A stretch of 64,000 bases of DNA, from contig NZ_CP037953.1 in assembly GCF_009756665.1 (NCBI RefSeq), positions 1,364,001-1,428,000 of the forward strand, written 5' to 3'. The notes under the pieces were generated by a model. That model had not been told where the DNA came from. It made no database searches and was given only the letters and a program-made list of their open reading frames with translations. Below, in pieces: positions 1 to 64,000 of this stretch (the stretch's first letter is position 1; each line of letters opens with the position of its first letter). Both the position numbers and the translations under genes were made by a program. The stretch is from Permianibacter aggregans. GTDB lineage: Bacteria; Pseudomonadota; Gammaproteobacteria; Enterobacterales; Permianibacteraceae.

Positions 1-987
1 TCCCGCTACCTGATTGAGCAACAACGCGAAAAAAATCACCTGAACAGCGATTTGCGCTTGTTGATTGAGGTCGTCGCCCGCGCCTGCAAAACCATCAGCG
101 TCGCGATCAACAAAGGCGAATTGGCCGGCGTGCTCGGCTCCGCTGGCACCGACAACGTGCAAGGTGAAGTGCAGAAAAAGCTCGATGTGCTGTCGAACGA
201 AATCCTGCTCGACGCCAATGAATGGGGCGGACATTTGGCCGCGATGGCCTCGGAAGAAATGGACGAGCCGCATCCGATCCCGAACCGTTTTCCGAAAGGC
301 GAATTCTTGTTGGTATTCGATCCGCTCGATGGCTCCTCGAACATTGACGTCAACATGACCGTCGGCACCATTTTCTCGGTGCTGAAATGCCCGGAAGGTG
401 TGGAGCCAAACGAACAAGCCTTTTTGCAACCCGGCGTCAAACAAGTTGCGGCCGGTTACGCGCTCTATGGTCCATCAACGATGCTGGTGTTGACCACCGG
501 CCATGGCGTCGATGCTTTCACGCTCGATCGTGAACAAGGCTCGTTTGTGCTGACACAAAAAGGCATGCGCATTCCGGAAGAAACCAAAGAATTCGCGATC
601 AACATGTCGAACATGCGCTTCTGGGAAGCGCCGATGCAACGCTACATCAACGAACTGCTTGCCGGTAAAGAAGGTCCACGCGGTAAAGACTTCAACATGC
701 GCTGGATTGCCTCGATGGTCGCTGATGTCCATCGCATCATGACGCGCGGCGGTGTGTTCTTCTATCCAATCGACAGCAAGACCAAAGACAAAGGCGGCAA
801 ACTACGTTTGATGTACGAAGCCAACCCGATGTCCATGCTCGTCGAACAAGCTGGCGGCGCTGCCACCAATGGCTTACAACGCATTCTGGAGATCAAACCG
901 GAAAAACTGCACCAGCGCGTTCCGGTCATGCTCGGTTCGAAACAGGAAATCGACTTGGTAACGAGCTATCATCTAGAGAGTCAGTGA
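1..987 (+). CDS. fbp: Fructose-1,6-bisphosphatase class I, 5' end outside window
   Basis: Cytoplasmic gluconeogenic enzyme that hydrolyses fructose-1,6-bisphosphate to fructose-6-phosphate. The frame is open from base 1 ([20 protein letters not shown]), which is typical FBPase N-terminal sequence, so the true start lies just upstream of the window and the TTG at 52 is not the start. The metal/phosphate motif [13 protein letters not shown] is at about residue 107 of the visible part, and the substrate-side [16 protein letters not shown] segment is present near the end. The visible 328 codons fit a family length of about 330-340, so little is missing. No terminator is obvious downstream. Identity is very secure. 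Confidence 0.96.
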
Positions 988-1033
988 TTACCCAAGATGA
1001 TTTTGATCTGCGCTCAGATACGGTGAAAATTTA

Positions 1034-1140
1034 TACGAATGAATGCTCACCTACAACGGCGTCTCCGGAAAAGTTTGGTAGGTCAGTAATTATCCGGGCA
1101 ATTGCCGGCGGCGAGAGTTGTGTGCGAATGAATTCACCTC
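1034..1140. repeat. Two degenerate copies of a short dispersed repeat
   Basis: The 192-bp gap between fbp and the methyltransferase gene has no gene. It holds two same-orientation related words: 1034-1054 (TACGAATGAATGCTCACCTAC) minus its last base is similar to 1122-1140 (GTGCGAATGAATTCACCTC). Both resemble GTGCGAATAAATTCGCACCTAC-type sequence at 25846-25867. This could be decayed dispersed repeats of one family or chance similarity in a short motif. Confidence 0.3.
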
Positions 1141-1179
1141 TGCAACGAACTCTCCGCCAATAATCGGGAAAACCAAATC

Positions 1180-1923
1180 ATGGAAATCACCCGCAACACC
1201 ATAAAACTCGTCAAAAGCCTGCAACAAAAAAAATTCCGCCGAGAGCACGGCCTGTTCATTGTTGAAGGCGAAAAAAGCGTACTGGAAGTCTTGGGTTCGA
1301 CAATGAAAATCGACGCCCTGTTCGGTACCGAAAGCTTCCTGCGTGTCTACGCCAATCACATTGCCAACAACGTTACTCAAGTCGCGGCGGCCAACGAAAA
1401 ACAATTAACAGAAATGGGTGCCTATGCCAGCAACAATGCCGCGCTGGCGGTCGTCGAAATTCCGGAACCGATTCCTTTTGAATTGGCTGCAGGTGAGTAC
1501 GTACTGGTACTCGATGACATCCGCGATCCAGGCAACCTCGGCACGATGATCCGCACTGCCGATTGGTTTGGTGTGCAACAAATCATTTGCTCAACCACCT
1601 GCGTCGAATGGCATAACCCGAAAGTGATCAGCGCCTCAATGGGCTCGTTCACCCGTATCGCGATGCATTACTTCGTTCTGCCGGAACTTTTTACCGCGCA
1701 TAACGACGTTCGTCGATATGGCGCTGTGCTAGATGGTGACCCGGTCCACCCCGGCACATTCGACACCAAAGGCGGATTTCTACTAATCGGCAATGAAGCA
1801 CACGGCATTTCGAAAGAAGTCGAACAAACGCTGACCGATCGCATCAGCATTCCCCGTCGTGGCGAAGCCGAAAGCCTGAACGCCGCAATCGCCTGCGGTA
1901 TATTATTAAGCCAGTTACCCTAA
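1180..1923 (+). CDS. TrmH/SpoU-family RNA 2'-O-methyltransferase
   Basis: A 247-aa SPOUT-class methyltransferase expected to methylate ribose 2'-OH in rRNA or tRNA with S-adenosylmethionine. All three family motifs are visible: motif 1 (VLDDIRDPGNLGTMIRTAD, about residues 110-128), motif 2 (LLIGNEAHGIS, about 197-207) and motif 3 (ISIPRRGEAESLNAAIA, about 217-233), which build the trefoil-knot cofactor site. The N-terminal 90 residues look like the substrate-binding domain of RlmB/TsnR-type proteins (GLFIVEGEKSVLEVL). ATG start, weak GGGA upstream. The exact target nucleotide cannot be read from sequence. pspC follows after 12 bp. Confidence 0.9.
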   Translation: MEITRNTIKLVKSLQQKKFRREHGLFIVEGEKSVLEVLGSTMKIDALFGTESFLRVYANHIANNVTQVAAANEKQLTEMGAYASNNAALAVVEIPEPIPFELAAGEYVLVLDDIRDPGNLGTMIRTADWFGVQQIICSTTCVEWHNPKVISASMGSFTRIAMHYFVLPELFTAHNDVRRYGAVLDGDPVHPGTFDTKGGFLLIGNEAHGISKEVEQTLTDRISIPRRGEAESLNAAIACGILLSQLP

Positions 1924-1935
1924 GAGAGCTGATTC

Positions 1936-2133
1936 ATGAGCGAGAAGAAACTGACCCGTTCCCGCGACAAAGTCATTGCCGGCGTCTGCGGCGGCATTGC
2001 CGAATACCTCGGCTGGAAAAAGTCGCATGTACGGATTCTGTACGTGCTGTTCTCGATTTGCAGCGCGGCATTTCCGGGCATCATTGTTTACCTGGTGCTG
2101 TGGTTCGTGATGCCGGAAGAAGGCATGCCTTAA
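1936..2133 (+). CDS. PspC-domain small membrane protein
   Basis: A 65-aa protein that is essentially one PspC domain: a basic N-terminus (KKLTRSRDKVIAGVCGGIAEYLG) followed by one or two hydrophobic segments from about residue 33 to 57 (ILYVLFSICSAAFPGIIVYL) ending in MPEE. The family is named after phage-shock protein C, an inner-membrane stress regulator, but short stand-alone PspC proteins are common and their role is mostly unknown. ATG start with a purine-rich AAGAGAG upstream. No other psp genes are present nearby. A broken second copy of the same 3' half lies at 4450-4539. Confidence 0.85.
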   Translation: MSEKKLTRSRDKVIAGVCGGIAEYLGWKKSHVRILYVLFSICSAAFPGIIVYLVLWFVMPEEGMP

Positions 2134-2399
2134 GCAGGATTGGCATAAAATACATTCGCGTTGGACGACAGCACAGACCTTTGGCTTCAACGTCCAGTTT
2201 CGCCGTGCGAATTGCAAGAAACGGTTTGCAAATTGCAATACCGCTTTTTGGTCGACTTCTCAAAATTTCCCTGCGGCCCCTAAAAACAATCAATTCTCCC
2301 GGCCAATCCCGCAAATCAGACTCTTTTTCCCGCCTGGCATACGCCTTGCTCTAGCTTGGCTGTGACAACCGTCACGGCTTTCAGGTGAGGAGCGTAGTC

Positions 2400-2597
2400 A
2401 TGAACTGGGATCGTATTGAAGGAAACTGGATTCAATTCAAGGGCAAAGCCAAGGAACAATGGGGCAAGCTGACTGATGACGAGTTGGATCAGATCGACGG
2501 TCAACGCGAGCAGTTACGCGGGAAGATCCAGGAATGTTACGGCATTGGTCGCGATGAAGCAGACCGCCAACTGAAGGAATGGACAAGACGCTTGTAA
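2400..2597 (+). CDS. CsbD-family small stress protein
   Basis: A 65-aa soluble, charged protein beginning MNWDRIEGNWIQFKGKAKEQ, the CsbD/YjbJ signature. Family members are abundant general-stress proteins without known biochemical activity. ATG at 2400 is preferred over the in-frame start at 2385 because GAGGAG lies 9-14 bp upstream and the family begins with MNWD/MNKD. Preceded by a 266-bp gap in which I see no gene; a plausible promoter-bearing region but no clear boxes. Confidence 0.88.
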   Translation: MNWDRIEGNWIQFKGKAKEQWGKLTDDELDQIDGQREQLRGKIQECYGIGRDEADRQLKEWTRRL

Positions 2598-2651
2598 TCA
2601 TTACACGTCCAATTTCCAATCATTTCGCAATCAACGTAAGGAGCAATTCTT

Positions 2652-3041
2652 ATGTCTTACTCAATCAAAGCAAGTTATTCAATCACGGCATTGTTATGCC
2701 TCGTTCTGTTCGGCTGCGACCAACCCGTCGGCCAACAAGGCGGTGATTCACCATACGATTTTGCCATGGCGCAAGCCGAAGAGCAATTCCAGGCGGCCAA
2801 AGATCGTTGCGACAATTTAAGCCACGATCAGAAAGATATCTGCCTCGAAAATGCGCAAGCAAAGTTTCAACGAGACAAGGAAAATGCCAACGCTATGAAC
2901 ACTGCTCGCAATCCTCGTATCACGGCCACTTCGCCTCAGCGTCACGCTGAATACGAAGCCGCACTCAAGGAATGCGAGCGCCTATCGGGCGACTCGTATC
3001 AGGAATGTATTGACCGCGTGAAAGAGGATATTCAGCTATAG
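2652..3041 (+). CDS. Small predicted lipoprotein, unknown function
   Basis: A 129-aa protein with an N-terminal signal peptide ending in a lipobox (LVLFGC, Cys at about residue 22), so probably a lipid-anchored envelope protein. The mature part is polar, rich in Gln, Glu, Lys and Asp, likely helical, with three further Cys (RCDNLSHDQKDIC and LKECERLSGDSYQEC) arranged as two similar C-x(8-11)-C units. These could form disulfides. ATG with a good AAGGAG 8 bp upstream. No recognised domain; sits in a run of small stress-type genes just before the IS256 insertion. Confidence 0.75.
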   Translation: MSYSIKASYSITALLCLVLFGCDQPVGQQGGDSPYDFAMAQAEEQFQAAKDRCDNLSHDQKDICLENAQAKFQRDKENANAMNTARNPRITATSPQRHAEYEAALKECERLSGDSYQECIDRVKEDIQL

Positions 3042-3090
3042 CCATAATCCAATTGAATGGCGTGCACGGATAGCTGAACGGCCATGGATG

Positions 3091-4401
3091 GGACCGTTTT
3101 GATTTTTGTGTAACTGGCTTCATCATATCCTCAATAGGAGAGCATTATGAAGCCAGAAAAACCTGTCAGCACCCATACCACACTTGATGAATTATTAGAC
3201 CGTTGCAAATCAACCGAAGACTTCCAGGCACTAACCAAAGTGTTGTTCAAGCAGGTCGCGGAGCGGGCGCTGAAGGCCGAAATGGAACAGCATCTGGGTT
3301 ATGACAAACACGCCGTCAAAGGTCGCAACTCCGGTAATTCACGTAACGGCCGATCGACCAAGCAAGTGCAAACCGAGCATGGCCCACTGGATATCGAAGT
3401 CCCACGTGACCGGAATGCCGAGTTTGAACCTCGGTTTATCGGCAAGCATCAACGACGCGTTGGCAGCATAACGGACGCCATCGTGCGACTCTACTCTTAC
3501 GGCATGAGTCAGCGTGACATTCACGACTACCTGCAAGAAACCTACGGCAACGCGGTGTCACCGGCGCTGATAAGCCAGGTGACCGAACAGGTTATGGATG
3601 AAGTACAACAATGGCAGAAGCGACCACTCGATTCGACTTATGCGATTGTCTATCTCGATGCCTTGGTGACGAAGTCGCGGCAGGATGGCATGGTCGGCAA
3701 TCGCTCCGTGTATGTAGCGCTGGGCATCAACATGCGCGGTGAGAAAGAGATTTTAGGGTTATGGTTGGCCAGCAGTGAAGGCGCCAAGTTCTGGTTAAGC
3801 GTTATCAATGAACTGAAAAATCGCGGCGTCAATGACGTATTGATTGCTTGTGTCGATGGCCTTAAAGGCTTCTCGGAAGCGATTAATGCGGTCTACCCGC
3901 AGACCCATGTGCAGCAATGCATCGTCCATCAAGTGCGTCACTCGCTGCACTTCGTCCCTTGGAAAGAGCGTAAGGCCGTGGCGGCCGATTTACGGTTGAT
4001 TTATCGAGCGGCAACGGAAAGCGAAGCACAGCGGGCGCTGGCTGAATTTGAACAGAACTGGGGCGGGAAGTATCCGCATATTGGGCCGAGCTGGCGTAAC
4101 AACTGGACACGGTTGACGGTGTTCTTTGATTATCCGCCGGAAATACGGAAAATCATCTACACGACCAACGCGATTGAATCACTCAACGCCAGCTTGCAGA
4201 AAGTGTTGAAGCCCAAGAAAGCCTTCCCGAATGACGAGGCAATCTTGAAGGTGTTGTACTTAACCTTGCATCGGATCGCGGAAAAGTGGACGATGCCGGT
4301 ACACGATTGGAAAGCCGCACTGAATCAGTTGTTGATCGTGTTCGGCGAAGACCGCGTGAAGGTGTAAATCCGCCAGTTACACAAAATTCTGGACAGTCTC
4401 C
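3091..4401 (+). mobile_element. IS256-family insertion sequence, intact, with 8-bp target duplication
   Basis: A 1311-bp element. Left end GGACCGTTTTGATTTTTGTG and right end (reverse complement GGAGACTGTCCAGAATTTTG) share an imperfect terminal inverted repeat that includes TTTTGTGTAACTGGC. The 8-bp CATGGATG is repeated at 3083-3090 and 4402-4409, matching the 8-9 bp duplication known for IS256 elements. The single transposase gene is intact. An unbroken target duplication suggests a fairly recent insertion between the lipoprotein gene and the pspC remnant. Confidence 0.92.
3147..4367 (+). CDS. IS256-family (Mutator-type) transposase
   Basis: A 406-aa DDE transposase that cuts and moves the surrounding element. 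Typical family landmarks: N-terminal HLGYDKHAVKGRNSGNSRNG, the HTH-like SYGMSQRDIHDYLQETYG, first catalytic Asp region IVYLDALVTK, second Asp in VLIACVDGLKGFSEAI followed by VQQCIVHQVRHSL, and the conserved YTTNAIESLNASLQKVLK near the C-terminus with the Glu. Length equals the family norm. ATG with AGGAG 7 bp upstream. No frame breaks, so probably active. Confidence 0.95.
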   Translation: MKPEKPVSTHTTLDELLDRCKSTEDFQALTKVLFKQVAERALKAEMEQHLGYDKHAVKGRNSGNSRNGRSTKQVQTEHGPLDIEVPRDRNAEFEPRFIGKHQRRVGSITDAIVRLYSYGMSQRDIHDYLQETYGNAVSPALISQVTEQVMDEVQQWQKRPLDSTYAIVYLDALVTKSRQDGMVGNRSVYVALGINMRGEKEILGLWLASSEGAKFWLSVINELKNRGVNDVLIACVDGLKGFSEAINAVYPQTHVQQCIVHQVRHSLHFVPWKERKAVAADLRLIYRAATESEAQRALAEFEQNWGGKYPHIGPSWRNNWTRLTVFFDYPPEIRKIIYTTNAIESLNASLQKVLKPKKAFPNDEAILKVLYLTLHRIAEKWTMPVHDWKAALNQLLIVFGEDRVKV

Positions 4402-4449
4402 CATGGATGGCTTTCGCTTTTTAGCTTCGTCATTGCCTCCAGTACCTAC

Positions 4450-4539
4450 AGCACTGTTCTCGATTTGTAGCGCTGTCTTTCCCGCATCATCGCTTATCTG
4501 GTGCTGTGATTTGTCATGCCGGAAGAAGGCGTGCCGTAA
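4450..4539 (+). pseudogene. Remnant of a second pspC gene
   Basis: This stretch matches the 3' half of the pspC gene at 1936-2133: CTGTTCTCGATTTG, then CTTATCTGGTGCTG and ATGCCGGAAGAAGGC recur in order and end at TAA. Aligned to the intact gene it needs a one-base indel near CCCGCATC and has TGA where the intact gene has the TGG codon for Trp. The 5' half is absent; the IS256 element ends 40 bp before. A duplicated copy has therefore decayed. Confidence 0.75.
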
Positions 4540-4572
4540 ACAATGGCCAAGGATGCTCCGAAGATTACACAG

Positions 4573-4983
4573 CTAATCTCTCTCCAGAAGTATATCTTTG
4601 AGTAAATCGCCGTTGTATCCCATAATTAGGTTTTTTCTAGTTACAATAACAGGAACTTCGGAGACCCCAAGTTTATTGAACTCTTCTCGAGCCTCGTCAG
4701 AATATTCTATATTTTTTTCCCAGTAATTAATTCGATTTTCAGTGAGCCACTCTTTTGATGCTTTACACGCAGCACACCAGTCAACTGTGTAAACAATAAC
4801 CCTGACCTTGTTAGGCGCCCCATCAAAAAGTCTTGTCATATCCGAGTTAGTGACAGAGATATTATTGTCCGTGCCAAAAAATCCACCTTCAATAAAGCTT
4901 TTTGTAAGAACAACGCTTAAAGCATAGAGGCAGACACCACATAAGATCGTGGTAATGATGTTTTTTTTGAATATAGTCATCAT
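4573..4983 (-). CDS. Membrane-anchored thioredoxin/glutaredoxin-like protein
   Basis: A 136-aa protein with one N-terminal transmembrane segment (about residues 9-27) and a C-terminal thioredoxin-fold domain expected in the periplasm. Visible redox features: CxxC in VDWCAACK (Cys70, Cys73), glutaredoxin-like spacing, and a cis-proline loop VSEVPVIV about 38 residues later. It could reduce or oxidise disulfides in neighbouring Cys-bearing proteins. Last of three same-strand genes; 11 bp after the 209-aa gene, so probably co-transcribed. The trio is visibly AT-richer than its flanks, suggesting transfer. Substrate is unknown. Confidence 0.75.
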   Translation of the reverse strand: MMTIFKKNIITTILCGVCLYALSVVLTKSFIEGGFFGTDNNISVTNSDMTRLFDGAPNKVRVIVYTVDWCAACKASKEWLTENRINYWEKNIEYSDEAREEFNKLGVSEVPVIVTRKNLIMGYNGDLLKDILLERD

Positions 4984-4994
4984 GAGGTTTTCCC

Positions 4995-5624
4995 CTAATC
5001 AAACACGAGATCAGATTTACTTTTATCAGCATTTGCAATAACTCTTAACTCCACATAGCCAAATCTATCTCGTTGCTCACTAACTATTCTTGCACCGACT
5101 GGAAGCGCTCCAACTTTTTCTTTTAGCCTCTCCCGGTCTTTCTCTTGCCCCATTGAAATCAGGACAGCACATACACCTTTTCCACACGCGACATCTCCCT
5201 GAGAGGGAATTTCGGCAGTAATATTTGCCAGTTCGCGCGCCAATTCCCCTTGTAGAATTTGCTCGTGCTCTGAAGAGTTATCTCTCAAAGAGTCAACAAA
5301 ATCCTGAAACTTATCCGCTCGAATGCTCCTTTCAGCGGATGAGCGAACAAGTAATCCTCCAGGTGAAATCAAATCGGCATTATTGCTTAATGTGTCATCC
5401 TGTTCAGCTCCAAAACCTTCACTGAGCTGAACATTTTCATCATTTTCTTCAAATCGTTCTTCTTTCTTTTCAACCACTATGTCACGCCCCTCTGCATCCG
5501 AATGAGCAAGGAACTTCTGCTCCATGCGCTCATCACTTTCTTTATGAGTTGGCGAGAAAAAATATGTAATTACTAACGAAAATGCCACAGCGGCGCTGGC
5601 GAAAACTAAAGCTATCTTCTTCAT
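4995..5624 (-). CDS. Exported or membrane-anchored protein of unknown function
   Basis: A 209-aa protein with an N-terminal hydrophobic stretch (about residues 4-22, KIALVFASAAVAFSLVITYF) serving as signal anchor or uncleaved signal. The next 100 residues are acidic and probably disordered; the C-terminal 80 residues look folded and contain the only two Cys, as CGKGVC. That CxxxxC pair next to a thioredoxin-like gene suggests a redox partner, but this is inference. No family recognised. ATG start, weak ribosome-binding site. Confidence 0.65.
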   Translation of the reverse strand: MKKIALVFASAAVAFSLVITYFFSPTHKESDERMEQKFLAHSDAEGRDIVVEKKEERFEENDENVQLSEGFGAEQDDTLSNNADLISPGGLLVRSSAERSIRADKFQDFVDSLRDNSSEHEQILQGELARELANITAEIPSQGDVACGKGVCAVLISMGQEKDRERLKEKVGALPVGARIVSEQRDRFGYVELRVIANADKSKSDLVFD

Positions 5625-5656
5625 AAGTTCGAATCCAAAACATCTACATACAAAGA

Positions 5657-5678
5657 ATGCGCCCTAAACCGGGCGCAT
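5657..5678 (-). terminator. Hairpin after the Cys-peptide gene
   Basis: ATGCGCCC and GGGCGCAT form a perfect 8-bp stem around a 6-base loop, 6 bases past the stop of the 59-aa gene on the minus strand. Only a short TCTTTG follows, so it may be a weak terminator or attenuator between the first and second genes of the trio rather than a full stop. Confidence 0.45.
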
Positions 5679-5684
5679 CGCGTA

Positions 5685-5864
5685 TTATCTTTCTTGAGTG
5701 ATCGTGCACTCAACTTGTCCTCCCCCTGTGCACGTAATAATCGTCTTCCCATCCTTAAATTCCACCACCATACTACCCGTGGTGCATTTACATGTCATAC
5801 CTGCCGTTGCAACGCCAGTGGCTATACCCATAGCCAAAATTGCCAAAAATCCAAGTTTTCTCAT
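5685..5864 (-). CDS. 59-aa secreted Cys-containing peptide
   Basis: A small gene read directly on the minus strand: MRKLGFLAILAMGIATGVAT then AGMTCKCTTGSMVVEFKDGK and ITCTGGGQVECTITQER. The first 22 residues form a clear signal peptide with a likely cleavage after ATA or TAG. The mature part of about 37 residues has four Cys (25, 27, 45, 53), enough for two disulfides. ATG start; GAGAA just upstream as ribosome-binding site. It leads the AT-rich trio with the Cys-pair protein and the membrane thioredoxin-like protein. Function unknown; could be a small structural, bacteriocin-like or regulatory peptide. Confidence 0.6.
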   Translation of the reverse strand: MRKLGFLAILAMGIATGVATAGMTCKCTTGSMVVEFKDGKTIITCTGGGQVECTITQER

Positions 5865-6035
5865 TTCTCAACATCCTCATATTGTTCAACGCACTTCAAA
5901 ATTTTAGATGGCGACTGGATGCTAGTTGATACGTCAATACTTTTCAGTATCAGTTTGTACCGCCTTTGTATCAATTCGTAGCTTTTTTGAGCGCTCTATT
6001 AAATATTGAATTTATAGACAGCGGTTTGAAGCACA

Positions 6036-7424
6036 TCAGATACTCAACAACAAATAATTCCGCTCCCAGGAACTGACCACCCGATTATAGGTATTCATCT
6101 CCAGGTTCTTCACTTCGATAAACGCATCAACAAAGCGATCGCTCAACATGCTGCGTAGCGGTAAACAGGCATCGAGCTTACTCAGCGCTTCGGTCAAATG
6201 ACGTGGCAAGGTAAACGCCAGTTCATGGGCATCGCCGGTGGTCATCGGGCCCGGTTGGCGCTGTTCGGTCAGGCCAATCAAGCCGCAAGCCAGCGTCGCC
6301 GCAAACGCGATATACGGATTGCTGTCAGCACCACCAATGCGGTTTTCAACTCGGCGGGCGTGGCGGCTGGAATCGGGTACACGCAAGCCGCAGGTGCGGT
6401 TGTCGCGGCCCCAATGCAGGTTGATGGGCGCATCGCTTTCCAGGCGCATTCTGCGGAATGAGTTAACGTTCGGACAGAATAATGCGGTGGCGTGTTCAAC
6501 ATAGTGTTGCAGGCCGGCGATGTAGTGCATCAGCAGTTCGGTGTCATCGCCGCTGTCGTTGGCGAAAATATTTATACCGCGCTGTTTATCGACAATCGAC
6601 TGGTGAATATGCATCGCCGAACCTGGTTCGGATTCGTGCGGCTGGGCCATGAACGTCGCGTACATGTCGTACTTTTGCGCGGCTTTACGGACTACACGTT
6701 TGAACATGAATACCTGATCGGCAATGGCCAGCGGGTCGCCATGTTTGAAGTTGATTTCGAGTTGTGCCGGCCCTGCTTCGTGGGCGACGGTGCCGATGTT
6801 GATACCGCAGGCATCGCAGTAGTCGTAAATCAAATTGACGACCGGATCGTATTCGTTTGAAGCTTCAATACCATAAGCCTGACGACCCGCTTCTTTGCGG
6901 CCGGATAAGCCGGTTGGAACATTCAATGGCAGATCCGGATCGGTGTTTTTTTCAACCAGATAAAACTCCAGCTCCGGCGCGACCACCGGCTTCCAGTTGC
7001 GCTCGCTATAGTTAGCCAGAATGCGCTTCAGCACTGAACGCGGCGCGAATGGCACCAGCTCACGCTGTTTATTGAACGCATCGCAGATGATTTGCGCGGT
7101 CGGCACCTCATACCACGGCACGATTCGCACCGTTGCCGGATCCGGCACCATGTAGATATCCAGATCCACGCCCGCAGCAACTTTGCTGTGACTGTCGCTG
7201 TCGCCAGTCACGCCTTGAATCAGCGCGTGTTCCGGCAAGCGCAGGCCATCACCATCGAGGCTTTCAATAAATTCGCCGCGCGGGACGATTTTGCCACGCA
7301 TGACGCCGTTGATATCCGGCACCAGGCATTCGACTTCGTCGATGCGCAATTCGCGCAGCCAGTCGATCAGCTCAGCATTGTTATGGATGGTCGGCGGGGT
7401 CAGGTGTATGGCATCCAGGCTCAT
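6036..7424 (-). CDS. Glutamine-synthetase-family enzyme, gamma-glutamylpolyamine synthetase type
   Basis: A 462-aa class-I glutamine synthetase homologue resembling PuuA/GlnA-like enzymes that ligate glutamate to putrescine or other amines with ATP. Seen: N-terminal beta-grasp (VECLVPDINGVMRGKIVPRG), ATP/Glu-binding APELEFYL, VAHEAGPAQLEINF, MAQPHESEPGSAMHIHQS, the NSFRRM and RVPDSSRHARRVENRIGGAD segments. The KP-adenylylation Tyr region of true GlnA is not evident. Polyamine catabolism genes are not adjacent, so the substrate is inferred from family resemblance only. Stand-alone gene; ATG start. Confidence 0.85.
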   Translation of the reverse strand: MSLDAIHLTPPTIHNNAELIDWLRELRIDEVECLVPDINGVMRGKIVPRGEFIESLDGDGLRLPEHALIQGVTGDSDSHSKVAAGVDLDIYMVPDPATVRIVPWYEVPTAQIICDAFNKQRELVPFAPRSVLKRILANYSERNWKPVVAPELEFYLVEKNTDPDLPLNVPTGLSGRKEAGRQAYGIEASNEYDPVVNLIYDYCDACGINIGTVAHEAGPAQLEINFKHGDPLAIADQVFMFKRVVRKAAQKYDMYATFMAQPHESEPGSAMHIHQSIVDKQRGINIFANDSGDDTELLMHYIAGLQHYVEHATALFCPNVNSFRRMRLESDAPINLHWGRDNRTCGLRVPDSSRHARRVENRIGGADSNPYIAFAATLACGLIGLTEQRQPGPMTTGDAHELAFTLPRHLTEALSKLDACLPLRSMLSDRFVDAFIEVKNLEMNTYNRVVSSWERNYLLLSI

Positions 7425-7518
7425 AAGCGGCGTTTAGGATAATAGACGGATGTCAGTCACTTTAGCGCCAGAAACGGCGGATAGCTATCCACCCGCATCA
7501 AAATCCTCAACAGCTTGC

Positions 7519-8721
7519 TCAGGGCGCCGCGAGCATCGCCGGAATGAGGTCTTGCTCCAGAATTTGACGGACGCTGCGTTGCTCGCGCTGCTCATCGGTA
7601 TAAGCGCTGCCGTTAAAGGCGATGACCGCGTTCAGTTCCGGCAACACGAAAATATGTTGGCCGCCAAAACCATCGGCGTAATAACTTTGGTAAGCGCGAC
7701 CATTTGCCGTGAATGTCGTCATCCACCACTGATAGCCATAACCGAAATTCGGCTCGGTTACCCGCTGTTCGGTGGCTTTTGCCACCCAAGCGCTGGAAAC
7801 AATTTGCTGGCCGTTCCAAACGCCGTCATCGAGAAAGAGTTGGCCAAGTTTGGCCATATCGCGAATGCTGAGATACAACGCTGCGCCCATATGGATTTGC
7901 CCTTCGGTCATCCAGGCGTCGTAGGTTTGAATTTGCAGCGGTTGAAACAAATTCTGCTCCATGAACGCGGCAATGCTTTGGCCACTGGCGCGACGAACAA
8001 TGTCGCCGAGCATGTAGGAAACGCCGGTGGAATAAGCGAATGTCGTGCCAGGTACGCTGACCATCGGCCGGTCGAGCAGAAATTTCGTTGGATCGGGTGA
8101 GTTGATCATCTGCTCATGGACATTGCGCGCATCGAGGTAGGGAATCGTCCACTCATCCCACAAGTAACCGCTTTGCATCGTCAGCCAGTTATCGAGCGTG
8201 ATACTGGCTTTCTCCGCCGTCCAGTTCGCTATCGGCTGCTTGTCCCAGTAATAGTCATGCACATTCAGATCAACAGACGGCAAATAGCCTTTGTCGATGG
8301 CAATGCCGACCAAGGTTGAGGCATAGCTCTTCGTCACTGAGTTCAGCACATGCAGATTGACATCGCGATTGCCGGCCCAGTTATCGGTGAAGTCGAACTG
8401 AGTGCGGAAGCGCTTTTCAAACACCAGTTTGCCGTTACGGGCGATGAGTAAAGCGTCGATGTAGCGATACTTGATTTGGTTTTGCAGAATGCGATTGATG
8501 GTAGTTTCAACCATCGCTTGATTGATACCAACTTCCGACAGCGAGCCAACCTGCCAACCATCACCGATGGCGCTTGGCGTCTGATAAACATACTGGACCG
8601 GCTCAGGCGGCGGATTCGAAGAGTTGCTACCACCACCGCAAGATGCACTCAAGAGCACCAGCAAAACAAACATTACGATTCTGGTTGCTGGAGCAAGTAC
8701 CACGTTCGCGATGAAACTCAT
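7519..8721 (-). CDS. Serine beta-lactamase-family hydrolase, lipoprotein
   Basis: A 400-aa protein of the class C beta-lactamase / esterase superfamily. The N-terminus carries a signal with lipobox LLSASC (Cys28) followed by GGGSNSS, so it is likely lipid-anchored. Catalytic SxxK is visible as SVTK in LNSVTKSYAST, the Tyr motif as FAYSTGVSY, and the third-box region as YADGFGGQHIFVLPEL. Such proteins may be esterases, amide hydrolases (6-aminohexanoate-dimer type) or peptidases; true beta-lactamase activity is unlikely. A shorter start at the Met before FVLLVLLSASC is possible. Converging with nothing; 94 bp from the upstream synthetase gene start. Confidence 0.82.
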   Translation of the reverse strand: MSFIANVVLAPATRIVMFVLLVLLSASCGGGSNSSNPPPEPVQYVYQTPSAIGDGWQVGSLSEVGINQAMVETTINRILQNQIKYRYIDALLIARNGKLVFEKRFRTQFDFTDNWAGNRDVNLHVLNSVTKSYASTLVGIAIDKGYLPSVDLNVHDYYWDKQPIANWTAEKASITLDNWLTMQSGYLWDEWTIPYLDARNVHEQMINSPDPTKFLLDRPMVSVPGTTFAYSTGVSYMLGDIVRRASGQSIAAFMEQNLFQPLQIQTYDAWMTEGQIHMGAALYLSIRDMAKLGQLFLDDGVWNGQQIVSSAWVAKATEQRVTEPNFGYGYQWWMTTFTANGRAYQSYYADGFGGQHIFVLPELNAVIAFNGSAYTDEQREQRSVRQILEQDLIPAMLAAP

Positions 8722-8786
8722 GAAGCGCTTACCGTCGATTCCATCTGGAATAACGGTATAGCACGAAAACCCACCGTTTCAGTGTG

Positions 8787-8821
8787 AAAAAATACCAGCC
8801 TGATCGATGATCGGGCTGGTA
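8787..8821 (-). terminator. Rho-independent terminator of the lipA end of the operon
   Basis: On the minus strand, TACCAGCCCGATC pairs with GATCAGGCTGGTA around a 3-base loop and is followed by ATTTTTT. It lies 20 bp after the lipA stop and closes the long minus-strand block that runs from leuS to lipA or its last transcript. Confidence 0.8.
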
Positions 8822-8840
8822 GGCAAAGCGTAGAGAAGCC

Positions 8841-9797
8841 TCAGGAAACTTTTTCGCCGGCGGCTTGTTTATCAGCGTGATATGACGAGCGCACCATCGG
8901 CCCCGAGGCGACATTGCTGAAACCTAAATCCTTGGCGATGGCACCAAGCTCATCGAATTCTTTTGGCGTGACGAAACGCTTGACCGGGAAATGGTGCCGC
9001 GATGGCGCCAGGTATTGCCCCAGCGTCAGCCAGTCGATCTCATGCTTGCGCATGTCTTTCAGCGTTTCCACGATTTGCTCGTTGGTTTCACCGAGGCCCA
9101 ACATCAAACCCGATTTGGTTGGAATGCCAGGGTAACGCTCTTTGAACTTTTTCAACAAATCCATCGAGTGCTGATAATCACTGCCTGGACGCACAGCCTT
9201 GTATAAATGCGGCACCGTTTCCAGGTTGTGATTGAACACGTCCGGCAAACCGTTGGCGAATATATCGAGTGCGACGTCCATACGACCGCGAAAATCCGGC
9301 ACCAATACTTCCAGTTTCGTGTTCGGATTCAACTTGCGCGCTTCAACAATGCAATCGACAAAATGTTGGGCGCCGCCGTCGCGTAAATCGTCGCGATCAA
9401 CGGACGTAATGACAACGTATTTCAAACCCATTTTCTGGATGGTTTCCGCCATGTGCAGCGGCTCGTTTGGATCCAGTGCCAGCGGCCGACCGTGGGCGAC
9501 ATCGCAGAACGCGCAGCGACGGGTGCAGATGTCGCCCATGATCATGAACGTGGCGGTACCGTGACTGAAACATTCCGGCAGGTTCGGGCAACTGGCTTCT
9601 TCACAAACGGTATGCAGCTTGTTATCACGCAACATGTTTTTGACTTTGTTGATCTGATCGCCAGACGGCAGGCGCACGCGAATCCAGTCGGGTTTGCGCG
9701 GCATTTGTTCCAGTGGCTCAATCTTCACCGGAATACGTGCCAGCTTGTCGGCGGCACGAAGTTTTTCACCGGGAACGGCTTTGACTGGCTTGTCCAT
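8841..9797 (-). CDS. lipA: Lipoyl synthase
   Basis: A 318-aa radical SAM enzyme that inserts two sulfur atoms into octanoyl groups on lipoyl domains. The radical-SAM cluster motif [13 protein letters not shown] and the auxiliary cluster motif [12 protein letters not shown] are both present, as is the C-terminal RSSY motif ([10 protein letters not shown]). The ATG at 9797 is chosen over the in-frame TTG one codon upstream. It follows lipB by 38 bp and works on the octanoyl domains LipB makes. Confidence 0.97.
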
Positions 9798-9835
9798 CAA
9801 ATCAACTCTTTTCAGCTTGCGAAGAAAAACCGGTT

Positions 9836-10495
9836 TCAGGCGGCGGTTGCAGCCAAACCGGTTTCATGACGGGCGGCATTATAGCCTAGACGTTGCATCA
9901 AGGCCTTTATCAGGATCGGTTCTATCGTACCAAGCTCAGCTGGTCCGCCCTCTTTCGCCACGGTAGTCATGGCAAGTCCCTGGTACCCGCAAGGGTTTAT
10001 CCGCAGAAAAGGCTCTAAATCCATATCGATATTGAACGCGATGCCGTGAAAGGTGCAGCCTTTGCGCACACGTAGGCCAATCGAACACATTTTGGCGCCG
10101 CTTTGCACGTAAACGCCGGGCGCTTCGGCGCGCGGTGCGGCGGCAATGCCCCAGTGCGCGCAAGTATCGACGACAGCCATTTCCAGCGCAGTGACCAATT
10201 CGCGTACACCGAGTTTTTTGCGGCGCAAATCCAGCATGAAGTAAACCACTTGCTGTCCAGGGCCGTGATAAGTCACCTGGCCGCCGCGATCGACTTTGAC
10301 CACCGGAATATCACCGGGCGCCAATACATGCTCAGCTTTGCCGGCCTGCCCTTGGGTGAATACGCGCTCGTGCTCGACCAGCCAGAATTCATCGCAGGTG
10401 TCATCGTCACGGCTATCGGTAAAGGTTTTCATCGCCTGCCAGATCGGCTCATAAGCTTGGCGACCGAGCTGACGAATGATGACATCGTGCGTCAT
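9836..10495 (-). CDS. lipB: Octanoyl-ACP:protein N-octanoyltransferase
   Basis: A 219-aa cytoplasmic enzyme that moves octanoyl from acyl carrier protein to lipoyl domains. Seen: [20 protein letters not shown], the catalytic Lys in [11 protein letters not shown] and the catalytic Cys in [11 protein letters not shown]. Length is normal. It starts 2 bp after the ybeD stop, so translation is probably coupled, and lipA follows. The first half of lipoate assembly. Confidence 0.96.
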
Positions 10496-10497
10496 GA

Positions 10498-10761
10498 TTA
10501 CAGCACAATCCGTACGCCGGTCACGGCACGCGCCGCGGCGAACAAGGCTTGAACCTGTTCGCGCGAATGCACGTGCACCGGCACCGTAATCGAAATGAAA
10601 CGGCCATTGGTGCTTGGCATCGATTTGGTTCGGTAATCACCGGGAATCACCGACTGCACGGCGGTCACGACATCGATCTCGAAATCCTCGCGATCATCGC
10701 CGATCACTTTCAGCGCAATCAAACACGGAAATTGCCAGACATCGGGTTGCTGTTCACTCAT
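10498..10761 (-). CDS. ybeD: YbeD/DUF493-family protein
   Basis: An 87-aa small alpha/beta protein of the DUF493 family (ACT-like fold known for E. coli YbeD). Recognised by [20 protein letters not shown] and by the standard position between dacA and lipB. It overlaps the end of the aminotransferase gene's stop by 4 bp (ATGA), so they are translationally coupled. Function is not established; a regulatory role near lipoate or cell-wall genes has been suggested from its position alone. Confidence 0.92.
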
Positions 10762-11621
10762 GATTTTCTCTGCTTATCGTTGGCAATGGCGCGGCACTTG
10801 TCAGCGTTGAACCATTCGCGCATGCGTTCAAACACGGGCGCGTTGGTTGGCATCGCCTTGCCATTCAATTCACTGACCAAGCGCAACTCACGCACGGTGC
10901 TGGTAATCCAGATCTCGTCGGCGTCGTTCAGCTCATTCACGGAAACACGACGCTCAATAAATGGCAAACCGTTTTCATTGGCCAATCGACGCAACACCTG
11001 ACGGGTGATACCGGTCAGCATGTAAGGTTGTTCCGGCGGCGTGATGACGCTGCCATCCTTGACCAGCAATACGTTACTGCTGGTGCCTTCGACCACTTCG
11101 TCGCCGCGCGTTAAAATCGCTTCATCGAGCTGTTGGGCGTGCACCTGCTGACGCGCTTCCGTGTTAGCGAGCAGGTTCACCGATTTGATCTGACCACGCT
11201 GCCAGCGCTGATCAGCAAGTGTTATCACCTTCAGTGTCGGCCGCTGCTCCAGCATCGCTTCCGGCCACGGATTGGCATAAGCGAAAATGGTCGGCACCAA
11301 ACCCGGCGTGTAGAAATGATCGCGCTTGCCAATTACCGCGCCGCGGGAAATCTGCAGGTAAACCGTGGCGTTTTCAAATCCGTTTTTTTCCAGCAACTGG
11401 TGGGCAATATCGGCCAGCTGCTGTTCGCTGTAGCCTAGCGATAGATGAACACGTTGCAAGCTTAAAAACAAACGGCGGCAATGTGCCGCCCATTCGTACA
11501 AGTGTCGCTGGTAGACAGCACAGACTTCGTAAACACCGTCACCAAATAGAAAACCGCGATCAAATGGCGAGATCTTCGCATCATGTGCATCAAGGAATTC
11601 GCCATTTAGATAAACGATCAC
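10758..11621 (-). CDS. dat: Class IV aminotransferase, D-amino-acid aminotransferase type
   Basis: A PLP enzyme of about 287 aa of the branched-chain/D-alanine aminotransferase fold. Diagnostic parts: YLNGEFL, ISPFDRGFLFGDGVYEV, the PLP Lys in GQIKSVNLLANTEA, VVEGTSSNVLLV and TGITRQVLRRLA. FLFGDGVYEV favours D-amino-acid transaminase over branched-chain enzymes; 4-amino-4-deoxychorismate lyase is an alternative. I favour the GTG at 11621 (before IVYLNGEF) because GAGAAG precedes it, over the TTG at 11648. Lying between dacA and ybeD, it could recycle D-Ala released by the carboxypeptidase. Confidence 0.85.
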   Translation of the reverse strand: MIVYLNGEFLDAHDAKISPFDRGFLFGDGVYEVCAVYQRHLYEWAAHCRRLFLSLQRVHLSLGYSEQQLADIAHQLLEKNGFENATVYLQISRGAVIGKRDHFYTPGLVPTIFAYANPWPEAMLEQRPTLKVITLADQRWQRGQIKSVNLLANTEARQQVHAQQLDEAILTRGDEVVEGTSSNVLLVKDGSVITPPEQPYMLTGITRQVLRRLANENGLPFIERRVSVNELNDADEIWITSTVRELRLVSELNGKAMPTNAPVFERMREWFNADKCRAIANDKQRKS

Positions 11622-11637
11622 GGTTGTCTTCTCATGT

Positions 11638-12816
11638 TCAATCGGCAAATTTTTTGCTGACCCAGTCGGAGAACTGGCTGACCATGCCGCCTTCCTGCAC
11701 TTCTTCCAATGAAATCATTGGAAACTCAGCGATGTCTTTGCCATCCAACTGCAGGAACAATTTGCCGACGACTTGGCCTTTTGGCATTGGCGCTTCCAAA
11801 TCCGGCAGCATGCTGAAATTGGCTTTCAGATCCTGACGACGGCCGCGCGGAATGACCACATTGGCGGGGGTAGCCAAACCGACTGGCAGCATTTCTTTTG
11901 CACCGTACCAGAGACGCGCTTCAGTCAACGTTTCGCCAGCCTTGACCGCTTGCACGGCATCGAAATTACGGAACGCCCAGGTCAGCAACACTTTGCTTTC
12001 TTGTGCTCGGGTCGCCATGCTTTTGCTGCCCAGAACGGCAGTGACCAAACGCATGCCATTTTGCTCGGCCGAGGTCACCAAACAAAAACCCGCGCCGCTG
12101 GTGTGGCCGGTTTTGATGCCATCAACATTGAAACTGGTATCCCACAACAGGCTGTTGCGATTCGCTTGCGTGATGCCATTGAACGTCATTTCTTTCTGCG
12201 AATAAAAAGAATAGTCCTGCGGGAAATCACGAATCAGCGCGGCGCCAAGTTTGGCCATGTCACGCGCCGAACTGTAATGCTCCGGATGCGGTAGACCGGT
12301 GGAGTTGACGAAATTGGTGTTGCTCATGCCAAGATTTTGCGCATAGCGATTCATCAAGCTGGCGAACGCGTCTTCACTGCCCGACAAATGTTCGGCGACG
12401 ACGATGCTGGCATCATTGCCACTTTGAATAATGATGCCCAAATGCAAATCATGCAGGCTGACTTGTTTGTTCACTTCCAGAAACATCAGCGAGTTTTCGC
12501 TGGGGTTCTTGTTCAGGCGCCAGGCTTTTTCGCTGACAGTAGCCATGTCATTGGCATTGACCCGACCGCTGGCGATTTCGCCGGACAAGACATAACTGGT
12601 CATCATCTTGGTCAGGCTGGCCGGCTCACGACGGGCATCGGCATTTTTCTCCGCCAATACCTTGCCGGTGTGATAGTCGACGATGATCCAGGCCGGCGCA
12701 TCGATATTTGGCGTTGGCACAGCGTGCTGCAGCGTCGTCGAGGCAAACTCCGAGGCTTGTACGAATGCGCCAGAGAAGAGGCTGGCAGCGACCAGTAGCG
12801 AAGCAAATTTACTCAT
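11638..12816 (-). CDS. dacA: D-alanyl-D-alanine carboxypeptidase (PBP5/6 family)
   Basis: A 392-aa periplasmic penicillin-binding protein that trims the terminal D-Ala from peptidoglycan peptides. Signal peptide about residues 1-21; active-site SLTK (Ser67-Lys70), SGN (132-134) and KTG (235-237) are all present. The C-terminus has the PBP5 beta-rich domain and an amphipathic tail (VSQFSDWVSKKF) for inner-membrane attachment. Part of the minus-strand cell-wall cluster, 100 bp after rlpA, probably with its own promoter in that gap. Confidence 0.96.
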   Translation of the reverse strand: MSKFASLLVAASLFSGAFVQASEFASTTLQHAVPTPNIDAPAWIIVDYHTGKVLAEKNADARREPASLTKMMTSYVLSGEIASGRVNANDMATVSEKAWRLNKNPSENSLMFLEVNKQVSLHDLHLGIIIQSGNDASIVVAEHLSGSEDAFASLMNRYAQNLGMSNTNFVNSTGLPHPEHYSSARDMAKLGAALIRDFPQDYSFYSQKEMTFNGITQANRNSLLWDTSFNVDGIKTGHTSGAGFCLVTSAEQNGMRLVTAVLGSKSMATRAQESKVLLTWAFRNFDAVQAVKAGETLTEARLWYGAKEMLPVGLATPANVVIPRGRRQDLKANFSMLPDLEAPMPKGQVVGKLFLQLDGKDIAEFPMISLEEVQEGGMVSQFSDWVSKKFAD

Positions 12817-12915
12817 GTCGTTTTGATGTTCATCGTTTGAGTGAAAGAAAAACCGCGCGCATTGTAGCGGACTTGGGCCGTGGGTTCACCCGCCAAACCA
12901 GCCGTTTGCGTCGTT

Positions 12916-13767
12916 TCAGCGCATGATGATCGTCGTGCCGCTGTAGCCTTTGCCGTGCAGATGCGCTTGCACGTTCTCGGCATACTCGCGTCGGGTCAGC
13001 GGACCTATCTTTACCCGATAGACGGAATCATCGTTCACCTCTGCGCGTTCCACCTTGATCGGATGGCCCACCAGTGGCTGCAAATCCTTGGCAACTTTCT
13101 CGGCGCCTTCACGCCGGGAAAACGACGCCACCTGAACAAAAAAATCACCACTGCCGGTACCGCCGACTGCAGCGATTGGACGATCGTTTGCGGTGGAAGT
13201 TCCGACTGTAGATTCGCCGTTCAGCGCGGTGATTTCAACGCGCGCGGTACCGATATTGGCCATGCCGAGTTTGTGGGCAGCGGCATACGACAAATCGATG
13301 ATGCGGCCATCAACAAATGGTCCGCGGTCATTGACGCGCACGACAATGCTTTTGCCATTGTCGAGATTGGTGACCCGCACATGCACCGGGATTGGCAGCG
13401 TTTTATGGGCTGCAGTCATTTTGTACATGTCATACGGTTCGCCGCTGGAGGTGCGCCGGCCATGAAATTTATTGCCGTACCATGAAGCAATGCCGCGTTC
13501 CTTGAAGCCATCGGCGCTGTCTAGCACGCGATAGGTACGGCCCATGACATGGTAACTTGCCGGATTGCCGTAGCGACTTTTCGGTTCGGTTTTTGGTGTC
13601 GGTTCAGTGACATGACTCAAATCCGGTGGCACGGCAGGGCCACTGTCTTTTTCGTCATCGGGCGCTTGCGTTACCGGATTCGGTCGCGGTCCATGCGGCA
13701 GCTTGGCGTTATTCGTACACGCACTTAACAACAGCGTCAGGATCGCAATCCAAACCAAGGTTTTCAT
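12916..13767 (-). CDS. rlpA: Septal ring lytic transglycosylase RlpA, lipoprotein
   Basis: A 283-aa outer-membrane lipoprotein. Signal peptide with lipobox LLLSAC (Cys17); a Pro-rich linker; a double-psi beta-barrel RlpA domain at about residues 90-180 (GIASWYGNKFHGRRTSSGE, MTAAHKTLP, VRVNDRGPF); and a C-terminal SPOR domain from about 205 (FFVQVASFSRREGAEKVA) that binds denuded peptidoglycan at the septum. The protein cleaves glycan strands lacking stem peptides in species where activity was shown. Overlaps mltB by 4 bp. Confidence 0.95.
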   Translation of the reverse strand: MKTLVWIAILTLLLSACTNNAKLPHGPRPNPVTQAPDDEKDSGPAVPPDLSHVTEPTPKTEPKSRYGNPASYHVMGRTYRVLDSADGFKERGIASWYGNKFHGRRTSSGEPYDMYKMTAAHKTLPIPVHVRVTNLDNGKSIVVRVNDRGPFVDGRIIDLSYAAAHKLGMANIGTARVEITALNGESTVGTSTANDRPIAAVGGTGSGDFFVQVASFSRREGAEKVAKDLQPLVGHPIKVERAEVNDDSVYRVKIGPLTRREYAENVQAHLHGKGYSGTTIIMR

Positions 13768-14735
13768 GACTGGTCTGCACTCATAGCGTCTTTCAGTTGC
13801 TGGGCAAATTCGTGCACGACACGCGCGTACATCGGGCTGCGATTGTAGCGGGTCAACACCCGAAAATTATTGTAGCCAATGTAGTGAGCGATGCCCTGTT
13901 CTTCTTCATAGCTGAGCAGCACCGCATGCCAATGGGGCGCCAGCGGTAGCTCGGCTTGTGCGCCGACGGCGAGCAAATCTTCCAACGGCGCCAAATCGCG
14001 CTTCGGAAAATTCATCGATTCCGGATACACCGCTGGCATCTGCACTGGGGTCATGACCGCGCCGCCAGTTTGCCAGCCATGTTTGACAAAATAATTGGCA
14101 ACGCTGGCAATGGCATCACTCGGTGATTGGAATAGATCGATTTGCTGATTGCCATCGGCATCGACGGCCCATTTGCGATAGCTGGTCGGCATGAACTGGC
14201 CATAGCCCATGGCGCCGGCGTAAGAGCCGATCGGTTGGGTCATGTCCCACTGTTGTTCGCGCGACAGCAGAAAGAACTGCTCCAGTTCACCGGTGAAATA
14301 GGGCGAGCGCGGCGGATAATGAAACGCCAGTGTGTACAGCGCATCGAGCACACGATGTTTGCCCACAAAGCGACCGTAATTGGTTTCGATGCCAATGATC
14401 GAAACGATATATTCCGGTGCCACACCGTATTCGGCCGCGACGCGGTTCAACGTTGCCTGATGCTCCTGCCAGAACGCCAAACCGTTTTGCAAACGACTGT
14501 CGGTCATGAAAATCGGCCGATAAGTTTTCCACGGTTTGCTTTCCGCCGGCTTGGTCATCAGCGCAATAATGTCGTCGCGTTTTTCGGCTTTTTTGAGGGT
14601 ATTGCGGACCTCGCTGGCATTGAAACCTTGGCTGCCGAGTTTGTCGACGAACTGTTGCTCCGCTGGCGATAGTTTGCTGGCACAACCGGCCAGCGTCATG
14701 GAAAGCAGCACCAACAGACAAACCGTTTTTTTCAT
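13764..14735 (-). CDS. mltB: Lytic murein transglycosylase B, lipoprotein
   Basis: A 323-aa family-3 lytic transglycosylase that cleaves the MurNAc-GlcNAc bond to make anhydro-muropeptides. Lipobox MTLAGC (Cys18). The catalytic Glu lies in SIIGIETNYGRFVG, and the GAMGYGQFMPTSYRKWAVD segment is diagnostic. Acts in the periplasm from the outer membrane. The rlpA start overlaps the mltB stop (ATGA) and rodA ends 12 bp upstream, so mrdA-rodA-mltB-rlpA is one operon. Confidence 0.96.
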   Translation of the reverse strand: MKKTVCLLVLLSMTLAGCASKLSPAEQQFVDKLGSQGFNASEVRNTLKKAEKRDDIIALMTKPAESKPWKTYRPIFMTDSRLQNGLAFWQEHQATLNRVAAEYGVAPEYIVSIIGIETNYGRFVGKHRVLDALYTLAFHYPPRSPYFTGELEQFFLLSREQQWDMTQPIGSYAGAMGYGQFMPTSYRKWAVDADGNQQIDLFQSPSDAIASVANYFVKHGWQTGGAVMTPVQMPAVYPESMNFPKRDLAPLEDLLAVGAQAELPLAPHWHAVLLSYEEEQGIAHYIGYNNFRVLTRYNRSPMYARVVHEFAQQLKDAMSADQS

Positions 14736-14747
14736 TGCCTCTATTCC

Positions 14748-15869
14748 TTAACTCGATAGCAGACGTCGATGCGTGTGCAAGGACATCAGTAAACCAAACC
14801 CGGCCAACAATGTCACGGACGAGGTGCCGCCATAACTGACCAGCGGTAGCGGCACACCCACTACCGGCAACACGCCAATCACCATGCCGATATTGACGAT
14901 GACGTAAACCGAAAACGTCAGTGTGATGGCACCGGCCAGCAAGCGTGAATAGGTATCCTGGGCATTGCTCGCAATGTACAGGCCGCGCCAGACAATAAAC
15001 GCAAATAGCACCATCAACAACACGGCACCGAGAAAGCCAAATTCTTCACCAAATACGGCGAAAATAAAATCGGTGTGCCGCTCCGGAATGAACTCCAGCT
15101 GCGACTGCGTGCCTTGCATGTAACCTTTTCCGTACAGGCCACCGGAACCCACGGCGATTTTCGATTGGATAATGTGATAGCCAGAGCCGAGTGGATCCTT
15201 TTCTGGATCGAGAAAAGTCAGCACGCGCTGCTTCTGGTAATCGCGCATATAGAAAAACCACAGCATAGGTGCCGCAGCGGCAGCCAGCAACGCCGAAGAG
15301 GCCACCAGCTTCCATTGCAAGCCAGCCAACCACAAGACAAAAAAGCCGGAAGCAAAGATCAGCAACGATGTGCCTAAATCAGGTTGGATGGCGATCAGCA
15401 CCACCGGTACGATAATCAATAATAACGCCACCACAATTTGCTTTAAGGTTGGTGGCAACGGTTTCTCGGCGAAATACCATGCCAGCATCATCGGCACCGC
15501 CAGCTTCAACAATTCTGATGGCTGAAAGCGAAAGAAACCGAGATCGATCCAGCGCTGCGCACCCTTGCCAATGACGCCGGTGAATTCAACCACCAGCAAC
15601 ATGATGATGCCGGCGAGATAAATGGCCGGTGACCACAGCTTCAGAATCCGTGGAGGAATTTGCGCCAACACCACCATGACGCCCATGCCAACGGCCAAAC
15701 GCGCCAACTGTTTATTGACCGTGCTGTCGCCGCCAGCGCTGTAAACGATGCCGAGAGCCAGTGCCATCAGCAACATCAGCGCCGTCAATAGCGTGGTATC
15801 CAAATGTAGACGCCAGGCCAGATTATGGCGCTCTTTATGGGTGTGGATACGGCTGGCAAAATCAGTCAC
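14748..15869 (-). CDS. rodA: Rod-shape SEDS peptidoglycan glycosyltransferase RodA
   Basis: A multi-pass inner-membrane protein that polymerises glycan strands in side-wall synthesis with PBP2. Ten or so hydrophobic segments, and SEDS landmarks IPERHTDFIFAVFGEEFGFLG and GVPLPLVSYGGTS near the C-terminus. I prefer the GTG at 15869, which overlaps the mrdA stop and has GGAG 10 bp upstream, giving MTDFASRIH; an in-frame ATG at 15893 would add 8 residues and a 32-bp overlap. Partner gene mrdA is directly upstream. Confidence 0.95.
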   Translation of the reverse strand: MTDFASRIHTHKERHNLAWRLHLDTTLLTALMLLMALALGIVYSAGGDSTVNKQLARLAVGMGVMVVLAQIPPRILKLWSPAIYLAGIIMLLVVEFTGVIGKGAQRWIDLGFFRFQPSELLKLAVPMMLAWYFAEKPLPPTLKQIVVALLLIIVPVVLIAIQPDLGTSLLIFASGFFVLWLAGLQWKLVASSALLAAAAAPMLWFFYMRDYQKQRVLTFLDPEKDPLGSGYHIIQSKIAVGSGGLYGKGYMQGTQSQLEFIPERHTDFIFAVFGEEFGFLGAVLLMVLFAFIVWRGLYIASNAQDTYSRLLAGAITLTFSVYVIVNIGMVIGVLPVVGVPLPLVSYGGTSSVTLLAGFGLLMSLHTHRRLLSS

Positions 15870-17703
15870 GGCCGTTTTTCTCCAGGTAAGCATCGATCAC
15901 ACGACGAGCCAGAGGTGCAGCATTGGAACCGCCGCCGCCCATGACGTTTTCGACCAGCACGATAACGGCAATTTTCGGTTTGTCGTAAGGCGCGTAGCCG
16001 ACAAACAAGGCGTTGTCGCGAAACCGTTCTTCGACTTTGGTGGCATCATATTTGGCGTCCTGCGCATAGGAGGCAACCTGTGCCGTACCGGTTTTTCCAG
16101 CCGCCAGGTAATCAATACCGGTGAATGCTTTGCGTGCCGTACCGCGCGCGCCGTGAACCACGTCTTTCATTGCATCGCGCACCAGTTTCAGATGTTCCGG
16201 CGGAATGGCATTCAACTGATGTTCGGCCAGTTGTGCCGGCAAATCCTGACGGTTATCCATGACGCCGAGCGCATCGACCAGTTGCAGTTGGTAACGCTTG
16301 CCGCCGTTCGCCAATGCGGCCGTTGAGCTGACCAGTTGTAGCGACGTTGCGTTCCAATAGCCCTGACCGATCCCCACACTCAAGGTTTCACCGGGATACC
16401 AGGCTTGTTTTCGTGCCCTTCGCTTCCATTCACTGGACGGCAACAGACCGCTGGCTTCTTCATAAACATCAAGTCCGGTTTTCTGGCCGAAACCAAAACG
16501 CTGCATATAGTCGTGCAACACATCAATGCCCATACGATTGGCCATGTCGTAAAAGTAAGTGTCGCAGGAGATGATGATCGACGTGTGTAAATCGACCCAG
16601 CCGTGGCCACCGAGATGCCAGTTGAAGTCGCGGTATTTTCGTTCATCGCCAGGCAGCTGATACCAGCCCGGGTCCCAGACTTTGCGTGAAGGTTGGGTGA
16701 CACCAGACATCAAACCAGCCAAGGCCAGATGCGGTTTGACGGTTGAACCCGGCGGATAAACACCGTTGATGGCGCGATTGAACATTGGCGCATCGGGCGA
16801 TTCATTCAGGGCGCGATAAGAAAGTGAATCGATACCGGTGACGAACGGATTCGGATCAAAACCCGGCGCGCTGACCAGCGCCAATACACCGCCGTCGTTC
16901 GGATCGATCGCGACGATAACGCCGCGTTGCTCGCCAAGCATCGACAACGCGGCAAACTGCAACTCGCTATCCAGATGCAAATGCAGATCTTTGCCATCGA
17001 TCGGCGCGACACGATTCAGCACGCGTACCAGCCGATCGTGAACGTCGGTTTCGATTTCCTGATAACCGACCGCGCCGTGCAACACCTGCTCATAGAAACG
17101 TTCGAGCCCGACCTTACCGATATGGGAAGTGGCCGCATAATTGGCCTGATCAAGTTTTTCCCATTCGCGATCATTGATGCGGCCAACATAGCCAATGGCA
17201 TGTACGAATTGCTCACCGAATGGGTAGTGCCGAATCAACTGGCCGCGCAAACTGACGGCCGGAAACCGGTGCTGGTTGACCGAGAATTGTGCGACTTCTT
17301 TTTCACTCAATCGAGTGCGAATTGGAATCGCCCGGCCTTTGCGACGCTGGCGTCGTTCCTGAGCGAAACGTTCCCGATCATCATCGCTGATGGTGATGAC
17401 GCTGCTCAACTCCTCAATCAGCGCATCGACATCGCGGGTTTTTTCCAGCATCACTTCCAGGCTGAAGCTGGTGCGATTTTCGGCGAGCACGACGCCATTG
17501 CGGTCGTAAATCAGGCCGCGGGTCGGTGCCAAGGGTATGGTGCTGATGCGATTGCGATCGGCTTTGGCGACGTATTCTTCGTAGCTCAGGACTTGCAGAT
17601 AGAACAAGCGCCCGACCAGCGCCAGAAACAGGATCAGCACCACAGCGCCGGCCATCAGCGCGCGTCGATAAAACAATCCGCCTTCGGTCACCGGATCTTT
17701 CAT
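15862..17703 (-). CDS. mrdA: Penicillin-binding protein 2, rod-shape transpeptidase
   Basis: A class B PBP of 613 aa counted from the ATG at 17703 (622 from the TTG at 17730). One N-terminal transmembrane helix, a PBP dimer domain with TRGLIYDRNG, then the transpeptidase domain with active-site STVK (about residues 320-323), the SCD box and KTGTAQ (about 537-542). It cross-links side-wall peptidoglycan in the periplasm with RodA. The downstream rodA overlap shows tight coupling. rlmH ends 66 bp upstream. Confidence 0.96.
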   Translation of the reverse strand: MKDPVTEGGLFYRRALMAGAVVLILFLALVGRLFYLQVLSYEEYVAKADRNRISTIPLAPTRGLIYDRNGVVLAENRTSFSLEVMLEKTRDVDALIEELSSVITISDDDRERFAQERRQRRKGRAIPIRTRLSEKEVAQFSVNQHRFPAVSLRGQLIRHYPFGEQFVHAIGYVGRINDREWEKLDQANYAATSHIGKVGLERFYEQVLHGAVGYQEIETDVHDRLVRVLNRVAPIDGKDLHLHLDSELQFAALSMLGEQRGVIVAIDPNDGGVLALVSAPGFDPNPFVTGIDSLSYRALNESPDAPMFNRAINGVYPPGSTVKPHLALAGLMSGVTQPSRKVWDPGWYQLPGDERKYRDFNWHLGGHGWVDLHTSIIISCDTYFYDMANRMGIDVLHDYMQRFGFGQKTGLDVYEEASGLLPSSEWKRRARKQAWYPGETLSVGIGQGYWNATSLQLVSSTAALANGGKRYQLQLVDALGVMDNRQDLPAQLAEHQLNAIPPEHLKLVRDAMKDVVHGARGTARKAFTGIDYLAAGKTGTAQVASYAQDAKYDATKVEERFRDNALFVGYAPYDKPKIAVIVLVENVMGGGGSNAAPLARRVIDAYLEKNGRD

Positions 17704-17769
17704 GCGCACGCGGTACGTCAAAACGGCCAATCTCGCTTCAGGTTAAGAACCGCTATTATCGTCGCAAGC

Positions 17770-18240
17770 TCAGGCACGATGATAGGGATGGTTGATCAAA
17801 ATTGTGTGGGCCCGGTACAACGCTTCGGCGACGACAATGCGCACCAACGGATGCGGCATCGTAAGCGCCGACAATGACCAGCGCTGTTCGGCTCGCTGCA
17901 ACAACTCCGGCGCCAGTCCGTCGGGTCCGCCAATCAGCAGCGCGACATCGCGACCATCAAACATCCAGTACTGCATTTGCTGTGACAGTTGCTCGGTAGT
18001 CCAGGCTTTTCCTGTGACATCGAGCGCGATGATTCGTTCATTGCCTTTCAGCGCGGCGCTGAGCATCGCGGCCTCTTGCGCCATCAAGCGTGGAATATCG
18101 GGATTTTTGCCGCGTTTCGGCAAATCGAACTCCTGCAGTTCGAGCCGGCATTCGGCCGGTAACCTGCCGGCGTATTCGAGAAAGCCGGTCGTCACCCAGC
18201 CGGGCATTTTGTTGCCCAGACACAGCAGGCGGATTTTCAC
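17770..18240 (-). CDS. rlmH: 23S rRNA pseudouridine-1915 N3-methyltransferase
   Basis: A 156-aa SPOUT methyltransferase modifying pseudouridine 1915 in helix 69 of 23S rRNA. Seen: KIRLLCLGNKMPGWV at the N-terminus, the knot motif LLIGGPDGLAPEL and the C-terminal SALTMPHPLVRIVVAEALYRA. Standard length, and the standard neighbour of rsfS, 12 bp downstream of its stop. Confidence 0.97.
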   Translation of the reverse strand: MKIRLLCLGNKMPGWVTTGFLEYAGRLPAECRLELQEFDLPKRGKNPDIPRLMAQEAAMLSAALKGNERIIALDVTGKAWTTEQLSQQMQYWMFDGRDVALLIGGPDGLAPELLQRAEQRWSLSALTMPHPLVRIVVAEALYRAHTILINHPYHRA

Positions 18241-18252
18241 GTCAGCGTAACC

Positions 18253-18603
18253 TTATTCCGCTTTGGCGGCCGTACCCCAGTTCGGATCCCAGAGTTTTTC
18301 CAGCTGATAGTAATCGCGGGTTTCGCGCAACATCACGTGCACGATGACATCGCCGAAATCGACCAGAATCCATTCGCCGGTGTCCATGCCTTCAACACCA
18401 ATCGGCGTCACACCGAGTTCGTTCTTCAGCACGTCAGTGATGTGGTTGGCAATCGCGCGGGTATGTCGATTCGAGGTGCCGCTACAGATGATCATGTAAT
18501 CGGCCAGGCTGGTCATTTCGCTGATATTCAGGCAACTGACTTCGCGCGCCTTCATTTCGGCGAGTTCCGTCAGTACCCGTTCTTGCAATGGCTGTTTGCT
18601 CAT
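18253..18603 (-). CDS. rsfS: Ribosomal silencing factor RsfS
   Basis: A 116-aa protein that binds uL14 on the large subunit and blocks subunit joining in starvation. Diagnostic segments: SLADYMIICSGTSNRHTRAIA and GEWILVDFGDVIVHVM. Lies between nadD (48-bp gap) and rlmH in the usual order. Confidence 0.97.
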   Translation of the reverse strand: MSKQPLQERVLTELAEMKAREVSCLNISEMTSLADYMIICSGTSNRHTRAIANHITDVLKNELGVTPIGVEGMDTGEWILVDFGDVIVHVMLRETRDYYQLEKLWDPNWGTAAKAE

Positions 18604-18651
18604 AGCGCTCCTGTTCAGGTTTTCCCCCAGCTTCTGCTGCGGGGATAGGGT

Positions 18652-19299
18652 TCAGCCGGCGAGCGGCTGACGGTACAACTGATGCTGCTCAATATAATGA
18701 TAAACCGCTTTCGGCAATCCGGCCGGCTGGCGTCCTTCAGCGAGTTCACAGCGAATCGCGCTGGACGACAGTTCGATTTTCTCCATCGGACAAAAAAAGG
18801 TCTGGCCGTGTTCGCTGGCTCGCACCGATTGCAGCGTATCCGCCGACAACTTCTGGCGCATCTGCCAACGCTGCTGCAAGCTGCTCGACAACTCATCGTG
18901 CTCGCCATCGCGGGCCAGCACGATGAAATGGGCATTGGCGATCAGCGTTTCGCCCTCATGCCAGCGTTCAAGACTGGCGAACGCATCCCAACCAATGATG
19001 AATACCGGCGCGATTTGCAAAGCCTGAAAATGACGCCAAGTGGCAATCGTGTAATGGACACCGGTTTGCTGCAACTCAAACGTATCAACGGCCAAGGATG
19101 CCTGCTCAGCGATCGCCAGTTGCAGCATCGCCAAGCGATGCTCAGCACTGGCGTGGGCGCCGGCCTTGAATGGTGATTGAGACGTCGGCAACAGAAAAAC
19201 GGTTTGACCGCTGGCGTCGGCGACAGTGTGCGCGACACGCAAATGCCCTTGATGCACCGGATCGAAACTGCCGCCAAGCAACAGTCGGATCGATTTCAT
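18652..19299 (-). CDS. nadD: Nicotinate-nucleotide adenylyltransferase
   Basis: A 215-aa enzyme joining ATP and nicotinate mononucleotide to deamido-NAD, the central step of NAD synthesis. The nucleotidyltransferase motif GGSFDPVHQGHLRVA is at residues 9-23 and the C-terminal LSSSAIRCELAEGR replaces the usual ISSTxIR with a conservative variant. Start overlaps the holA stop by 4 bp (ATGA). Confidence 0.96.
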   Translation of the reverse strand: MKSIRLLLGGSFDPVHQGHLRVAHTVADASGQTVFLLPTSQSPFKAGAHASAEHRLAMLQLAIAEQASLAVDTFELQQTGVHYTIATWRHFQALQIAPVFIIGWDAFASLERWHEGETLIANAHFIVLARDGEHDELSSSLQQRWQMRQKLSADTLQSVRASEHGQTFFCPMEKIELSSSAIRCELAEGRQPAGLPKAVYHYIEQHQLYRQPLAG

Positions 19300-20315
19300 G
19301 CCGCCACCTGAAGGCCGGCAATGCGCAACAATAATTGCTCGATAAGCCGCGCCGGATTGTGCTGCAGCACACCTTTCAAGGCTTGATCGATCTGACTCAA
19401 TTGCTGCAGCAGATGCTGAATATCGGCCACACTCAAACGCTTGCAGGCCTGCATGAACGGCCCCTGGCGCTGCCGCCAGACATTGACGGCGCGTAACGCG
19501 TTCGCCGACGACTCACCTCGCGCCAGCAGAAAACGCAATTGCGCCAGTTGTTGCAGATCACGCGCCAACACTCCAGAGAGCGTGCGCATATGGCTTTGCC
19601 CGTCTTCGGCGAGCAAGCCCTGCCACATTCTGAGCACCCGGGCGCTGTCGCCATTAAACGCCAAATCGACGATATCGAATAACTGATAACGGGCGTTTTC
19701 GGAGGCAACGTTGCGGATCTCATCGGCGCTGATCGGCTGCTGACCGTAAAGCAATTTCAATTGCGTCAGCAACTGGCTGCACGCCAGCAAATTACCTTCA
19801 AACCAGTGCAACAATTGTTCGCGGCCAGCGGCATCGATAGTCAGTTGTTCACGCTGCAAACGATCGGCAAGCCAGCGTGGAAACGCCTGCACATCAACCG
19901 TCACGACCGGCACCAGCATGAAACGATCAAGCAAGGCCCGGCACCAGACGGATTCCATTTCCTTGCGCTTCAGCTCGGGCAATACGACGACGGTCAAGGT
20001 ATCGACATCATCGCTCTGCGAGCGCGCCTGCAGAAACTGCTGGCCGTCTTTATTCGGCGTTTGCGAGAAATGGTATTCCTGAATTTTGCGACTGGCGAAT
20101 AGCGAGAAATTGGCCGCGCCCTGATCGAGCGCGGCGAAATCGGTTTGCTTGTCAATCGTGAACACATCGCGCTCGGTGAAGCCCTGCGCTTTCGCCGATT
20201 GACGTATCGTATCGAGCGCTTCTTCACGCAGCAGCAGCTCATCGCCGATCACCACCAGCCCGGCCGGTATCGCCTTGCCGAGCTGAGCGCTCAGCGCACT
20301 CGGGTCAACGCGCAT
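19296..20315 (-). CDS. holA: DNA polymerase III delta subunit
   Basis: A 339-aa clamp-loader subunit that opens the beta clamp. The start is set at the ATG at 20315 (MRVDPSALSAQLGKAIPAGL); an upstream in-frame start would add 49 residues of lptE-shadow sequence that do not look like HolA. Recognised by LVVIGDELLLREEALDTIR, YHFSQTPNKDG and the C-terminal LSQIDQALKG. Overlaps lptE by 11 bp and nadD by 4 bp. Confidence 0.95.
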   Translation of the reverse strand: MRVDPSALSAQLGKAIPAGLVVIGDELLLREEALDTIRQSAKAQGFTERDVFTIDKQTDFAALDQGAANFSLFASRKIQEYHFSQTPNKDGQQFLQARSQSDDVDTLTVVVLPELKRKEMESVWCRALLDRFMLVPVVTVDVQAFPRWLADRLQREQLTIDAAGREQLLHWFEGNLLACSQLLTQLKLLYGQQPISADEIRNVASENARYQLFDIVDLAFNGDSARVLRMWQGLLAEDGQSHMRTLSGVLARDLQQLAQLRFLLARGESSANALRAVNVWRQRQGPFMQACKRLSVADIQHLLQQLSQIDQALKGVLQHNPARLIEQLLLRIAGLQVAA

Positions 20316-20814
20316 CGGCCCGCTTGAGTTCACTGGCTTGATACGACACTTGCCGCAGCAGGCGCGCGGCGATTTCGCGCTGCATTTCGCGCACCAGCAG
20401 CGCTTCTTCTTCGGCCTTGCCAAGCAAGTCGGTATTGTCGAAGTTGTATTCACGCCGGGCATCGACGCTGCGCGGCTGCTGATCGCTCAGCTGATTCAGT
20501 GCGCCGAGTTTGAACGTTACGGTCAGAATCAATTCGTAATCCTGGGCACGGCCAAATTCGCCAACGGTTTGCGTACGACGGGTCAGGCGCGCATTATCGA
20601 TACGCAGCAGAACTTCTGCCGCGTCAGCCGAGTCGACCAACGTCATCTCGGTTTGCTCAATGCTTTCCTGAATGGTCAGCAACAGCGATTCTTCCGTTGC
20701 CGGCGCCTCGACAAACACTTTCGCGTCCTCAAGGCCCGGCAGCGAACCGCGCAGACGAAAACCGCAGGCCGTCAGCAGCAACAATGCCGAAACGATCAGC
20801 AGCGTTCTTTTCAT
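20305..20814 (-). CDS. lptE: LPS-assembly lipoprotein LptE
   Basis: An outer-membrane lipoprotein that plugs the LptD barrel for lipopolysaccharide export. With the ATG at 20814 the protein starts MKRTLLIVSALLLLTACGF, a classic lipoprotein signal with lipobox LLTAC, followed by FRLRGSLPGLEDAKVFVE typical of LptE. An alternative ATG at 20841 overlaps the leuS stop by 4 bp and would add nine residues. Length about 169 aa, normal for the family. Confidence 0.93.
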   Translation of the reverse strand: MKRTLLIVSALLLLTACGFRLRGSLPGLEDAKVFVEAPATEESLLLTIQESIEQTEMTLVDSADAAEVLLRIDNARLTRRTQTVGEFGRAQDYELILTVTFKLGALNQLSDQQPRSVDARREYNFDNTDLLGKAEEEALLVREMQREIAARLLRQVSYQASELKRADAR

Positions 20815-20837
20815 GCCACATCCGTTCATGCCGCCAC

Positions 20838-23438
<2,601 letters not shown>

Positions 23439-23549
23439 CTACGCCTGAAACTGAAAGGTTGAGTTATTCGATGATGTCGCCGCCACCGGCGACCGCCCGA
23501 AAGCCGGGCAAATTAGTGATGAAGGTCGCCGTAAACCGGGCTCGCTGCC

Positions 23550-23582
23550 GTTACACTGCCGACGCCGGGCGCGCAGTGTAAC
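23550..23582. promoter_or_regulatory. Perfect 10-bp inverted repeat between leuS and the ElyC-like gene
   Basis: GTTACACTGC at 23550-23559 is exactly complementary to GCAGTGTAAC at 23573-23582, with a GC-rich 13-base spacer. It sits in the 262-bp divergent gap, 115 bp from leuS and 116 bp from the plus-strand gene. No T-run follows on either strand, which argues for an operator, a leader hairpin or a small repeat rather than a terminator. The rest of the gap shows no gene. Confidence 0.45.
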
Positions 23583-23697
23583 GCATGCCCGCCGCGCTCG
23601 CCTTGCCAGTGTTAAGCTTACCGTAGGCCGGGCCGCCGGTGCTATGCGCCGGTTCGCGCCAAACCCGAATTTCAGCCACTTTGCGACGATAAACATC

Positions 23698-24471
23698 ATG
23701 CATTGGGACATCATTGCCATCTACACCGTGAAATTGCTGTTGTTGCCACCGGGCATCAACCTGCTGTTGATTCTGCTGGCGTTTTGGGTTGGACGCTGGT
23801 CGCGGGCACTGTCGATTGCTCTATTCTCATTGAGCCTGGCAACGCTGTACGCCTTCAGTACCCCTTTCGTTGCCCAGGGGCTGGTGTCTCAGCTGCAACC
23901 CACGACGGCGCTGCGCCTGAGCCTGCAGGCCGCCGATCAGAAAGATACCGCGATTGTTGTGTTGGCTGGTGGCCGCCGCAACGCCGCGCCGGAATTCGAT
24001 GACATCGACACGGTCAGCCCGCGCACGCTGGAGCGGCTGCGCTACGCCGCCCGCTTGCAACGGCAAACGCATCTGCCTGTGCTATTGAGTGGCGGCAAGG
24101 TATTCGGCGAATCGACTGCCGAAGCGGTGCTGATGAACGACAGCTTTATCAGCGATTTTCGCGGCGCCCCGCACTGGCTGGAAACCAAGAGCCGTAACAC
24201 CCGCGAAAACGCCGAGTATTCGGCAAAGATTCTGAAAGAGAATAATATTTCGACGATTTATCTGGTCACCGATGCGACTCACATGCCACGCGCCCAATAC
24301 TGGTTCGAGCAACACAGCCTGAAAGTGATCCCGGCGCCAACCGGCTTCAACCGCGATGGCAGCGGCAACATCGGCCCGCTGGCATGGGTGCCGAATGCCA
24401 GGGCATTGGAGATGAGCAGCAATGTGTTGCATGAACGGCTCGGATTGCTCTGGGCGACGATGACCGGCTAA
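23698..24471 (+). CDS. YdcF/ElyC-like DUF218 envelope protein
   Basis: A protein of about 257 aa with two hydrophobic N-terminal segments (about residues 10-27 and 33-52) and a DUF218 domain (TAIVVLAGGRRNAAPEF, LPVLLSGGKVFGES, LETKSRNTRENAEYSAKIL, VTDATHMPRAQYWF). E. coli ElyC of the same fold affects envelope and peptidoglycan biogenesis. ATG at 23698 (MHWDIIAIYTVK) is preferred to an in-frame upstream start at 23644, since the extra 18 residues are not membrane-like. Stand-alone; an interrupted repeat element follows 10 bp later. Confidence 0.85.
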   Translation: MHWDIIAIYTVKLLLLPPGINLLLILLAFWVGRWSRALSIALFSLSLATLYAFSTPFVAQGLVSQLQPTTALRLSLQAADQKDTAIVVLAGGRRNAAPEFDDIDTVSPRTLERLRYAARLQRQTHLPVLLSGGKVFGESTAEAVLMNDSFISDFRGAPHWLETKSRNTRENAEYSAKILKENNISTIYLVTDATHMPRAQYWFEQHSLKVIPAPTGFNRDGSGNIGPLAWVPNARALEMSSNVLHERLGLLWATMTG

Positions 24472-24497
24472 GAAGCCAAAGTAGGTTCGGATTTATC

Positions 24498-25800
24498 CTG
24501 AGGGATCCCCACGAATTTATGCATATTCGACCTTCGTCATATCCTGTAATGCTTGTCGCATAAGGGCAAGACGGAAGGTAAATCTGTTGCGCACGACGTT
24601 CCATCCCAGTTTCAGCGCCGAGAGCACGCGCCGTTTCGTCTCGGTGTTGGCTTGGTAGTCTTTCTGCATTTGCTGCGATTCGGCGTAACGACCGATCACC
24701 GTCAAGGTAAACAACGCCACCGCCGCCACGATTAACAGGTTTTCGATCTTGTGCCTCAGATAACTGCGCATTTCCTCGAAGCGCCACCCCAAATGGGATT
24801 TGGTGTCGCGGAAGCTTTCTTCGATTTTCATCCGCTGTTTATAGATGGCCACTATCTCCTGACTGCTCAAGTCGGACAGCGAGTCTGAGCTGGCCAACAC
24901 CCAGGGTTCCTTTGCCCGCCGCTTCGCTTTCAGCACATTGGCATCCCGGCTGACAGCACGGTGCCGGTGTCGTTTGCTGTCGGTCGATTTGCTTTTATAC
25001 AGGTGCAACGTACAACGGTGAGGATGGGTTTTGGCAAGCCGCACATCGCCAATCCGGCGCGCTATTGCCGTGGCGGTTTCATGCAAGGTCTGACAGGCTT
25101 GCCAGTCCTTGTCCAACCGCTTTTGGTAGCAAACTTGGCCTCGGATTCGGGCCACCCAATGCCAACCGTGCTTTTCAATCGCTTTGAACCAAGGATTGCG
25201 AAAGCCGGCATCCATGACCAGAATGGGCACACTTCCCGCTGGCAGGATCTGAGCCAGGTTTGCCAGCACCGTTTTCATGGTCTTGGCTTTGTCCATGCGC
25301 CCGCGCCTGTACACTTCTTCATAAATGGCGAGCGCGCGTCCTTTTTGAGTGCCGCCACCCGTAATACGTATTGCTCACTACCGGGATGCACTTGACTCCA
25401 GTCCAGCAGCAACAGCGGTCGAGTTTGCGTGCCTGGCAGGAAATGAGCAAGCCATGCATAGAGCGGCGTCCGCTCGCTGTGCAGATGGCGGTTATCCATC
25501 AGCCGGTCGACCGTTTTGATCGCGTGCTTGACCGAACCGCCGTTGGCCAAGCGCCGCCCGAGCGCTGCGATACCCACGACCCGATAGAGGCAAGACGTCG
25601 CCACCACGGCACTCAAAATCGCGCGCCGCGCACTGTGCATCCGCGGTAGCCAATCACTCAGCCAATCGTTTACCATCTTTCGCACAAACACGATTGCTCT
25701 CTCCGATTCCGTTTGGTTTCGTCACCGGATCTGATCGGCTGCAATCGTGTTTGTTCCATAATCCCTTGAATTTTTTCGGCTTTTCGTGGGGATTCCTCAG
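24498..25800 (-). mobile_element. IS4-family (IS10-like) insertion sequence
   Basis: A 1303-bp element with terminal inverted repeats CTGAGGGATCCCCACGAA (left) and CTGAGGAATCCCCACGAA (right, reverse complement), 17 of 18 matching. The 8-bp GATTTATC directly flanks both ends (24490-24497, 25801-25808); one more base may belong to the duplication since IS4 elements usually make 9 bp. Carries one transposase gene, on the minus strand, split in two frames. Confidence 0.88.
24517..25691 (-). pseudogene. IS4-family transposase, split by a -1 frame change
   Basis: Two overlapping frames encode one DDE transposase. The upstream part (25691 to 25275) has the first Asp in LLLLDWSQVHPGS; the downstream part (25314 to 24517) has the second Asp in PILVMDAGFRNPWF and the YREK-type motif YKQRMKIEESFRDTKSHLGW. 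The join falls at CTCAAAAAGGAC, where moving back one base after AAAAAG restores LKKGRALAIYEEVYRRGR. Either one A is missing from the run, which would disable the gene, or a -1 slip at AAAAAG makes the full protein. Start is GTG at 25691 or ATG five codons later. Confidence 0.82.
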
Positions 25801-25912
25801 GATTTATCCGGACATCCGGAAGCGACGCACAATTGTCCGGCCATTGTGCGAATAAATTCGCACCTACCTCGCTTCTCAGTAATTCGCATCGACACGTAAC
25901 CGGGCAGCATGC

Positions 25913-28900
25913 TCAATGATGGCGTTGCAGCATGGCCATGACATCGTTGGCGGGCAACGGCTTCGACAGCCAGTAGCCCTGCAATTCTTCGCAACCTTCT
26001 TCGCGCAGGAAATGCAATTGTTCACTGGTTTCGACGCCTTCGGCGACAACGGTCAGTTTCAAGGAATGCGCCATCGCGATGATGGTGCGGATGATCGTCG
26101 CGTCGTCTTCATCGACGGTGATGTCACGGACAAACGCTTTGTCGATTTTGATCGTGTCGATCGGCAGACGCCGCAAATAGGACAACGACGAATAGCCGGT
26201 GCCGAAATCGTCGACGGCCAAGCGCACGCCCATCGCACGTATCGCGTTCAATCGCCCGACAGCTTGCGCAGCATTGGTCATGACCAGGCTTTCGGTCAAT
26301 TCCAGATGCAGCCATTTCGGATCGAGTTGATAGCCGTTCAGAATCTGCTGAATCTGTTGCGACAAATCACCATGCATCAATTGTCGGATCGATAAGTTGA
26401 CAGCGATCGGCACCATTGGCAATTCGACTTGCTGTTGCCAATCTGATAATTGCTGACAGGCATGACGCAACACCCATTCGCCGATCGGAATAATCAGACC
26501 GGTATCTTCCGCCAGCGGAATGAATTCATCAGGCGGAATCGAACCAAGCTCGGCACTACGCCAACGTAGCAGCGCTTCAAGCCCCGTGATTTGCCCGCTG
26601 GCGATATTCATTTTTGGCTGGTAATGCAGCGTGAACTCATCGCGCTCCAGCGCTTTGCGTAAGGCCGATTCCAGTGTGATGCGCCGGCGCATCGCTTCGT
26701 TCATCGCCGAAACGAAAAACTGGAAATTGTTCCGGCCCTGTTCTTTGGCGTGATACATCGCCATGTCAGCGTTTTTCAATAGCGTCGCGGTGTCGTCGCC
26801 ATCATCCGGGTAAACCGAAATACCAATCGACGGCGAAATCACCACTTCATGACCGCCCAGATCAAACGGTTTCTCGCAGGCTTTCAGAATCTTGCCGGCA
26901 ACGACACCAACCGACTCTACGGTCACGATGTCTTCCAACATGACGGTGAATTCGTCGCCCCCCAAGCGCGCAACCGTATCTTCTTCACGGACATTGGCTC
27001 GCAAACGATTAGCGACTTGTTTGAGCAACAAATCACCGGCGGAGTGACCGAGCGAATCGTTGATTTGCTTGAAGCGGTCGAGATCCAAAAACAGCAGCGC
27101 CACACGTTGCTGATTGCGCCGGGCATGAGCAATGGCATGACGCAGGCGTTCGTTGAACAGGGTGCGATTGGGCAGACTGGTCAGCGTGTCGTAACTGGCC
27201 AACTGCCGCAGCTCCTCTTCCTGCCGGCGCTTATCCGATACGTCCTTCATCGTACCGGCCATGCGCAGCGGGTGGCCGGCATCATCGCGTTCGACGACCC
27301 GGCCGCGATCGAGCACCCAAATCCAGCGACCTTGCGCATCCTGCAAGCGGTATTCGGTTTCGAAACTGTCGGTTTCGCCAGCGAGGTGTCGTTTCAACGC
27401 GGCCAGCGCGCGCGGCGCATCGTCCGGATGCAGTTTGTTTTCCAGCCAGGCGATCGATTGCTCCATGTCCTGTTCCGGTAACCCGAGCAAACGGTCGACA
27501 CCAGAGCGATGCAATTCGCCGGTTGCGACGTTCCAGTCCCAGAGTGCGTCACCGCTACCCCATAGCGCCCATTTCAGCCGCTGCTCGTTCAGCCGTATCG
27601 TTTCGGCAGCCGACATGCGCTCGCGGCTGCGCCGATACATGGACCAGGCCCAAAAGCTGAGCATCGCCAGCAGGGTGACCGCGTAAACGGTCTTCGACCA
27701 AGCATTCCACCACCACGGTGCGCGCACCTGAATGTCGATTTGCAAAGGCTTCGATGACCAGACGCCGTCATGATTGCGGGCCATGATTTCCAGCGTGTAG
27801 TTGCCGGCATCAAGATTGGAATACACCGCTTCCCGGCGCGTGCCGGACTCAATCCAGCGCTCGTCCAAACCCAACAAACGATAACGGTATTGAATGCGGT
27901 GAGAAGCAACGTAATCGATGCCAGCCCATTGCAACGTCAGCACCCTCTGCTCGAAATCGAAACTGATCGTTTGCTGTTTCTCGCCGAGCAGAATTACTTC
28001 TGGTTGACTGCCGACCTGATATGACACCAGATGCATCGGCACATCTTTCAACTCCGGTTGAATTTGCTCCGGTGTGAAAATATTGAAACCGCGTACACCA
28101 CCGAACAGAAATTCGCCGCGCCGATTGACGAACGCCGAGCCGCCGTTGAATTCATTGCTTTGCAAACCGTCAAAGCGGTCGTACTGGGTGGCACTGACTT
28201 CATGGCGATCGAAACGGATCAGGCCCTGATTCGAGCTAAGCCAAAGCATGCCGAGTTTGTCTTCGCGCACGGCATAAATGGTGTTGTCCGGCAGGCCATC
28301 TTCTTTGCTGTAACGGGTGAATTGCAATTCCTTGGCACGTCGATCGTGCACGCGGCAAAGCCCGGAATGGGTGCCGAGCCAAATGGTGCCGCCGGCATCC
28401 TGATAAACATCGCGAACGACATTGCCGCACAAACTGTTCGGGTCTTGCTGATCGTGCCGATAGCGCTGCCACTCACCATCGGGCAGCAATCGATTCAGGC
28501 CGTTAAGCGTGCCGACCCAGAGCGTGTTGTCGCTATCGCGAAACAATGAGAACACCGCGTTATGGGTCAAGGCGTTGGCGCTATGAAAATGGGCATCGAT
28601 GCGCTCCCAATCACGAATCTTGAACAGCCCGTTGGTGGTACCGGCCCAAATCGTGCCGTCGGCATCGCGCCAAACACTGCGCACATCGGTACGCGCCGCG
28701 CCGAGCACATCGGCGTTGAAGCGCCGGGCTTTGAGTGTCGGCGAATGCGTGTACTCAAACAAACCGAAATTACTGGCCAGCAACATGGCCTGATCGTTTA
28801 TCGGGAAAATATCCTGAACCCGGAACACTTCGTTGCGGACATCTTCGGGCAGCGCCTGCTTCAGCACTTCAGTGTGGTAAACGTAGCGATTTTCCGACGG

Positions 28901-30079
28901 CACCAAGTGCTTCAATCCACCGCCGTCCATGCCCAGCCAAATGCGATCAGCTTGGTCCTGATAAAGGCTGCGGATATGGTTGCGGTTGCCCTCGTCCATG
29001 GTGCCGCTGTATTCACGGTACAACGCGAACCGATCAGCACCGGAATACGCCCGGCCGAGTCCGCGCAACGCGGTACCGGCCCAGAGCAGGCCGTTCGGGT
29101 CGAGCATCAGGCTGCGCACCCACATATCCGGCAGGCTGTACGGGTCGGAAGGATGAGTGACGATATGGGTAAAGCGCTTCTCGACCCGCTCGAACAGCAG
29201 CAAACCGGCGCTCTGCATACTGAACCAGATTTCGCCGTCATTGCTGCCGGTGATGGCAATGACCGGCATCTGGTTCAACAACGGGTGCTGGATGCGTTCA
29301 ATGCTGCTGGGGCGATTCATGTCGACGACGTAAGCACCGGCCTCGGTGCCGACCCAGAGCATGTCGTCATGAGACCACAGCGAATACACGACACTGGGAA
29401 TTTGGCCGGCGCCTATGGAGCGTTCCTGGTTATCCACATCGACATGGCGCAAGCCGCCGCCGCGGGTCGCCAGATATACGCCGCCCCGGCCATCCGGCAC
29501 CATCGCCATGATCTGTTGGCCTTTCGGGCCCAAATTGTTCAGTGTGATCGGATCATTACCGCTCGGCATCGTGGCGCGCATCAGTCCGGCATCGGTGGCC
29601 AGCCAGAGCTGCTGGCCTTCGATGAAAAATGCCCTGATCGAGGCTTGAGTACCTTTCAGATCATTCAGCGGCGCCGGCACCGGCAGGAACTGGCCGAGCT
29701 CGATATCGAACAGCAACATACCTTCGGAGTTGGTGCCGATCCAGAGCCGGCGCAGACTGTCTTCGAACAGCGTGGTGAAATAACGGGTGGTCAGGTGTTC
29801 GGTATGTTCATTGCCGGCGGCGTCAAGCAAATCGATTAACCGATAGCCGTCGAAGCGTTGCAGACTGGCTTGGGTGGCAATCCAGACGAAGCCGCGCGAA
29901 TCGCGCATCATGGTGTTGACGGTGTTCTGGGCCAGACCCGTTTCGGTATCGAGCACGTCGAACACCATCGTGTTGCCGGCTGACCAGGCCGGTCGCGCGC
30001 ACCACAACAGCAGCAATGTGAAAAAAACAAATACGCGCTTCACGCCTGGCTTCGTTTTGAATTGGTCTGGTTTAAGCAT
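25913..30079 (-). CDS. Reg_prop / Y_Y_Y sensor with PAS, GGDEF and EAL domains
   Basis: A 1388-aa membrane sensor for cyclic-di-GMP. Order: signal peptide (1-33); about fourteen Reg_prop beta-propeller blades (about 40-700, repeated units such as IWLGMDGGGLKHL and LWVGTLNGLNRLLPDG); Y_Y_Y domain (about 720-790); one transmembrane helix near 800; PAS/PAC (about 840-945); GGDEF (LGGDEF near 1043) with an RxxD product-inhibition site (REED) five residues before it; EAL (GLEALLRW near 1166, DDFGTGYSSLSYLRRLP). Both catalytic motifs look intact, so it could make or degrade the messenger. The propeller suggests sensing of a polysaccharide or periplasmic ligand; the ligand is unknown. Confidence 0.93.
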   Translation of the reverse strand: MLKPDQFKTKPGVKRVFVFFTLLLLWCARPAWSAGNTMVFDVLDTETGLAQNTVNTMMRDSRGFVWIATQASLQRFDGYRLIDLLDAAGNEHTEHLTTRYFTTLFEDSLRRLWIGTNSEGMLLFDIELGQFLPVPAPLNDLKGTQASIRAFFIEGQQLWLATDAGLMRATMPSGNDPITLNNLGPKGQQIMAMVPDGRGGVYLATRGGGLRHVDVDNQERSIGAGQIPSVVYSLWSHDDMLWVGTEAGAYVVDMNRPSSIERIQHPLLNQMPVIAITGSNDGEIWFSMQSAGLLLFERVEKRFTHIVTHPSDPYSLPDMWVRSLMLDPNGLLWAGTALRGLGRAYSGADRFALYREYSGTMDEGNRNHIRSLYQDQADRIWLGMDGGGLKHLVPSENRYVYHTEVLKQALPEDVRNEVFRVQDIFPINDQAMLLASNFGLFEYTHSPTLKARRFNADVLGAARTDVRSVWRDADGTIWAGTTNGLFKIRDWERIDAHFHSANALTHNAVFSLFRDSDNTLWVGTLNGLNRLLPDGEWQRYRHDQQDPNSLCGNVVRDVYQDAGGTIWLGTHSGLCRVHDRRAKELQFTRYSKEDGLPDNTIYAVREDKLGMLWLSSNQGLIRFDRHEVSATQYDRFDGLQSNEFNGGSAFVNRRGEFLFGGVRGFNIFTPEQIQPELKDVPMHLVSYQVGSQPEVILLGEKQQTISFDFEQRVLTLQWAGIDYVASHRIQYRYRLLGLDERWIESGTRREAVYSNLDAGNYTLEIMARNHDGVWSSKPLQIDIQVRAPWWWNAWSKTVYAVTLLAMLSFWAWSMYRRSRERMSAAETIRLNEQRLKWALWGSGDALWDWNVATGELHRSGVDRLLGLPEQDMEQSIAWLENKLHPDDAPRALAALKRHLAGETDSFETEYRLQDAQGRWIWVLDRGRVVERDDAGHPLRMAGTMKDVSDKRRQEEELRQLASYDTLTSLPNRTLFNERLRHAIAHARRNQQRVALLFLDLDRFKQINDSLGHSAGDLLLKQVANRLRANVREEDTVARLGGDEFTVMLEDIVTVESVGVVAGKILKACEKPFDLGGHEVVISPSIGISVYPDDGDDTATLLKNADMAMYHAKEQGRNNFQFFVSAMNEAMRRRITLESALRKALERDEFTLHYQPKMNIASGQITGLEALLRWRSAELGSIPPDEFIPLAEDTGLIIPIGEWVLRHACQQLSDWQQQVELPMVPIAVNLSIRQLMHGDLSQQIQQILNGYQLDPKWLHLELTESLVMTNAAQAVGRLNAIRAMGVRLAVDDFGTGYSSLSYLRRLPIDTIKIDKAFVRDITVDEDDATIIRTIIAMAHSLKLTVVAEGVETSEQLHFLREEGCEELQGYWLSKPLPANDVMAMLQRHH

Positions 30080-30165
30080 AGACGGGCGTGCGAGCGCTTG
30101 TCGCGCCGAAAGCGCCAGCGGCCAGCATTTTTATTCGTATTTGCCGGCTTTTCTGCTGATTTTGC

Positions 30166-31239
30166 TCAAACTGACATGAATGGCACACGGGAAGTCACCC
30201 CGCACATCAGTTCGTAGGCAATGGTGCCGGCATGGTCGGCAACCTGTTCGATAGGCAACTCGGCGCCCCAGAGTACAGCGCGGGCGCCAATCGGTAGCTC
30301 GGCTTCCGGGCCCAAATCGACCGTGATCATATCCATCGATACCCGACCGACCAATGGCGCGATACGGCCATCGACCCAAACCGGTGTGCCGCTCGGGGCG
30401 TGGCGCGGATAGCCGTCACCATAGCCGATGGCGACGACGCCAATGGTGGTGTCGCGCTCGGCAACCCAGGCCGAGCCATAGCCAACCCGCTCACCTTTCT
30501 TCAGCCGGCGAGTCGAGAACACCTGCGATTCCAGCGTCATCACTGGCTGCAAGCCGTGTTCAGCGCCATGATGGCCGGGCAGCGGCGAGCTGCCATAAAG
30601 CATCAGCCCCGGCCGCACCCAGTCGTAATGGGTTTCCGGCCAGGCCAGCACGCCGGGTGAATTGGCCAGGCTCTTGTCGCCGGGCAGCTCGCGGGTCAGT
30701 TGCTGGAACAGCCGGTTCTGTTCGCCGGTCATCGGGTTGTCGATTTCATCGGCACAGGCCAGGTGCGATAACTGACCGACCGGTTGCTGCACCCAAGCCA
30801 GCTTGCTCAGGCGCTCAAACGCGTTCATCGCCTGTTCTGGCGGAAAACCCAGGCGGTGCATACCGGTATCGATTTTCAACCAGACTTTGATTGGCGTGTC
30901 GGTCGGCGTTTCTTCCAATTCACGCAGCTGTTTTTCATGGTGGACGACGGTGGTAAAACCGCGCTTGGCCATCAGCGGAATTTCGCGTGAGGCAAAAAAG
31001 CCTTCGAGCACGACGATTTCATTGCTGACGCCGCCATCGCGCAGCTCCAGCGCCTCTTCAACGCAGGCAACGCCGAGCGCTTCGGCCTCGCGCAGGGCAT
31101 GGCCAACGCGCAGCAGGCCGTGGCCATAACCATTGGCTTTCAGCATCGCCATGATTTTGGTGTTCGGCGCCAGCAGGCGGATGTGTTGGAGATTATGTTG
31201 AAGAGCGCTGATCGAAATCAGCGCGCGGGCAGCACGCAT
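30166..31239 (-). CDS. alr: Alanine racemase
   Basis: A 357-aa PLP enzyme giving D-Ala for peptidoglycan. The PLP lysine is in MAMLKANGYGHG, the second catalytic Tyr in GERVGYGSAW, with GYGDGYPRH and GRVSMDMITVDLG conserved. The ATG at 31239 (MRAARALISISALQHN) with AAGG upstream is preferred; a start at 31314 would add 25 non-homologous residues. In related genomes alr follows dnaB directly; here a five-gene operon separates them. Confidence 0.96.
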   Translation of the reverse strand: MRAARALISISALQHNLQHIRLLAPNTKIMAMLKANGYGHGLLRVGHALREAEALGVACVEEALELRDGGVSNEIVVLEGFFASREIPLMAKRGFTTVVHHEKQLRELEETPTDTPIKVWLKIDTGMHRLGFPPEQAMNAFERLSKLAWVQQPVGQLSHLACADEIDNPMTGEQNRLFQQLTRELPGDKSLANSPGVLAWPETHYDWVRPGLMLYGSSPLPGHHGAEHGLQPVMTLESQVFSTRRLKKGERVGYGSAWVAERDTTIGVVAIGYGDGYPRHAPSGTPVWVDGRIAPLVGRVSMDMITVDLGPEAELPIGARAVLWGAELPIEQVADHAGTIAYELMCGVTSRVPFMSV

Positions 31240-31412
31240 CGGTAAACCTTGTCGGCGAATAAAACGGATTTCGGCGGAAAAACTGGGTTTGCAGTGTACC
31301 GTCTGAAGAGACAATTGCCGAGTCAGCGTTGGCGATTTTGCCTGCTTTGTCTATTTGCCAGCAACGAACAAGGCTTGCTGTAACACGGGAACGACTGAGG
31401 CGGCCAACGCCC

Positions 31413-32204
31413 CTACATCTGACGGAACAGGTGCAGGTAACTGCGGCTGACGGGAAGCACCTCGTTGCGTCCCTTGAGATGAATGTCAGCCGTTTCATTG
31501 TCGCCGCGCCTGACATGGCTGATGGCGCGAAGGTTGACCACAACCGAGCGATGCACCTGCGCGAACTGCGCAGGGTCAAGTTGCGCGGTGATTTCCTTCA
31601 GCGACATGCGCACTAGCGCTTCCGCCGGCTGGCCGTTGTCACCGCGCCAGGCGATCAAGGTGTACTTGGTATCGGAACGCAGGAAGTCGATGTCATCGAC
31701 CGCGATCAGCCGCACATTGTTACCCATCTGCGCCCGAATCCATTTTAGTGCTGAAGGCACACCACTGCGAAGTTCGGCAATTTGCGCAGTCAGCTGTTGC
31801 AGCAGCGCTTCCGTGTTCAGTGCCGGTTCTGCTGCGCGCATGCGCTCTTTTACGCGCGCGACCGTTTCTGCCAGCCGTGCGCATTCCACTGGCTTCATCA
31901 CGTAATCGAGCACGCCCTGGGCAAACGCTTGCACGGCGTAATGATCGAATGCGGTAACGAATACCAGATGGGCCCGATGGCCAATTTTCTGCGCCGCTTC
32001 CACGCCGCTCATGCCGGGCATCTGGACATCGAGAAAGCAAACATCCGGGTGGCGCTCCTCAAAATGCTTTACCGCGTCGCGGCCATTGCGCGCCTCGGCG
32101 ATGATCTCGAGTTCTGGCCATACTTGTTGCAACTGGCGAGCAAGCGCTTCGCGCAACAAGGGCTCATCATCGGCGATTAATGCTGTCGGCCGGGATGCTG
32201 TCAT
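31413..32204 (-). CDS. LytTR-family response regulator
   Basis: A 263-aa regulator: receiver domain at about 8-125 with DDEP acidic pocket, the phospho-accepting Asp in PDVCFLDVQMPGMSG, Thr-like FVTAFDHYA and Lys in YVMKPVE; then a LytTR DNA-binding domain (about 150-260; LRSDTKYTLIAWRGD, FAQVHRSVVVNLRAI, LPVSRSYL). Binds direct-repeat promoters in this family. Its start overlaps the kinase stop by 4 bp (ATGA), so the two are a two-component pair. Confidence 0.93.
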   Translation of the reverse strand: MTASRPTALIADDEPLLREALARQLQQVWPELEIIAEARNGRDAVKHFEERHPDVCFLDVQMPGMSGVEAAQKIGHRAHLVFVTAFDHYAVQAFAQGVLDYVMKPVECARLAETVARVKERMRAAEPALNTEALLQQLTAQIAELRSGVPSALKWIRAQMGNNVRLIAVDDIDFLRSDTKYTLIAWRGDNGQPAEALVRMSLKEITAQLDPAQFAQVHRSVVVNLRAISHVRRGDNETADIHLKGRNEVLPVSRSYLHLFRQM

Positions 32205-33349
32205 GCTGAAATTCCTCGTGCCGGCAGATCAAGTTCCGCACGTACGCCACGGGGTTGTTGCTCGCTGATGCGCAACTCCGCTTCGTCACCGAAAACCAGT
32301 TGCAGCCGCTCGCGTAGTGTCGACAGACCGGTACCCAATCCGCGCCCAGCCTTGCCAAGGCCAATACCGGTATCGCTGACGCGCACCAGGCAGCGTTCGC
32401 CTGTGCGCTCCACAAAGATATCAATGCGACCGCCTTCCTCGCTCGGGTCGATACCATGCCGAACGGCATTTTCGACCAGCGTCAACAAGGTCATCGGCGG
32501 ACAACGCAAACCCGTCGTCGTGCTGTCGACGTGCAGGGCAAACTGCAGCCGATCCGGCATCCGCATGCGCATCAGATCAAGGTAGGCGCGCACCAGATCC
32601 AGTTCCAGGCCCAGTGTCGTAACCGGTTCATGCAGTCGTGGCACTGCGGCCCGCAAATAAGCGATCAGGCTGCGCAATACCGACGGCGCCTTCGGCGACC
32701 CTGACTCCACCAGTGCCTGCACATTGGCGAGCGTATTGAACAGAAAATGCGGCGCAACCTGCGCCTGCAACAGGTGCAGACGCGCATCGGTTGCCTGACG
32801 TTCCAGCTCACTGCGCTCAAGTTCGAATGCCAGCGCCTGGTGGCGGGCGATCGCGTCCTTCTGCCGCACCAGCGCACCGAGTGCGGCCCACGGCGCAAGC
32901 AGAACACCGAGCACGGTCAATATCATGAAACCTCCCAACCGATCCTGGACTTGCCAGAACGGCGGTGCGTCCGCAGGTGTGGAAGCCAGATAAATGCAGA
33001 ACGTGGTTACCGGCATAGCCAAGCCTACCGCGAGAACCTGTAGCACCCACCGCGCCAACCAAGACGGCAAACGGCGCGGCCATTGTTCGAACAGGCCAAA
33101 AACCAGCATCGCGACAAAAGCAATACCGACGGTGCGGACCACGATGGACATTACGCCCGACTGCCAGAAAGTCAGTCCCATCAGCAGGCCAAGGCTGAGC
33201 GAAACGATAAGCACGAACGACACCCGCCGCCAGTTCAGCAGTAGCGCGATTCCTTTCGGAGCAGGTTTAAGTTTTTTTTGCATGCCTTCAGCATAATCGA
33301 TGCCGCCCAGGCCGTCGCCAGGCAGTTGAGCACTGGGATACGGCTTCAT
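32201..33349 (-). CDS. LytS/YehU-type sensor histidine kinase
   Basis: A 382-aa membrane kinase. Several N-terminal hydrophobic segments (about residues 40-150) are followed by a His_kinase domain with the phospho-accepting His in APHFLFNTLANVQALV, N-box LVENAVRHGID and glycine boxes DTGIGLGKAGRGLGTGLSTL. The ATG at 33349 overlaps the upstream gene's stop (ATGA), the best evidence for this start; longer in-frame starts exist. It likely senses a membrane or envelope signal and phosphorylates the LytTR partner. Confidence 0.91.
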   Translation of the reverse strand: MKPYPSAQLPGDGLGGIDYAEGMQKKLKPAPKGIALLLNWRRVSFVLIVSLSLGLLMGLTFWQSGVMSIVVRTVGIAFVAMLVFGLFEQWPRRLPSWLARWVLQVLAVGLAMPVTTFCIYLASTPADAPPFWQVQDRLGGFMILTVLGVLLAPWAALGALVRQKDAIARHQALAFELERSELERQATDARLHLLQAQVAPHFLFNTLANVQALVESGSPKAPSVLRSLIAYLRAAVPRLHEPVTTLGLELDLVRAYLDLMRMRMPDRLQFALHVDSTTTGLRCPPMTLLTLVENAVRHGIDPSEEGGRIDIFVERTGERCLVRVSDTGIGLGKAGRGLGTGLSTLRERLQLVFGDEAELRISEQQPRGVRAELDLPARGISA

Positions 33350-33753
33350 GCCCAACGCGCCGACGGCGTCCGCACGTAATGCCGGTACAGGTAGCGCCAA
33401 GGCAGCACCAACGGCACCAGCACAACCCCCATCGCGCAGGCAAATAGTGATTCCCGGGCATATGCATCAAGCCCTGGACCTGCCCACATCGGCAAGGCAA
33501 ACGCGACAATCCAGATCACCTTCCACAGCAACTCGAAGATCAGCAAAGGCAACATCTGCAACGGATAACGCAAGCCGAGCAAAGCAACCAGCGCCAGTGC
33601 GCCCAGCAAGGAACGAACCACAGAGCCGGGATTGGCAACGACCGATGCCGGCGCAATGATGGACGGCCAGATCGTGATGCCCAAGCCTACTGCGATCAGC
33701 AGGTACATTGCTCGCAACAGGTACAGCCGAAATAGACTAACTTCTTCCGACAT
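33346..33753 (-). CDS. Four-helix membrane protein in the LytS/LytTR operon
   Basis: A 135-aa protein from the ATG at 33753 (MSEEVSLFRLYLLRAMYLLI); a longer frame to 33810 adds 19 residues without clear function. Four hydrophobic segments span nearly the whole chain. No catalytic motif seen. Its stop overlaps the kinase start, so it could be the sensor input partner of the kinase or its regulated product. No family named with confidence. Confidence 0.7.
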   Translation of the reverse strand: MSEEVSLFRLYLLRAMYLLIAVGLGITIWPSIIAPASVVANPGSVVRSLLGALALVALLGLRYPLQMLPLLIFELLWKVIWIVAFALPMWAGPGLDAYARESLFACAMGVVLVPLVLPWRYLYRHYVRTPSARWA

Positions 33754-33810
33754 GGCATCTGCTCTCCGTGAAGGGATGGACTCGCGCAAAGGGGTGCCTT
33801 GATTCAGCAA

Positions 33811-34674
33811 CTAGGGAAAAGGCAAAGGCGCGCCCGAGATGAGTATCTGCGAAAACATGCCGAACCCCAATATCCCGAGCGACATCAGTATGGTGATCAT
33901 CACCAGCCCTCCGGCGAACAGGGCTTTTGCGATCGCACTCTGGCTTTCTTTGGCGCGCAGGTAGATTTCCAGCACCGCGAGCGGCACCAGGTAACAGCCG
34001 AATGTCCAGAAATAAAAAAGGGATCGCTGAATGAAGCCTCCCGGCCAAGCAATTGATTGACGACGAAGTAGCCGAACACACCGATACGCAGAAACCATTG
34101 CGCGTTTGACACCAGGTAAAGACGCAGCGCCCAGCGACGATGGGTGGCGAAACGTCGCGCCAGTGCCGTGCGTAGCGTAAGCGTGGCAAACAGCAGAATG
34201 AGCACACCATTGATGCTCGGCGAGAGTTCCGTCAGCGTCTGCGGCGGCTCAAGCCGGATCCATGCGAGATAGAAACCGCTCAGACTCAAGATCACGACCG
34301 TGGCAAGAAAAACGCGCCCATTCCAGCGATGAAACGTCGGCGCATGCGTGCGCAGCCAGGGAATCAGTTGTAGTGCGCCACCGAGCGCCACGATACCTGC
34401 GCCCAGCGCATGGCCGAGAAAAACCATATTGCCCGCGACGTCGCCGGCAATATACGGCGTCGCACCCAACGCCTTCAGCCGGTTCCTGTTTTCAAAGCTG
34501 CCGGACCATGTCGAAGGGAGGTAGAAACTCGCGATGTAATAAAAAAAAAAACTGGCCGAACAACGCCGCACACAGCCACAGCGTCGCGGCACCGCGCAAC
34601 ATGCGATCAGCGGTGAACATTCCGGTGGCAAACGACGTCGGCATGACTGGCGCCGGAAAACCGATGCTTTTCAT
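33811..34674 (-). pseudogene. DUF2306-like membrane protein, broken by two homopolymer indels
   Basis: Three frames together read as one membrane protein of about 288 aa. Frame 1 starts at the ATG at 34674 (MKSIGFPAPVMPTSFATG) and breaks in a run of 11 T (plus strand A at 34541-34551); ten T would restore frame into YYIASFYLPSTWSGSFENR. The central frame has GHALGAGIVALGGALQLIPW and RRWALRLYLVSNAQWFLRIG, with a second break in a run of six T near 34014; seven T restore YFWTFGCYLVPLAVLEIYLR to the end. Either decayed, phase-variable or two base-call errors. It overlaps the gene upstream by 4 bp. Confidence 0.72.
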
Positions 34675-35354
34675 AGCTTGCCACCCGCTGATTTCAGATA
34701 TCGCACGGCGCGTTCACGTTTCCACAGCACACGCACCAGCCACCAGAACAGCAGAAACGTGACCAGGAGTACCGGGATGGCAAGCAAAGCCGTCTTGCGC
34801 ATCGGTTCCGGGAAGAATGTCGCCTGGCCGAGAAAGAAGGAGGTCGTCGCAATCCACATTGCAAACGTCATGCGCCAAAGATGCCGCGCCAGCCGATGAC
34901 CACCGCTGATTTGCCCCGCCCATAACAGGCGTGCGTCGAGCCCTGCTCCGAGCAGACCGGCAATCGCGAACAGAAAAAGCGGTGGCGCAGGCACGTGGTC
35001 GACAAGCCCGCTTGGACTTGCCAACGCGTCGAAGCCAAGGTCGAAGGCGCGCATGCTTATCGTCACTGCGATCAGCATCAGAGCGGCCGTTACCAGCCGC
35101 ATTTCTGCAACCGATCGGCGCACCGTCAGCAGCCCGGTCACGACCAGGTAAAACGTCAGTGTCGCCGCTACCACGTTCACCCGATTCGGCGAGTAGAAAA
35201 GCGCCATTACCCCGGCGCTGGTCGTCATCAACAGCATCGCCGCGACGAATACCGCGCCGCTGTGACGGTGCAACGGCGAGCCTTTGCTGGCATACAGCGC
35301 CACCGCTCCGGCAGCAAGCGCCAGCAATCCGGCAACAATATGGATAAGCTTCAT
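34671..35354 (-). CDS. Multi-pass membrane protein, DUF2306-like
   Basis: A 227-aa protein with about seven hydrophobic segments. N-terminal IHIVAGLLALAAGAVALY and SPLHRHSGAVFVAAML resemble the paired His/Arg-containing helices of DUF2306-type proteins. First gene of the five-gene minus-strand operon ending in the response regulator; ATG start, and ATGA overlap with the next gene. Role unknown. Confidence 0.75.
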   Translation of the reverse strand: MKLIHIVAGLLALAAGAVALYASKGSPLHRHSGAVFVAAMLLMTTSAGVMALFYSPNRVNVVAATLTFYLVVTGLLTVRRSVAEMRLVTAALMLIAVTISMRAFDLGFDALASPSGLVDHVPAPPLFLFAIAGLLGAGLDARLLWAGQISGGHRLARHLWRMTFAMWIATTSFFLGQATFFPEPMRKTALLAIPVLLVTFLLFWWLVRVLWKRERAVRYLKSAGGKL

Positions 35355-35661
35355 ACTATTTCCCCACGACCGGGATGTCGTTGGAGCTGAGTATGGAAAG
35401 GCGTGTGATTTGCGAAAAGAGGGATCTGACGAGCCACGGTCAGAGGGGCGCGAACGACGAAAATTAGCGCTAATGGGGTTCGTATAAGGCTAGGCCAGCA
35501 TGCCGCTCGCGAGGGAGAAAAAGGAGACAAATCGGCAGGAAAGCCGAATCGGCCTAGCCACTAGAGGGTGAGCACCACGGCCGCAAGCGCTCCGTATGCT
35601 TGACAGCATTTCCTACGGAGCAGATGGCGAATGAATGGAGCAGAATGTGGCGGACAATTAG
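35355..35661. other. Intergenic region between the LytS/LytTR operon and dnaB, with one hairpin
   Basis: A 307-bp gap without a gene. At 35589-35621 GCTCCGTA pairs perfectly with TACGGAGC, and TGCT/AGCA pair inside, giving a hairpin just after dnaB on the minus strand but without a T-run. The rest should hold the promoter of the membrane/two-component operon; no confident boxes are seen. Confidence 0.5.
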
Positions 35662-37029
35662 TTAGTAATACTCCCCCATCTCCGGGGCAAAATTCTTGAA
35701 GCGGGTATAGCGGCCCTGGAAGGTCAGCTTGATGTCGCCAATCGGGCCGTTACGCTGTTTGCGGATCAGCACCTCGGCCATGCCTTTGTTGTCCGGCTTG
35801 TCCTTGTGATAGACCTCGTCGCGGTAGATACAGAGGATCACGTCGGCGTCCTGTTCGATAGCGCCCGATTCGCGCAAATCGGCCATGACCGGGCGTTTGT
35901 CGGTGCGCTGCTCCAGCGCGCGGTTCAACTGCGACAGCGCAATGACCGGACAATTGAGTTCTTTCGCCAAACCTTTCAAGGCCCGGGAAATTTCCGAGAT
36001 CTCGGCAGTACGGTTATCGGAGGCGCTGTCACCACGCATCAGCTGCAAGTAGTCGACCATGACCAGCGAAACGCCGTCATGCTGACGCGCCACCCGGCGG
36101 GCACGGGCGCGCAGCTCCAACGGCGACAAGCCGGCGGTATCGTCGATATATAAGTTGTTGCGTTCTTTCAGCATCGCGACGACGCTGAACACCCGGTCCC
36201 AGTCCGGTGAATCGAGCTGGCCGGAACGTACTTTCTGGTATTCGATGGTGCCGAGCGAGGCAATCGAACGCAGAATCAAGTGCTCGGCCGGCATCTCCAT
36301 CGAGAACACCAGCACCGGCTTTTCCGCTTTCATCATCGCGTGTTCGCAGAGGTTCATCGCAAACGTGGTTTTACCCATCGACGGACGCGCCGCAACGATG
36401 ATCAAATCGCCGCGCTGCATGCCGGAGGTCATTTCATCGAGGTCATCAAAACCGGTGGAAAGTCCGGTCAGGCCTTGCGTCTTGCCGACTTCTTCCAGGT
36501 GGGAGACGACGCCTTTCAGCATCGAGCCGACAATCTTCGGGCCGGAGTCGGCACGACCGCGTTTCTCTTTGATCGCGAACACTTTCTGCTCGGCCATGTC
36601 GAGCAACTCCAGCACCTGCCGGCCTTTCGGGAAAAACGCCGTGTCGGCGATTTCATTGGCAGCGCCGATCATTTCGCGCAGCAGGGCACGCTCGCGAACG
36701 ATATTGGCGTAGGAAAGAATATTGGCGGCTGATGGTGTGTTCTTGGCCAAGTCCGCCAGATACGGCAGACCGCCGACACTGCTGGCTTCGCCTTCCAGCT
36801 CCAGCTGCTCGAACACGGTGACCGCGTCGACCGGCTGCGAAGCAGCCGATAGCTTGGCCATCGCCTTGAAAATCTTGCGGTGATCTTCGCGGTAAAAATC
36901 GTCGGCGACAATGGCCTCGGCGACCCGTTCCCAGGCGCCAGCATCGAGCATCAAGCCGCCCAGCACCGCCTGCTCAGCTTCGATGGAATGTGGGGGAGCT
37001 TTGATATCAGCGTAATCGCGGTCGGCCAT
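35662..37029 (-). CDS. dnaB: Replicative DNA helicase DnaB
   Basis: A 455-aa hexameric helicase that unwinds DNA at the fork. The ATG at 37029 (MADRDYADIKAPPHS) matches the family; an upstream in-frame start at 37107 would add 26 odd residues. N-terminal primase-binding domain (SIEAEQAVLGGLMLD), then RecA-like core with Walker A ARPSMGKTTFA, Walker B VSLVMVDYLQLM and the ALSQLNR and GPIGDIKLTFQGRYTRF segments. No intein. The usual neighbour alr is displaced. Confidence 0.97.
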   Translation of the reverse strand: MADRDYADIKAPPHSIEAEQAVLGGLMLDAGAWERVAEAIVADDFYREDHRKIFKAMAKLSAASQPVDAVTVFEQLELEGEASSVGGLPYLADLAKNTPSAANILSYANIVRERALLREMIGAANEIADTAFFPKGRQVLELLDMAEQKVFAIKEKRGRADSGPKIVGSMLKGVVSHLEEVGKTQGLTGLSTGFDDLDEMTSGMQRGDLIIVAARPSMGKTTFAMNLCEHAMMKAEKPVLVFSMEMPAEHLILRSIASLGTIEYQKVRSGQLDSPDWDRVFSVVAMLKERNNLYIDDTAGLSPLELRARARRVARQHDGVSLVMVDYLQLMRGDSASDNRTAEISEISRALKGLAKELNCPVIALSQLNRALEQRTDKRPVMADLRESGAIEQDADVILCIYRDEVYHKDKPDNKGMAEVLIRKQRNGPIGDIKLTFQGRYTRFKNFAPEMGEYY

Positions 37030-37215
37030 AAACATTACTTCAAACAACAAAAGGCCAGCCATTCTATGCCATGGCCAGCCGGGTGCAATGGCAGCAGCGC
37101 ATATCACAGCGCGGCAACACGATTCCCACAGAGATATCCACAGGCACGCTTGCTTAACGTCGTCGAAAAATGGCTGGCCTATACTTCCAGGACCCCGAGA
37201 TGCCCAGTATCGACA

Positions 37216-37968
37216 ATGACCTGGTTTCGAGCGCTACGTTTTTGCTTACCGTTTTTCCACATCGCCGCGGTTTGGGCGAACGCTCCAGAACCGGTTTTGT
37301 TGGTAACCGAATCAGAACCGCCGTTGCAGTACGAACAAGACGGCGAGATCCAAGGCGTAGCAGCCTCGGTCGTCAAAGCAATATTCCGTCGCGCGAAATT
37401 GACGCCGGAAATTCAGATGCTGCCATGGGCGCGCGCCTACCGCCAGGCATCACAACAGGCCAACGTCGGCATTTTCAGCATCGCCCGTATTCCCCAACGT
37501 GAATCGTCATTTCATTGGATCGGACCTATCGTGCCGTATCGTTGGAGTGTGTTTCGCTTAAAGTCTCGCTCCGATATACACCTGCAAAACCTTGCCGACT
37601 TACATCAGTTTCAGGTCGGTGTCGTACTCGGTGATGTCGCGCATCACTATCTTTTGAGCAAGGGTTTCAGAGCGTTTCCCGAAGGCAATCTCAACACCTC
37701 AGCAACAGCAGAAATCGTGTTGAACAAACTGCGTGCCGGCCGTGTTGAGTTGATGCTGATGAGTGAACTGAGTTGCCAAACTCCGGAATGGCATTGCCAA
37801 CATTTTTCCCAAGCGCTGGAGTTACCCGAGATGGGTAATGGTCTTTATCTGGCGTTCCGTAAAGACTCCGACCCGAAGCTGATGCAAACACTGGATGCCG
37901 CGTTTGCCACGATGGTTAAGGACGGAACACTGAACCAACTTCAACAAGCGCTGCCTTCATCACCTTAA
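37216..37968 (+). CDS. Periplasmic solute-binding protein, family 3-like
   Basis: A protein of about 250 aa with signal peptide (FRALRFCLPFFHIAAVWA) and an SBP_bac_3-like fold: PVLLVTESEPPLQYEQDGE, GVAASVVKAIFRRA, QMLPWARAYRQASQQANVG and a C-terminal DAAFATMVKDGTLNQL. Many such stand-alone gammaproteobacterial proteins have no transporter nearby and their ligand is unknown; here too no permease gene is adjacent. ATG at 37216 is chosen for the signal peptide. Divergent from dnaB. Confidence 0.82.
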   Translation: MTWFRALRFCLPFFHIAAVWANAPEPVLLVTESEPPLQYEQDGEIQGVAASVVKAIFRRAKLTPEIQMLPWARAYRQASQQANVGIFSIARIPQRESSFHWIGPIVPYRWSVFRLKSRSDIHLQNLADLHQFQVGVVLGDVAHHYLLSKGFRAFPEGNLNTSATAEIVLNKLRAGRVELMLMSELSCQTPEWHCQHFSQALELPEMGNGLYLAFRKDSDPKLMQTLDAAFATMVKDGTLNQLQQALPSSP

Positions 37969-38125
37969 CGCAAGCACTTCATCCGAACACGCCATAGATT
38001 TCTCCGGCAATCGTACCAAGTATCGCCACGCCTCCCATTTCGAGTGACCCACCGCCTTATCAACGCCCAACATTGAAACCAGTTTTCCCGCTTCGCCGTC
38101 TTATGACTCCAATGGCAACACTGTC

Positions 38126-39592
38126 ATGAATTATTGCGGAGTTATCGTGTTTTATCGTAAAAAGTTTGTTTTCATTTTGGCCATGCTGACATCCGCATTT
38201 GCCCAGGCACAATCACCGCAGTTTCAGGTTGAGGTCAGCGCGGATAGCGTTCACGTCGAAGCGCAATACACGGTGCACGGCAAAACACTGGCTTTGTTCA
38301 ATGTGCAGCAAACCGAACAACTGCCAAATGGTCAGGCCGGTTTTATTCGCAATCTTGTCGTCAAAGATGCCGATGGCAAACCGGTAAAGTTCAAAGCCAC
38401 CGAAGATGGTGATTGGAATTTGGCGCGTGGCAACCAAACGGTAACCGTCAGCTACGATGTGGTGGCCGAGCACGGCAACTACCGCTGGCCGGCTGGCGAA
38501 GAGGAAGTTGCGTACCGGACCAATGACGGTTTGTTTTTTACCGGTTACGCATTGTTTATCGTGCCGGCCGAAAAAATGGATACCGATATCAGCGTAAAAT
38601 TTTCGTTGCCGACCGGTTGGCAAGCCAGCACGCCATGGCGCGCCACCGGCGACAATCAATTCCAGGTTTATAACCGCCGTGAATTGTTGGTCAACGCCAT
38701 GTTTTTTGGCGATGCCCATCGCGAAGTGCTGAAAGAAGGTGACTACGAATTGGAACTCGTGCTGGGGAAAAACTATGCGAACTCCAGCAAGCTGTTCACC
38801 GAAGTACTGCGCCCGATGTTGAAACACAGCACCGAACTATTTGGCAGCGCACCGAAGCGCAATCGCTATTTGATTATCGTCAACGAGGGAGCCAGCGGTG
38901 ATGGTGGTGCCTTTGAAGGCAGCTTCAGCCAGTTGATCAACGGTCCGGCCACTGAAAACAACCGGGTCGTTTGGGGTTATGTCATGGCCCATGAACTATT
39001 CCATTTCTGGAATGGCGTTGGCTTGGCGCCAGCCGCTGAAACAGAAGAATGGTTCAAAGAAGGCGTCACCGATTACATGACGTCATTGCTGCTGTATCGC
39101 CATGGCGTGTTCAACGAACAATGGTTTCACAAACGCCTGGAGACGATGTACACCCGCTACATGATCGGCAAGTTCTATCAACGCGCCAATGTCAGCCTGC
39201 AGGAAGCCGGATTGGATAAACAAAATCAGCGGGCATTGGTTTACGGCGGTGGCGCGCTGGTGGCGATAGCGCTCGAGGCCGAAATGCGCAAAGCCTCGAA
39301 CGGCGAAGCCGGTGTCGCGGAATTGCTGCGCGCGATGTACCAGGAGCTGGCCTTGCAGAACAAACCGTACACGCTGGAAGATATCCGCCGCTTGAGCAAG
39401 CAAATCAGCGGCTACGATCCGGCGCCACTGTTCGCCGAGCATGTCAGTGGCAAGGGCTACTTATCCTTAACCGAGCCATTGAAGCAGCTAGGTTTGAGCT
39501 TGGCGGCATTTGCCGAAGAAGCGACCGTCACGAGAGATGCTGCAGCCGATGAACTGGCGAGCAAAATTCATCAGAAAACGTTTGGTCTATAA
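38126..39592 (+). CDS. Secreted M61/M1-like zinc metallopeptidase
   Basis: A 488-aa exported gluzincin. Signal peptide (FVFILAMLTSAFAQAQ), a beta-rich N-terminal domain, and zinc motif HELFHFWNG near residue 290 with the third ligand Glu in EEWFKEGVTDYM about 20 residues later. This resembles M61 glycyl aminopeptidases and related secreted peptidases. No PDZ domain is fused, but a PDZ-protein gene lies immediately downstream on the other strand. ATG start. Confidence 0.85.
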   Translation: MNYCGVIVFYRKKFVFILAMLTSAFAQAQSPQFQVEVSADSVHVEAQYTVHGKTLALFNVQQTEQLPNGQAGFIRNLVVKDADGKPVKFKATEDGDWNLARGNQTVTVSYDVVAEHGNYRWPAGEEEVAYRTNDGLFFTGYALFIVPAEKMDTDISVKFSLPTGWQASTPWRATGDNQFQVYNRRELLVNAMFFGDAHREVLKEGDYELELVLGKNYANSSKLFTEVLRPMLKHSTELFGSAPKRNRYLIIVNEGASGDGGAFEGSFSQLINGPATENNRVVWGYVMAHELFHFWNGVGLAPAAETEEWFKEGVTDYMTSLLLYRHGVFNEQWFHKRLETMYTRYMIGKFYQRANVSLQEAGLDKQNQRALVYGGGALVAIALEAEMRKASNGEAGVAELLRAMYQELALQNKPYTLEDIRRLSKQISGYDPAPLFAEHVSGKGYLSLTEPLKQLGLSLAAFAEEATVTRDAAADELASKIHQKTFGL

Positions 39593-39604
39593 ACGTTGTT
39601 GCAG

Positions 39605-39634
39605 AAAAACACCGGCCAAGGCCGGTGTTTTTTT
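39605..39634. terminator. Strong bidirectional terminator
   Basis: AACACCGGCC and GGCCGGTGTT make a perfect 10-bp stem with a 2-base loop, flanked by A5 on the left and T7 on the right. It serves the plus-strand peptidase gene and the convergent minus-strand PDZ gene. Confidence 0.92.
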
Positions 39635-39636
39635 GA

Positions 39637-40086
39637 TTAGAAACTGACGTCCAGTTGCTGTTCCTTGCCATTACGGATAATGGTAAACGACAGACGCTGA
39701 CCGGCAGGCGCATTGGTGACAGCATTGATCACATCGCTAGCACCGCTGACGGCGTTTTTGTCAATGGCAATGATCAAATCATTACGCCGAAAACCGCTAC
39801 GCTCCGCCAGTGATGCCGGCGCAACAGCCTCGATAACGGCACCGGTTTGCCTTTTGTAAAACGCTTGATCTTGCGGACTCAAATTATTCAGCGCGATGCC
39901 AAGACGCCCTTGTGAGGCAGCAGGTGCAACCGGTGCCGCCAGCACACCACCACTGCCTGGTGAAGTCGTATTGACCGGCGGCGGCGTGTACACCGGCAGC
40001 GGATCGGTGGCCGAACCCAGTGCGCCGATGATTGCCGTACCGAACATCAGCGCCGCTAGCCCAGCGCGAAGTTGACGTTGCTTCAT
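39637..40086 (-). CDS. PDZ-domain periplasmic protein
   Basis: A 149-aa protein from the ATG at 40086 (MKQRQLRAGLAALMFGTAII), with a signal sequence or anchor, a Pro/Thr-rich linker (PLPVYTPPPVNTTSPGSGG) and one C-terminal PDZ domain (GAVIEAVAPASLAERSGFRR, NDLIIAIDKNAVSGASDVIN, LSFTIIRNGKEQQL). No protease domain, so probably a binding or scaffold protein for envelope proteins. 19 bp after the next upstream gene, likely in one operon with it. Confidence 0.85.
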   Translation of the reverse strand: MKQRQLRAGLAALMFGTAIIGALGSATDPLPVYTPPPVNTTSPGSGGVLAAPVAPAASQGRLGIALNNLSPQDQAFYKRQTGAVIEAVAPASLAERSGFRRNDLIIAIDKNAVSGASDVINAVTNAPAGQRLSFTIIRNGKEQQLDVSF

Positions 40087-40105
40087 GCGCTTGTCTCCGA
40101 AACGT

Positions 40106-40684
40106 TTATATCGGGGTTGACGACAACCACAGCATCCAGCCATACCAGGTTTTGTCGCGCGTTTGACGACCATAATCGTCCGTGTAAGTATCGCGCCAAT
40201 CCATCATTTCATAAGCAACCGAAATACCACCGAAGCGGGCATTATCCAGCTTGTCTTTGGAAACGCGCACATAGTAAGACTGGCTGCCCGGACCGAAGGC
40301 AGCATTGATCGCCTGGTTGAAAATCAGCAAACCATAGAGTGGCTGATCATGGCCTTTGACATGCACCAGAACCGGCTTGGCGCCAAGCTGACGCGCCGCC
40401 TGATACTGATTCGCCAGCGTTTTTTCATCAAAACGGGCATTCCAAAGGTTCAGCGCGAATGGCGTGCGGAACTGCTCACCACCTTGCAGCACAAAGCTGC
40501 CATCCATCGCTTCGATTTTCAGCTCGGTGTTGACCAGTGTGCCGTAATTGATCGGACGCAGCGTACGATCCGTGTGATTAATATAAGTAGGCGCCGAACC
40601 GGTTGCACCAATGAACGCGATAACCGCTGTACACATTGCCAAGACCAAGCGCCAGCGACGCGAATGCCAAACAGATTTCAACAC
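40106..40684 (-). CDS. Exported protein of unknown function
   Basis: A 192-aa protein with an N-terminal signal (RLVLAMCTAVIAFIGATGSA) and a mature part with alternating aromatic and charged residues, likely beta-rich (YYVRVSKDKLDNARFGGISV). GTG start at 40684 has GGAGG 7 bp upstream, which decides the start. No known family seen. Third of four minus-strand genes of mainly exported proteins (41846 to 39637). Confidence 0.65.
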   Translation of the reverse strand: MLKSVWHSRRWRLVLAMCTAVIAFIGATGSAPTYINHTDRTLRPINYGTLVNTELKIEAMDGSFVLQGGEQFRTPFALNLWNARFDEKTLANQYQAARQLGAKPVLVHVKGHDQPLYGLLIFNQAINAAFGPGSQSYYVRVSKDKLDNARFGGISVAYEMMDWRDTYTDDYGRQTRDKTWYGWMLWLSSTPI

Positions 40685-40742
40685 AGCACATCCTCCATAC
40701 AGGAATAGAAAAAATCGCTCAGTAACATCACAAATTATTTAT

Positions 40743-41399
40743 TCAGCGCAGCAACAATAACGCGCCGTCGCGCCAGGTCTGCACAGCTTGCAATTCCGGT
40801 GTCTGCCGGTTTAACTCAACGGAGCCGGCGACAACCGGCCAAATGTAGACGGCGCTGACGATTTCATTGTTGCTGACGTATTCGCAGCGCGGTGCATTAC
40901 CCTCCTCGCCCAGCCGTCGACCGGCGACATCATCACCGAGCTTGCGACCTGAAGTATCTTCGCCGAGTTTGCGGCCGGACACGTCCTCGCCCAGTTTGCG
41001 GCCGGCATCTCCCTCACCGAGTTTGCGACCGGCATCCTCTTCACCAAGTTTGCGGCCGGCATCGGCTTCGCCCAACTTACGGCCGGCGTCATCCTCACCA
41101 AGACGACGACCTGCAACATCCTCACCAAGCTTGCGACCGGCATCGGCCTCGCCCAGTTTGCGGCCGGCGTCATCTTCGCCAAGGCGACGACCAGCAACAT
41201 CCTCACCAAGCTTACGGCCAGCATCGTCTTCACCGAGTTTACGTGGATTCAAGCAAGCCGCCGGCAGCTGCCAACGGAAACCGTTGATCGACACATGCCA
41301 TTGCGTATCAGAAAGCGTGAGTGTTAGCGGGGCTTGTTCTTGCGCAAAAGTGGGGCTTGCTGCGGCGAGACTTATCGCCATCAGGGCGGCACGAATCAC
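40743..41399 (-). CDS. Exported protein built of thirteen 9-residue repeats
   Basis: A 218-aa protein: signal peptide (1-19), a short domain with Cys49, then thirteen tandem units of consensus GRKLGEDDA at residues 52-168, then a C-terminal domain beginning near Cys172. The repeats are highly charged, alternating RK/RR with GE(D/E) pairs, and may form a regular solenoid, coil or extended rod. Cys on both sides of the array could close it by a disulfide. GTG start in a GTGA overlap with the upstream gene. No family is recognised. Confidence 0.75.
   Translation of the reverse strand: MIRAALMAISLAAASPTFAQEQAPLTLTLSDTQWHVSINGFRWQLPAACLNPRKLGEDDAGRKLGEDVAGRRLGEDDAGRKLGEADAGRKLGEDVAGRRLGEDDAGRKLGEADAGRKLGEEDAGRKLGEGDAGRKLGEDVSGRKLGEDTSGRKLGDDVAGRRLGEEGNAPRCEYVSNNEIVSAVYIWPVVAGSVELNRQTPELQAVQTWRDGALLLLR
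40896..41246 (-). repeat. 27-bp tandem repeat, 13 copies, inside a gene
   Basis: Thirteen uninterrupted 27-bp units encode the nonapeptide array. Units vary mainly at codons 3 (K/R), 7-8 (DD, DV, AD, ED, GD, DT) and 9 (A/S/N), and multi-unit blocks such as DV-A/RR/DDA/ADA recur, showing growth by duplication of groups of units. Lack of stops in other frames produces spurious long ORFs on both strands here. Confidence 0.93.
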
Positions 41400-41845
41400 G
41401 GTACATCTCCTTGGCAGGGAACAACTAGCGCGATGCCGCCCGCGGCGGCGCTCAACGCCAAATCGACGAGGTCAAAGTGACCCGGCAAAAAGTATAGCCA
41501 CTGACCGAGCTCCCAGCCAGTCGCAGCGCACAACACCAGCAACGATGGCAATCGCCAACGCAGCGCCCAAATGAGATCACGCGCGGCACAGCCTATCAAC
41601 AATGCCCAGGCGAAATCCGGGTAAGTGTTGCGCAACATTTTTATCCAGGGCCGCCACTCTTCAGCAATGACCGGAGCCGGCGGCAGACTGAACCAGCGCT
41701 CAAACCATTCCTGACCGGGACTCAGCCAATACAGCGCGGTCGCCACCATGATTGCGGATAACACCAGCAACCAACTGCCGGCAGAAATCGCCGCCCGTGG
41801 TGGCAAAAACAATAAACGACTCAGCTCAGTGAAAGTACGCGGCAT
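41396..41845 (-). CDS. VanZ-like small membrane protein
   Basis: A protein of about 149 aa from the ATG at 41845 (MPRTFTELSRLLFLPPRAAI). Four hydrophobic segments and a C-terminal GWELGQWLYFLPGHFDLVDL followed by ALSAAAGGIALV, a pattern like VanZ-type or DUF2809-type membrane proteins. First gene of the four-gene exported-protein cluster; its stop overlaps the GTG start of the repeat protein. Confidence 0.6.
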   Translation of the reverse strand: MPRTFTELSRLLFLPPRAAISAGSWLLVLSAIMVATALYWLSPGQEWFERWFSLPPAPVIAEEWRPWIKMLRNTYPDFAWALLIGCAARDLIWALRWRLPSLLVLCAATGWELGQWLYFLPGHFDLVDLALSAAAGGIALVVPCQGDVP

Positions 41846-42030
41846 CGTTCTCTCGGGAAAGGAAAAAATCCGTCGCAGCCTACACCGGTTCATTGCTCCT
41901 GACCAAACACGGAAAGGCAGCACGGTCATTCTGATCAACCTTTGCCAACCCCCCTAACCTCCACCTATAGTCAATGCTTTCGACCTGACCGGCTCGCCTG
42001 CCGGTCGCTAGACACTCACAGGAGTCACCG

Positions 42031-42459
42031 GTGAAATTGTTTTTTGTCACGGCGCTGATGCTGCTTACCTCGATCGCCAATGCTGCCGATATATCCGGTT
42101 TGTGGATCGGTTATTATGGCTATGGACCTGAAGATGCGCAGGAAACACCATTCGCGATGATCATCAAGCAACAAGGCGCAACCATTCAGGCAACCATTAT
42201 TGAGCCGGTAACCTTTGGTGATCCGAACGCCACTCACCGGCAAGCGCAAGTGCTTGGCAACATCAACGACAAACAGATTCAATTCATCAAACAATATTCC
42301 GACGGTCAGCGAAACGCGCCGGTCAGCTATGCCTTGACGGTGATTCAAAATCAGTTGATGACAGGAAAGTGGTCCATTGCTGAAGAAAGCGGTCCGGTGC
42401 GGATGGCTCGCGTCAATGCTGCCGAAATCAAATCGGTTTTCACTAACATAGGACTATAA
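42031..42459 (+). CDS. Secreted protein of unknown function
   Basis: A 142-aa protein with a cleavable signal (KLFFVTALMLLTSIANAA) and a beta-rich mature part (DISGLWIGYYGYGPEDAQ, QATIIEPVTFGDPNATHRQA) that resembles small lipocalin-like or beta-sandwich stress proteins in pattern only. GTG start with AGGAG 8 bp upstream. The short hairpin TACACTTCCGTGTA then GTTTTTTG after the stop (about 42470-42498) may terminate it. Confidence 0.65.
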   Translation: MKLFFVTALMLLTSIANAADISGLWIGYYGYGPEDAQETPFAMIIKQQGATIQATIIEPVTFGDPNATHRQAQVLGNINDKQIQFIKQYSDGQRNAPVSYALTVIQNQLMTGKWSIAEESGPVRMARVNAAEIKSVFTNIGL

Positions 42460-42512
42460 GCGCGTAGGCATACACTTCCGTGTAGTAAGCGTGTTTTTTG
42501 TGGCGTAGTATC

Positions 42513-43448
42513 TCAGCGACGCAGTGGCTCGAAGAACGTCCAAATCACAGTGGTCGCATCAAGTGCTTGGCCCGGTTCGTCGCCGCGCCAGCTGCCCTTA
42601 CGTCCGCCGGGCCAGGCATGACCCAGTTCTCGAACAAAATAGAACTGCAGCGAAACGTCGGGCGGGCAAGCATAGCGACCGTGTTGAAACAGCGGCGTAT
42701 TGCTGACGTTAACTGTGGCGGCGCAAGCGTTGGCTTTGGCCCAAAACTCGGCCTGCGCCATCGCCGGCAATGCCGGCGTGCCATCCCAGGCATCGGGAAA
42801 ACGGCCGCCGGGCGCACCGCCATCAAACGGCACCGATTGATCCTGCATGCCGTTAATGATCAATGCGGACACCGGCGTTGCCGGCAAGCGTTCATCACCA
42901 AACAGCGTCGCCACTACCGGTGCTATCGCGGTGATGTCATCGGCCAGCTCAAAGCCCAATCGATGCGCCATCATGCCGCCATTGGAAATGCCGGTCACGT
43001 AAACGCGTTGTGCATCAATCGGATATTGCGTTTTCAATGCCAGCAACAAAGCGCGAATAAAACCGACATCATCACTGCGTTGCTGCATCGCCGGGCCGCA
43101 GCAATGACCGGCATTCCAGGTCAGTAACTTATGATCAAAGCGGCCGCGCCCTTCCGGGTAAACAACGATGAATCGTTCGCGTTGCGCCAGCGCGGTAAAG
43201 CCGGTCATGCGCTCAATGTTCTCCGCATTGCCGCCACCGCCGTGCAATACCAACACCAGCGGTAGTTTCTCGGTACCAACAAGTGACGCCGGTGCTCGCA
43301 CCAAGGCATAACGCTCCACCCCCTGATGTTGAATCTTAAAATATTCCGACGCTGCGACTGTCTGCATAAACAACACCAGCAACGCGCTCATAACCATACT
43401 TAGCCACATCGCACTCACCGACTTAGCTTTTGCCAATTGAATTGGCAT
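42513..43448 (-). CDS. Secreted alpha/beta hydrolase, PHB-depolymerase/LpqC-like esterase
   Basis: A 312-aa exported esterase. Signal peptide (about residues 12-36), oxyanion-type HGGGGNAEN, the nucleophile in VTGISNGGMMAHRLG (GxSxG), a Cys pair in AGHCCGPAMQ, the Asp region QDQSVPFDGG and His in ELGHAWPGG near the C-terminus. Family members hydrolyse polyhydroxybutyrate or feruloyl esters; the substrate is not readable. ATG at 43448 is preferred to the longer frame start at 43538. Confidence 0.83.
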   Translation of the reverse strand: MPIQLAKAKSVSAMWLSMVMSALLVLFMQTVAASEYFKIQHQGVERYALVRAPASLVGTEKLPLVLVLHGGGGNAENIERMTGFTALAQRERFIVVYPEGRGRFDHKLLTWNAGHCCGPAMQQRSDDVGFIRALLLALKTQYPIDAQRVYVTGISNGGMMAHRLGFELADDITAIAPVVATLFGDERLPATPVSALIINGMQDQSVPFDGGAPGGRFPDAWDGTPALPAMAQAEFWAKANACAATVNVSNTPLFQHGRYACPPDVSLQFYFVRELGHAWPGGRKGSWRGDEPGQALDATTVIWTFFEPLRR

Positions 43449-43821
43449 AACGTTCAACCCGCGACTTCGTTGACATCGCCCATCAATGATCGAGTACCGG
43501 TAGTTTCTTGGCGGCGCAGAAAGGCGCAACTGGCTCACAGATTTTCAAATTCATCTTAAAAATTTGCCGGCATAACCCGGCGAGAAATTGCTTCGTCGTC
43601 TTGACGCATTTCTTCGCAAACAGAGAATAATCATCCCAATCCCATACTGACTAAAACAGCGCACAAAAGCTGCTGCGATACCCACGTCACAAATTACCTT
43701 CATTAGCGCGGCAGCCCCGGCATTTTCGCTTTCGCGATGCTGTGCTATTTATTCACCGACAGCAAGGATCCGGAGCCTGCTGGCAATGACAAGAAATCTT
43801 CCTTTGCACGGAGAAGCAAAC
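43449..43821. other. Divergent intergenic region
   Basis: A 373-bp gap between the minus-strand esterase and the plus-strand metalloprotease. No convincing gene, RNA or large repeat. It must hold both promoters; no unambiguous boxes are seen. Confidence 0.5.
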
Positions 43822-45591
43822 ATGAAATGGTCAACATCCGCCATGGCGGCCGCGTTGGCGTTGGCAACGCAAAGCAGCCATGCACTCGATCTCTGGATCG
43901 AAAATATCTATGTCACGCAGGCGACACAAACCTACAACAAGTCAGTGCCACTGGTCGCCAAACGGCGCGGTCTGGTGCGCATTTTCACCCGCGCCGATCG
44001 GCCCAATAGCGCGGTACCGCAAGTGCGACTCGATTTGTATTACTACGGCGTCTACGCCAAAAGCATCACGCTGAATGCCGACAATGGTTTTGCCGGTGTG
44101 CCCACCGTCGTCGATAGTCGCAACTATGTCTATTCGCATGATTACTTTATCGACGCCGCCGATGTTCGCCCCGGCCTGCAATTGCACGCCGAAGTCGACC
44201 CGCATACTGCCTATCAACAGACCAATTACCTGAACGATGTGTGGCCGCATGGCGCGCGTCGTTCTGATTACAGCGTCGATACCAGCAAACTGGTGCGGGA
44301 GAATGTTTGGAACGCGCCTACTTATCGCACAATGTTGGTGCCGCTACGCACCAGCAATGGCTTGGTCGGCGACGTTCATACCGGCAACACCGAAAGCTAT
44401 GTCGAATACTTGCGGCGCGTATTACCGGTGCCGGAGGCACTCGATGTGCGCGTGCATAGCCCCTACTATTTCAACGGCACACCAGGGCCCAATTACGACA
44501 ATCAATGGACCCGCGTCTTGAATGAAATGGATGCGCTACGTTATGCCGAAAATCAGCCAACACGTCACTATTACGCGGTGTTGAAACCGTATTACGGTGG
44601 TGGCGGTTCCGGTATGGCCTGGATTGGCGGTTGGGCTGGTATCGGAGTCGATTGGACCACGAACATGGGCGGCAGCAACGGCACGATCACCTGGCGCAGT
44701 GGCACCTACGCACACGAGGTCGGTCACAACTTGAGTTTGCGTCATGCGCCCTGTGGTGGACCAGCCGGTGCCGATCCGTATTTTCCGTATTACAACGGCA
44801 GCATTGGTGTCACCGGTTTCGATGTATTCAAGAACCGTTACTTCAACCCATACGACAACAATTATTGGTCGGATTTAATGGGCTATTGCGGCTACGACTG
44901 GATCAGCGATTATCACTACAACAAGGCGTTGCAATGGCGTAATCGTTACGACTGGTTGAATGGTCAAAGCGTGCAGTACGGCAGCGAAAGCAAGGCCCAT
45001 ATCGCCCCGCCCATCGAGCGTGAGCAAAACGCTCAAGAATCGCTGTTGGTTTGGGGTCGTATCGAAAATGGCCGAGTCATTCTTGAGCCCGCGTTTCGCG
45101 TCAAAGGTGCTCCGACGCTGGAAAAATCAGACAGCGAATATCGGATGCAAATGCTTGATACATCCGGCCGCGTAGTCAATGAACAAGCCTTCGAAGTTTA
45201 CCCGAGCGATCATGGCGATGCGCTGGGCTTTGCCTTTCGCATGCACTTGCCAGCCGTACCGCGTACGTTCAACAAAGCGAGCGGCGGCGCAGTAAGCGAA
45301 CTGCGCTTGCTGCAACATGGCAATCAACTAGCCAGCAAACGCAGCATGCCGGCTACCGCATTGAACAAAACCACGCGGGCGCCAGCACTCAAAGTGGCGG
45401 CCGGCAAACCGGTGTTGGAATGGGACCATCATCGCTACCCAGTGGCATTGATTCGCAACGCCGCGAACGGTGAGGTGATTAGCTTTGCTCGCGATGGTCG
45501 CATCGAATTGGCGGACTTACCGGCCAAAACCATTGATGTGCAATTCGGTGATGGCGTCAACAGCGTCCACAAGCAGTTCAAACTGCCATAG
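43822..45591 (+). CDS. Secreted metzincin zinc metalloprotease
   Basis: A 589-aa exported protease. ATG at 43822 (MKWSTSAMAAALALATQSSH) has GGAG 8 bp upstream. The zinc motif HEVGHNLSLRH near residue 298 is the full HExxHxxxxxH of metzincins, and SDLMGYCGYDWISDYHY near 360 supplies the Met-turn. Cys in HAPCGG and GYCGY may pair. The C-terminal 200 residues look like beta-sandwich domains, possibly for substrate binding. An M66- or reprolysin-like relationship is possible. Confidence 0.87.
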   Translation: MKWSTSAMAAALALATQSSHALDLWIENIYVTQATQTYNKSVPLVAKRRGLVRIFTRADRPNSAVPQVRLDLYYYGVYAKSITLNADNGFAGVPTVVDSRNYVYSHDYFIDAADVRPGLQLHAEVDPHTAYQQTNYLNDVWPHGARRSDYSVDTSKLVRENVWNAPTYRTMLVPLRTSNGLVGDVHTGNTESYVEYLRRVLPVPEALDVRVHSPYYFNGTPGPNYDNQWTRVLNEMDALRYAENQPTRHYYAVLKPYYGGGGSGMAWIGGWAGIGVDWTTNMGGSNGTITWRSGTYAHEVGHNLSLRHAPCGGPAGADPYFPYYNGSIGVTGFDVFKNRYFNPYDNNYWSDLMGYCGYDWISDYHYNKALQWRNRYDWLNGQSVQYGSESKAHIAPPIEREQNAQESLLVWGRIENGRVILEPAFRVKGAPTLEKSDSEYRMQMLDTSGRVVNEQAFEVYPSDHGDALGFAFRMHLPAVPRTFNKASGGAVSELRLLQHGNQLASKRSMPATALNKTTRAPALKVAAGKPVLEWDHHRYPVALIRNAANGEVISFARDGRIELADLPAKTIDVQFGDGVNSVHKQFKLP

Positions 45592-45599
45592 TCTTCCCG

Positions 45600-45650
45600 A
45601 GCGAACGCGGTGCGCTCAACGCGGTTTTTGATTTGGCGCACCGCTTCTTG
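45600..45650 (+). terminator. Possible terminator between convergent genes
   Basis: GAGCG(9)CGCTC followed by AACGCGGTTTTTG could end the metalloprotease transcript; alternatively GCGGTGCGC pairs with GCGCACCGC about 30 bp on. Competing structures, modest T-run. Confidence 0.5.
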
Positions 45651-45652
45651 TG

Positions 45653-48028
45653 TTATTGGTCATTGGTCGCCGGTGAGGATTTTTGTTCGTCTTTATGGCG
45701 TGCTTTGGCTACGCGCGGCAGTGCGACGAAGAACGATGCTCCTTTGCCAAGTTCCGATTGTGCCCAGATGCGACCACCATGCAGCGAAAGAATTTTCGCG
45801 GACAAAGCCAAGCCAACACCGGTACCGGGAAAATCGCTAGAGCGATGCAGACGATGAAACAGCAAAAATAACTTGTCGGAATAATTGGCATCAAAGCCGA
45901 TGCCGTTGTCGCGAATTTCAATGACGTATTCGCTATTTTGGCTCTCCGATGAGCGCTCATGAATGTGAATCACCGGTCGCTCTTTGCCGGTTGAGTATTT
46001 GACGGCATTATCCAGCACATTGTGAAACACCTGCCGCAGTAACACATGGTCGGCCTGCACGACCGGCAACGGGCCAATGTCGAAGCTAATCGTACTGCGG
46101 ACAGAATCGGGTAACTCGCTGATCAACTCCTGCACCAAGGCGGAAAGATCGACTTTACTGGGTTTCAGCGCCTCGCGCCCCAATTGCGCCAGTGCCAGCA
46201 TGCCGCCGATCATTTCGTTCATACGCAGTACGGCTTGTTCACAACGCTTGATCCACTCTTGCAAATCGGCCGATTCGTGTCCGGCCAGCTCATCCTTGAT
46301 CATGGACAGATAACTTGTGCAATGGCGTAGCGGCGCACGTAAATCATGCGACACCGCGTAGTTGAAGGTTTCCAGATCTTTGATCGCCATGCGCAGTTCG
46401 GTCGTGCGCATATTGACTTGCTCTTCCAATGAAAAGTTCAGTTCATGCAGTTTTGCTTCGGCTTGCTTCAGCGGCGAGATATCGAGAATCACCCCTTCCA
46501 GGGCTTGCACTTCATTGTCGACCGTGACCGCTCTGCCGTGCTCCAGCACCCAACGGATCTCACCATCGCGATGCACGATGCGATACTCGAGCACAAACGG
46601 CTGTTTGCGGGCCAATGCCTGCTGCACACTGGAGTCAACCTGTTCTCGGTCGGCCGGATAAATCACGCTGGCATAACTGCGCACCTGATTACCGATAAAA
46701 TCTTCGGCCGGATAACCAGTCAGTTCGATGGCTGCGGTGCTGACAAACGACATGGTCCAATCGGCATCATTACTACAGCGATAAACCATGCCGGGAATAT
46801 TGGCGACCAGCGTGCGGTAATGCGCTTCACTGACCGCGAGTTTTTGCTGCATTTGATTGAGATTGGCGAAATACTGCTGGCTGAGTCGGTGGCTCCAGGC
46901 CAACACGCCTGTGGCAATCAATAGCTCCAACAGCAAGGTGCCAACGGCGATATTGCGCAAGTTCAAAAAAGAATGCTCGATGCGTTCGGTGATCGGCTGC
47001 AATGGCATCAAATTCACCAGCAACCAATTCTGTTCACGAATGCGCGAAACGAATGCGACATGATCCGCTAGCACCAAGCGCGTGTGCGTGGCATTCGGCG
47101 CATCCATGCGCGCTTGAGCAATCGCCTGTTGCCAGAGCGGGTTCGGCAGTTCGCTGACCTTCAACACCCCGCCACTGGCTTGGATCGCGTCGGCATGCAC
47201 ATCGGACGCGGCCACAACATCATCGGCGGTGATCAGGACAAATTGACTGCCGGGTTGCTGACGCAATAAATCCGTGCGCGCCAACACTTTGGCCAGCGGC
47301 ACATCATGCCCGACCGAACCAAACCATTCGCCACGCCAGTACAGCGGCGCCACCGCCGACAGCATCCACACTTTCGGCACCGGGTCGTAAGCGAGCTTGG
47401 TCCAAAACACATGACGATGCGGGTTCTGCTCCGGCATCGCGCCGGTCATCCACTCGGTATCGCGGTAATCAAAATCCGCCGTCGCTTGAAACACAAACTC
47501 CGGCTCTTCCGGCCAATGGATCACAATGCCGCTGACGGCCGGCAAGATCCAGGTATCGACAAACACCTGGCCATGCGCACCACGACCGTACAACTCGGTA
47601 ATCGTTTTCGCGCGCACAAAAAACTCGCGCAGCCGCGAATCGAGGCTGACATAACGGGGAATCCAGACACCGGCTTCGGTATTCGGGTCGAACCGGTCAC
47701 GCCGGCTGCGCACCGAGCCATCCGGCAGCGCCTGAAAGTGCTGTTCAAACACCGCATCAGGCACCTCGACCGGCGCCTCAAGATTGACCGATAAATCATG
47801 GGCGAACCGGCGCACCGACGATTCCGCGGCCCGCAAATCCGCTTCAATTGCCTCGGCAACAATCTGCGCAATCTGCTCCCGTTGACCGACAATCCGCTCG
47901 ACGCTGCTCCCCGTCAACTGCTGCTGCTCACGGACTCCAAACACAAACAACACCGTCAGCGCCAACACAGCGGTCAGAGCCGGTAGAAATAGTGGTACCG
48001 GTGGTCGGTAAGCGGGAGCACTATCCAT
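45653..48028 (-). CDS. Sensor histidine kinase with dCache-like sensor and PAS domain
   Basis: A 791-aa membrane kinase. One helix near residues 13-30, a large periplasmic dCache-like sensor (about 40-340), a second helix near 365, PAS/PAC (about 405-520; ADWTMSFVSTAAIELTGYP), a coiled connector, HisKA with the phospho-His in FNYAVSHDLRAPLRH near 563, and HATPase_c with VLDNAVKYS, IRDNGIGFDANY and GTGVGLALSAKILSLHGG. No receiver domain and no cognate regulator adjacent, so an orphan kinase. It resembles phytochrome/CHASE-type bacterial kinases in its C-terminal half. Confidence 0.92.
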   Translation of the reverse strand: MDSAPAYRPPVPLFLPALTAVLALTVLFVFGVREQQQLTGSSVERIVGQREQIAQIVAEAIEADLRAAESSVRRFAHDLSVNLEAPVEVPDAVFEQHFQALPDGSVRSRRDRFDPNTEAGVWIPRYVSLDSRLREFFVRAKTITELYGRGAHGQVFVDTWILPAVSGIVIHWPEEPEFVFQATADFDYRDTEWMTGAMPEQNPHRHVFWTKLAYDPVPKVWMLSAVAPLYWRGEWFGSVGHDVPLAKVLARTDLLRQQPGSQFVLITADDVVAASDVHADAIQASGGVLKVSELPNPLWQQAIAQARMDAPNATHTRLVLADHVAFVSRIREQNWLLVNLMPLQPITERIEHSFLNLRNIAVGTLLLELLIATGVLAWSHRLSQQYFANLNQMQQKLAVSEAHYRTLVANIPGMVYRCSNDADWTMSFVSTAAIELTGYPAEDFIGNQVRSYASVIYPADREQVDSSVQQALARKQPFVLEYRIVHRDGEIRWVLEHGRAVTVDNEVQALEGVILDISPLKQAEAKLHELNFSLEEQVNMRTTELRMAIKDLETFNYAVSHDLRAPLRHCTSYLSMIKDELAGHESADLQEWIKRCEQAVLRMNEMIGGMLALAQLGREALKPSKVDLSALVQELISELPDSVRSTISFDIGPLPVVQADHVLLRQVFHNVLDNAVKYSTGKERPVIHIHERSSESQNSEYVIEIRDNGIGFDANYSDKLFLLFHRLHRSSDFPGTGVGLALSAKILSLHGGRIWAQSELGKGASFFVALPRVAKARHKDEQKSSPATNDQ

Positions 48029-48237
48029 GCGTCATCCCTTTAGGCGGGTAGCTGCTGCAAGTATAGATGGGGGTGGCGCGATAGCCAGTTGGCGCTGAAT
48101 CGCTGAAAAGATCGGAGCCCGACACTATCGGCAAGAACGTGGCGGCGTTGAACGACTATTACGAGGTGATTTGACGAAGAAAGCCCACCAACTGAACGCC
48201 GGTGGGTTATCAAGAAAAAACTCAGCGGAAGTAATCT

Positions 48238-48276
48238 AAAACGCTCCTGTCAGAAAACATATGTCTGAGGAGCGGC
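48238..48276 (-). terminator. Terminator after the 144-aa gene
   Basis: On the minus strand GCTCCTCAGA pairs with TCTGACAGGAGC around ATATGTTT, followed by GTTTTAG, 28 bp past the gene end. A further hairpin CCCACC(11)GGTGGG lies at about 48184-48206. The rest of 48029-48302 shows no gene. Confidence 0.6.
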
Positions 48277-48302
48277 ATTCACTCACTTCATCACACCGCC
48301 AA

Positions 48303-48737
48303 TCACGGTAATTTGGCGTACTGACCTTTTAGCGCCAAACCGGCCATGATGGCACCGGCATGGCATTCCAATGTCGTGGCGCTCTTGGTCTCATTCTTTT
48401 TGTAATAGCTGACCATATTGACGACCGCATTGGCACCGCGGCGTTTGGCTCCTTCCTGAAACGATTTCAACGCCGATAATGCTGCCCAACGGCAGGCAAA
48501 TTCATCGGTTTTGCCTACGGCGTTGGTTTTCTTATTCGACACATCCGTTTCAAGCAACTTGGCATTTGCTGGCACGGCATTACCGGCCAGGATAAATTTC
48601 ACCGAGCCATCCAACTGCTCCTTCGCCTCTGGCATATCCAGCACATCTTGAAGCGGGATGTTAACGATGGTATCTCGTGCGTGGACAAATGAAGAAAAGG
48701 TCACCGCCATGATCATGGCCATCCAGTAACGTGTCAT
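48303..48737 (-). CDS. Small periplasmic protein of unknown function
   Basis: A 144-aa protein with signal peptide (YWMAMIMAVTFSSFVHA) and a mature domain with VKFILAGNAVPANAKLLETD, RRGANAVVNMVSYYKKNE and LECHAGAIMAGLALKGQYAK. Similar small proteins occur widely in Gammaproteobacteria and are sometimes misnamed after excinuclease; nothing in the sequence supports DNA repair. Two Cys may pair. Followed by the terminator at 48238-48276. Confidence 0.72.
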   Translation of the reverse strand: MTRYWMAMIMAVTFSSFVHARDTIVNIPLQDVLDMPEAKEQLDGSVKFILAGNAVPANAKLLETDVSNKKTNAVGKTDEFACRWAALSALKSFQEGAKRRGANAVVNMVSYYKKNETKSATTLECHAGAIMAGLALKGQYAKLP

Positions 48738-48842
48738 TTTTTTCCTTCCTTATCTATGGTGTTGAAGTACTTTTCGTAGCGTAATCGTACGTGTGAAAGC
48801 CTTTAGATTACAAGCACCATTTCTGAACCCGTGTGAGCCGGA

Positions 48843-48879
48843 GTAGGTACGATTAGCCAAAGGCGTAATCGTACGCATG
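48843..48879 (+). repeat. REP hairpin, copy downstream of the RAYT pseudogene
   Basis: GTAGGTACGATTAGCC then AAAGGCGTAATCGTACGCATG. TACGATTA pairs with TAATCGTA and GCC with GGC, a classic REP stem with a GTAG head. A partial copy (CGTAGCGTAATCGTACGTG) lies at 48774-48793. Mirror image of the copy at 49473-49505. Confidence 0.82.
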
Positions 48880-48913
48880 TCATTCTCCACCATGCACCGT
48901 TGCAGCCAAATCA

Positions 48914-49336
48914 TCACACCAATCCATGTTTAACAGGATTCACATGCACATAATCCACATGTCGGCTGAAATCCTGTTCACCGCGAATCATATGCTCCCA
49001 GTAATGCTGCTGCCAAATACCGCGTTCGCCATTTTTCACGCGATTCACAGAACGCCTCTCGACTTTCGGTAACGCGCGTGAGAAAAAGCTTTTGATAAGT
49101 CGCCAACGCGTGCAGTAATCGGCATCCCCTTCAGGCAATGTCCAGACGCAATGCATATGCTCCGGTCACACCACCCAGGCATCAATGGCAAACGGGTAGG
49201 CGCGATGAACACGAGCGATGCAATCCTTCAATAATCGTATTTCATCCACCAACAAGGTATTGCCATGCCGCTCCAACAGGTTCACCATAAAGAACCATGT
49301 CGCACCCGCCGCCTTTGCACGTCGATAGTTTGGCAT
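48914..49336 (-). pseudogene. REP-associated tyrosine transposase (RAYT/TnpA-REP), broken
   Basis: Reading from ATG 49336: MPNYRRAKAAGATWFFMVNL, LLERHGNTLLVDEIRLLKD, then FAIDAWVV, an in-frame TGA at 49166-49168, and PEHMHCVWTLPEGDADYCTR, ending IRGEQDFSRHVDYVHVNPVKHGLV. HMH (the HUH-like metal motif) and the tyrosine in VDYVHVNPVKHG are conserved family marks. The TGA replaces the Leu of the usual WVVLPxHMH, and the C-terminal basic tail after GLV is lost to TGATGA. So it is inactive unless suppressed. Flanked by REP copies, its natural substrates. Confidence 0.87.
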
Positions 49337-49355
49337 TCCTTCGCCTCATCGTTTA

Positions 49356-49385
49356 GTAGGTAGGATTAGCGTAATCGTACGCATG
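49356..49385 (+). repeat. REP-like sequence lacking the stem tip
   Basis: GTAGGTAGGATTAG then CGTAATCGTACGCATG: the same sequence as the neighbouring REPs but with the GCC-AAA-GGC tip deleted. 20 bp upstream of the RAYT start. Confidence 0.7.
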
Positions 49386-49409
49386 AACACCACACCAAAT
49401 AAATTCACT

Positions 49410-49450
49410 CCCCCCCCCAAAAAAAAGAAACCCCAGCCATTGCCGGGGTT
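49410..49450 (-). terminator. C9A8 run next to a hairpin, terminator-like on the minus strand
   Basis: Plus strand has C9 (49410-49418) directly followed by A8, then CCCCAGCCATTGCCGGGG. On the minus strand this is a CCCCGG/TGGGG hairpin followed by TTTCTTTTTTTT. No minus-strand gene lies upstream now, so it may be left from a lost gene. Such a run is also a likely slippage site. Confidence 0.45.
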
Positions 49451-49472
49451 GCATAAATTTCAAAAACACATT

Positions 49473-49505
49473 CGTACGATTACGCCTTCGGCTAATCGTA
49501 CCTAC
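49473..49505 (-). repeat. REP hairpin, inverted copy upstream of the RAYT pseudogene
   Basis: The reverse complement reads GTAGGTACGATTAGCC then GAAGGCGTAATCGTACG, identical to the copy at 48843-48879 except A to G in the loop. The two make an inverted pair around the RAYT remnant. Confidence 0.82.
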
Positions 49506-49704
49506 GCGGGCTCGGTTGCCGGTTTTTTCATCGTTCTGACGACGTTAAGTTTCCGCCTGTCCTGCTGCCGTTAACCGATTTCGCGTCGGCGTTTCCGTTT
49601 GTTCACTCCGACTTCCCCGTCTTTCGTCACGCGCAACGGACTTCGTCAGTGTTGCGCCGCGCTCTTGCTGTTTAGGCTCGGTGTTTTTCGTCAAGGAGCC
49701 TTTC

Positions 49705-50958
49705 ATGATCACCGAAAAACCCAAACCCAACCCGCCGCTGGAGCTGCGTTTGCGCGTCTTGAGCGCCATTGATTACGCGCCCGGCGACAGCATTCGCGAA
49801 CGCATCAAAGCGGTAAGCCAGCGCGCGTTTGTCGACCACACCACGGGCCATGAATACCACTTCACCTGGCGCACCATCGAGACCTGGCGTTGCCGCTTCA
49901 AGAAGCACGGCTTGACCACGCTGGATAACCAATCCCGCCGCGACAAGAACACCTATCGTAAAGTCAAAATCAATGAACTGGCCGAAGCCATCACCGAGGT
50001 GCTCCCCTCACTACGCTTCAATAAAACCGGGGTCATCCCCAAATCGGCGCTATACCGGAAACTGCTGCAGCAGAACTATTTCAGCCGCTACCAGTTGTCG
50101 CCAACGACGTTTTACCGGCTGCTGCGCGAGAACGATTTGCTCAATAGCGAACAGACGCAAAAACTCCGGCAATCGTTTGCGATGCGCTATGCCAATGAGC
50201 TCTGGCAAGCGGATACGATGCACGGCCCCAGCATCAAACAGCCGGACGGTAAATGGCGCAAAACCTTCCTGATCGCCTTTATCGACGACGCCAGCCGCGT
50301 CATCACCCATGCCGAGTTCTTCTACGCCGACAATACCGAGAACATGATCGACGCGTTCAAAAGCGCACTGTTCAAGCGCGGCAAACCACAACGGCTTTAC
50401 TTCGACAACGGCTCCAATTACACCTCCAAGGAAATGCTTCAAGCCTGCCTGCGTCTCGACATTCATCTGTCACATGCGCCAGTCCGCGATGGCGCCGCCA
50501 AAGGCAAGATAGAAAGATTCTTCAGAGGATTCCGTGACCGTTTCCTGACTCAGCATCTGCAGTTTGACTCGCTCGATGAACTCAACGATAAAACCCACCA
50601 CTGGCTCGAGAACGACTACAACAACCACTACCATTCCGGCATTCAGATGACCCCGTTGGACCGTTTCAATCTGGACCGCGAGCGCTTGCAGTTTCTGACC
50701 GACGACGAAGCCACCGCCGAGCTGTTCTTTGTCGAGGAAACCCGCAAGGTCAGCAAAACCAATGTCTTCTCGATCAACAATCAGCGCTATGAATGCCCAG
50801 TCGACCTACGTGAAAAAAGCATACAGGTACGTTTTGATCGCAGCCGGCGCGACCAGTTCATCGTCTACTACAACGACCAACGCATCGGGCCGGCGAGCTT
50901 GCTGGATCTGCACTTCAATGCGCGGCAGCGCAGCGCCTATCCGGGAGACAACGCATGA
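49705..50958 (+). CDS. DDE transposase with integrase (rve) core
   Basis: A 417-aa transposase. N-terminal HTH segments (YHFTWRTIETWRCRFKKHG) recognise ends; the rve core has Asp in LWQADTMHGPS, Asp in RLYFDNGSNYTSKE and Glu in AAKGKIERFFRGFR, the complete DDE triad; a C-terminal beta-barrel (VFSINNQRYECPVD) follows. ATG at 49705 with AAGGAG 8 bp upstream is the start. It overlaps the ATPase gene by 4 bp, so both are made together. Such transposases are often labelled IS481-like. Confidence 0.9.
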   Translation: MITEKPKPNPPLELRLRVLSAIDYAPGDSIRERIKAVSQRAFVDHTTGHEYHFTWRTIETWRCRFKKHGLTTLDNQSRRDKNTYRKVKINELAEAITEVLPSLRFNKTGVIPKSALYRKLLQQNYFSRYQLSPTTFYRLLRENDLLNSEQTQKLRQSFAMRYANELWQADTMHGPSIKQPDGKWRKTFLIAFIDDASRVITHAEFFYADNTENMIDAFKSALFKRGKPQRLYFDNGSNYTSKEMLQACLRLDIHLSHAPVRDGAAKGKIERFFRGFRDRFLTQHLQFDSLDELNDKTHHWLENDYNNHYHSGIQMTPLDRFNLDRERLQFLTDDEATAELFFVEETRKVSKTNVFSINNQRYECPVDLREKSIQVRFDRSRRDQFIVYYNDQRIGPASLLDLHFNARQRSAYPGDNA

Positions 50959-51761
50959 TCAAATCCCTGCACGGCGTCACTAAAGAACCGTTTAACCGCC
51001 ACGATTTAGCACTGTTACCGCAACAGAAAACCATTCTGGATATCATCAAAATCCACGCCCAACAAGGCGGCTTCTCGGTTATCGTCGGCGAGCCCGGCGT
51101 CGGCAAAAGTGTATTGAAAGAGCATCTGGAAGCCCAGGCCAATGCGCGCGACACCACCATCGTTTCCTGCTCGCGGACGATGCACACTTACCTGCAAATC
51201 CTGCTGCAAATGGCCGAGTCATTCAAAATCGAGGTGCCGGAGCGGCAACTGGAAAAGGAACTGATAAAAGCCGCTTTCGAGCATATCCAGCAACGCAAAA
51301 CCTTGTATATTTTGATCGACGAAGCGCACTTGATTGAGATGAACGTTCTGCGTAAACTGCGCCTATTGTTCGAACAATTTCCGAAAAAACATAATCTGGT
51401 ATTGTTCGGCCAGCGCGACTTATTGCATTATCTGTCGCTGAACGTCAATCAAGACATCAAGAGCCGCATCACCTATTCAGCGACGATAAAACCGCTGAAC
51501 CCTGACGATCTGGAACACTACATCGTCAAGGAGCTGGAAATGGTCAGAATGGGGATTAACACCTTCGATCCAGCGGCGATTGAATTGATCGTACGCAGCG
51601 CCAATGGCAATCTGCGGCTGTGTCGTAACCTCTGCTATGGCAGCCTCGTCGAAGCCGCGCGTGAGACGCAGAAAACCGTTACCATCACCCACGTCAATGC
51701 CGTGCTGGTGCAACCGCACTGGCGCTCGCATAACGAACTCATCAAGCAGCAAATGGCGTAA
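50955..51761 (+). CDS. AAA ATPase transposition helper (TniB/IstB/ExeA-like)
   Basis: A 268-aa AAA+ ATPase. Walker A VGEPGVGKSVLKE (about residues 43-55), Walker B TLYILIDEAHL (about 117-127), sensor region LVLFGQRDL and a C-terminal helical lid (ANGNLRLCRNLCYGSLVEA). In Mu, Tn7 and IS21-type systems such proteins choose target DNA and activate the transposase. ATGA overlap with the transposase stop. Followed by an 8-bp perfect hairpin (GTGCGCCC/GGGCGCAC, 51781-51800) that may terminate. Confidence 0.88.
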   Translation: MIKSLHGVTKEPFNRHDLALLPQQKTILDIIKIHAQQGGFSVIVGEPGVGKSVLKEHLEAQANARDTTIVSCSRTMHTYLQILLQMAESFKIEVPERQLEKELIKAAFEHIQQRKTLYILIDEAHLIEMNVLRKLRLLFEQFPKKHNLVLFGQRDLLHYLSLNVNQDIKSRITYSATIKPLNPDDLEHYIVKELEMVRMGINTFDPAAIELIVRSANGNLRLCRNLCYGSLVEAARETQKTVTITHVNAVLVQPHWRSHNELIKQQMA

Positions 51762-51780
51762 GTAAGTCAACTCTTATCGA

Positions 51781-51800
51781 GTGCGCCCGTTTGGGCGCAC
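51781..51800 (+). terminator. GC-rich hairpin after the transposition ATPase gene
   Basis: GTGCGCCC-GTTT-GGGCGCAC is a perfect 8-bp stem with a 4-base loop 20 bp past the ATPase stop. No T-run follows, so termination may be weak. Confidence 0.5.
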
Positions 51801-51895
51801 TTGCCTTCCCACACTCAGCCAAAACCGTCGTAGCACGCACAAACGTTTGCACATTTCTGCCGTATTACGATGGCGATTTGATAATTTTAACGATC

Positions 51896-52020
51896 AAGAG
51901 TGGGAAAAACTACGACAGGAATTTGGTGAAAGACGATTTTGGTTACGACGAGAAAGCGGCAAAGCGGTCGTAAAATCTCAAAATCCTACGACCGGAAGAA
52001 TGGCAAAAACTACGATGACA
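51896..52020 (+). repeat. Right-end transposase-binding repeats
   Basis: AAGAGTGGGAAAAACTACGA (51896-51915) and AAGAATGGCAAAAACTACGA (51996-52015) are direct repeats exactly 100 bp apart, 18 of 20 matching. TACGA or its complement TCGTA also occurs at about 51828, 51866, 51943, 51969 and 51987. Spaced repeated motifs inside one end are typical of Tn7/Tn402/Mu-type elements. Confidence 0.7.
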
Positions 52021-52329
52021 AAGTGACACGCAACACTTTGCCTTCGTCAACAGGATGCCGACTTCTGAGCGATCTTCGACCCGTTGAAGTTTCTGACTAT
52101 GCAGCGCACGGAACTTCTCTTTACTGAGGGCGCGGATGCCTATTGGCTTGTAACTTTCTCTATCGCGCTCAAGGTGCTGGTGCCAGCGCTTGCACAAATA
52201 CGTCCTGCAACTGCTTATCGCCCAGCCGGTCGCTTCTGATAGTTCCGCTGTTGTAAAAGAGGATTTGGACCGTTCTTTTTCAGCGAGGAATACGTACGCC
52301 TTATCAACCTTTTCGAACCTGCCCACCAT
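51943..52329 (-). pseudogene. Gene cut short by the transposon right end
   Basis: The reading frame starts at an ATG at 52329 with strong GGAGGCAAGG upstream: MVGRFEKVDKAYVFLAEKER, then SFTTAELSEATGWAISSCRTYLCKRW, a helix-turn-helix-like N-terminal module, and YKPIGIRALSKEKFRALHSQ. Near 52020 it runs into transposon DNA, and the last 25 codons are foreign. The remaining C-terminal part of the native gene is not found left of the transposon, so it has been deleted. The family is not identified. It follows the DUF4272 gene on the same strand. Confidence 0.65.
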
Positions 52330-52437
52330 CCTTGCCTCCTAATATCCCCTAAAAGGGTCGCCCGATATGACCGGGCGGAGTTCTTTCAGTTGAAAGTAAG
52401 AAACATTTCACCCTGACTGCATTTTTACAAAGTGGAT

Positions 52438-53061
52438 TCAAGTATCCAAACTAACAGCTTCCCAATCCTCATCAGAAAATAACCACTCTAACGCTCGCCG
52501 TCTTTCTATGATGGCGCTATCAGGTAACGGACCGCTCGCCTTAGAACCTTCCAAAAGGCTGTTCCGAATTCTCCAATGAAGGCAGTAAAAGATATCTAAC
52601 GCTTCAATAATTTCCTGGTTGGGGCGAATTTTGATCTTCGAGATGAACAATGCAGAAGACTCTCCACGGCTTATACTCGGAAAATGACTTACCAAGTCAT
52701 CGGGACATGGAGCAAATGACTGATAGTCTTCTGACAGAGAAGAGCTCCACGCCAGTGCATATAGAGACTCGACGCGCCATTGCATTGCGGCAATATTTTT
52801 ATACCCCCCCTTCAGGAACCGAGCTTCTTCCTTCGTTAAATATTCAATAAGTTTTTCTCGTTCAAGCCAAGACTCGATTATTGGCTTTCGAGACAAATCA
52901 AAACTCAAAGCAACGATACCGCTCATGCACAGCATCCTACGAGCGACATCAACTTCAGCTCGGGACACGCAAAGCTCCGCGTCGAGCTCGGGTAAAGTCA
53001 TAGGAACATCGACGCCAATTTGCTGTAGAAACGTTCCTGTTTTCTCTCTAACGGAAATCAT
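52438..53061 (-). CDS. DUF4272 protein, probable immunity protein of the upstream Rhs tip
   Basis: A 207-aa soluble protein. DUF4272 features in order: WLEREKLIEYLTKEEARFL, a WRVESLYALAWSSSLS segment, LDIFYCLHWRIRNSLLEG and the closing ERRRALEWLFSDEDWEAVSL with Asp-Thr. The family has no known biochemical activity but often lies next to polymorphic toxin genes. Starts 13 bp after the Rhs-tip stop, same strand, so it is positioned as the cognate immunity gene; that role is inference. Confidence 0.82.
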   Translation of the reverse strand: MISVREKTGTFLQQIGVDVPMTLPELDAELCVSRAEVDVARRMLCMSGIVALSFDLSRKPIIESWLEREKLIEYLTKEEARFLKGGYKNIAAMQWRVESLYALAWSSSLSEDYQSFAPCPDDLVSHFPSISRGESSALFISKIKIRPNQEIIEALDIFYCLHWRIRNSLLEGSKASGPLPDSAIIERRRALEWLFSDEDWEAVSLDT

Positions 53062-53074
53062 TCAATTTTTCTCA

Positions 53075-53836
53075 TCAGAAGTTTTGTGAAAATCCGCCAC
53101 TACGACCCGGCAACGGATGTAACAGAGGCTGAAGGAGAGGATCTCTATGGTCGCACTGTCGAATCAGCCACAACTCATTTGGCCTATTGATTGGATGGTG
53201 CCATTCAAATCCTTGTGGATTTCTAAGACCTCGCCCTGTAGACATTTGCCCTGCAATTTGTCCCAAAGTGTGTCCGCCGATGTTTGATGGAGCTTGTCCA
53301 CTTTGGATGTAATTCCAAAACTGCCTATTTGCGGAATTTCTATGATTTGAACGTGAAAGCCCACTTGGTCTCGCAACAAAGAAAATATCCATGCACATAC
53401 CACACTGCCCTGGCACTTCCGTTGAGTACCTAATTGGGTAGGTTGGATATGCTGGCTCCAATGCTGGGACGTGTGGATTTGTTCGATCCCCGCGATTCCC
53501 TCTAGTTCCTCCTCTATTGGAGCGCGGACGAACACTTGGAGGTCTCGCTGTATTTAAACCAAAATCGTCAAAAGCATTGAGTGGATCAGCCTCAACATAA
53601 ACATATGTATTTACACCTGCTTCCAGTCCAATCGGATCCGATTCAATGTATCTGCCAGTGATTGAATCATAATTTCTAAAGTAGTTGTATTCTATTCGCC
53701 CCGACGTGCAGTTTCGGCCACGAGGGGATTTTTCCCAGAGCCAACAACCACTTAGCGCACGCCCACGCGAACTTCGCCTCGCGCGCGGGTGCGCGCGCAC
53801 GGTCGTGGTTTTTGCTGGTAGAGCGTAAGCAGTCAT
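53075..53836 (-). CDS. Orphan Rhs-core/toxin tip 1
   Basis: A 253-aa ORF. Residues about 48-95 are the end of an Rhs core (EYNYFRNYDSITGRYIESDP then IGLEAGVNTYVYVEADPLNA), the usual junction before a C-terminal toxin. The variable tip has GQCGMCMDIFFVARPSG and a His-rich end (FEWHHPINRPNELWLIRQCD, LLHPLPGRSGGF) that resembles an HNH-like nuclease pattern, without certainty. The first 47 residues do not look like Rhs and might be untranslated. No full-length Rhs gene is present, so this is a silent or displaced tip. Confidence 0.72.
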   Translation of the reverse strand: MTAYALPAKTTTVRAHPRARRSSRGRALSGCWLWEKSPRGRNCTSGRIEYNYFRNYDSITGRYIESDPIGLEAGVNTYVYVEADPLNAFDDFGLNTARPPSVRPRSNRGGTRGNRGDRTNPHVPALEPAYPTYPIRYSTEVPGQCGMCMDIFFVARPSGLSRSNHRNSANRQFWNYIQSGQAPSNIGGHTLGQIAGQMSTGRGLRNPQGFEWHHPINRPNELWLIRQCDHRDPLLQPLLHPLPGRSGGFSQNF

Positions 53837-53919
53837 GCCGCGCAGTGTAGCGGCTACTCACCGCATCGCGCCAGCGCTGACCGGGGATGATGGGGCGGGA
53901 AGAAGGGGACTGCTCTTAT

Positions 53920-54141
53920 TTACGAGCTAAGTGTAAACAGCGGCTCATCAGCAACGGTGCGGGCCACATCACCTTCTAAATAGCCAACAAGTTTCGCATT
54001 ATTGCCCGGAGTATAGATTTCCTCCCCATCCACTCTATAAAGAGTCTGCCCGCTATTTGATACAACGTACTCACCGTCATAGAAGCCAATCAGCTGACCG
54101 TTTGCCAGCTTTACTTGGAGGTGAGGTGTTTGTCGTTTCAT
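53920..54141 (-). CDS. 73-aa small protein, copy 1
   Basis: Starts at an ATG at 54141 with GAGGAAA upstream (MKRQTPHLQVKLANGQLIGF), and reads on with YDGEYVVSNSGQTLYRVDGE and LVGYLEGDVARTVADEPLF. A compact beta-rich pattern with Gly turns. A longer in-frame start at 54168 is possible. An identical copy lies at 62671-62892. Placed between hairpin DNA and the Rhs-tip ORF on the same strand. No family recognised. Confidence 0.6.
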   Translation of the reverse strand: MKRQTPHLQVKLANGQLIGFYDGEYVVSNSGQTLYRVDGEEIYTPGNNAKLVGYLEGDVARTVADEPLFTLSS

Positions 54142-54289
54142 CTTTTTTTCCTCAGCTAATCTGTTCATCAGGAATATAGCACCATCTCATTTCTTCGCTC
54201 TTGGCTATTCGTTCAGGTAACCCTTAGCGTCAGTTATCACCATTGCACAGCCCCCTTTCTTTAGCTGCGGTGCTTTTTCCTGATGCACG

Positions 54290-54655
54290 CGCGGTGCCAG
54301 AACACGCTGGCAGCTAAAACGCGGAACGGAGGATGCGAAGCAGCCGCAGCGCGTTTTAACTGACGGCGTGACGCGCAAGATGTGGATGTGTTTGGAGCGA
54401 GGCAGGACGCCGAGCCTTTAAGTGAAGCGCACACGGATGTGTGCTTCACGGTTAAAAAGCCTTTTCGCTTCTGGTGTGGGGCATGCTGCGTTTTTTGCAG
54501 GATGCTCCACACCAGAGGCGACCTTACACCGGCATTTAACATAGGGCTGATTGTGCGGTGAGCGTCAGCGAACGAACGGTGGCATTGCGTAGCTTTGCCA
54601 CCGCGCACAATCCCGCCTTATGTTACTTGCCGGTGGCTCCCCCGTTGGGGGAGCG
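54290..54655. other. Hairpin array in non-coding DNA, copy 1, with an attC-like palindrome
   Basis: The 866-bp gap 54142-55007 has no convincing gene and many inverted repeats: AAAACGCG/CGCGTTTT (54316-54357); GTGAAGCGCACAC/GTGTGCTTCAC (54422-54449); CTGGTGTGGGGCAT/ATGCTCCACACCAG (54471-54515); TAACATAGGGCTGATTGTGC / GCACAATCCCGCCTTATGTT (54537-54624); GCTCCCCC/GGGGGAGC (54637-54654, right after). The fourth starts TAAC and ends GTTA with extra unpaired bases, the layout of an integron attC hairpin. Likely role: recombination site or folded RNA; not proven. Confidence 0.55.
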
Positions 54656-55007
54656 GCTGCAGCACGGAGGGCTGCGCAAGGGGGCATAAACTTAGCGCGA
54701 AGGCCACAGGATGCGTGTGGCGCGGCGCGTGCCTCACGCTTGCAAGGGGCGTGACTTGCGCCATGGATTGGCGGCGCGACGCTTGCCAGCGTGCACTGCA
54801 CGCGACGTGACATACGCATGCTGTGGGCGTAGCCGCCGCATCTTTTGAACAACCTTCGCCATCGAGCACAAGTTCGGGAGTCGCGTCGGCCTGCGCATCG
54901 CATCACCGAGATGAACAACACTTTGCTGCAACGTCATGCACTGTTCATATCCGTGCAGCATTTTGCAGCAAAGTGCATATCCGCGCTTATCTGCGCTGCA
55001 CATCGAT

Positions 55008-56042
55008 TCACTCTTCCTCGCTTTCTGCATCCAAGTCATCGAACAAGTCATCCTTTGCTGAGCGCTGCAACTGAGTCGGATGCGAGGCATCGTAAACGGC
55101 TTTCAGCTTCTGCACGGCAACGTGAGTGTAAATCGCCGTGGTCGTCAGTTCCGAGTGGCCGAGCATCGCCTGGATAAAGCGGATATCAGCACCGTTCTCC
55201 AGCATGTGTGTGGCCATCGCGTGGCGGAACAGATGACAGGAACCGTGGGCGATACCGGCTTTCAACACATAGGTTTTCACCAGGTCCGATAAACGATTCT
55301 TGGTTAATGGCTCGCCGTAATCAGTCAGGAACACGGTGTCTTCGTGCGCCGTTAAGATCAGATGCGGTCGCACTTCCAGCAGGTAGCGCGTTAACCACTC
55401 AATGGCGCTCTGCCCTATCGGTACATACCGATCTTTGTGGCCTTTTCCTTGCTCAATAAATATCGTGCCGCGTTCGCTATCAATGTGATGACGTTTTAAT
55501 TGCGTCAACTCAGTGCGACGCATACCGGTCGCGTACAGCACTTCCAGTATCGCGCGGTCACGGATGCCGGTTAACGTGGTCACATCCGGTTGCTGCAGGA
55601 TGGTCTGCACTTGTTTCAGCGTTAACACTTGCGAGGGCAAGCGTTTCGGTTTGCGCGGCATCACCAAGTCAGCCGCCGGGTTATATGGCAGGTAGTGTTC
55701 CCGCACTAAAAACTTGAACCAACCGCGCAGATTCTGCAGATGCTGGATTTGACTGGCGATGCTTAACGGTTCGCCGTTGTCTTTACGGTAAAAGTGCAAG
55801 TGACGCTGGTAGCGCTCGATGATCGGCCGGTTTAATTCGGTCGGTTGCTGTAACGCCCGTTCATCACACCATTCGATAAAGCGCCGCAAGTTGGCGTCGT
55901 TCTGGGTCAGGGTAAAGTCGCTGTAAGCACGCGTCCGTAAGTAATCCAGGTACAGCGCCAGGTAAGGCGCTAATGCGCTGTGGCGGATGTCGCGTTTTTT
56001 GATTTGCTCACCGCTGCGTTTTTTCTTGTTGCGTAAGGCCAT
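55008..56042 (-). CDS. Tyrosine recombinase/integrase (XerC-like)
   Basis: A 344-aa site-specific recombinase. N-terminal SAM-like core-binding domain (about 25-125), catalytic domain with Arg in ATGMRRTELTQL, the Lys strand near [23 protein letters not shown] (H-x-x-R), [15 protein letters not shown] with the last His and the Tyr nucleophile. All catalytic residues are present. It lacks the extra insert diagnostic of integron integrases. 26 bp after the primase gene, same strand. Its 3' third is part of the 1583-bp repeat. Confidence 0.92.
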   Translation of the reverse strand: MALRNKKKRSGEQIKKRDIRHSALAPYLALYLDYLRTRAYSDFTLTQNDANLRRFIEWCDERALQQPTELNRPIIERYQRHLHFYRKDNGEPLSIASQIQHLQNLRGWFKFLVREHYLPYNPAADLVMPRKPKRLPSQVLTLKQVQTILQQPDVTTLTGIRDRAILEVLYATGMRRTELTQLKRHHIDSERGTIFIEQGKGHKDRYVPIGQSAIEWLTRYLLEVRPHLILTAHEDTVFLTDYGEPLTKNRLSDLVKTYVLKAGIAHGSCHLFRHAMATHMLENGADIRFIQAMLGHSELTTTAIYTHVAVQKLKAVYDASHPTQLQRSAKDDLFDDLDAESEEE

Positions 56043-56068
56043 GGCCGGAGTCGATTAACTGGATTCGA

Positions 56069-59000
56069 TTAATTGGCAATGGAACGCACGAACGACGGTA
56101 TGTGTAGGTACGACTCGGCGGTGATATTTTCCGGGAGCAGTGTGTTTTCAGCATCGATTTCCGCTAAATCCTTTTGGCGCGGATTTTTCTCGATGATTGT
56201 TACGTTTTCTGCGGTGCTACCTCGTGGCTCTTTGGCCGCTACTTGGGGGCTCTTTCGGGGCTCCAACTTCAGATCTAGGGGCTCCTTCTTGTTGTCATAA
56301 CGTAAGGCGTCCACATCAATCAGCCCTGGCAAGAAGCTTTGATCGGTCTGCGTGCCGCCATCCCACAACAACTCATAAACGAACGATTGACCACGCATGC
56401 CTCGATGCACCAACACATACTCCATATCTTCCAAGCGCTGCATATGTTTTTTGACCTGGAAGTCTGTCCATCCGCAGGCATCACGAACATCCTTGCGACT
56501 AAAACGGAAGTCGGCTTGTTTGATGCGTTCCATCGCGCAGCGCTCGCGCACCATGTCGCCGACCAGCTGCAATAACTTGCGGGTTTGCGGCGGCAGTTCA
56601 TCGAGCGTCCGGCCTAACACTTCATGCGCCAGGCGATTGGCGGTCGCGATATCGTCCAGCGTCACCTCGATGTATTCGACGCACACCTCCCCGTGCATCA
56701 GGGTTTTGATGGGTCGCTGGTACTGATGCAGCAAGGCAATGCTGTCAATCAGTGATAGGTATTTCTCATGATCGCGACGGGTGCGGGTTTTGCTATCTAA
56801 AAACGTCAGTTGTTCGGCATAGGGATTGATGACGGCTAAAGGACGAAGCAGGCGCTGCGCCTGCCGGTGCGTCTCGATAATCGTTTGTCGTTCAACTTTG
56901 GCGGTTAAGCCTGCCAGAGTTCTCCGTGCACGCTGCTGGGCGTGGATTGCTCTGGTTTGTTCACGCGATTCATTGACCGATAACACCACACAGCGATTCA
57001 ATAATTCCTCGTCGATATCAATCGCGGTCGTGGTTAAAAACATCATCACCGGGCCTTCAACCCGGTATTCCTGGGTAATCAGGTTGCCGGTGACCGGATC
57101 TTTACCGGTACTCGCCATCGTTAAGCTGCCATCGGATTGCAGCAGCTTTAACGCATAAGCAGCACGGCTCGCCCCTTCTTCTTCGGCAATCGCCAGGATT
57201 TTATGTTTGAGATTGGTTTCGCCCATATAGAACAAGGCTTGTCCGGTCATCGCCGAGTATTGCACCCGCTCATCTTCCGGCATCAGTTGCAATACCGCTT
57301 CCATCAAACTCGATTTACCGGCGGCGGAACTCGATTGGATCATCAGCGCCAATGGCTTATCCAGTTTGCGCGAGACGCAGGCCAGATAGCCCATCAGCTT
57401 GTTGGTCTGTTCACCAACGACACCACAGCGATCAAAGTCATCGAGCACTTGTTGCAGCAAGTCGGGCGATTGCAATAAGGCGAGCGCTTGGCTGCGCAGC
57501 GCTTCATTAACGGCTGAGGCTTCATCCATCGCTTCCGCTGATAAGGCTTTTAGTTGTTCATCACGCAAACCTTCCAGGTAACGCAGGAGGTGGCCGATAT
57601 CGGCTTTGATGATGTCTTCGCTTAAACCTAATTCCAGCGAGGCCAGTTTGATAAACGCCGCACGGGCTTTGGCGCTGTATAAATCCAGCGTATCGACGTG
57701 GTAGGCATCGCCTTGTGATGTGGCCAGATTGATTTTCAGTTGCTCAGGCGTGGTGTTTTTATCGTGGCCTCTGACACGATAACGACGCTCACCGAACGTG
57801 ATATGCACATCACCGTCCTTAACATGAGCATCCAGCTCCGGTGCTTTTAGTTCCGGGGCTGGTGTTGCCGATAATGCTGGTTCGGCAACAGCAACGGATG
57901 CAACTAAAGGAGGAGTAATTGCGATTGCTTCGCTTTTATCACCGGCTTTCTCAGCCTCTGTCGGCGTTACGGGGTTGGGGTTTCGTGTCGGCGCGGCCCC
58001 TTTTCCCAACCATTCGGCATTACGCAATACAACACCAAGGCTTTTCGCAGCAGGCCCAACCTTTAATGCATACTCATTGGCATCCATGCCTTTCGGGAAG
58101 TTAACGCGGTAACAATCGAAGCCTTCCTGTGTCAGTTTCAGCGCCAGTTGTTGCGCGGCCTTGTCTCCGGCTTCATCGCGGTCATAGGCAATCAATACCC
58201 GTTTGATGTTGTGCGCTTTAAACGCTTTCAGGTGATTGGCGGTAAACCCCTCAATACCATAACTGGCCGTGACGTTTTTAAAGCCATTGACCCAGAACGT
58301 CATCGCATCAATCAATGCTTCACATAAAATTACTTCGTCACCACCAATTAATCCCGCTTCATTCCACACGCCTTGATGTGGCCCCGGCAGATACAGATGC
58401 AATGGCGTGCCCTCACGCAAACGCTCGCCGATTTTGCGACCGTAAACGTCGGTGATAACGCCGCTTTCGTTGATGACCGGCACCACCAGCGAACCGGTAA
58501 AGTGTTCATGGCCGGACTCGCGATAAATACCGATGTGCTGCAGCTTGCCGCGTAACTGCGCGCCTTCGACCCGATTCTTTTGTGGCAAGCGATAACCGAG
58601 TGTGCGATTGGCATAACCCAGCTTGAAGGTCTCGATTAACTCCTTAGACTCAAGACCCCGTTTACTCAAGTAAACGAGCGCTTCCGGGCTTTGCTGCAAA
58701 CACTCGTGGTAGTAGTCGATGACCTGACGCAGCAAGGATTGCTCATCGCTATCGGCGGCTAAAAAGGAGGGCAGTTTCGGGGTCGTGGATTTCTGCACCA
58801 CCCGCTCTATCGGCGCGCGGCTGACCGCCACATCACCACGCAACAACTCAACCGCATGCTTGAAGCTGACGCCTTCACACTTCATCACCCAATCAATGAC
58901 CGAGCCGCCGGCTTGGCAGGCACCGAGGCAATGCCAGAGATTCTTATCGGGACTGACGACTAAAGACGGGGTTTTATCGTCATGGAACGGGCAACGACCA

Positions 59001-59110
59001 ATCCGGTCCTTGCCGTGGGGTTTGAGAACAATGCCTTTGGCCTCGACCAGCCGGACCAAGGACACTTCAGCCTTCAGGCGTTCAATCTCACCGTCCGCTA
59101 TCCGCGCCAT
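56069..59110 (-). CDS. Large primase with TOPRIM and AAA-type ATPase region
   Basis: A 1013-aa replication protein. CHC2-type zinc finger (Cys40, His43, Cys61, Cys65), TOPRIM at about 250-345 (EVILCEALIDAMTF, VLIAYDRDEAGDKAAQQ), a Pro/Ala-rich linker (about 395-440), and an ATPase region with Walker A QSSSAAGKSSLME near 595, LAIAEEEGASRAAYALKLL and a winged-helix-like C-terminal part. This primase-helicase-like layout is typical of replicons of integrative elements and phage satellites. ATG at 59110 with GGAGGGGG upstream. Divergent from the XRE regulator. Confidence 0.87.
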   Translation of the reverse strand: MARIADGEIERLKAEVSLVRLVEAKGIVLKPHGKDRIGRCPFHDDKTPSLVVSPDKNLWHCLGACQAGGSVIDWVMKCEGVSFKHAVELLRGDVAVSRAPIERVVQKSTTPKLPSFLAADSDEQSLLRQVIDYYHECLQQSPEALVYLSKRGLESKELIETFKLGYANRTLGYRLPQKNRVEGAQLRGKLQHIGIYRESGHEHFTGSLVVPVINESGVITDVYGRKIGERLREGTPLHLYLPGPHQGVWNEAGLIGGDEVILCEALIDAMTFWVNGFKNVTASYGIEGFTANHLKAFKAHNIKRVLIAYDRDEAGDKAAQQLALKLTQEGFDCYRVNFPKGMDANEYALKVGPAAKSLGVVLRNAEWLGKGAAPTRNPNPVTPTEAEKAGDKSEAIAITPPLVASVAVAEPALSATPAPELKAPELDAHVKDGDVHITFGERRYRVRGHDKNTTPEQLKINLATSQGDAYHVDTLDLYSAKARAAFIKLASLELGLSEDIIKADIGHLLRYLEGLRDEQLKALSAEAMDEASAVNEALRSQALALLQSPDLLQQVLDDFDRCGVVGEQTNKLMGYLACVSRKLDKPLALMIQSSSAAGKSSLMEAVLQLMPEDERVQYSAMTGQALFYMGETNLKHKILAIAEEEGASRAAYALKLLQSDGSLTMASTGKDPVTGNLITQEYRVEGPVMMFLTTTAIDIDEELLNRCVVLSVNESREQTRAIHAQQRARRTLAGLTAKVERQTIIETHRQAQRLLRPLAVINPYAEQLTFLDSKTRTRRDHEKYLSLIDSIALLHQYQRPIKTLMHGEVCVEYIEVTLDDIATANRLAHEVLGRTLDELPPQTRKLLQLVGDMVRERCAMERIKQADFRFSRKDVRDACGWTDFQVKKHMQRLEDMEYVLVHRGMRGQSFVYELLWDGGTQTDQSFLPGLIDVDALRYDNKKEPLDLKLEPRKSPQVAAKEPRGSTAENVTIIEKNPRQKDLAEIDAENTLLPENITAESYLHIPSFVRSIAN

Positions 59111-59154
59111 AAACCGTCCCCCTCCAAAAACCCGTCAATACACGTAAAGTAAAT

Positions 59155-59180
59155 TTATGATATACATATACGTATATTCA
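59155..59180. promoter_or_regulatory. AT-rich palindrome in the primase/XRE divergent region
   Basis: ATATACGTATAT (59166-59177) is a perfect 12-bp palindrome within TATGATATACATATACGTAT. It lies between the divergent primase and XRE genes, where a repressor of this type usually binds. It may also provide a -10 element. Only a candidate. Confidence 0.5.
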
Positions 59181-59248
59181 AACAAGCAGAGCCGTAAACC
59201 ATGCGTACGCTAGGCACTCCTCCGTTCACTCATGTGTCGTTTCGCCTT

Positions 59249-59611
59249 ATGCCGTTTGCCGACCGACTGGCCGCCCTGCGCAAGCAACGCGGCCTGACCC
59301 AGGAAGCCTTGGCCGATTTGATCGGCGTGACCAAGACTCAGGTTTACCGTTACGAGAACAACGGCTCCCAGCCAACGCTGGAAGTCATCAAGAAGCTGGC
59401 CGTCGCCTTGAGCGTCACCACCGATGAACTGATTTTCGAGGTCGATGAGCGCAAGGCCGATGACAGCCTGCTCTTGTTGCTGGAAGGCATTGCCCAGCTC
59501 GACCCGGACGAGAAGCATGTGATCAAGGAGATGGTCGAAGGCATTCTGCTCAAGCATCAGGCCCGCCGCTTGTTTGGTGGCAGCTCGCCGACCACCAAGA
59601 AGGCCAGCTAA
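59249..59611 (+). CDS. XRE-family transcriptional regulator
   Basis: A 120-aa regulator from the ATG at 59249 (MPFADRLAALRKQRGLTQEA); 59201 is an in-frame alternative adding 16 residues. The HTH_3 domain is complete (LADLIGVTKTQVYRYENNGS), followed by a helical C-terminal part (LLLLLEGIAQLDPDEKHVIK). Probably controls the divergent primase gene and itself. brnT starts 1 bp after its stop, so the three plus-strand genes are one operon. Confidence 0.88.
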   Translation: MPFADRLAALRKQRGLTQEALADLIGVTKTQVYRYENNGSQPTLEVIKKLAVALSVTTDELIFEVDERKADDSLLLLLEGIAQLDPDEKHVIKEMVEGILLKHQARRLFGGSSPTTKKAS

Positions 59612-59612
59612 G

Positions 59613-59918
59613 ATGGCCAAGCCGGAAGTCCAGTATCATTTTGAGTGGGATGCCGCCAAAGCCGCCAGCAATCGCCGTAAACACGGCATCAGTTTTGAGC
59701 TGGCCGCCACGGTGTTCCGCGATCCGCTGATGTTGTCGATGTTTGATGACGAACACAGCGAACAAGAGGAACGCTGGGTCACGCTCGGCAAAGCGGCGAA
59801 CCAGGTGTTAGTGGTGGTGGTCCATACTTGGCGGGACGAAGCCGCCAACGCGGTACGCATCCGCCTGATCTCGGCACGGCCCGCCACCGCCGCCGAACGG
59901 CAACAGTACGAAGGGTGA
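59613..59918 (+). CDS. brnT: BrnT-family toxin
   Basis: A 101-aa ribonuclease toxin of type II systems. Family marks: HFEWDAAKAASNRRKHGISF, AATVFRDPLMLSMFDDEHSE, RWVTLGKAANQVLVVVVHTW and RIRLISARPATAAERQQY. The ATG at 59613 directly follows the XRE stop. BrnT cleaves RNA and is held by BrnA. Complete and of normal length. Confidence 0.93.
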   Translation: MAKPEVQYHFEWDAAKAASNRRKHGISFELAATVFRDPLMLSMFDDEHSEQEERWVTLGKAANQVLVVVVHTWRDEAANAVRIRLISARPATAAERQQYEG

Positions 59919-59922
59919 TGTC

Positions 59923-60123
59923 ATGAAGAACCAATACGATTTCAGCAAGGCTCAACGCGGCAAGTTTTATCGCGAAGGCGCCGCTCTGCGTCTGCCGGTG
60001 TATTTGAGTAACGACGTGCAGACCACCTTGGCCGAACTCGCCGACGCCAAAGGCATCGAGCTCTCGGCCTTGGTCAATGAGCTGCTAAAAAAGGATATTG
60101 AACTCATTAAAATGGCGAGCTGA
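59923..60123 (+). CDS. brnA: BrnA-family antitoxin
   Basis: A 66-aa antitoxin with MKNQYDFSKAQRGKFYREGA, the BrnA N-terminal sequence, then a ribbon-helix-helix part (LRLPVYLSNDVQTTLAELAD) and KGIELSALVNELLKKDIEL. 4 bp after brnT. The N-terminus binds the toxin and the dimer represses its own promoter in studied cases. A terminator follows. Confidence 0.92.
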   Translation: MKNQYDFSKAQRGKFYREGAALRLPVYLSNDVQTTLAELADAKGIELSALVNELLKKDIELIKMAS

Positions 60124-60143
60124 TTCGGTCATCGCCAAACTCA

Positions 60144-60172
60144 AAAAGCCGGGGCTCTCCCCGGCTTTTGTC
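60144..60172 (+). terminator. Terminator of the XRE-brnTA operon
   Basis: AAAAGCCGGGG and CCCCGGCTTTT form a perfect 11-bp stem with loop CTCT, followed by GTCTTAG. 20 bp past brnA. Confidence 0.9.
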
Positions 60173-60324
60173 TTAGTTACTTCTCTGTAACTCGACACTC
60201 GTCGAGTGGCACTCTGCATTCAACTAAAAATATTTTGGACTTTATCCGTCATCGCCCTACCAGACATCCGTATCCTTACTCAACACGCACGCCAACAATG
60301 GCTGCTCTATCTCAGTTGCTCTCC

Positions 60325-60350
60325 AAAAAAACAACTGGGGTTGTTTTTTT
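60325..60350. terminator. AT-rich perfect hairpin upstream of the membrane-protein gene
   Basis: AAAAAAACAAC pairs with GTTGTTTTTTT around TGGG. A bidirectional terminator-like structure, 78 bp before the next gene. Another small hairpin (ACTCGAC/GTCGAGT) is at 60190-60207. The rest of 60173-60427 holds no gene. Confidence 0.6.
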
Positions 60351-60427
60351 CATACGGTTATCCAATGGTATCCACGTAGGCAAACTTTCCGACCGTTACC
60401 AAAGGCTTTAAAGGAGCAATACAGATC

Positions 60428-61147
60428 ATGGGCGACATCAACATTGGCAGTATCAATAGCGGGCGCAACAACATCACACAGAACAACATCACCAACACCA
60501 CAATAAGCAGGTCCTCTTCGTCGACGTCAAGGCGTTCGGCCAACCCGCTCGATGACGGGTTAGCATTAGTCTTGATAGCGGCTGTACTATTGGGGGTAAC
60601 AGCGTATATCTATCTGCGTCATTACCACGAGATCTTTTTCTATCTACAAGTCCTAGCAATTAGCGCCATGTTTGCACCGGGACTGGCCATCACGCCAAAC
60701 CTTTATGGGCAAGGATTGGGTATTCGCTCATTGATGCTTGCAATAGTAGGAATGCTCTTGGGCGCAGCACAAGTCTGGATTGTAGTGAGCATCAAAAATG
60801 GACTCCCCGCCGAGATCCTCGACATCGCGAATGAACCACCGCGAAGCGAATTCTTTCTCGCAGCCGCTAAAGAGGTTTGGCTGCGCTTCAACTCGCATGC
60901 GCACAATCTAATTTTGGATAATCTTTTTTCAACAACTCTTGTCAGCATAGCGTCCTTTTTCCTCATTTTGTATGCGCTATGGCTTTGTGCAGATTCGGCT
61001 TTCCGTATAAACTCTAGCCGAGTCATATTTGCAAAACTCGCCAAGTTGATGCACTTCACTTATCCATTCGGTATTATTTTTTGTGCTGCATTGACCGCTG
61101 CCGCCTGGGCCGCATCAATGGGATACTTCACGCCACACTTACAATAA
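60428..61147 (+). CDS. Membrane protein with Asn/Gly-repeat N-terminus
   Basis: A 239-aa protein. The N-terminal 28 residues repeat short N-I-x units (GDINIGSINSGRNNITQNNI, TNTTISRSSSS), like one or two turns of a beta-solenoid, and are followed by about five hydrophobic segments (46-62, 72-92, 102-122, 175-198, 212-230). AAGGAG 10 bp upstream of the ATG. No known family. Its place beside toxin-antitoxin and toxin-immunity genes invites a role in defence or immunity, but there is no direct evidence. Confidence 0.65.
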   Translation: MGDINIGSINSGRNNITQNNITNTTISRSSSSTSRRSANPLDDGLALVLIAAVLLGVTAYIYLRHYHEIFFYLQVLAISAMFAPGLAITPNLYGQGLGIRSLMLAIVGMLLGAAQVWIVVSIKNGLPAEILDIANEPPRSEFFLAAAKEVWLRFNSHAHNLILDNLFSTTLVSIASFFLILYALWLCADSAFRINSSRVIFAKLAKLMHFTYPFGIIFCAALTAAAWAASMGYFTPHLQ

Positions 61148-61150
61148 GAC

Positions 61151-61180
61151 AAAAACCCCAGCTTGATGGCTGGGGTTTTT
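61151..61180 (+). terminator. Terminator of the membrane-protein gene
   Basis: AAAAACCCCAGC and GCTGGGGTTTTT form a 12-bp stem with a 6-base loop, 4 bp past the stop. Works in both directions. Confidence 0.92.
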
Positions 61181-61182
61181 GC

Positions 61183-61365
61183 GATCATTTTCGCGTACTC
61201 AGAATCGGTAGAGGAACTGATTGGCACCGACACGGCGACCGCTGCCAAGAAGCGGGACCTGCCCCCAAACTGCAGCAGCAGATGGACCGCATTGCCAAGC
61301 TGCCAAAGACCAAACAGAAGTTTGTAATTGAGATGCTCGACGCCATGTTGCAACAACACGGCTAA
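61183..61365 (+). pseudogene. C-terminal remnant of an XRE regulator
   Basis: Reads FAYSESVEELIGTDTATAAKKR, then with one extra G in GGG continues GPAPKLQQQMDRIAKLPKTK and QKFVIEMLDAMLQQHG to TAA. This is the C-terminal part typical of a family of XRE repressors. The HTH half is missing and the frame is broken at a G run, so it is non-functional. It starts right after the terminator at 61151-61180, a likely deletion joint. Confidence 0.72.
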
Positions 61366-61384
61366 TCACTACTAAAACCAGCGC

Positions 61385-61412
61385 CATAAAAAACGCCCGG
61401 CATGGCCGGGCG
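61385..61412 (-). terminator. Terminator of the Rhs-tip 2 / lipoprotein pair
   Basis: On the minus strand CGCCCGGC and GCCGGGCG pair around a 3-base loop and are followed by TTTTTTA. 70 bp past the lipoprotein stop. Confidence 0.85.
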
Positions 61413-61482
61413 GTGGGATTTTTATTCAGTTATGGACCGATATTCAAATCAGTTCTCATTCTACGAGATCCGAACTAAAGCT

Positions 61483-61932
61483 TCAGAATCGAACATATCT
61501 CTCAATCCCTTTCAAACCATCAACTCCCTTGCTCTCATAGGTCTCATTCTGAACAAACTCAACTGCTACTATAGAGTCTCTTTCATTCAAATATATGGCC
61601 ACAAAATCTGATCTATTGTCGGCACAAAACTTTTCAGAATTTCCTACATACACTTGAGTTCTACTCACGAGCTTACCTGTTTCAGCGCTATTAACTTCAA
61701 CTTCTATATCGGCTTTGCCGAATTCTGAAATTGCATCCAGTTTGTTATCAGCAACCGCTAACCCCTCAAAAATTGAGGACAAAGGGCGTTTCTGCATATC
61801 CTTATTTTGTGAGCCACAGAACTCAATCAATGATTTCCCTTCTGGGCTGCTCTCTATGTATTCCTTCGATTGAGATGCACTACAACCAAGTAACATCATT
61901 AGTGCTGACACCTGGAAAATCGCTACTTTCAT
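61483..61932 (-). CDS. Lipoprotein, probable immunity protein of Rhs tip 2
   Basis: A 149-aa lipoprotein from the ATG at 61932 (MKVAIFQVSALMMLLGCSAS), lipobox MLLGC with Cys17. The mature part has IESSPEGKSLIEFCGSQNKD and a beta-rich C-terminal half (DIEVEVNSAETGKLVSRTQV). It starts 4 bp past the stop of tip 2 (TAACGATATG), so translation is coupled. Lipid anchoring would place it in the envelope, suggesting the toxin acts in the periplasm or at the membrane. Function inferred from position. AT-richer than its neighbours. Confidence 0.7.
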   Translation of the reverse strand: MKVAIFQVSALMMLLGCSASQSKEYIESSPEGKSLIEFCGSQNKDMQKRPLSSIFEGLAVADNKLDAISEFGKADIEVEVNSAETGKLVSRTQVYVGNSEKFCADNRSDFVAIYLNERDSIVAVEFVQNETYESKGVDGLKGIERYVRF

Positions 61933-61936
61933 ATCG

Positions 61937-62587
61937 TTAAATCGGGCCACAACTCATCACTCCTGTCCAAGGGTTTTTGCAGCATCCTTCACCACTCGCG
62001 AAACGACCAAATACGTGTTGCTGAGTAGTATCTCCCCGCTCCCAATCAATGTGGTCACGATATTCCTTGCTTTTTTTCCTTTCCTTAACTGCATACCCGC
62101 AATCGGAGCCCTCGCAAGTATCCGAGCACTCAAAGCACAGCTCTCTAGCAGTTACCGTGCGAGACTGTTTAACCTTGTATTCTCGCTTCCAATTGCACCA
62201 TCCCATCATTCCTGCTGTATTTGGCTGAACTTTATACTTCCCGGTATAAATCCGAACGCCAATATCCATCCAGTCTGACTCACTATCCCACATCGGGACA
62301 CAAAACAACCCGAGAGGATCTTTCAACTGTGTAGGCATTTGCTGAACATAGCCGTAAGTATTAACGCCATCACTTAATCCAATCGGATCCGACTCGATGT
62401 AACGTCCCGTCACCGGGTCATAATTTCTAAAGTAGTTGTATTCTATTCGCCCCGACGTGCAGTTTCGGCCACGAGGGGATTTTTCCCAGAGCCAACAACC
62501 ACTTAGCGCACGCCCACGCGAACTTCGCCTCGCGCGCGGGTGCGCGCGCACGGTCGTGGTTTTTGCTGGTAGAGCGTAAGCAGTCAT
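61937..62587 (-). CDS. Orphan Rhs-core/toxin tip 2
   Basis: A 216-aa ORF whose first 57 codons are identical in DNA to tip 1. The Rhs core continues with YDPVTGRYIESDPIGLSDGV and ends at QLKDPLGLF. The tip (about residues 95-216) is different from tip 1: Cys-rich (CFECSDTCEGSDCGY, GEGCCKNPW), with HIDWERGDTTQQHVFGRFAS. No catalytic family is recognised. As in tip 1, residues 1-47 are not Rhs-like. A coupled lipoprotein gene follows. Confidence 0.7.
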   Translation of the reverse strand: MTAYALPAKTTTVRAHPRARRSSRGRALSGCWLWEKSPRGRNCTSGRIEYNYFRNYDPVTGRYIESDPIGLSDGVNTYGYVQQMPTQLKDPLGLFCVPMWDSESDWMDIGVRIYTGKYKVQPNTAGMMGWCNWKREYKVKQSRTVTARELCFECSDTCEGSDCGYAVKERKKSKEYRDHIDWERGDTTQQHVFGRFASGEGCCKNPWTGVMSCGPI

Positions 62588-62670
62588 GCCGCGCAGTGTA
62601 GCGGCTACTCACCGCATCGCGCCAGCGCTGACCGGGGATGATGGGGCGGGAAGAAGGGGACTGCTCTTAT

Positions 62671-62892
62671 TTACGAGCTAAGTGTAAACAGCGGCTCATC
62701 AGCAACGGTGCGGGCCACATCACCTTCTAAATAGCCAACAAGTTTCGCATTATTGCCCGGAGTATAGATTTCCTCCCCATCCACTCTATAAAGAGTCTGC
62801 CCGCTATTTGATACAACGTACTCACCGTCATAGAAGCCAATCAGCTGACCGTTTGCCAGCTTTACTTGGAGGTGAGGTGTTTGTCGTTTCAT
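62671..62892 (-). CDS. 73-aa small protein, copy 2
   Basis: Identical to the ORF at 53920-54141, same start context (GAGGAAA before ATG) and same position between the hairpin DNA and the Rhs-tip ORF. Absence of any difference shows recent duplication or gene conversion rather than selection alone. Confidence 0.6.
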   Translation of the reverse strand: MKRQTPHLQVKLANGQLIGFYDGEYVVSNSGQTLYRVDGEEIYTPGNNAKLVGYLEGDVARTVADEPLFTLSS

Positions 62893-63040
62893 CTTTTTTT
62901 CCTCAGCTAATCTGTTCATCAGGAATATAGCACCATCTCATTTCTTCGCTCTTGGCTATTCGTTCAGGTAACCCTTAGCGTCAGTTATCACCATTGCACA
63001 GCCCCCTTTCTTTAGCTGCGGTGCTTTTTCCTGATGCACG

Positions 63041-63406
63041 CGCGGTGCCAGAACACGCTGGCAGCTAAAACGCGGAACGGAGGATGCGAAGCAGCCGCAG
63101 CGCGTTTTAACTGACGGCGTGACGCGCAAGATGTGGATGTGTTTGGAGCGAGGCAGGACGCCGAGCCTTTAAGTGAAGCGCACACGGATGTGTGCTTCAC
63201 GGTTAAAAAGCCTTTTCGCTTCTGGTGTGGGGCATGCTGCGTTTTTTGCAGGATGCTCCACACCAGAGGCGACCTTACACCGGCATTTAACATAGGGCTG
63301 ATTGTGCGGTGAGCGTCAGCGAACGAACGGTGGCATTGCGTAGCTTTGCCACCGCGCACAATCCCGCCTTATGTTACTTGCCGGTGGCTCCCCCGTTGGG
63401 GGAGCG
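63041..63406. other. Hairpin array in non-coding DNA, copy 2
   Basis: The same set of inverted repeats as in copy 1, including the TAAC...GTTA palindrome at 63288-63376. The whole 62893-63758 stretch holds no convincing gene. Confidence 0.55.
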
Positions 63407-63758
63407 GCTGCAGCACGGAGGGCTGCGCAAGGGGGCATAAACTTAGCGCGAAGGCCACAGGATGCGTGTGGCGCGGCGCGTGCCTCACGCTTGCAAGGGG
63501 CGTGACTTGCGCCATGGATTGGCGGCGCGACGCTTGCCAGCGTGCACTGCACGCGACGTGACATACGCATGCTGTGGGCGTAGCCGCCGCATCTTTTGAA
63601 CAACCTTCGCCATCGAGCACAAGTTCGGGAGTCGCGTCGGCCTGCGCATCGCATCACCGAGATGAACAACACTTTGCTGCAACGTCATGCACTGTTCATA
63701 TCCGTGCAGCATTTTGCAGCAAAGTGCATATCCGCGCTTATCTGCGCTGCACATCGAT

Positions 63759-64000
63759 TCACTCTTCCTCGCTTTCTGCATCCAAGTCATCGAACAAGTC
63801 ATCCTTTGCTGAGCGCTGCAACTGAGTCGGATGCGAGGCATCGTAAACGGCTTTCAGCTTCTGCACGGCAACGTGAGTGTAAATCGCCGTGGTCGTCAGT
63901 TCCGAGTGGCCGAGCATCGCCTGGATAAAGCGGATATCAGCACCGTTCTCCAGCATGTGTGTGGCCATCGCGTGGCGGAACAGATGACAGGAACCGTGGG
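63759..64000 (-). CDS. Tyrosine recombinase, copy 2, 5' part outside window
   Basis: The last 80 codons of a recombinase identical to that at 55008-56042, from the [12 protein letters not shown] motif to the acidic tail DLDAESEEE. The rest lies beyond base 64000. Whether it is a complete second gene cannot be seen. Confidence 0.85.

Follow-up and report, generated by a model that had tools for sequence, protein, structure and literature searches.

What is a 27-base coding repeat, present in thirteen copies, doing in an exported protein? The repeat lies in a 64,000-nucleotide stretch of the Permianibacter aggregans genome (here, the window), in a minus-strand gene of 218 amino acids with a GTG start (40743..41399), where the original prediction had placed a nonapeptide array flanked by one cysteine on each side. 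The coordinates were right: positions 40896..41246 (minus strand) comprise 351 bases, exactly 13 x 27, and encode 13 units of nine codons, namely 12 complete [G/P]RKLGEDDA-type units and a thirteenth, GRRLGEEGN, which drifts from the consensus. The motif R-x2-G occurs 13 times in the protein, each exactly 9 residues apart, compared to a maximum run of 3 at spacing nine in 5000 shuffles of the same protein. Tandem Repeats Finder reported 40933-41240 with a period of 81 (80% matches) and 40966-41240 with a period of 27 (72% matches). The claim of export is upheld by an N-terminus that, judged by eye, reads as a Sec-type signal peptide; it is followed by a short segment ending I-N-G-x-x-W-x-L-P-x-x-C, the 13 units, C172, and a 46-residue tail. 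The array lies between the only two cysteines of the protein, Cys49 (codon 41253..41255, minus strand), 4 residues ahead of the Arg of the first unit, and Cys172 (codon 40884..40886, minus strand), 11 residues past the Arg of the last. A long antisense open reading frame (40867-41574) overlaps the array; we attribute it to the repeat, as a by-product.

The search for the nonapeptide in other genomes that had been suggested for this locus was productive, and yielded a family of 13 distinct array proteins, from the window, the genus g16, Kangiella, and Pleionea. Twelve of them, the window's included, came from a sample of the order and one (G398) from a search of the family; loci L019, L031, L034, and L054 were excluded from the count as repeats of genes counted elsewhere, with identities checked. 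The rule C-x3-(R-x2-G-x5)n-1-R-x10-C is matched exactly by 12 of the 13 members, with n = 13 in the window, 14 in four members, and 15 in seven; three genera thus carry 13-15 copies, and the fourth, Pleionea, has a decayed array. Units were counted by R-x2-G, and no unit was skipped, because the distances from both cysteines to the nearest unit Arg, compared by script, are exact in these 12 members. In Pleionea sediminis (L050 6595-7377, plus strand), the operon described below and both cysteines are kept, while the array has decayed to a partial register with scattered R-x2-G; an Arg also stands 4 residues after its first cysteine, C57, and the second distance is 13 residues.

In the order sample of 394 genomes, a profile of the array protein matched 17, and inspection confirmed an array in 12 (11 regular, one decayed); the other five were discarded because they had no open reading frame with R-x-[hydrophobic]-G units. 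Whole-genome searches found the array protein in two g16 genomes. A scan of named genomes gave eight loci, seven of them with the array: Kangiella aquimarina, K. taiwanensis, K. spongicola, three further Kangiella records, and Pleionea sediminis. The eighth is a gammaproteobacterial metagenome-assembled genome (MAG), without the array. The proteins of these eight loci are identical to ones from the genome samples and added no members. A search of 355 genomes with the C-terminal tail gave strong matches (E < 1e-13) in 12, all of them array proteins, and four more matches at E 0.02-0.05. A class-wide match in G453 was rejected as a DNA repeat. Among the five discarded order genomes is G031, whose match is another nine-residue repeat. 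This repeat consists of approximately 20 copies of EAKRLAEEA in the N-terminal part of a protein (L002 1270-3045, plus strand) that we take, by eye, to be FtsY.

All 174 units of the 12 regular members have Arg1 and Gly4; one of F, L, H, or Y occupies position 3, and acidic residues predominate at positions 5 and 8. The strict charge alternation that had been noted describes the window protein, where a basic pair is followed by acids, but does not extend to the family: Kangiella units have a single R with roughly two to three acids, and the net charge of the array ranges from -2 to -24 in the six members counted. The same comparison bears on the idea that the protein is a precursor of 13 short peptides cleaved at basic residues, similar to known multi-copy peptide precursors. 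The units are of equal length, the window has dibasic GRK/GRR sites, and every unit of the regular members has an Arg. However, the dibasic sites are not conserved (outside the window, Gln, Leu, or Met usually occupies position 2), the proteins examined here included no recognisable peptide-modification enzyme or dedicated exporter, and the paired cysteines and conserved tail point to a single intact protein, so that we consider a precursor very unlikely.

It had also been suggested that copy number could vary between strains, as expected for a slippage-prone coding repeat of unfixed length, of the type involved in phase or antigenic variation. A coding tandem repeat within an exported protein would suit this explanation, as would the duplication of a three-unit block within the window array (period 81, 80% matches) and one pair of close relatives with 14 versus 15 units. 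The divergence of the units argues the opposite. Pairwise comparison of the window units gave pS = 0.70 and pN = 0.14, i.e., synonymous sites are near saturation, and none of the 66 unit pairs is identical at the DNA level; in the other 11 regular members, 0-4 of 78-91 pairs are identical, and pN/pS between units is 0.13-0.53 for all 12 (Pleionea left out). Unit order is kept as well: between the two g16 genomes, unit identity is 0.81 in register versus 0.60-0.63 out of register, and two Kangiella pairs behave likewise (0.80 and 0.86 in register), the remaining pairs being less clear. Three pairs of close relatives conserve both register and copy number, and the pair mentioned above differs by one unit; it should be noted that these comparisons are between species, with one genome per species. 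Since the units diverge at synonymous sites and little in protein, with no identical pairs in the window, the array is not of the slippage type, and a role in length variation is extremely improbable. Judged from this pattern of substitutions, the array units are old and individually constrained by selection.

A described repeat family was sought, and none is credible. Pfam and PDB sequence searches and a PADLOC search of the array protein returned nothing credible, NCBIfam matches were far under cutoff, and no literature on such a repeat family was found among openly licensed PubMed Central papers. Several weak hits were taken as composition noise: Tse3-immunity-protein matches (E 0.2-0.3), ribosomal S6e (E 0.09), Rubi_NSP_C in 2 of 10 members (best E 9e-4), and NCBIfam collagen-like adhesin and RTX models, far below cutoff. 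The array family is therefore previously undescribed. The array, the export, the cysteines, and the lack of a known repeat family stood as originally read, and the slippage-prone, strain-variable repeat did not.

The RTX matches deserve attention because a calcium-folding beta-roll, RTX-related or RTX-like, with nine residues per half-turn and acidic loops binding Ca2+, would share the period of nine and the richness in Gly and Asp. The K. aquimarina array protein matched the NCBIfam RTX_toxin model at E 4e-10. This match, however, reaches 38.5 bits where the cutoff is 1000, and it is confined to one of 10 members. The array proteins carry what appear by eye to be Sec-type signal peptides, and RTX proteins are not known to use these. 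The RTX consensus is GGxG(N/D)Dx(L/I/F)x as worded in a passage of PMC7354457; the array units are likewise nine residues long and rich in Gly and Asp, but differ in consensus, in the places of Gly, and in the calcium Asp. In each of the 12 regular members, the best nine-residue stretch fits only 2 or 3 of the 5 places tested, and, when the hydrophobic residues are aligned by eye, the place of the calcium aspartate is occupied by the invariant Arg. A calcium-dependent roll is accordingly quite unlikely.

Structure prediction, also suggested at the outset, was of limited use: the AlphaFold2 model of the window array protein has a pLDDT of 40, with no secondary structure in the array and no usable fold. 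Such a model agrees with a disordered, very hydrophilic protectant (hydrophilin or LEA type) that binds no specific partner, as do the array GRAVY values of -1.0 to -1.5 and the Gly content of 11-22% in the 12 regular members. Invariant Arg and Gly in each unit, exact cysteine spacing, and a fixed operon partner are unexpected for a protectant, and we regard this explanation as unlikely, although it deserves more weight than an RTX-like fold.

The fixed partner is part of an operon that, with its link to lipocones and a serine lipobox and with the protein family itself, escaped the original prediction and is the more informative part of the locus. As read from the sequence, three genes lie together on one strand in the window: a membrane protein of the Skillet lipocone type (41396..41845, minus strand), the array protein, whose gene start overlaps the stop of the upstream membrane protein gene by 4 bases, and an exported protein of 192 amino acids with a lipobox-like GS (40106..40684, minus strand). 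At all 12 array loci that were laid out, the array, membrane protein, and partner genes all run in the same direction, and the gaps between them are -38 to +58; the array gene is in the operon at 12 of the 13 loci laid out. The order is membrane-array-partner in nine (window, Kangiella) and membrane-partner-array in three (g16, Pleionea), and the partner is 187-196 residues long across the loci.

In the window, a fourth gene on the same strand encodes an exported PDZ-domain protein (39637..40086; PDZ_2, E 9.2e-14; start 40086 chosen by us, the open reading frame list starting at 40173). Its hydrophobic stretch ends in GALGS, a second GS motif, and it may be a second serine-lipobox protein; among nine window open reading frames flagged by the GS pattern, two are real genes by eye, this one and the GS partner. 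A hairpin at 39605..39632 (minus strand) is a probable intrinsic terminator at the operon end (-18.6 kcal/mol, z -5.07, for a 46-base stretch); the consensus terminator scan did not list it, probably because the T run lies inside the stem, and a consensus promoter scan listed none on the minus strand at the operon. The flanks contain an M61-type peptidase (38126-39592, plus strand), a polyhydroxyalkanoate-depolymerase-type esterase (42513-43538, minus strand), and a metzincin-like metalloprotease (43786-45591, plus strand).

The assignment of the membrane protein rests on its conserved columns. D77, W80, E112, Q115, G122, and D128 are invariant, and D125 is present in 12 of 13 proteins. According to the main text of PMC12419801, Skillet lipocones have a four-helix core with a helical handle in the H1-H2 linker, and Skillet families have an Asp in H2, ExxQ in H3, and an Asp three residues before the H4 Asp. 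With helices numbered by motif order and the G204 operon outside the motif table, we found the H2 Asp, ExxQ, and the H4 Asp in 13 of 13 proteins and the Asp three residues ahead in 12 of 13; in the window protein, the last two form DxxD. The Pleionea protein has Thr where this extra H4 Asp is expected. Resemblance to the VanZ family (Pfam PF04892), also small multi-helix membrane proteins, is weaker: 6 of 10 membrane proteins score (E 2.1e-5 to 0.18), the window's giving no match, and none of the 10 reaches the curated score of 30.1 bits (best, 25.6). Unlike VanZ-1, for which the main text of PMC12419801 gives an H2 Asn and DxDDxxxN in H4, the proteins studied here have the Skillet pattern.

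Section 23 of the same paper (PMC12419801, eLife 2025) describes Skillet-1 paired with a downstream protein that has an extracellular domain and, at its lipobox-like end, GS rather than GC; it predicts that Skillet-1 lipidates the serine of this protein. The operon considered here has the features of that description, i.e., a small multi-helix membrane protein that carries the H2 Asp, ExxQ, and the H4 Asp pair, and an exported protein encoded downstream of it, on its strand, in 13 of 13 cases, with a lipobox-like end of GS in 12 of 13. Unlike the Skillet-1 operon of that main text, it contains a third gene, encoding the array, and, in the window, the PDZ-GS gene as a fourth. The words nonapeptide and tandem are absent from that main text, and PDZ occurs there only in another operon and in a reference; the main text of PMC6000758 does not contain VanZ, lipoprotein, or tandem repeat. 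Among openly licensed PubMed Central papers, we found no experimental test of serine lipidation by lipocones.

In 12 of the 13 family members, the hydrophobic helix at the N-terminus of the GS partner terminates in A-x-G-S; in the window protein, the GS is Gly29-Ser30 (codons 40595..40600, minus strand), and G29 is invariant in the alignment, with S30 nearly so. Its AlphaFold2 model (pLDDT 88.4) has a low-confidence N-terminal helix followed by a confident beta-rich domain. Foldseek found nothing in the PDB at E <= 0.001 (best, 0.16), the best VIA-align match is meningococcal fHbp (Z 3.5, rmsd 3.2, 81 residues), and the best match in a viral structure library has E 0.051; we read these fold matches neither as kinship nor as a new fold. 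A single NlpE_C match (E 0.019, under cutoff, 1 of 11 members) was set aside.

Natural variants provide controls for the predicted role of the serine. The Pleionea partner has GC in place of GS, in the same operon that has the Thr substitution in the membrane protein and the decayed array. Two distant partner homologues, in G196 and G216, have the classic LSGC cysteine lipobox; in these genomes, no open reading frame with the lipocone motif was found within 13 kb, and no lipocone relative genome-wide. These three cases, for which shared descent is possible, fit a lipocone that would serve the serine.

The distribution of the family is narrow and patchy. The GS partner is present in 9 of 20 genomes of genus g9, in 11 of 40 of that family, and, among 369 genomes sampled across the class, in one, that of the window. 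In the two nearest genomes, G001 and G002, none of the three operon genes was matched. A search for the flanking esterase also matched 0 of these 2, although it may be present there. Within the order sample of 394 genomes, the array was found in 12, and all 12 have the GS protein. A close GS protein was present in 13 genomes, one of which, G321 (MAG locus L046), has the membrane protein and the partner without the array. The dependence is thus one-way, of the array on the GS protein, which favours the array as an accessory or ligand of the GS protein; it should be noted that this co-occurrence spans four genera, whose shared descent makes the cases non-independent.

Taking these results together, we tentatively propose, as a possibility somewhat short of probable, that a cell-envelope lipocone/GS-lipobox operon has the array protein as its third component, in which a disulfide-bounded multivalent array docks or clusters the GS protein. 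The lipocone, if the published prediction holds, would attach a phospholipid to the GS protein at its serine, anchoring this protein in the membrane. The array protein would be exported and, in the window and g16, soluble. A lipobox-like Cys ends the signal peptide in 9 of 12 array proteins under a loose pattern (in L012, the pattern caught an upstream Cys; TSGC, a non-canonical site, is likelier), all of them from Kangiella or Pleionea. Most of the array relatives therefore share the signal-end Cys of cysteine-lipobox lipoproteins, whereas the window protein and both g16 proteins are without it. The Kangiella array protein is probably in the outer membrane, because its own cysteine lipobox-like end is followed by a residue other than Asp. 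The flanking cysteines would pair as a disulfide and close the array into a loop, which may sit on a small domain formed by the segments flanking the array. The R-x-[F/L]-G-[D/E] units, equivalent to one another and 13-15 in number, would then form a surface for multivalent docking, with the GS protein as the most likely ligand, and docking would cluster this protein or tether it between the membranes. Several results speak against the proposal: the anchoring of the array protein differs between members, the window array model shows neither loop closure nor a fold, the membrane proteins stay below the VanZ cutoff, the two nearest genomes gave no match to the three genes, and the consensus scan listed no minus-strand promoter. 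A stronger version, a new envelope scaffold in which the cystine-closed loop of 13-15 motifs clusters proteins that were serine-lipidated by the lipocone of its own operon, in a non-cysteine branch of lipidation, is in our view doubtful.

If the array does bind the lipidated GS protein, the serine-lipobox system would be a multi-protein envelope assembly. The operon also offers a compact system for studying predicted serine lipidation, present in named Kangiella type strains and accompanied by natural controls. What is new is the nonapeptide array as an added component, together with an exact sequence rule for finding others.

Mobile elements were searched separately. A phage search gave no match, and neither did a plasmid search with the GS protein. 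A plasmid tblastn search with the array protein matched five records (Sinorhizobium, 3; Roseomonas, 1; Borreliella, 1), three of which were inspected; a second S. kummerowiae record and the Borreliella match were outside these three. The S. sojae frame is a different, cysteine-rich repeat with no run of R-x2-G at spacing nine. The S. kummerowiae frame is the closest to a counter-example: it is Arg/Gly-rich with an R-x2-G run of 8 at spacing nine, and lacks Met and cysteine; it was not assigned to the family. The third, from a Roseomonas mucosa plasmid (L061 1099-2061, plus strand) and annotated as hypothetical, carries nine-residue units of the GARIGSSGN type, in which R-x2-G occurs once; neither it nor the S. 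sojae frame was counted as family.
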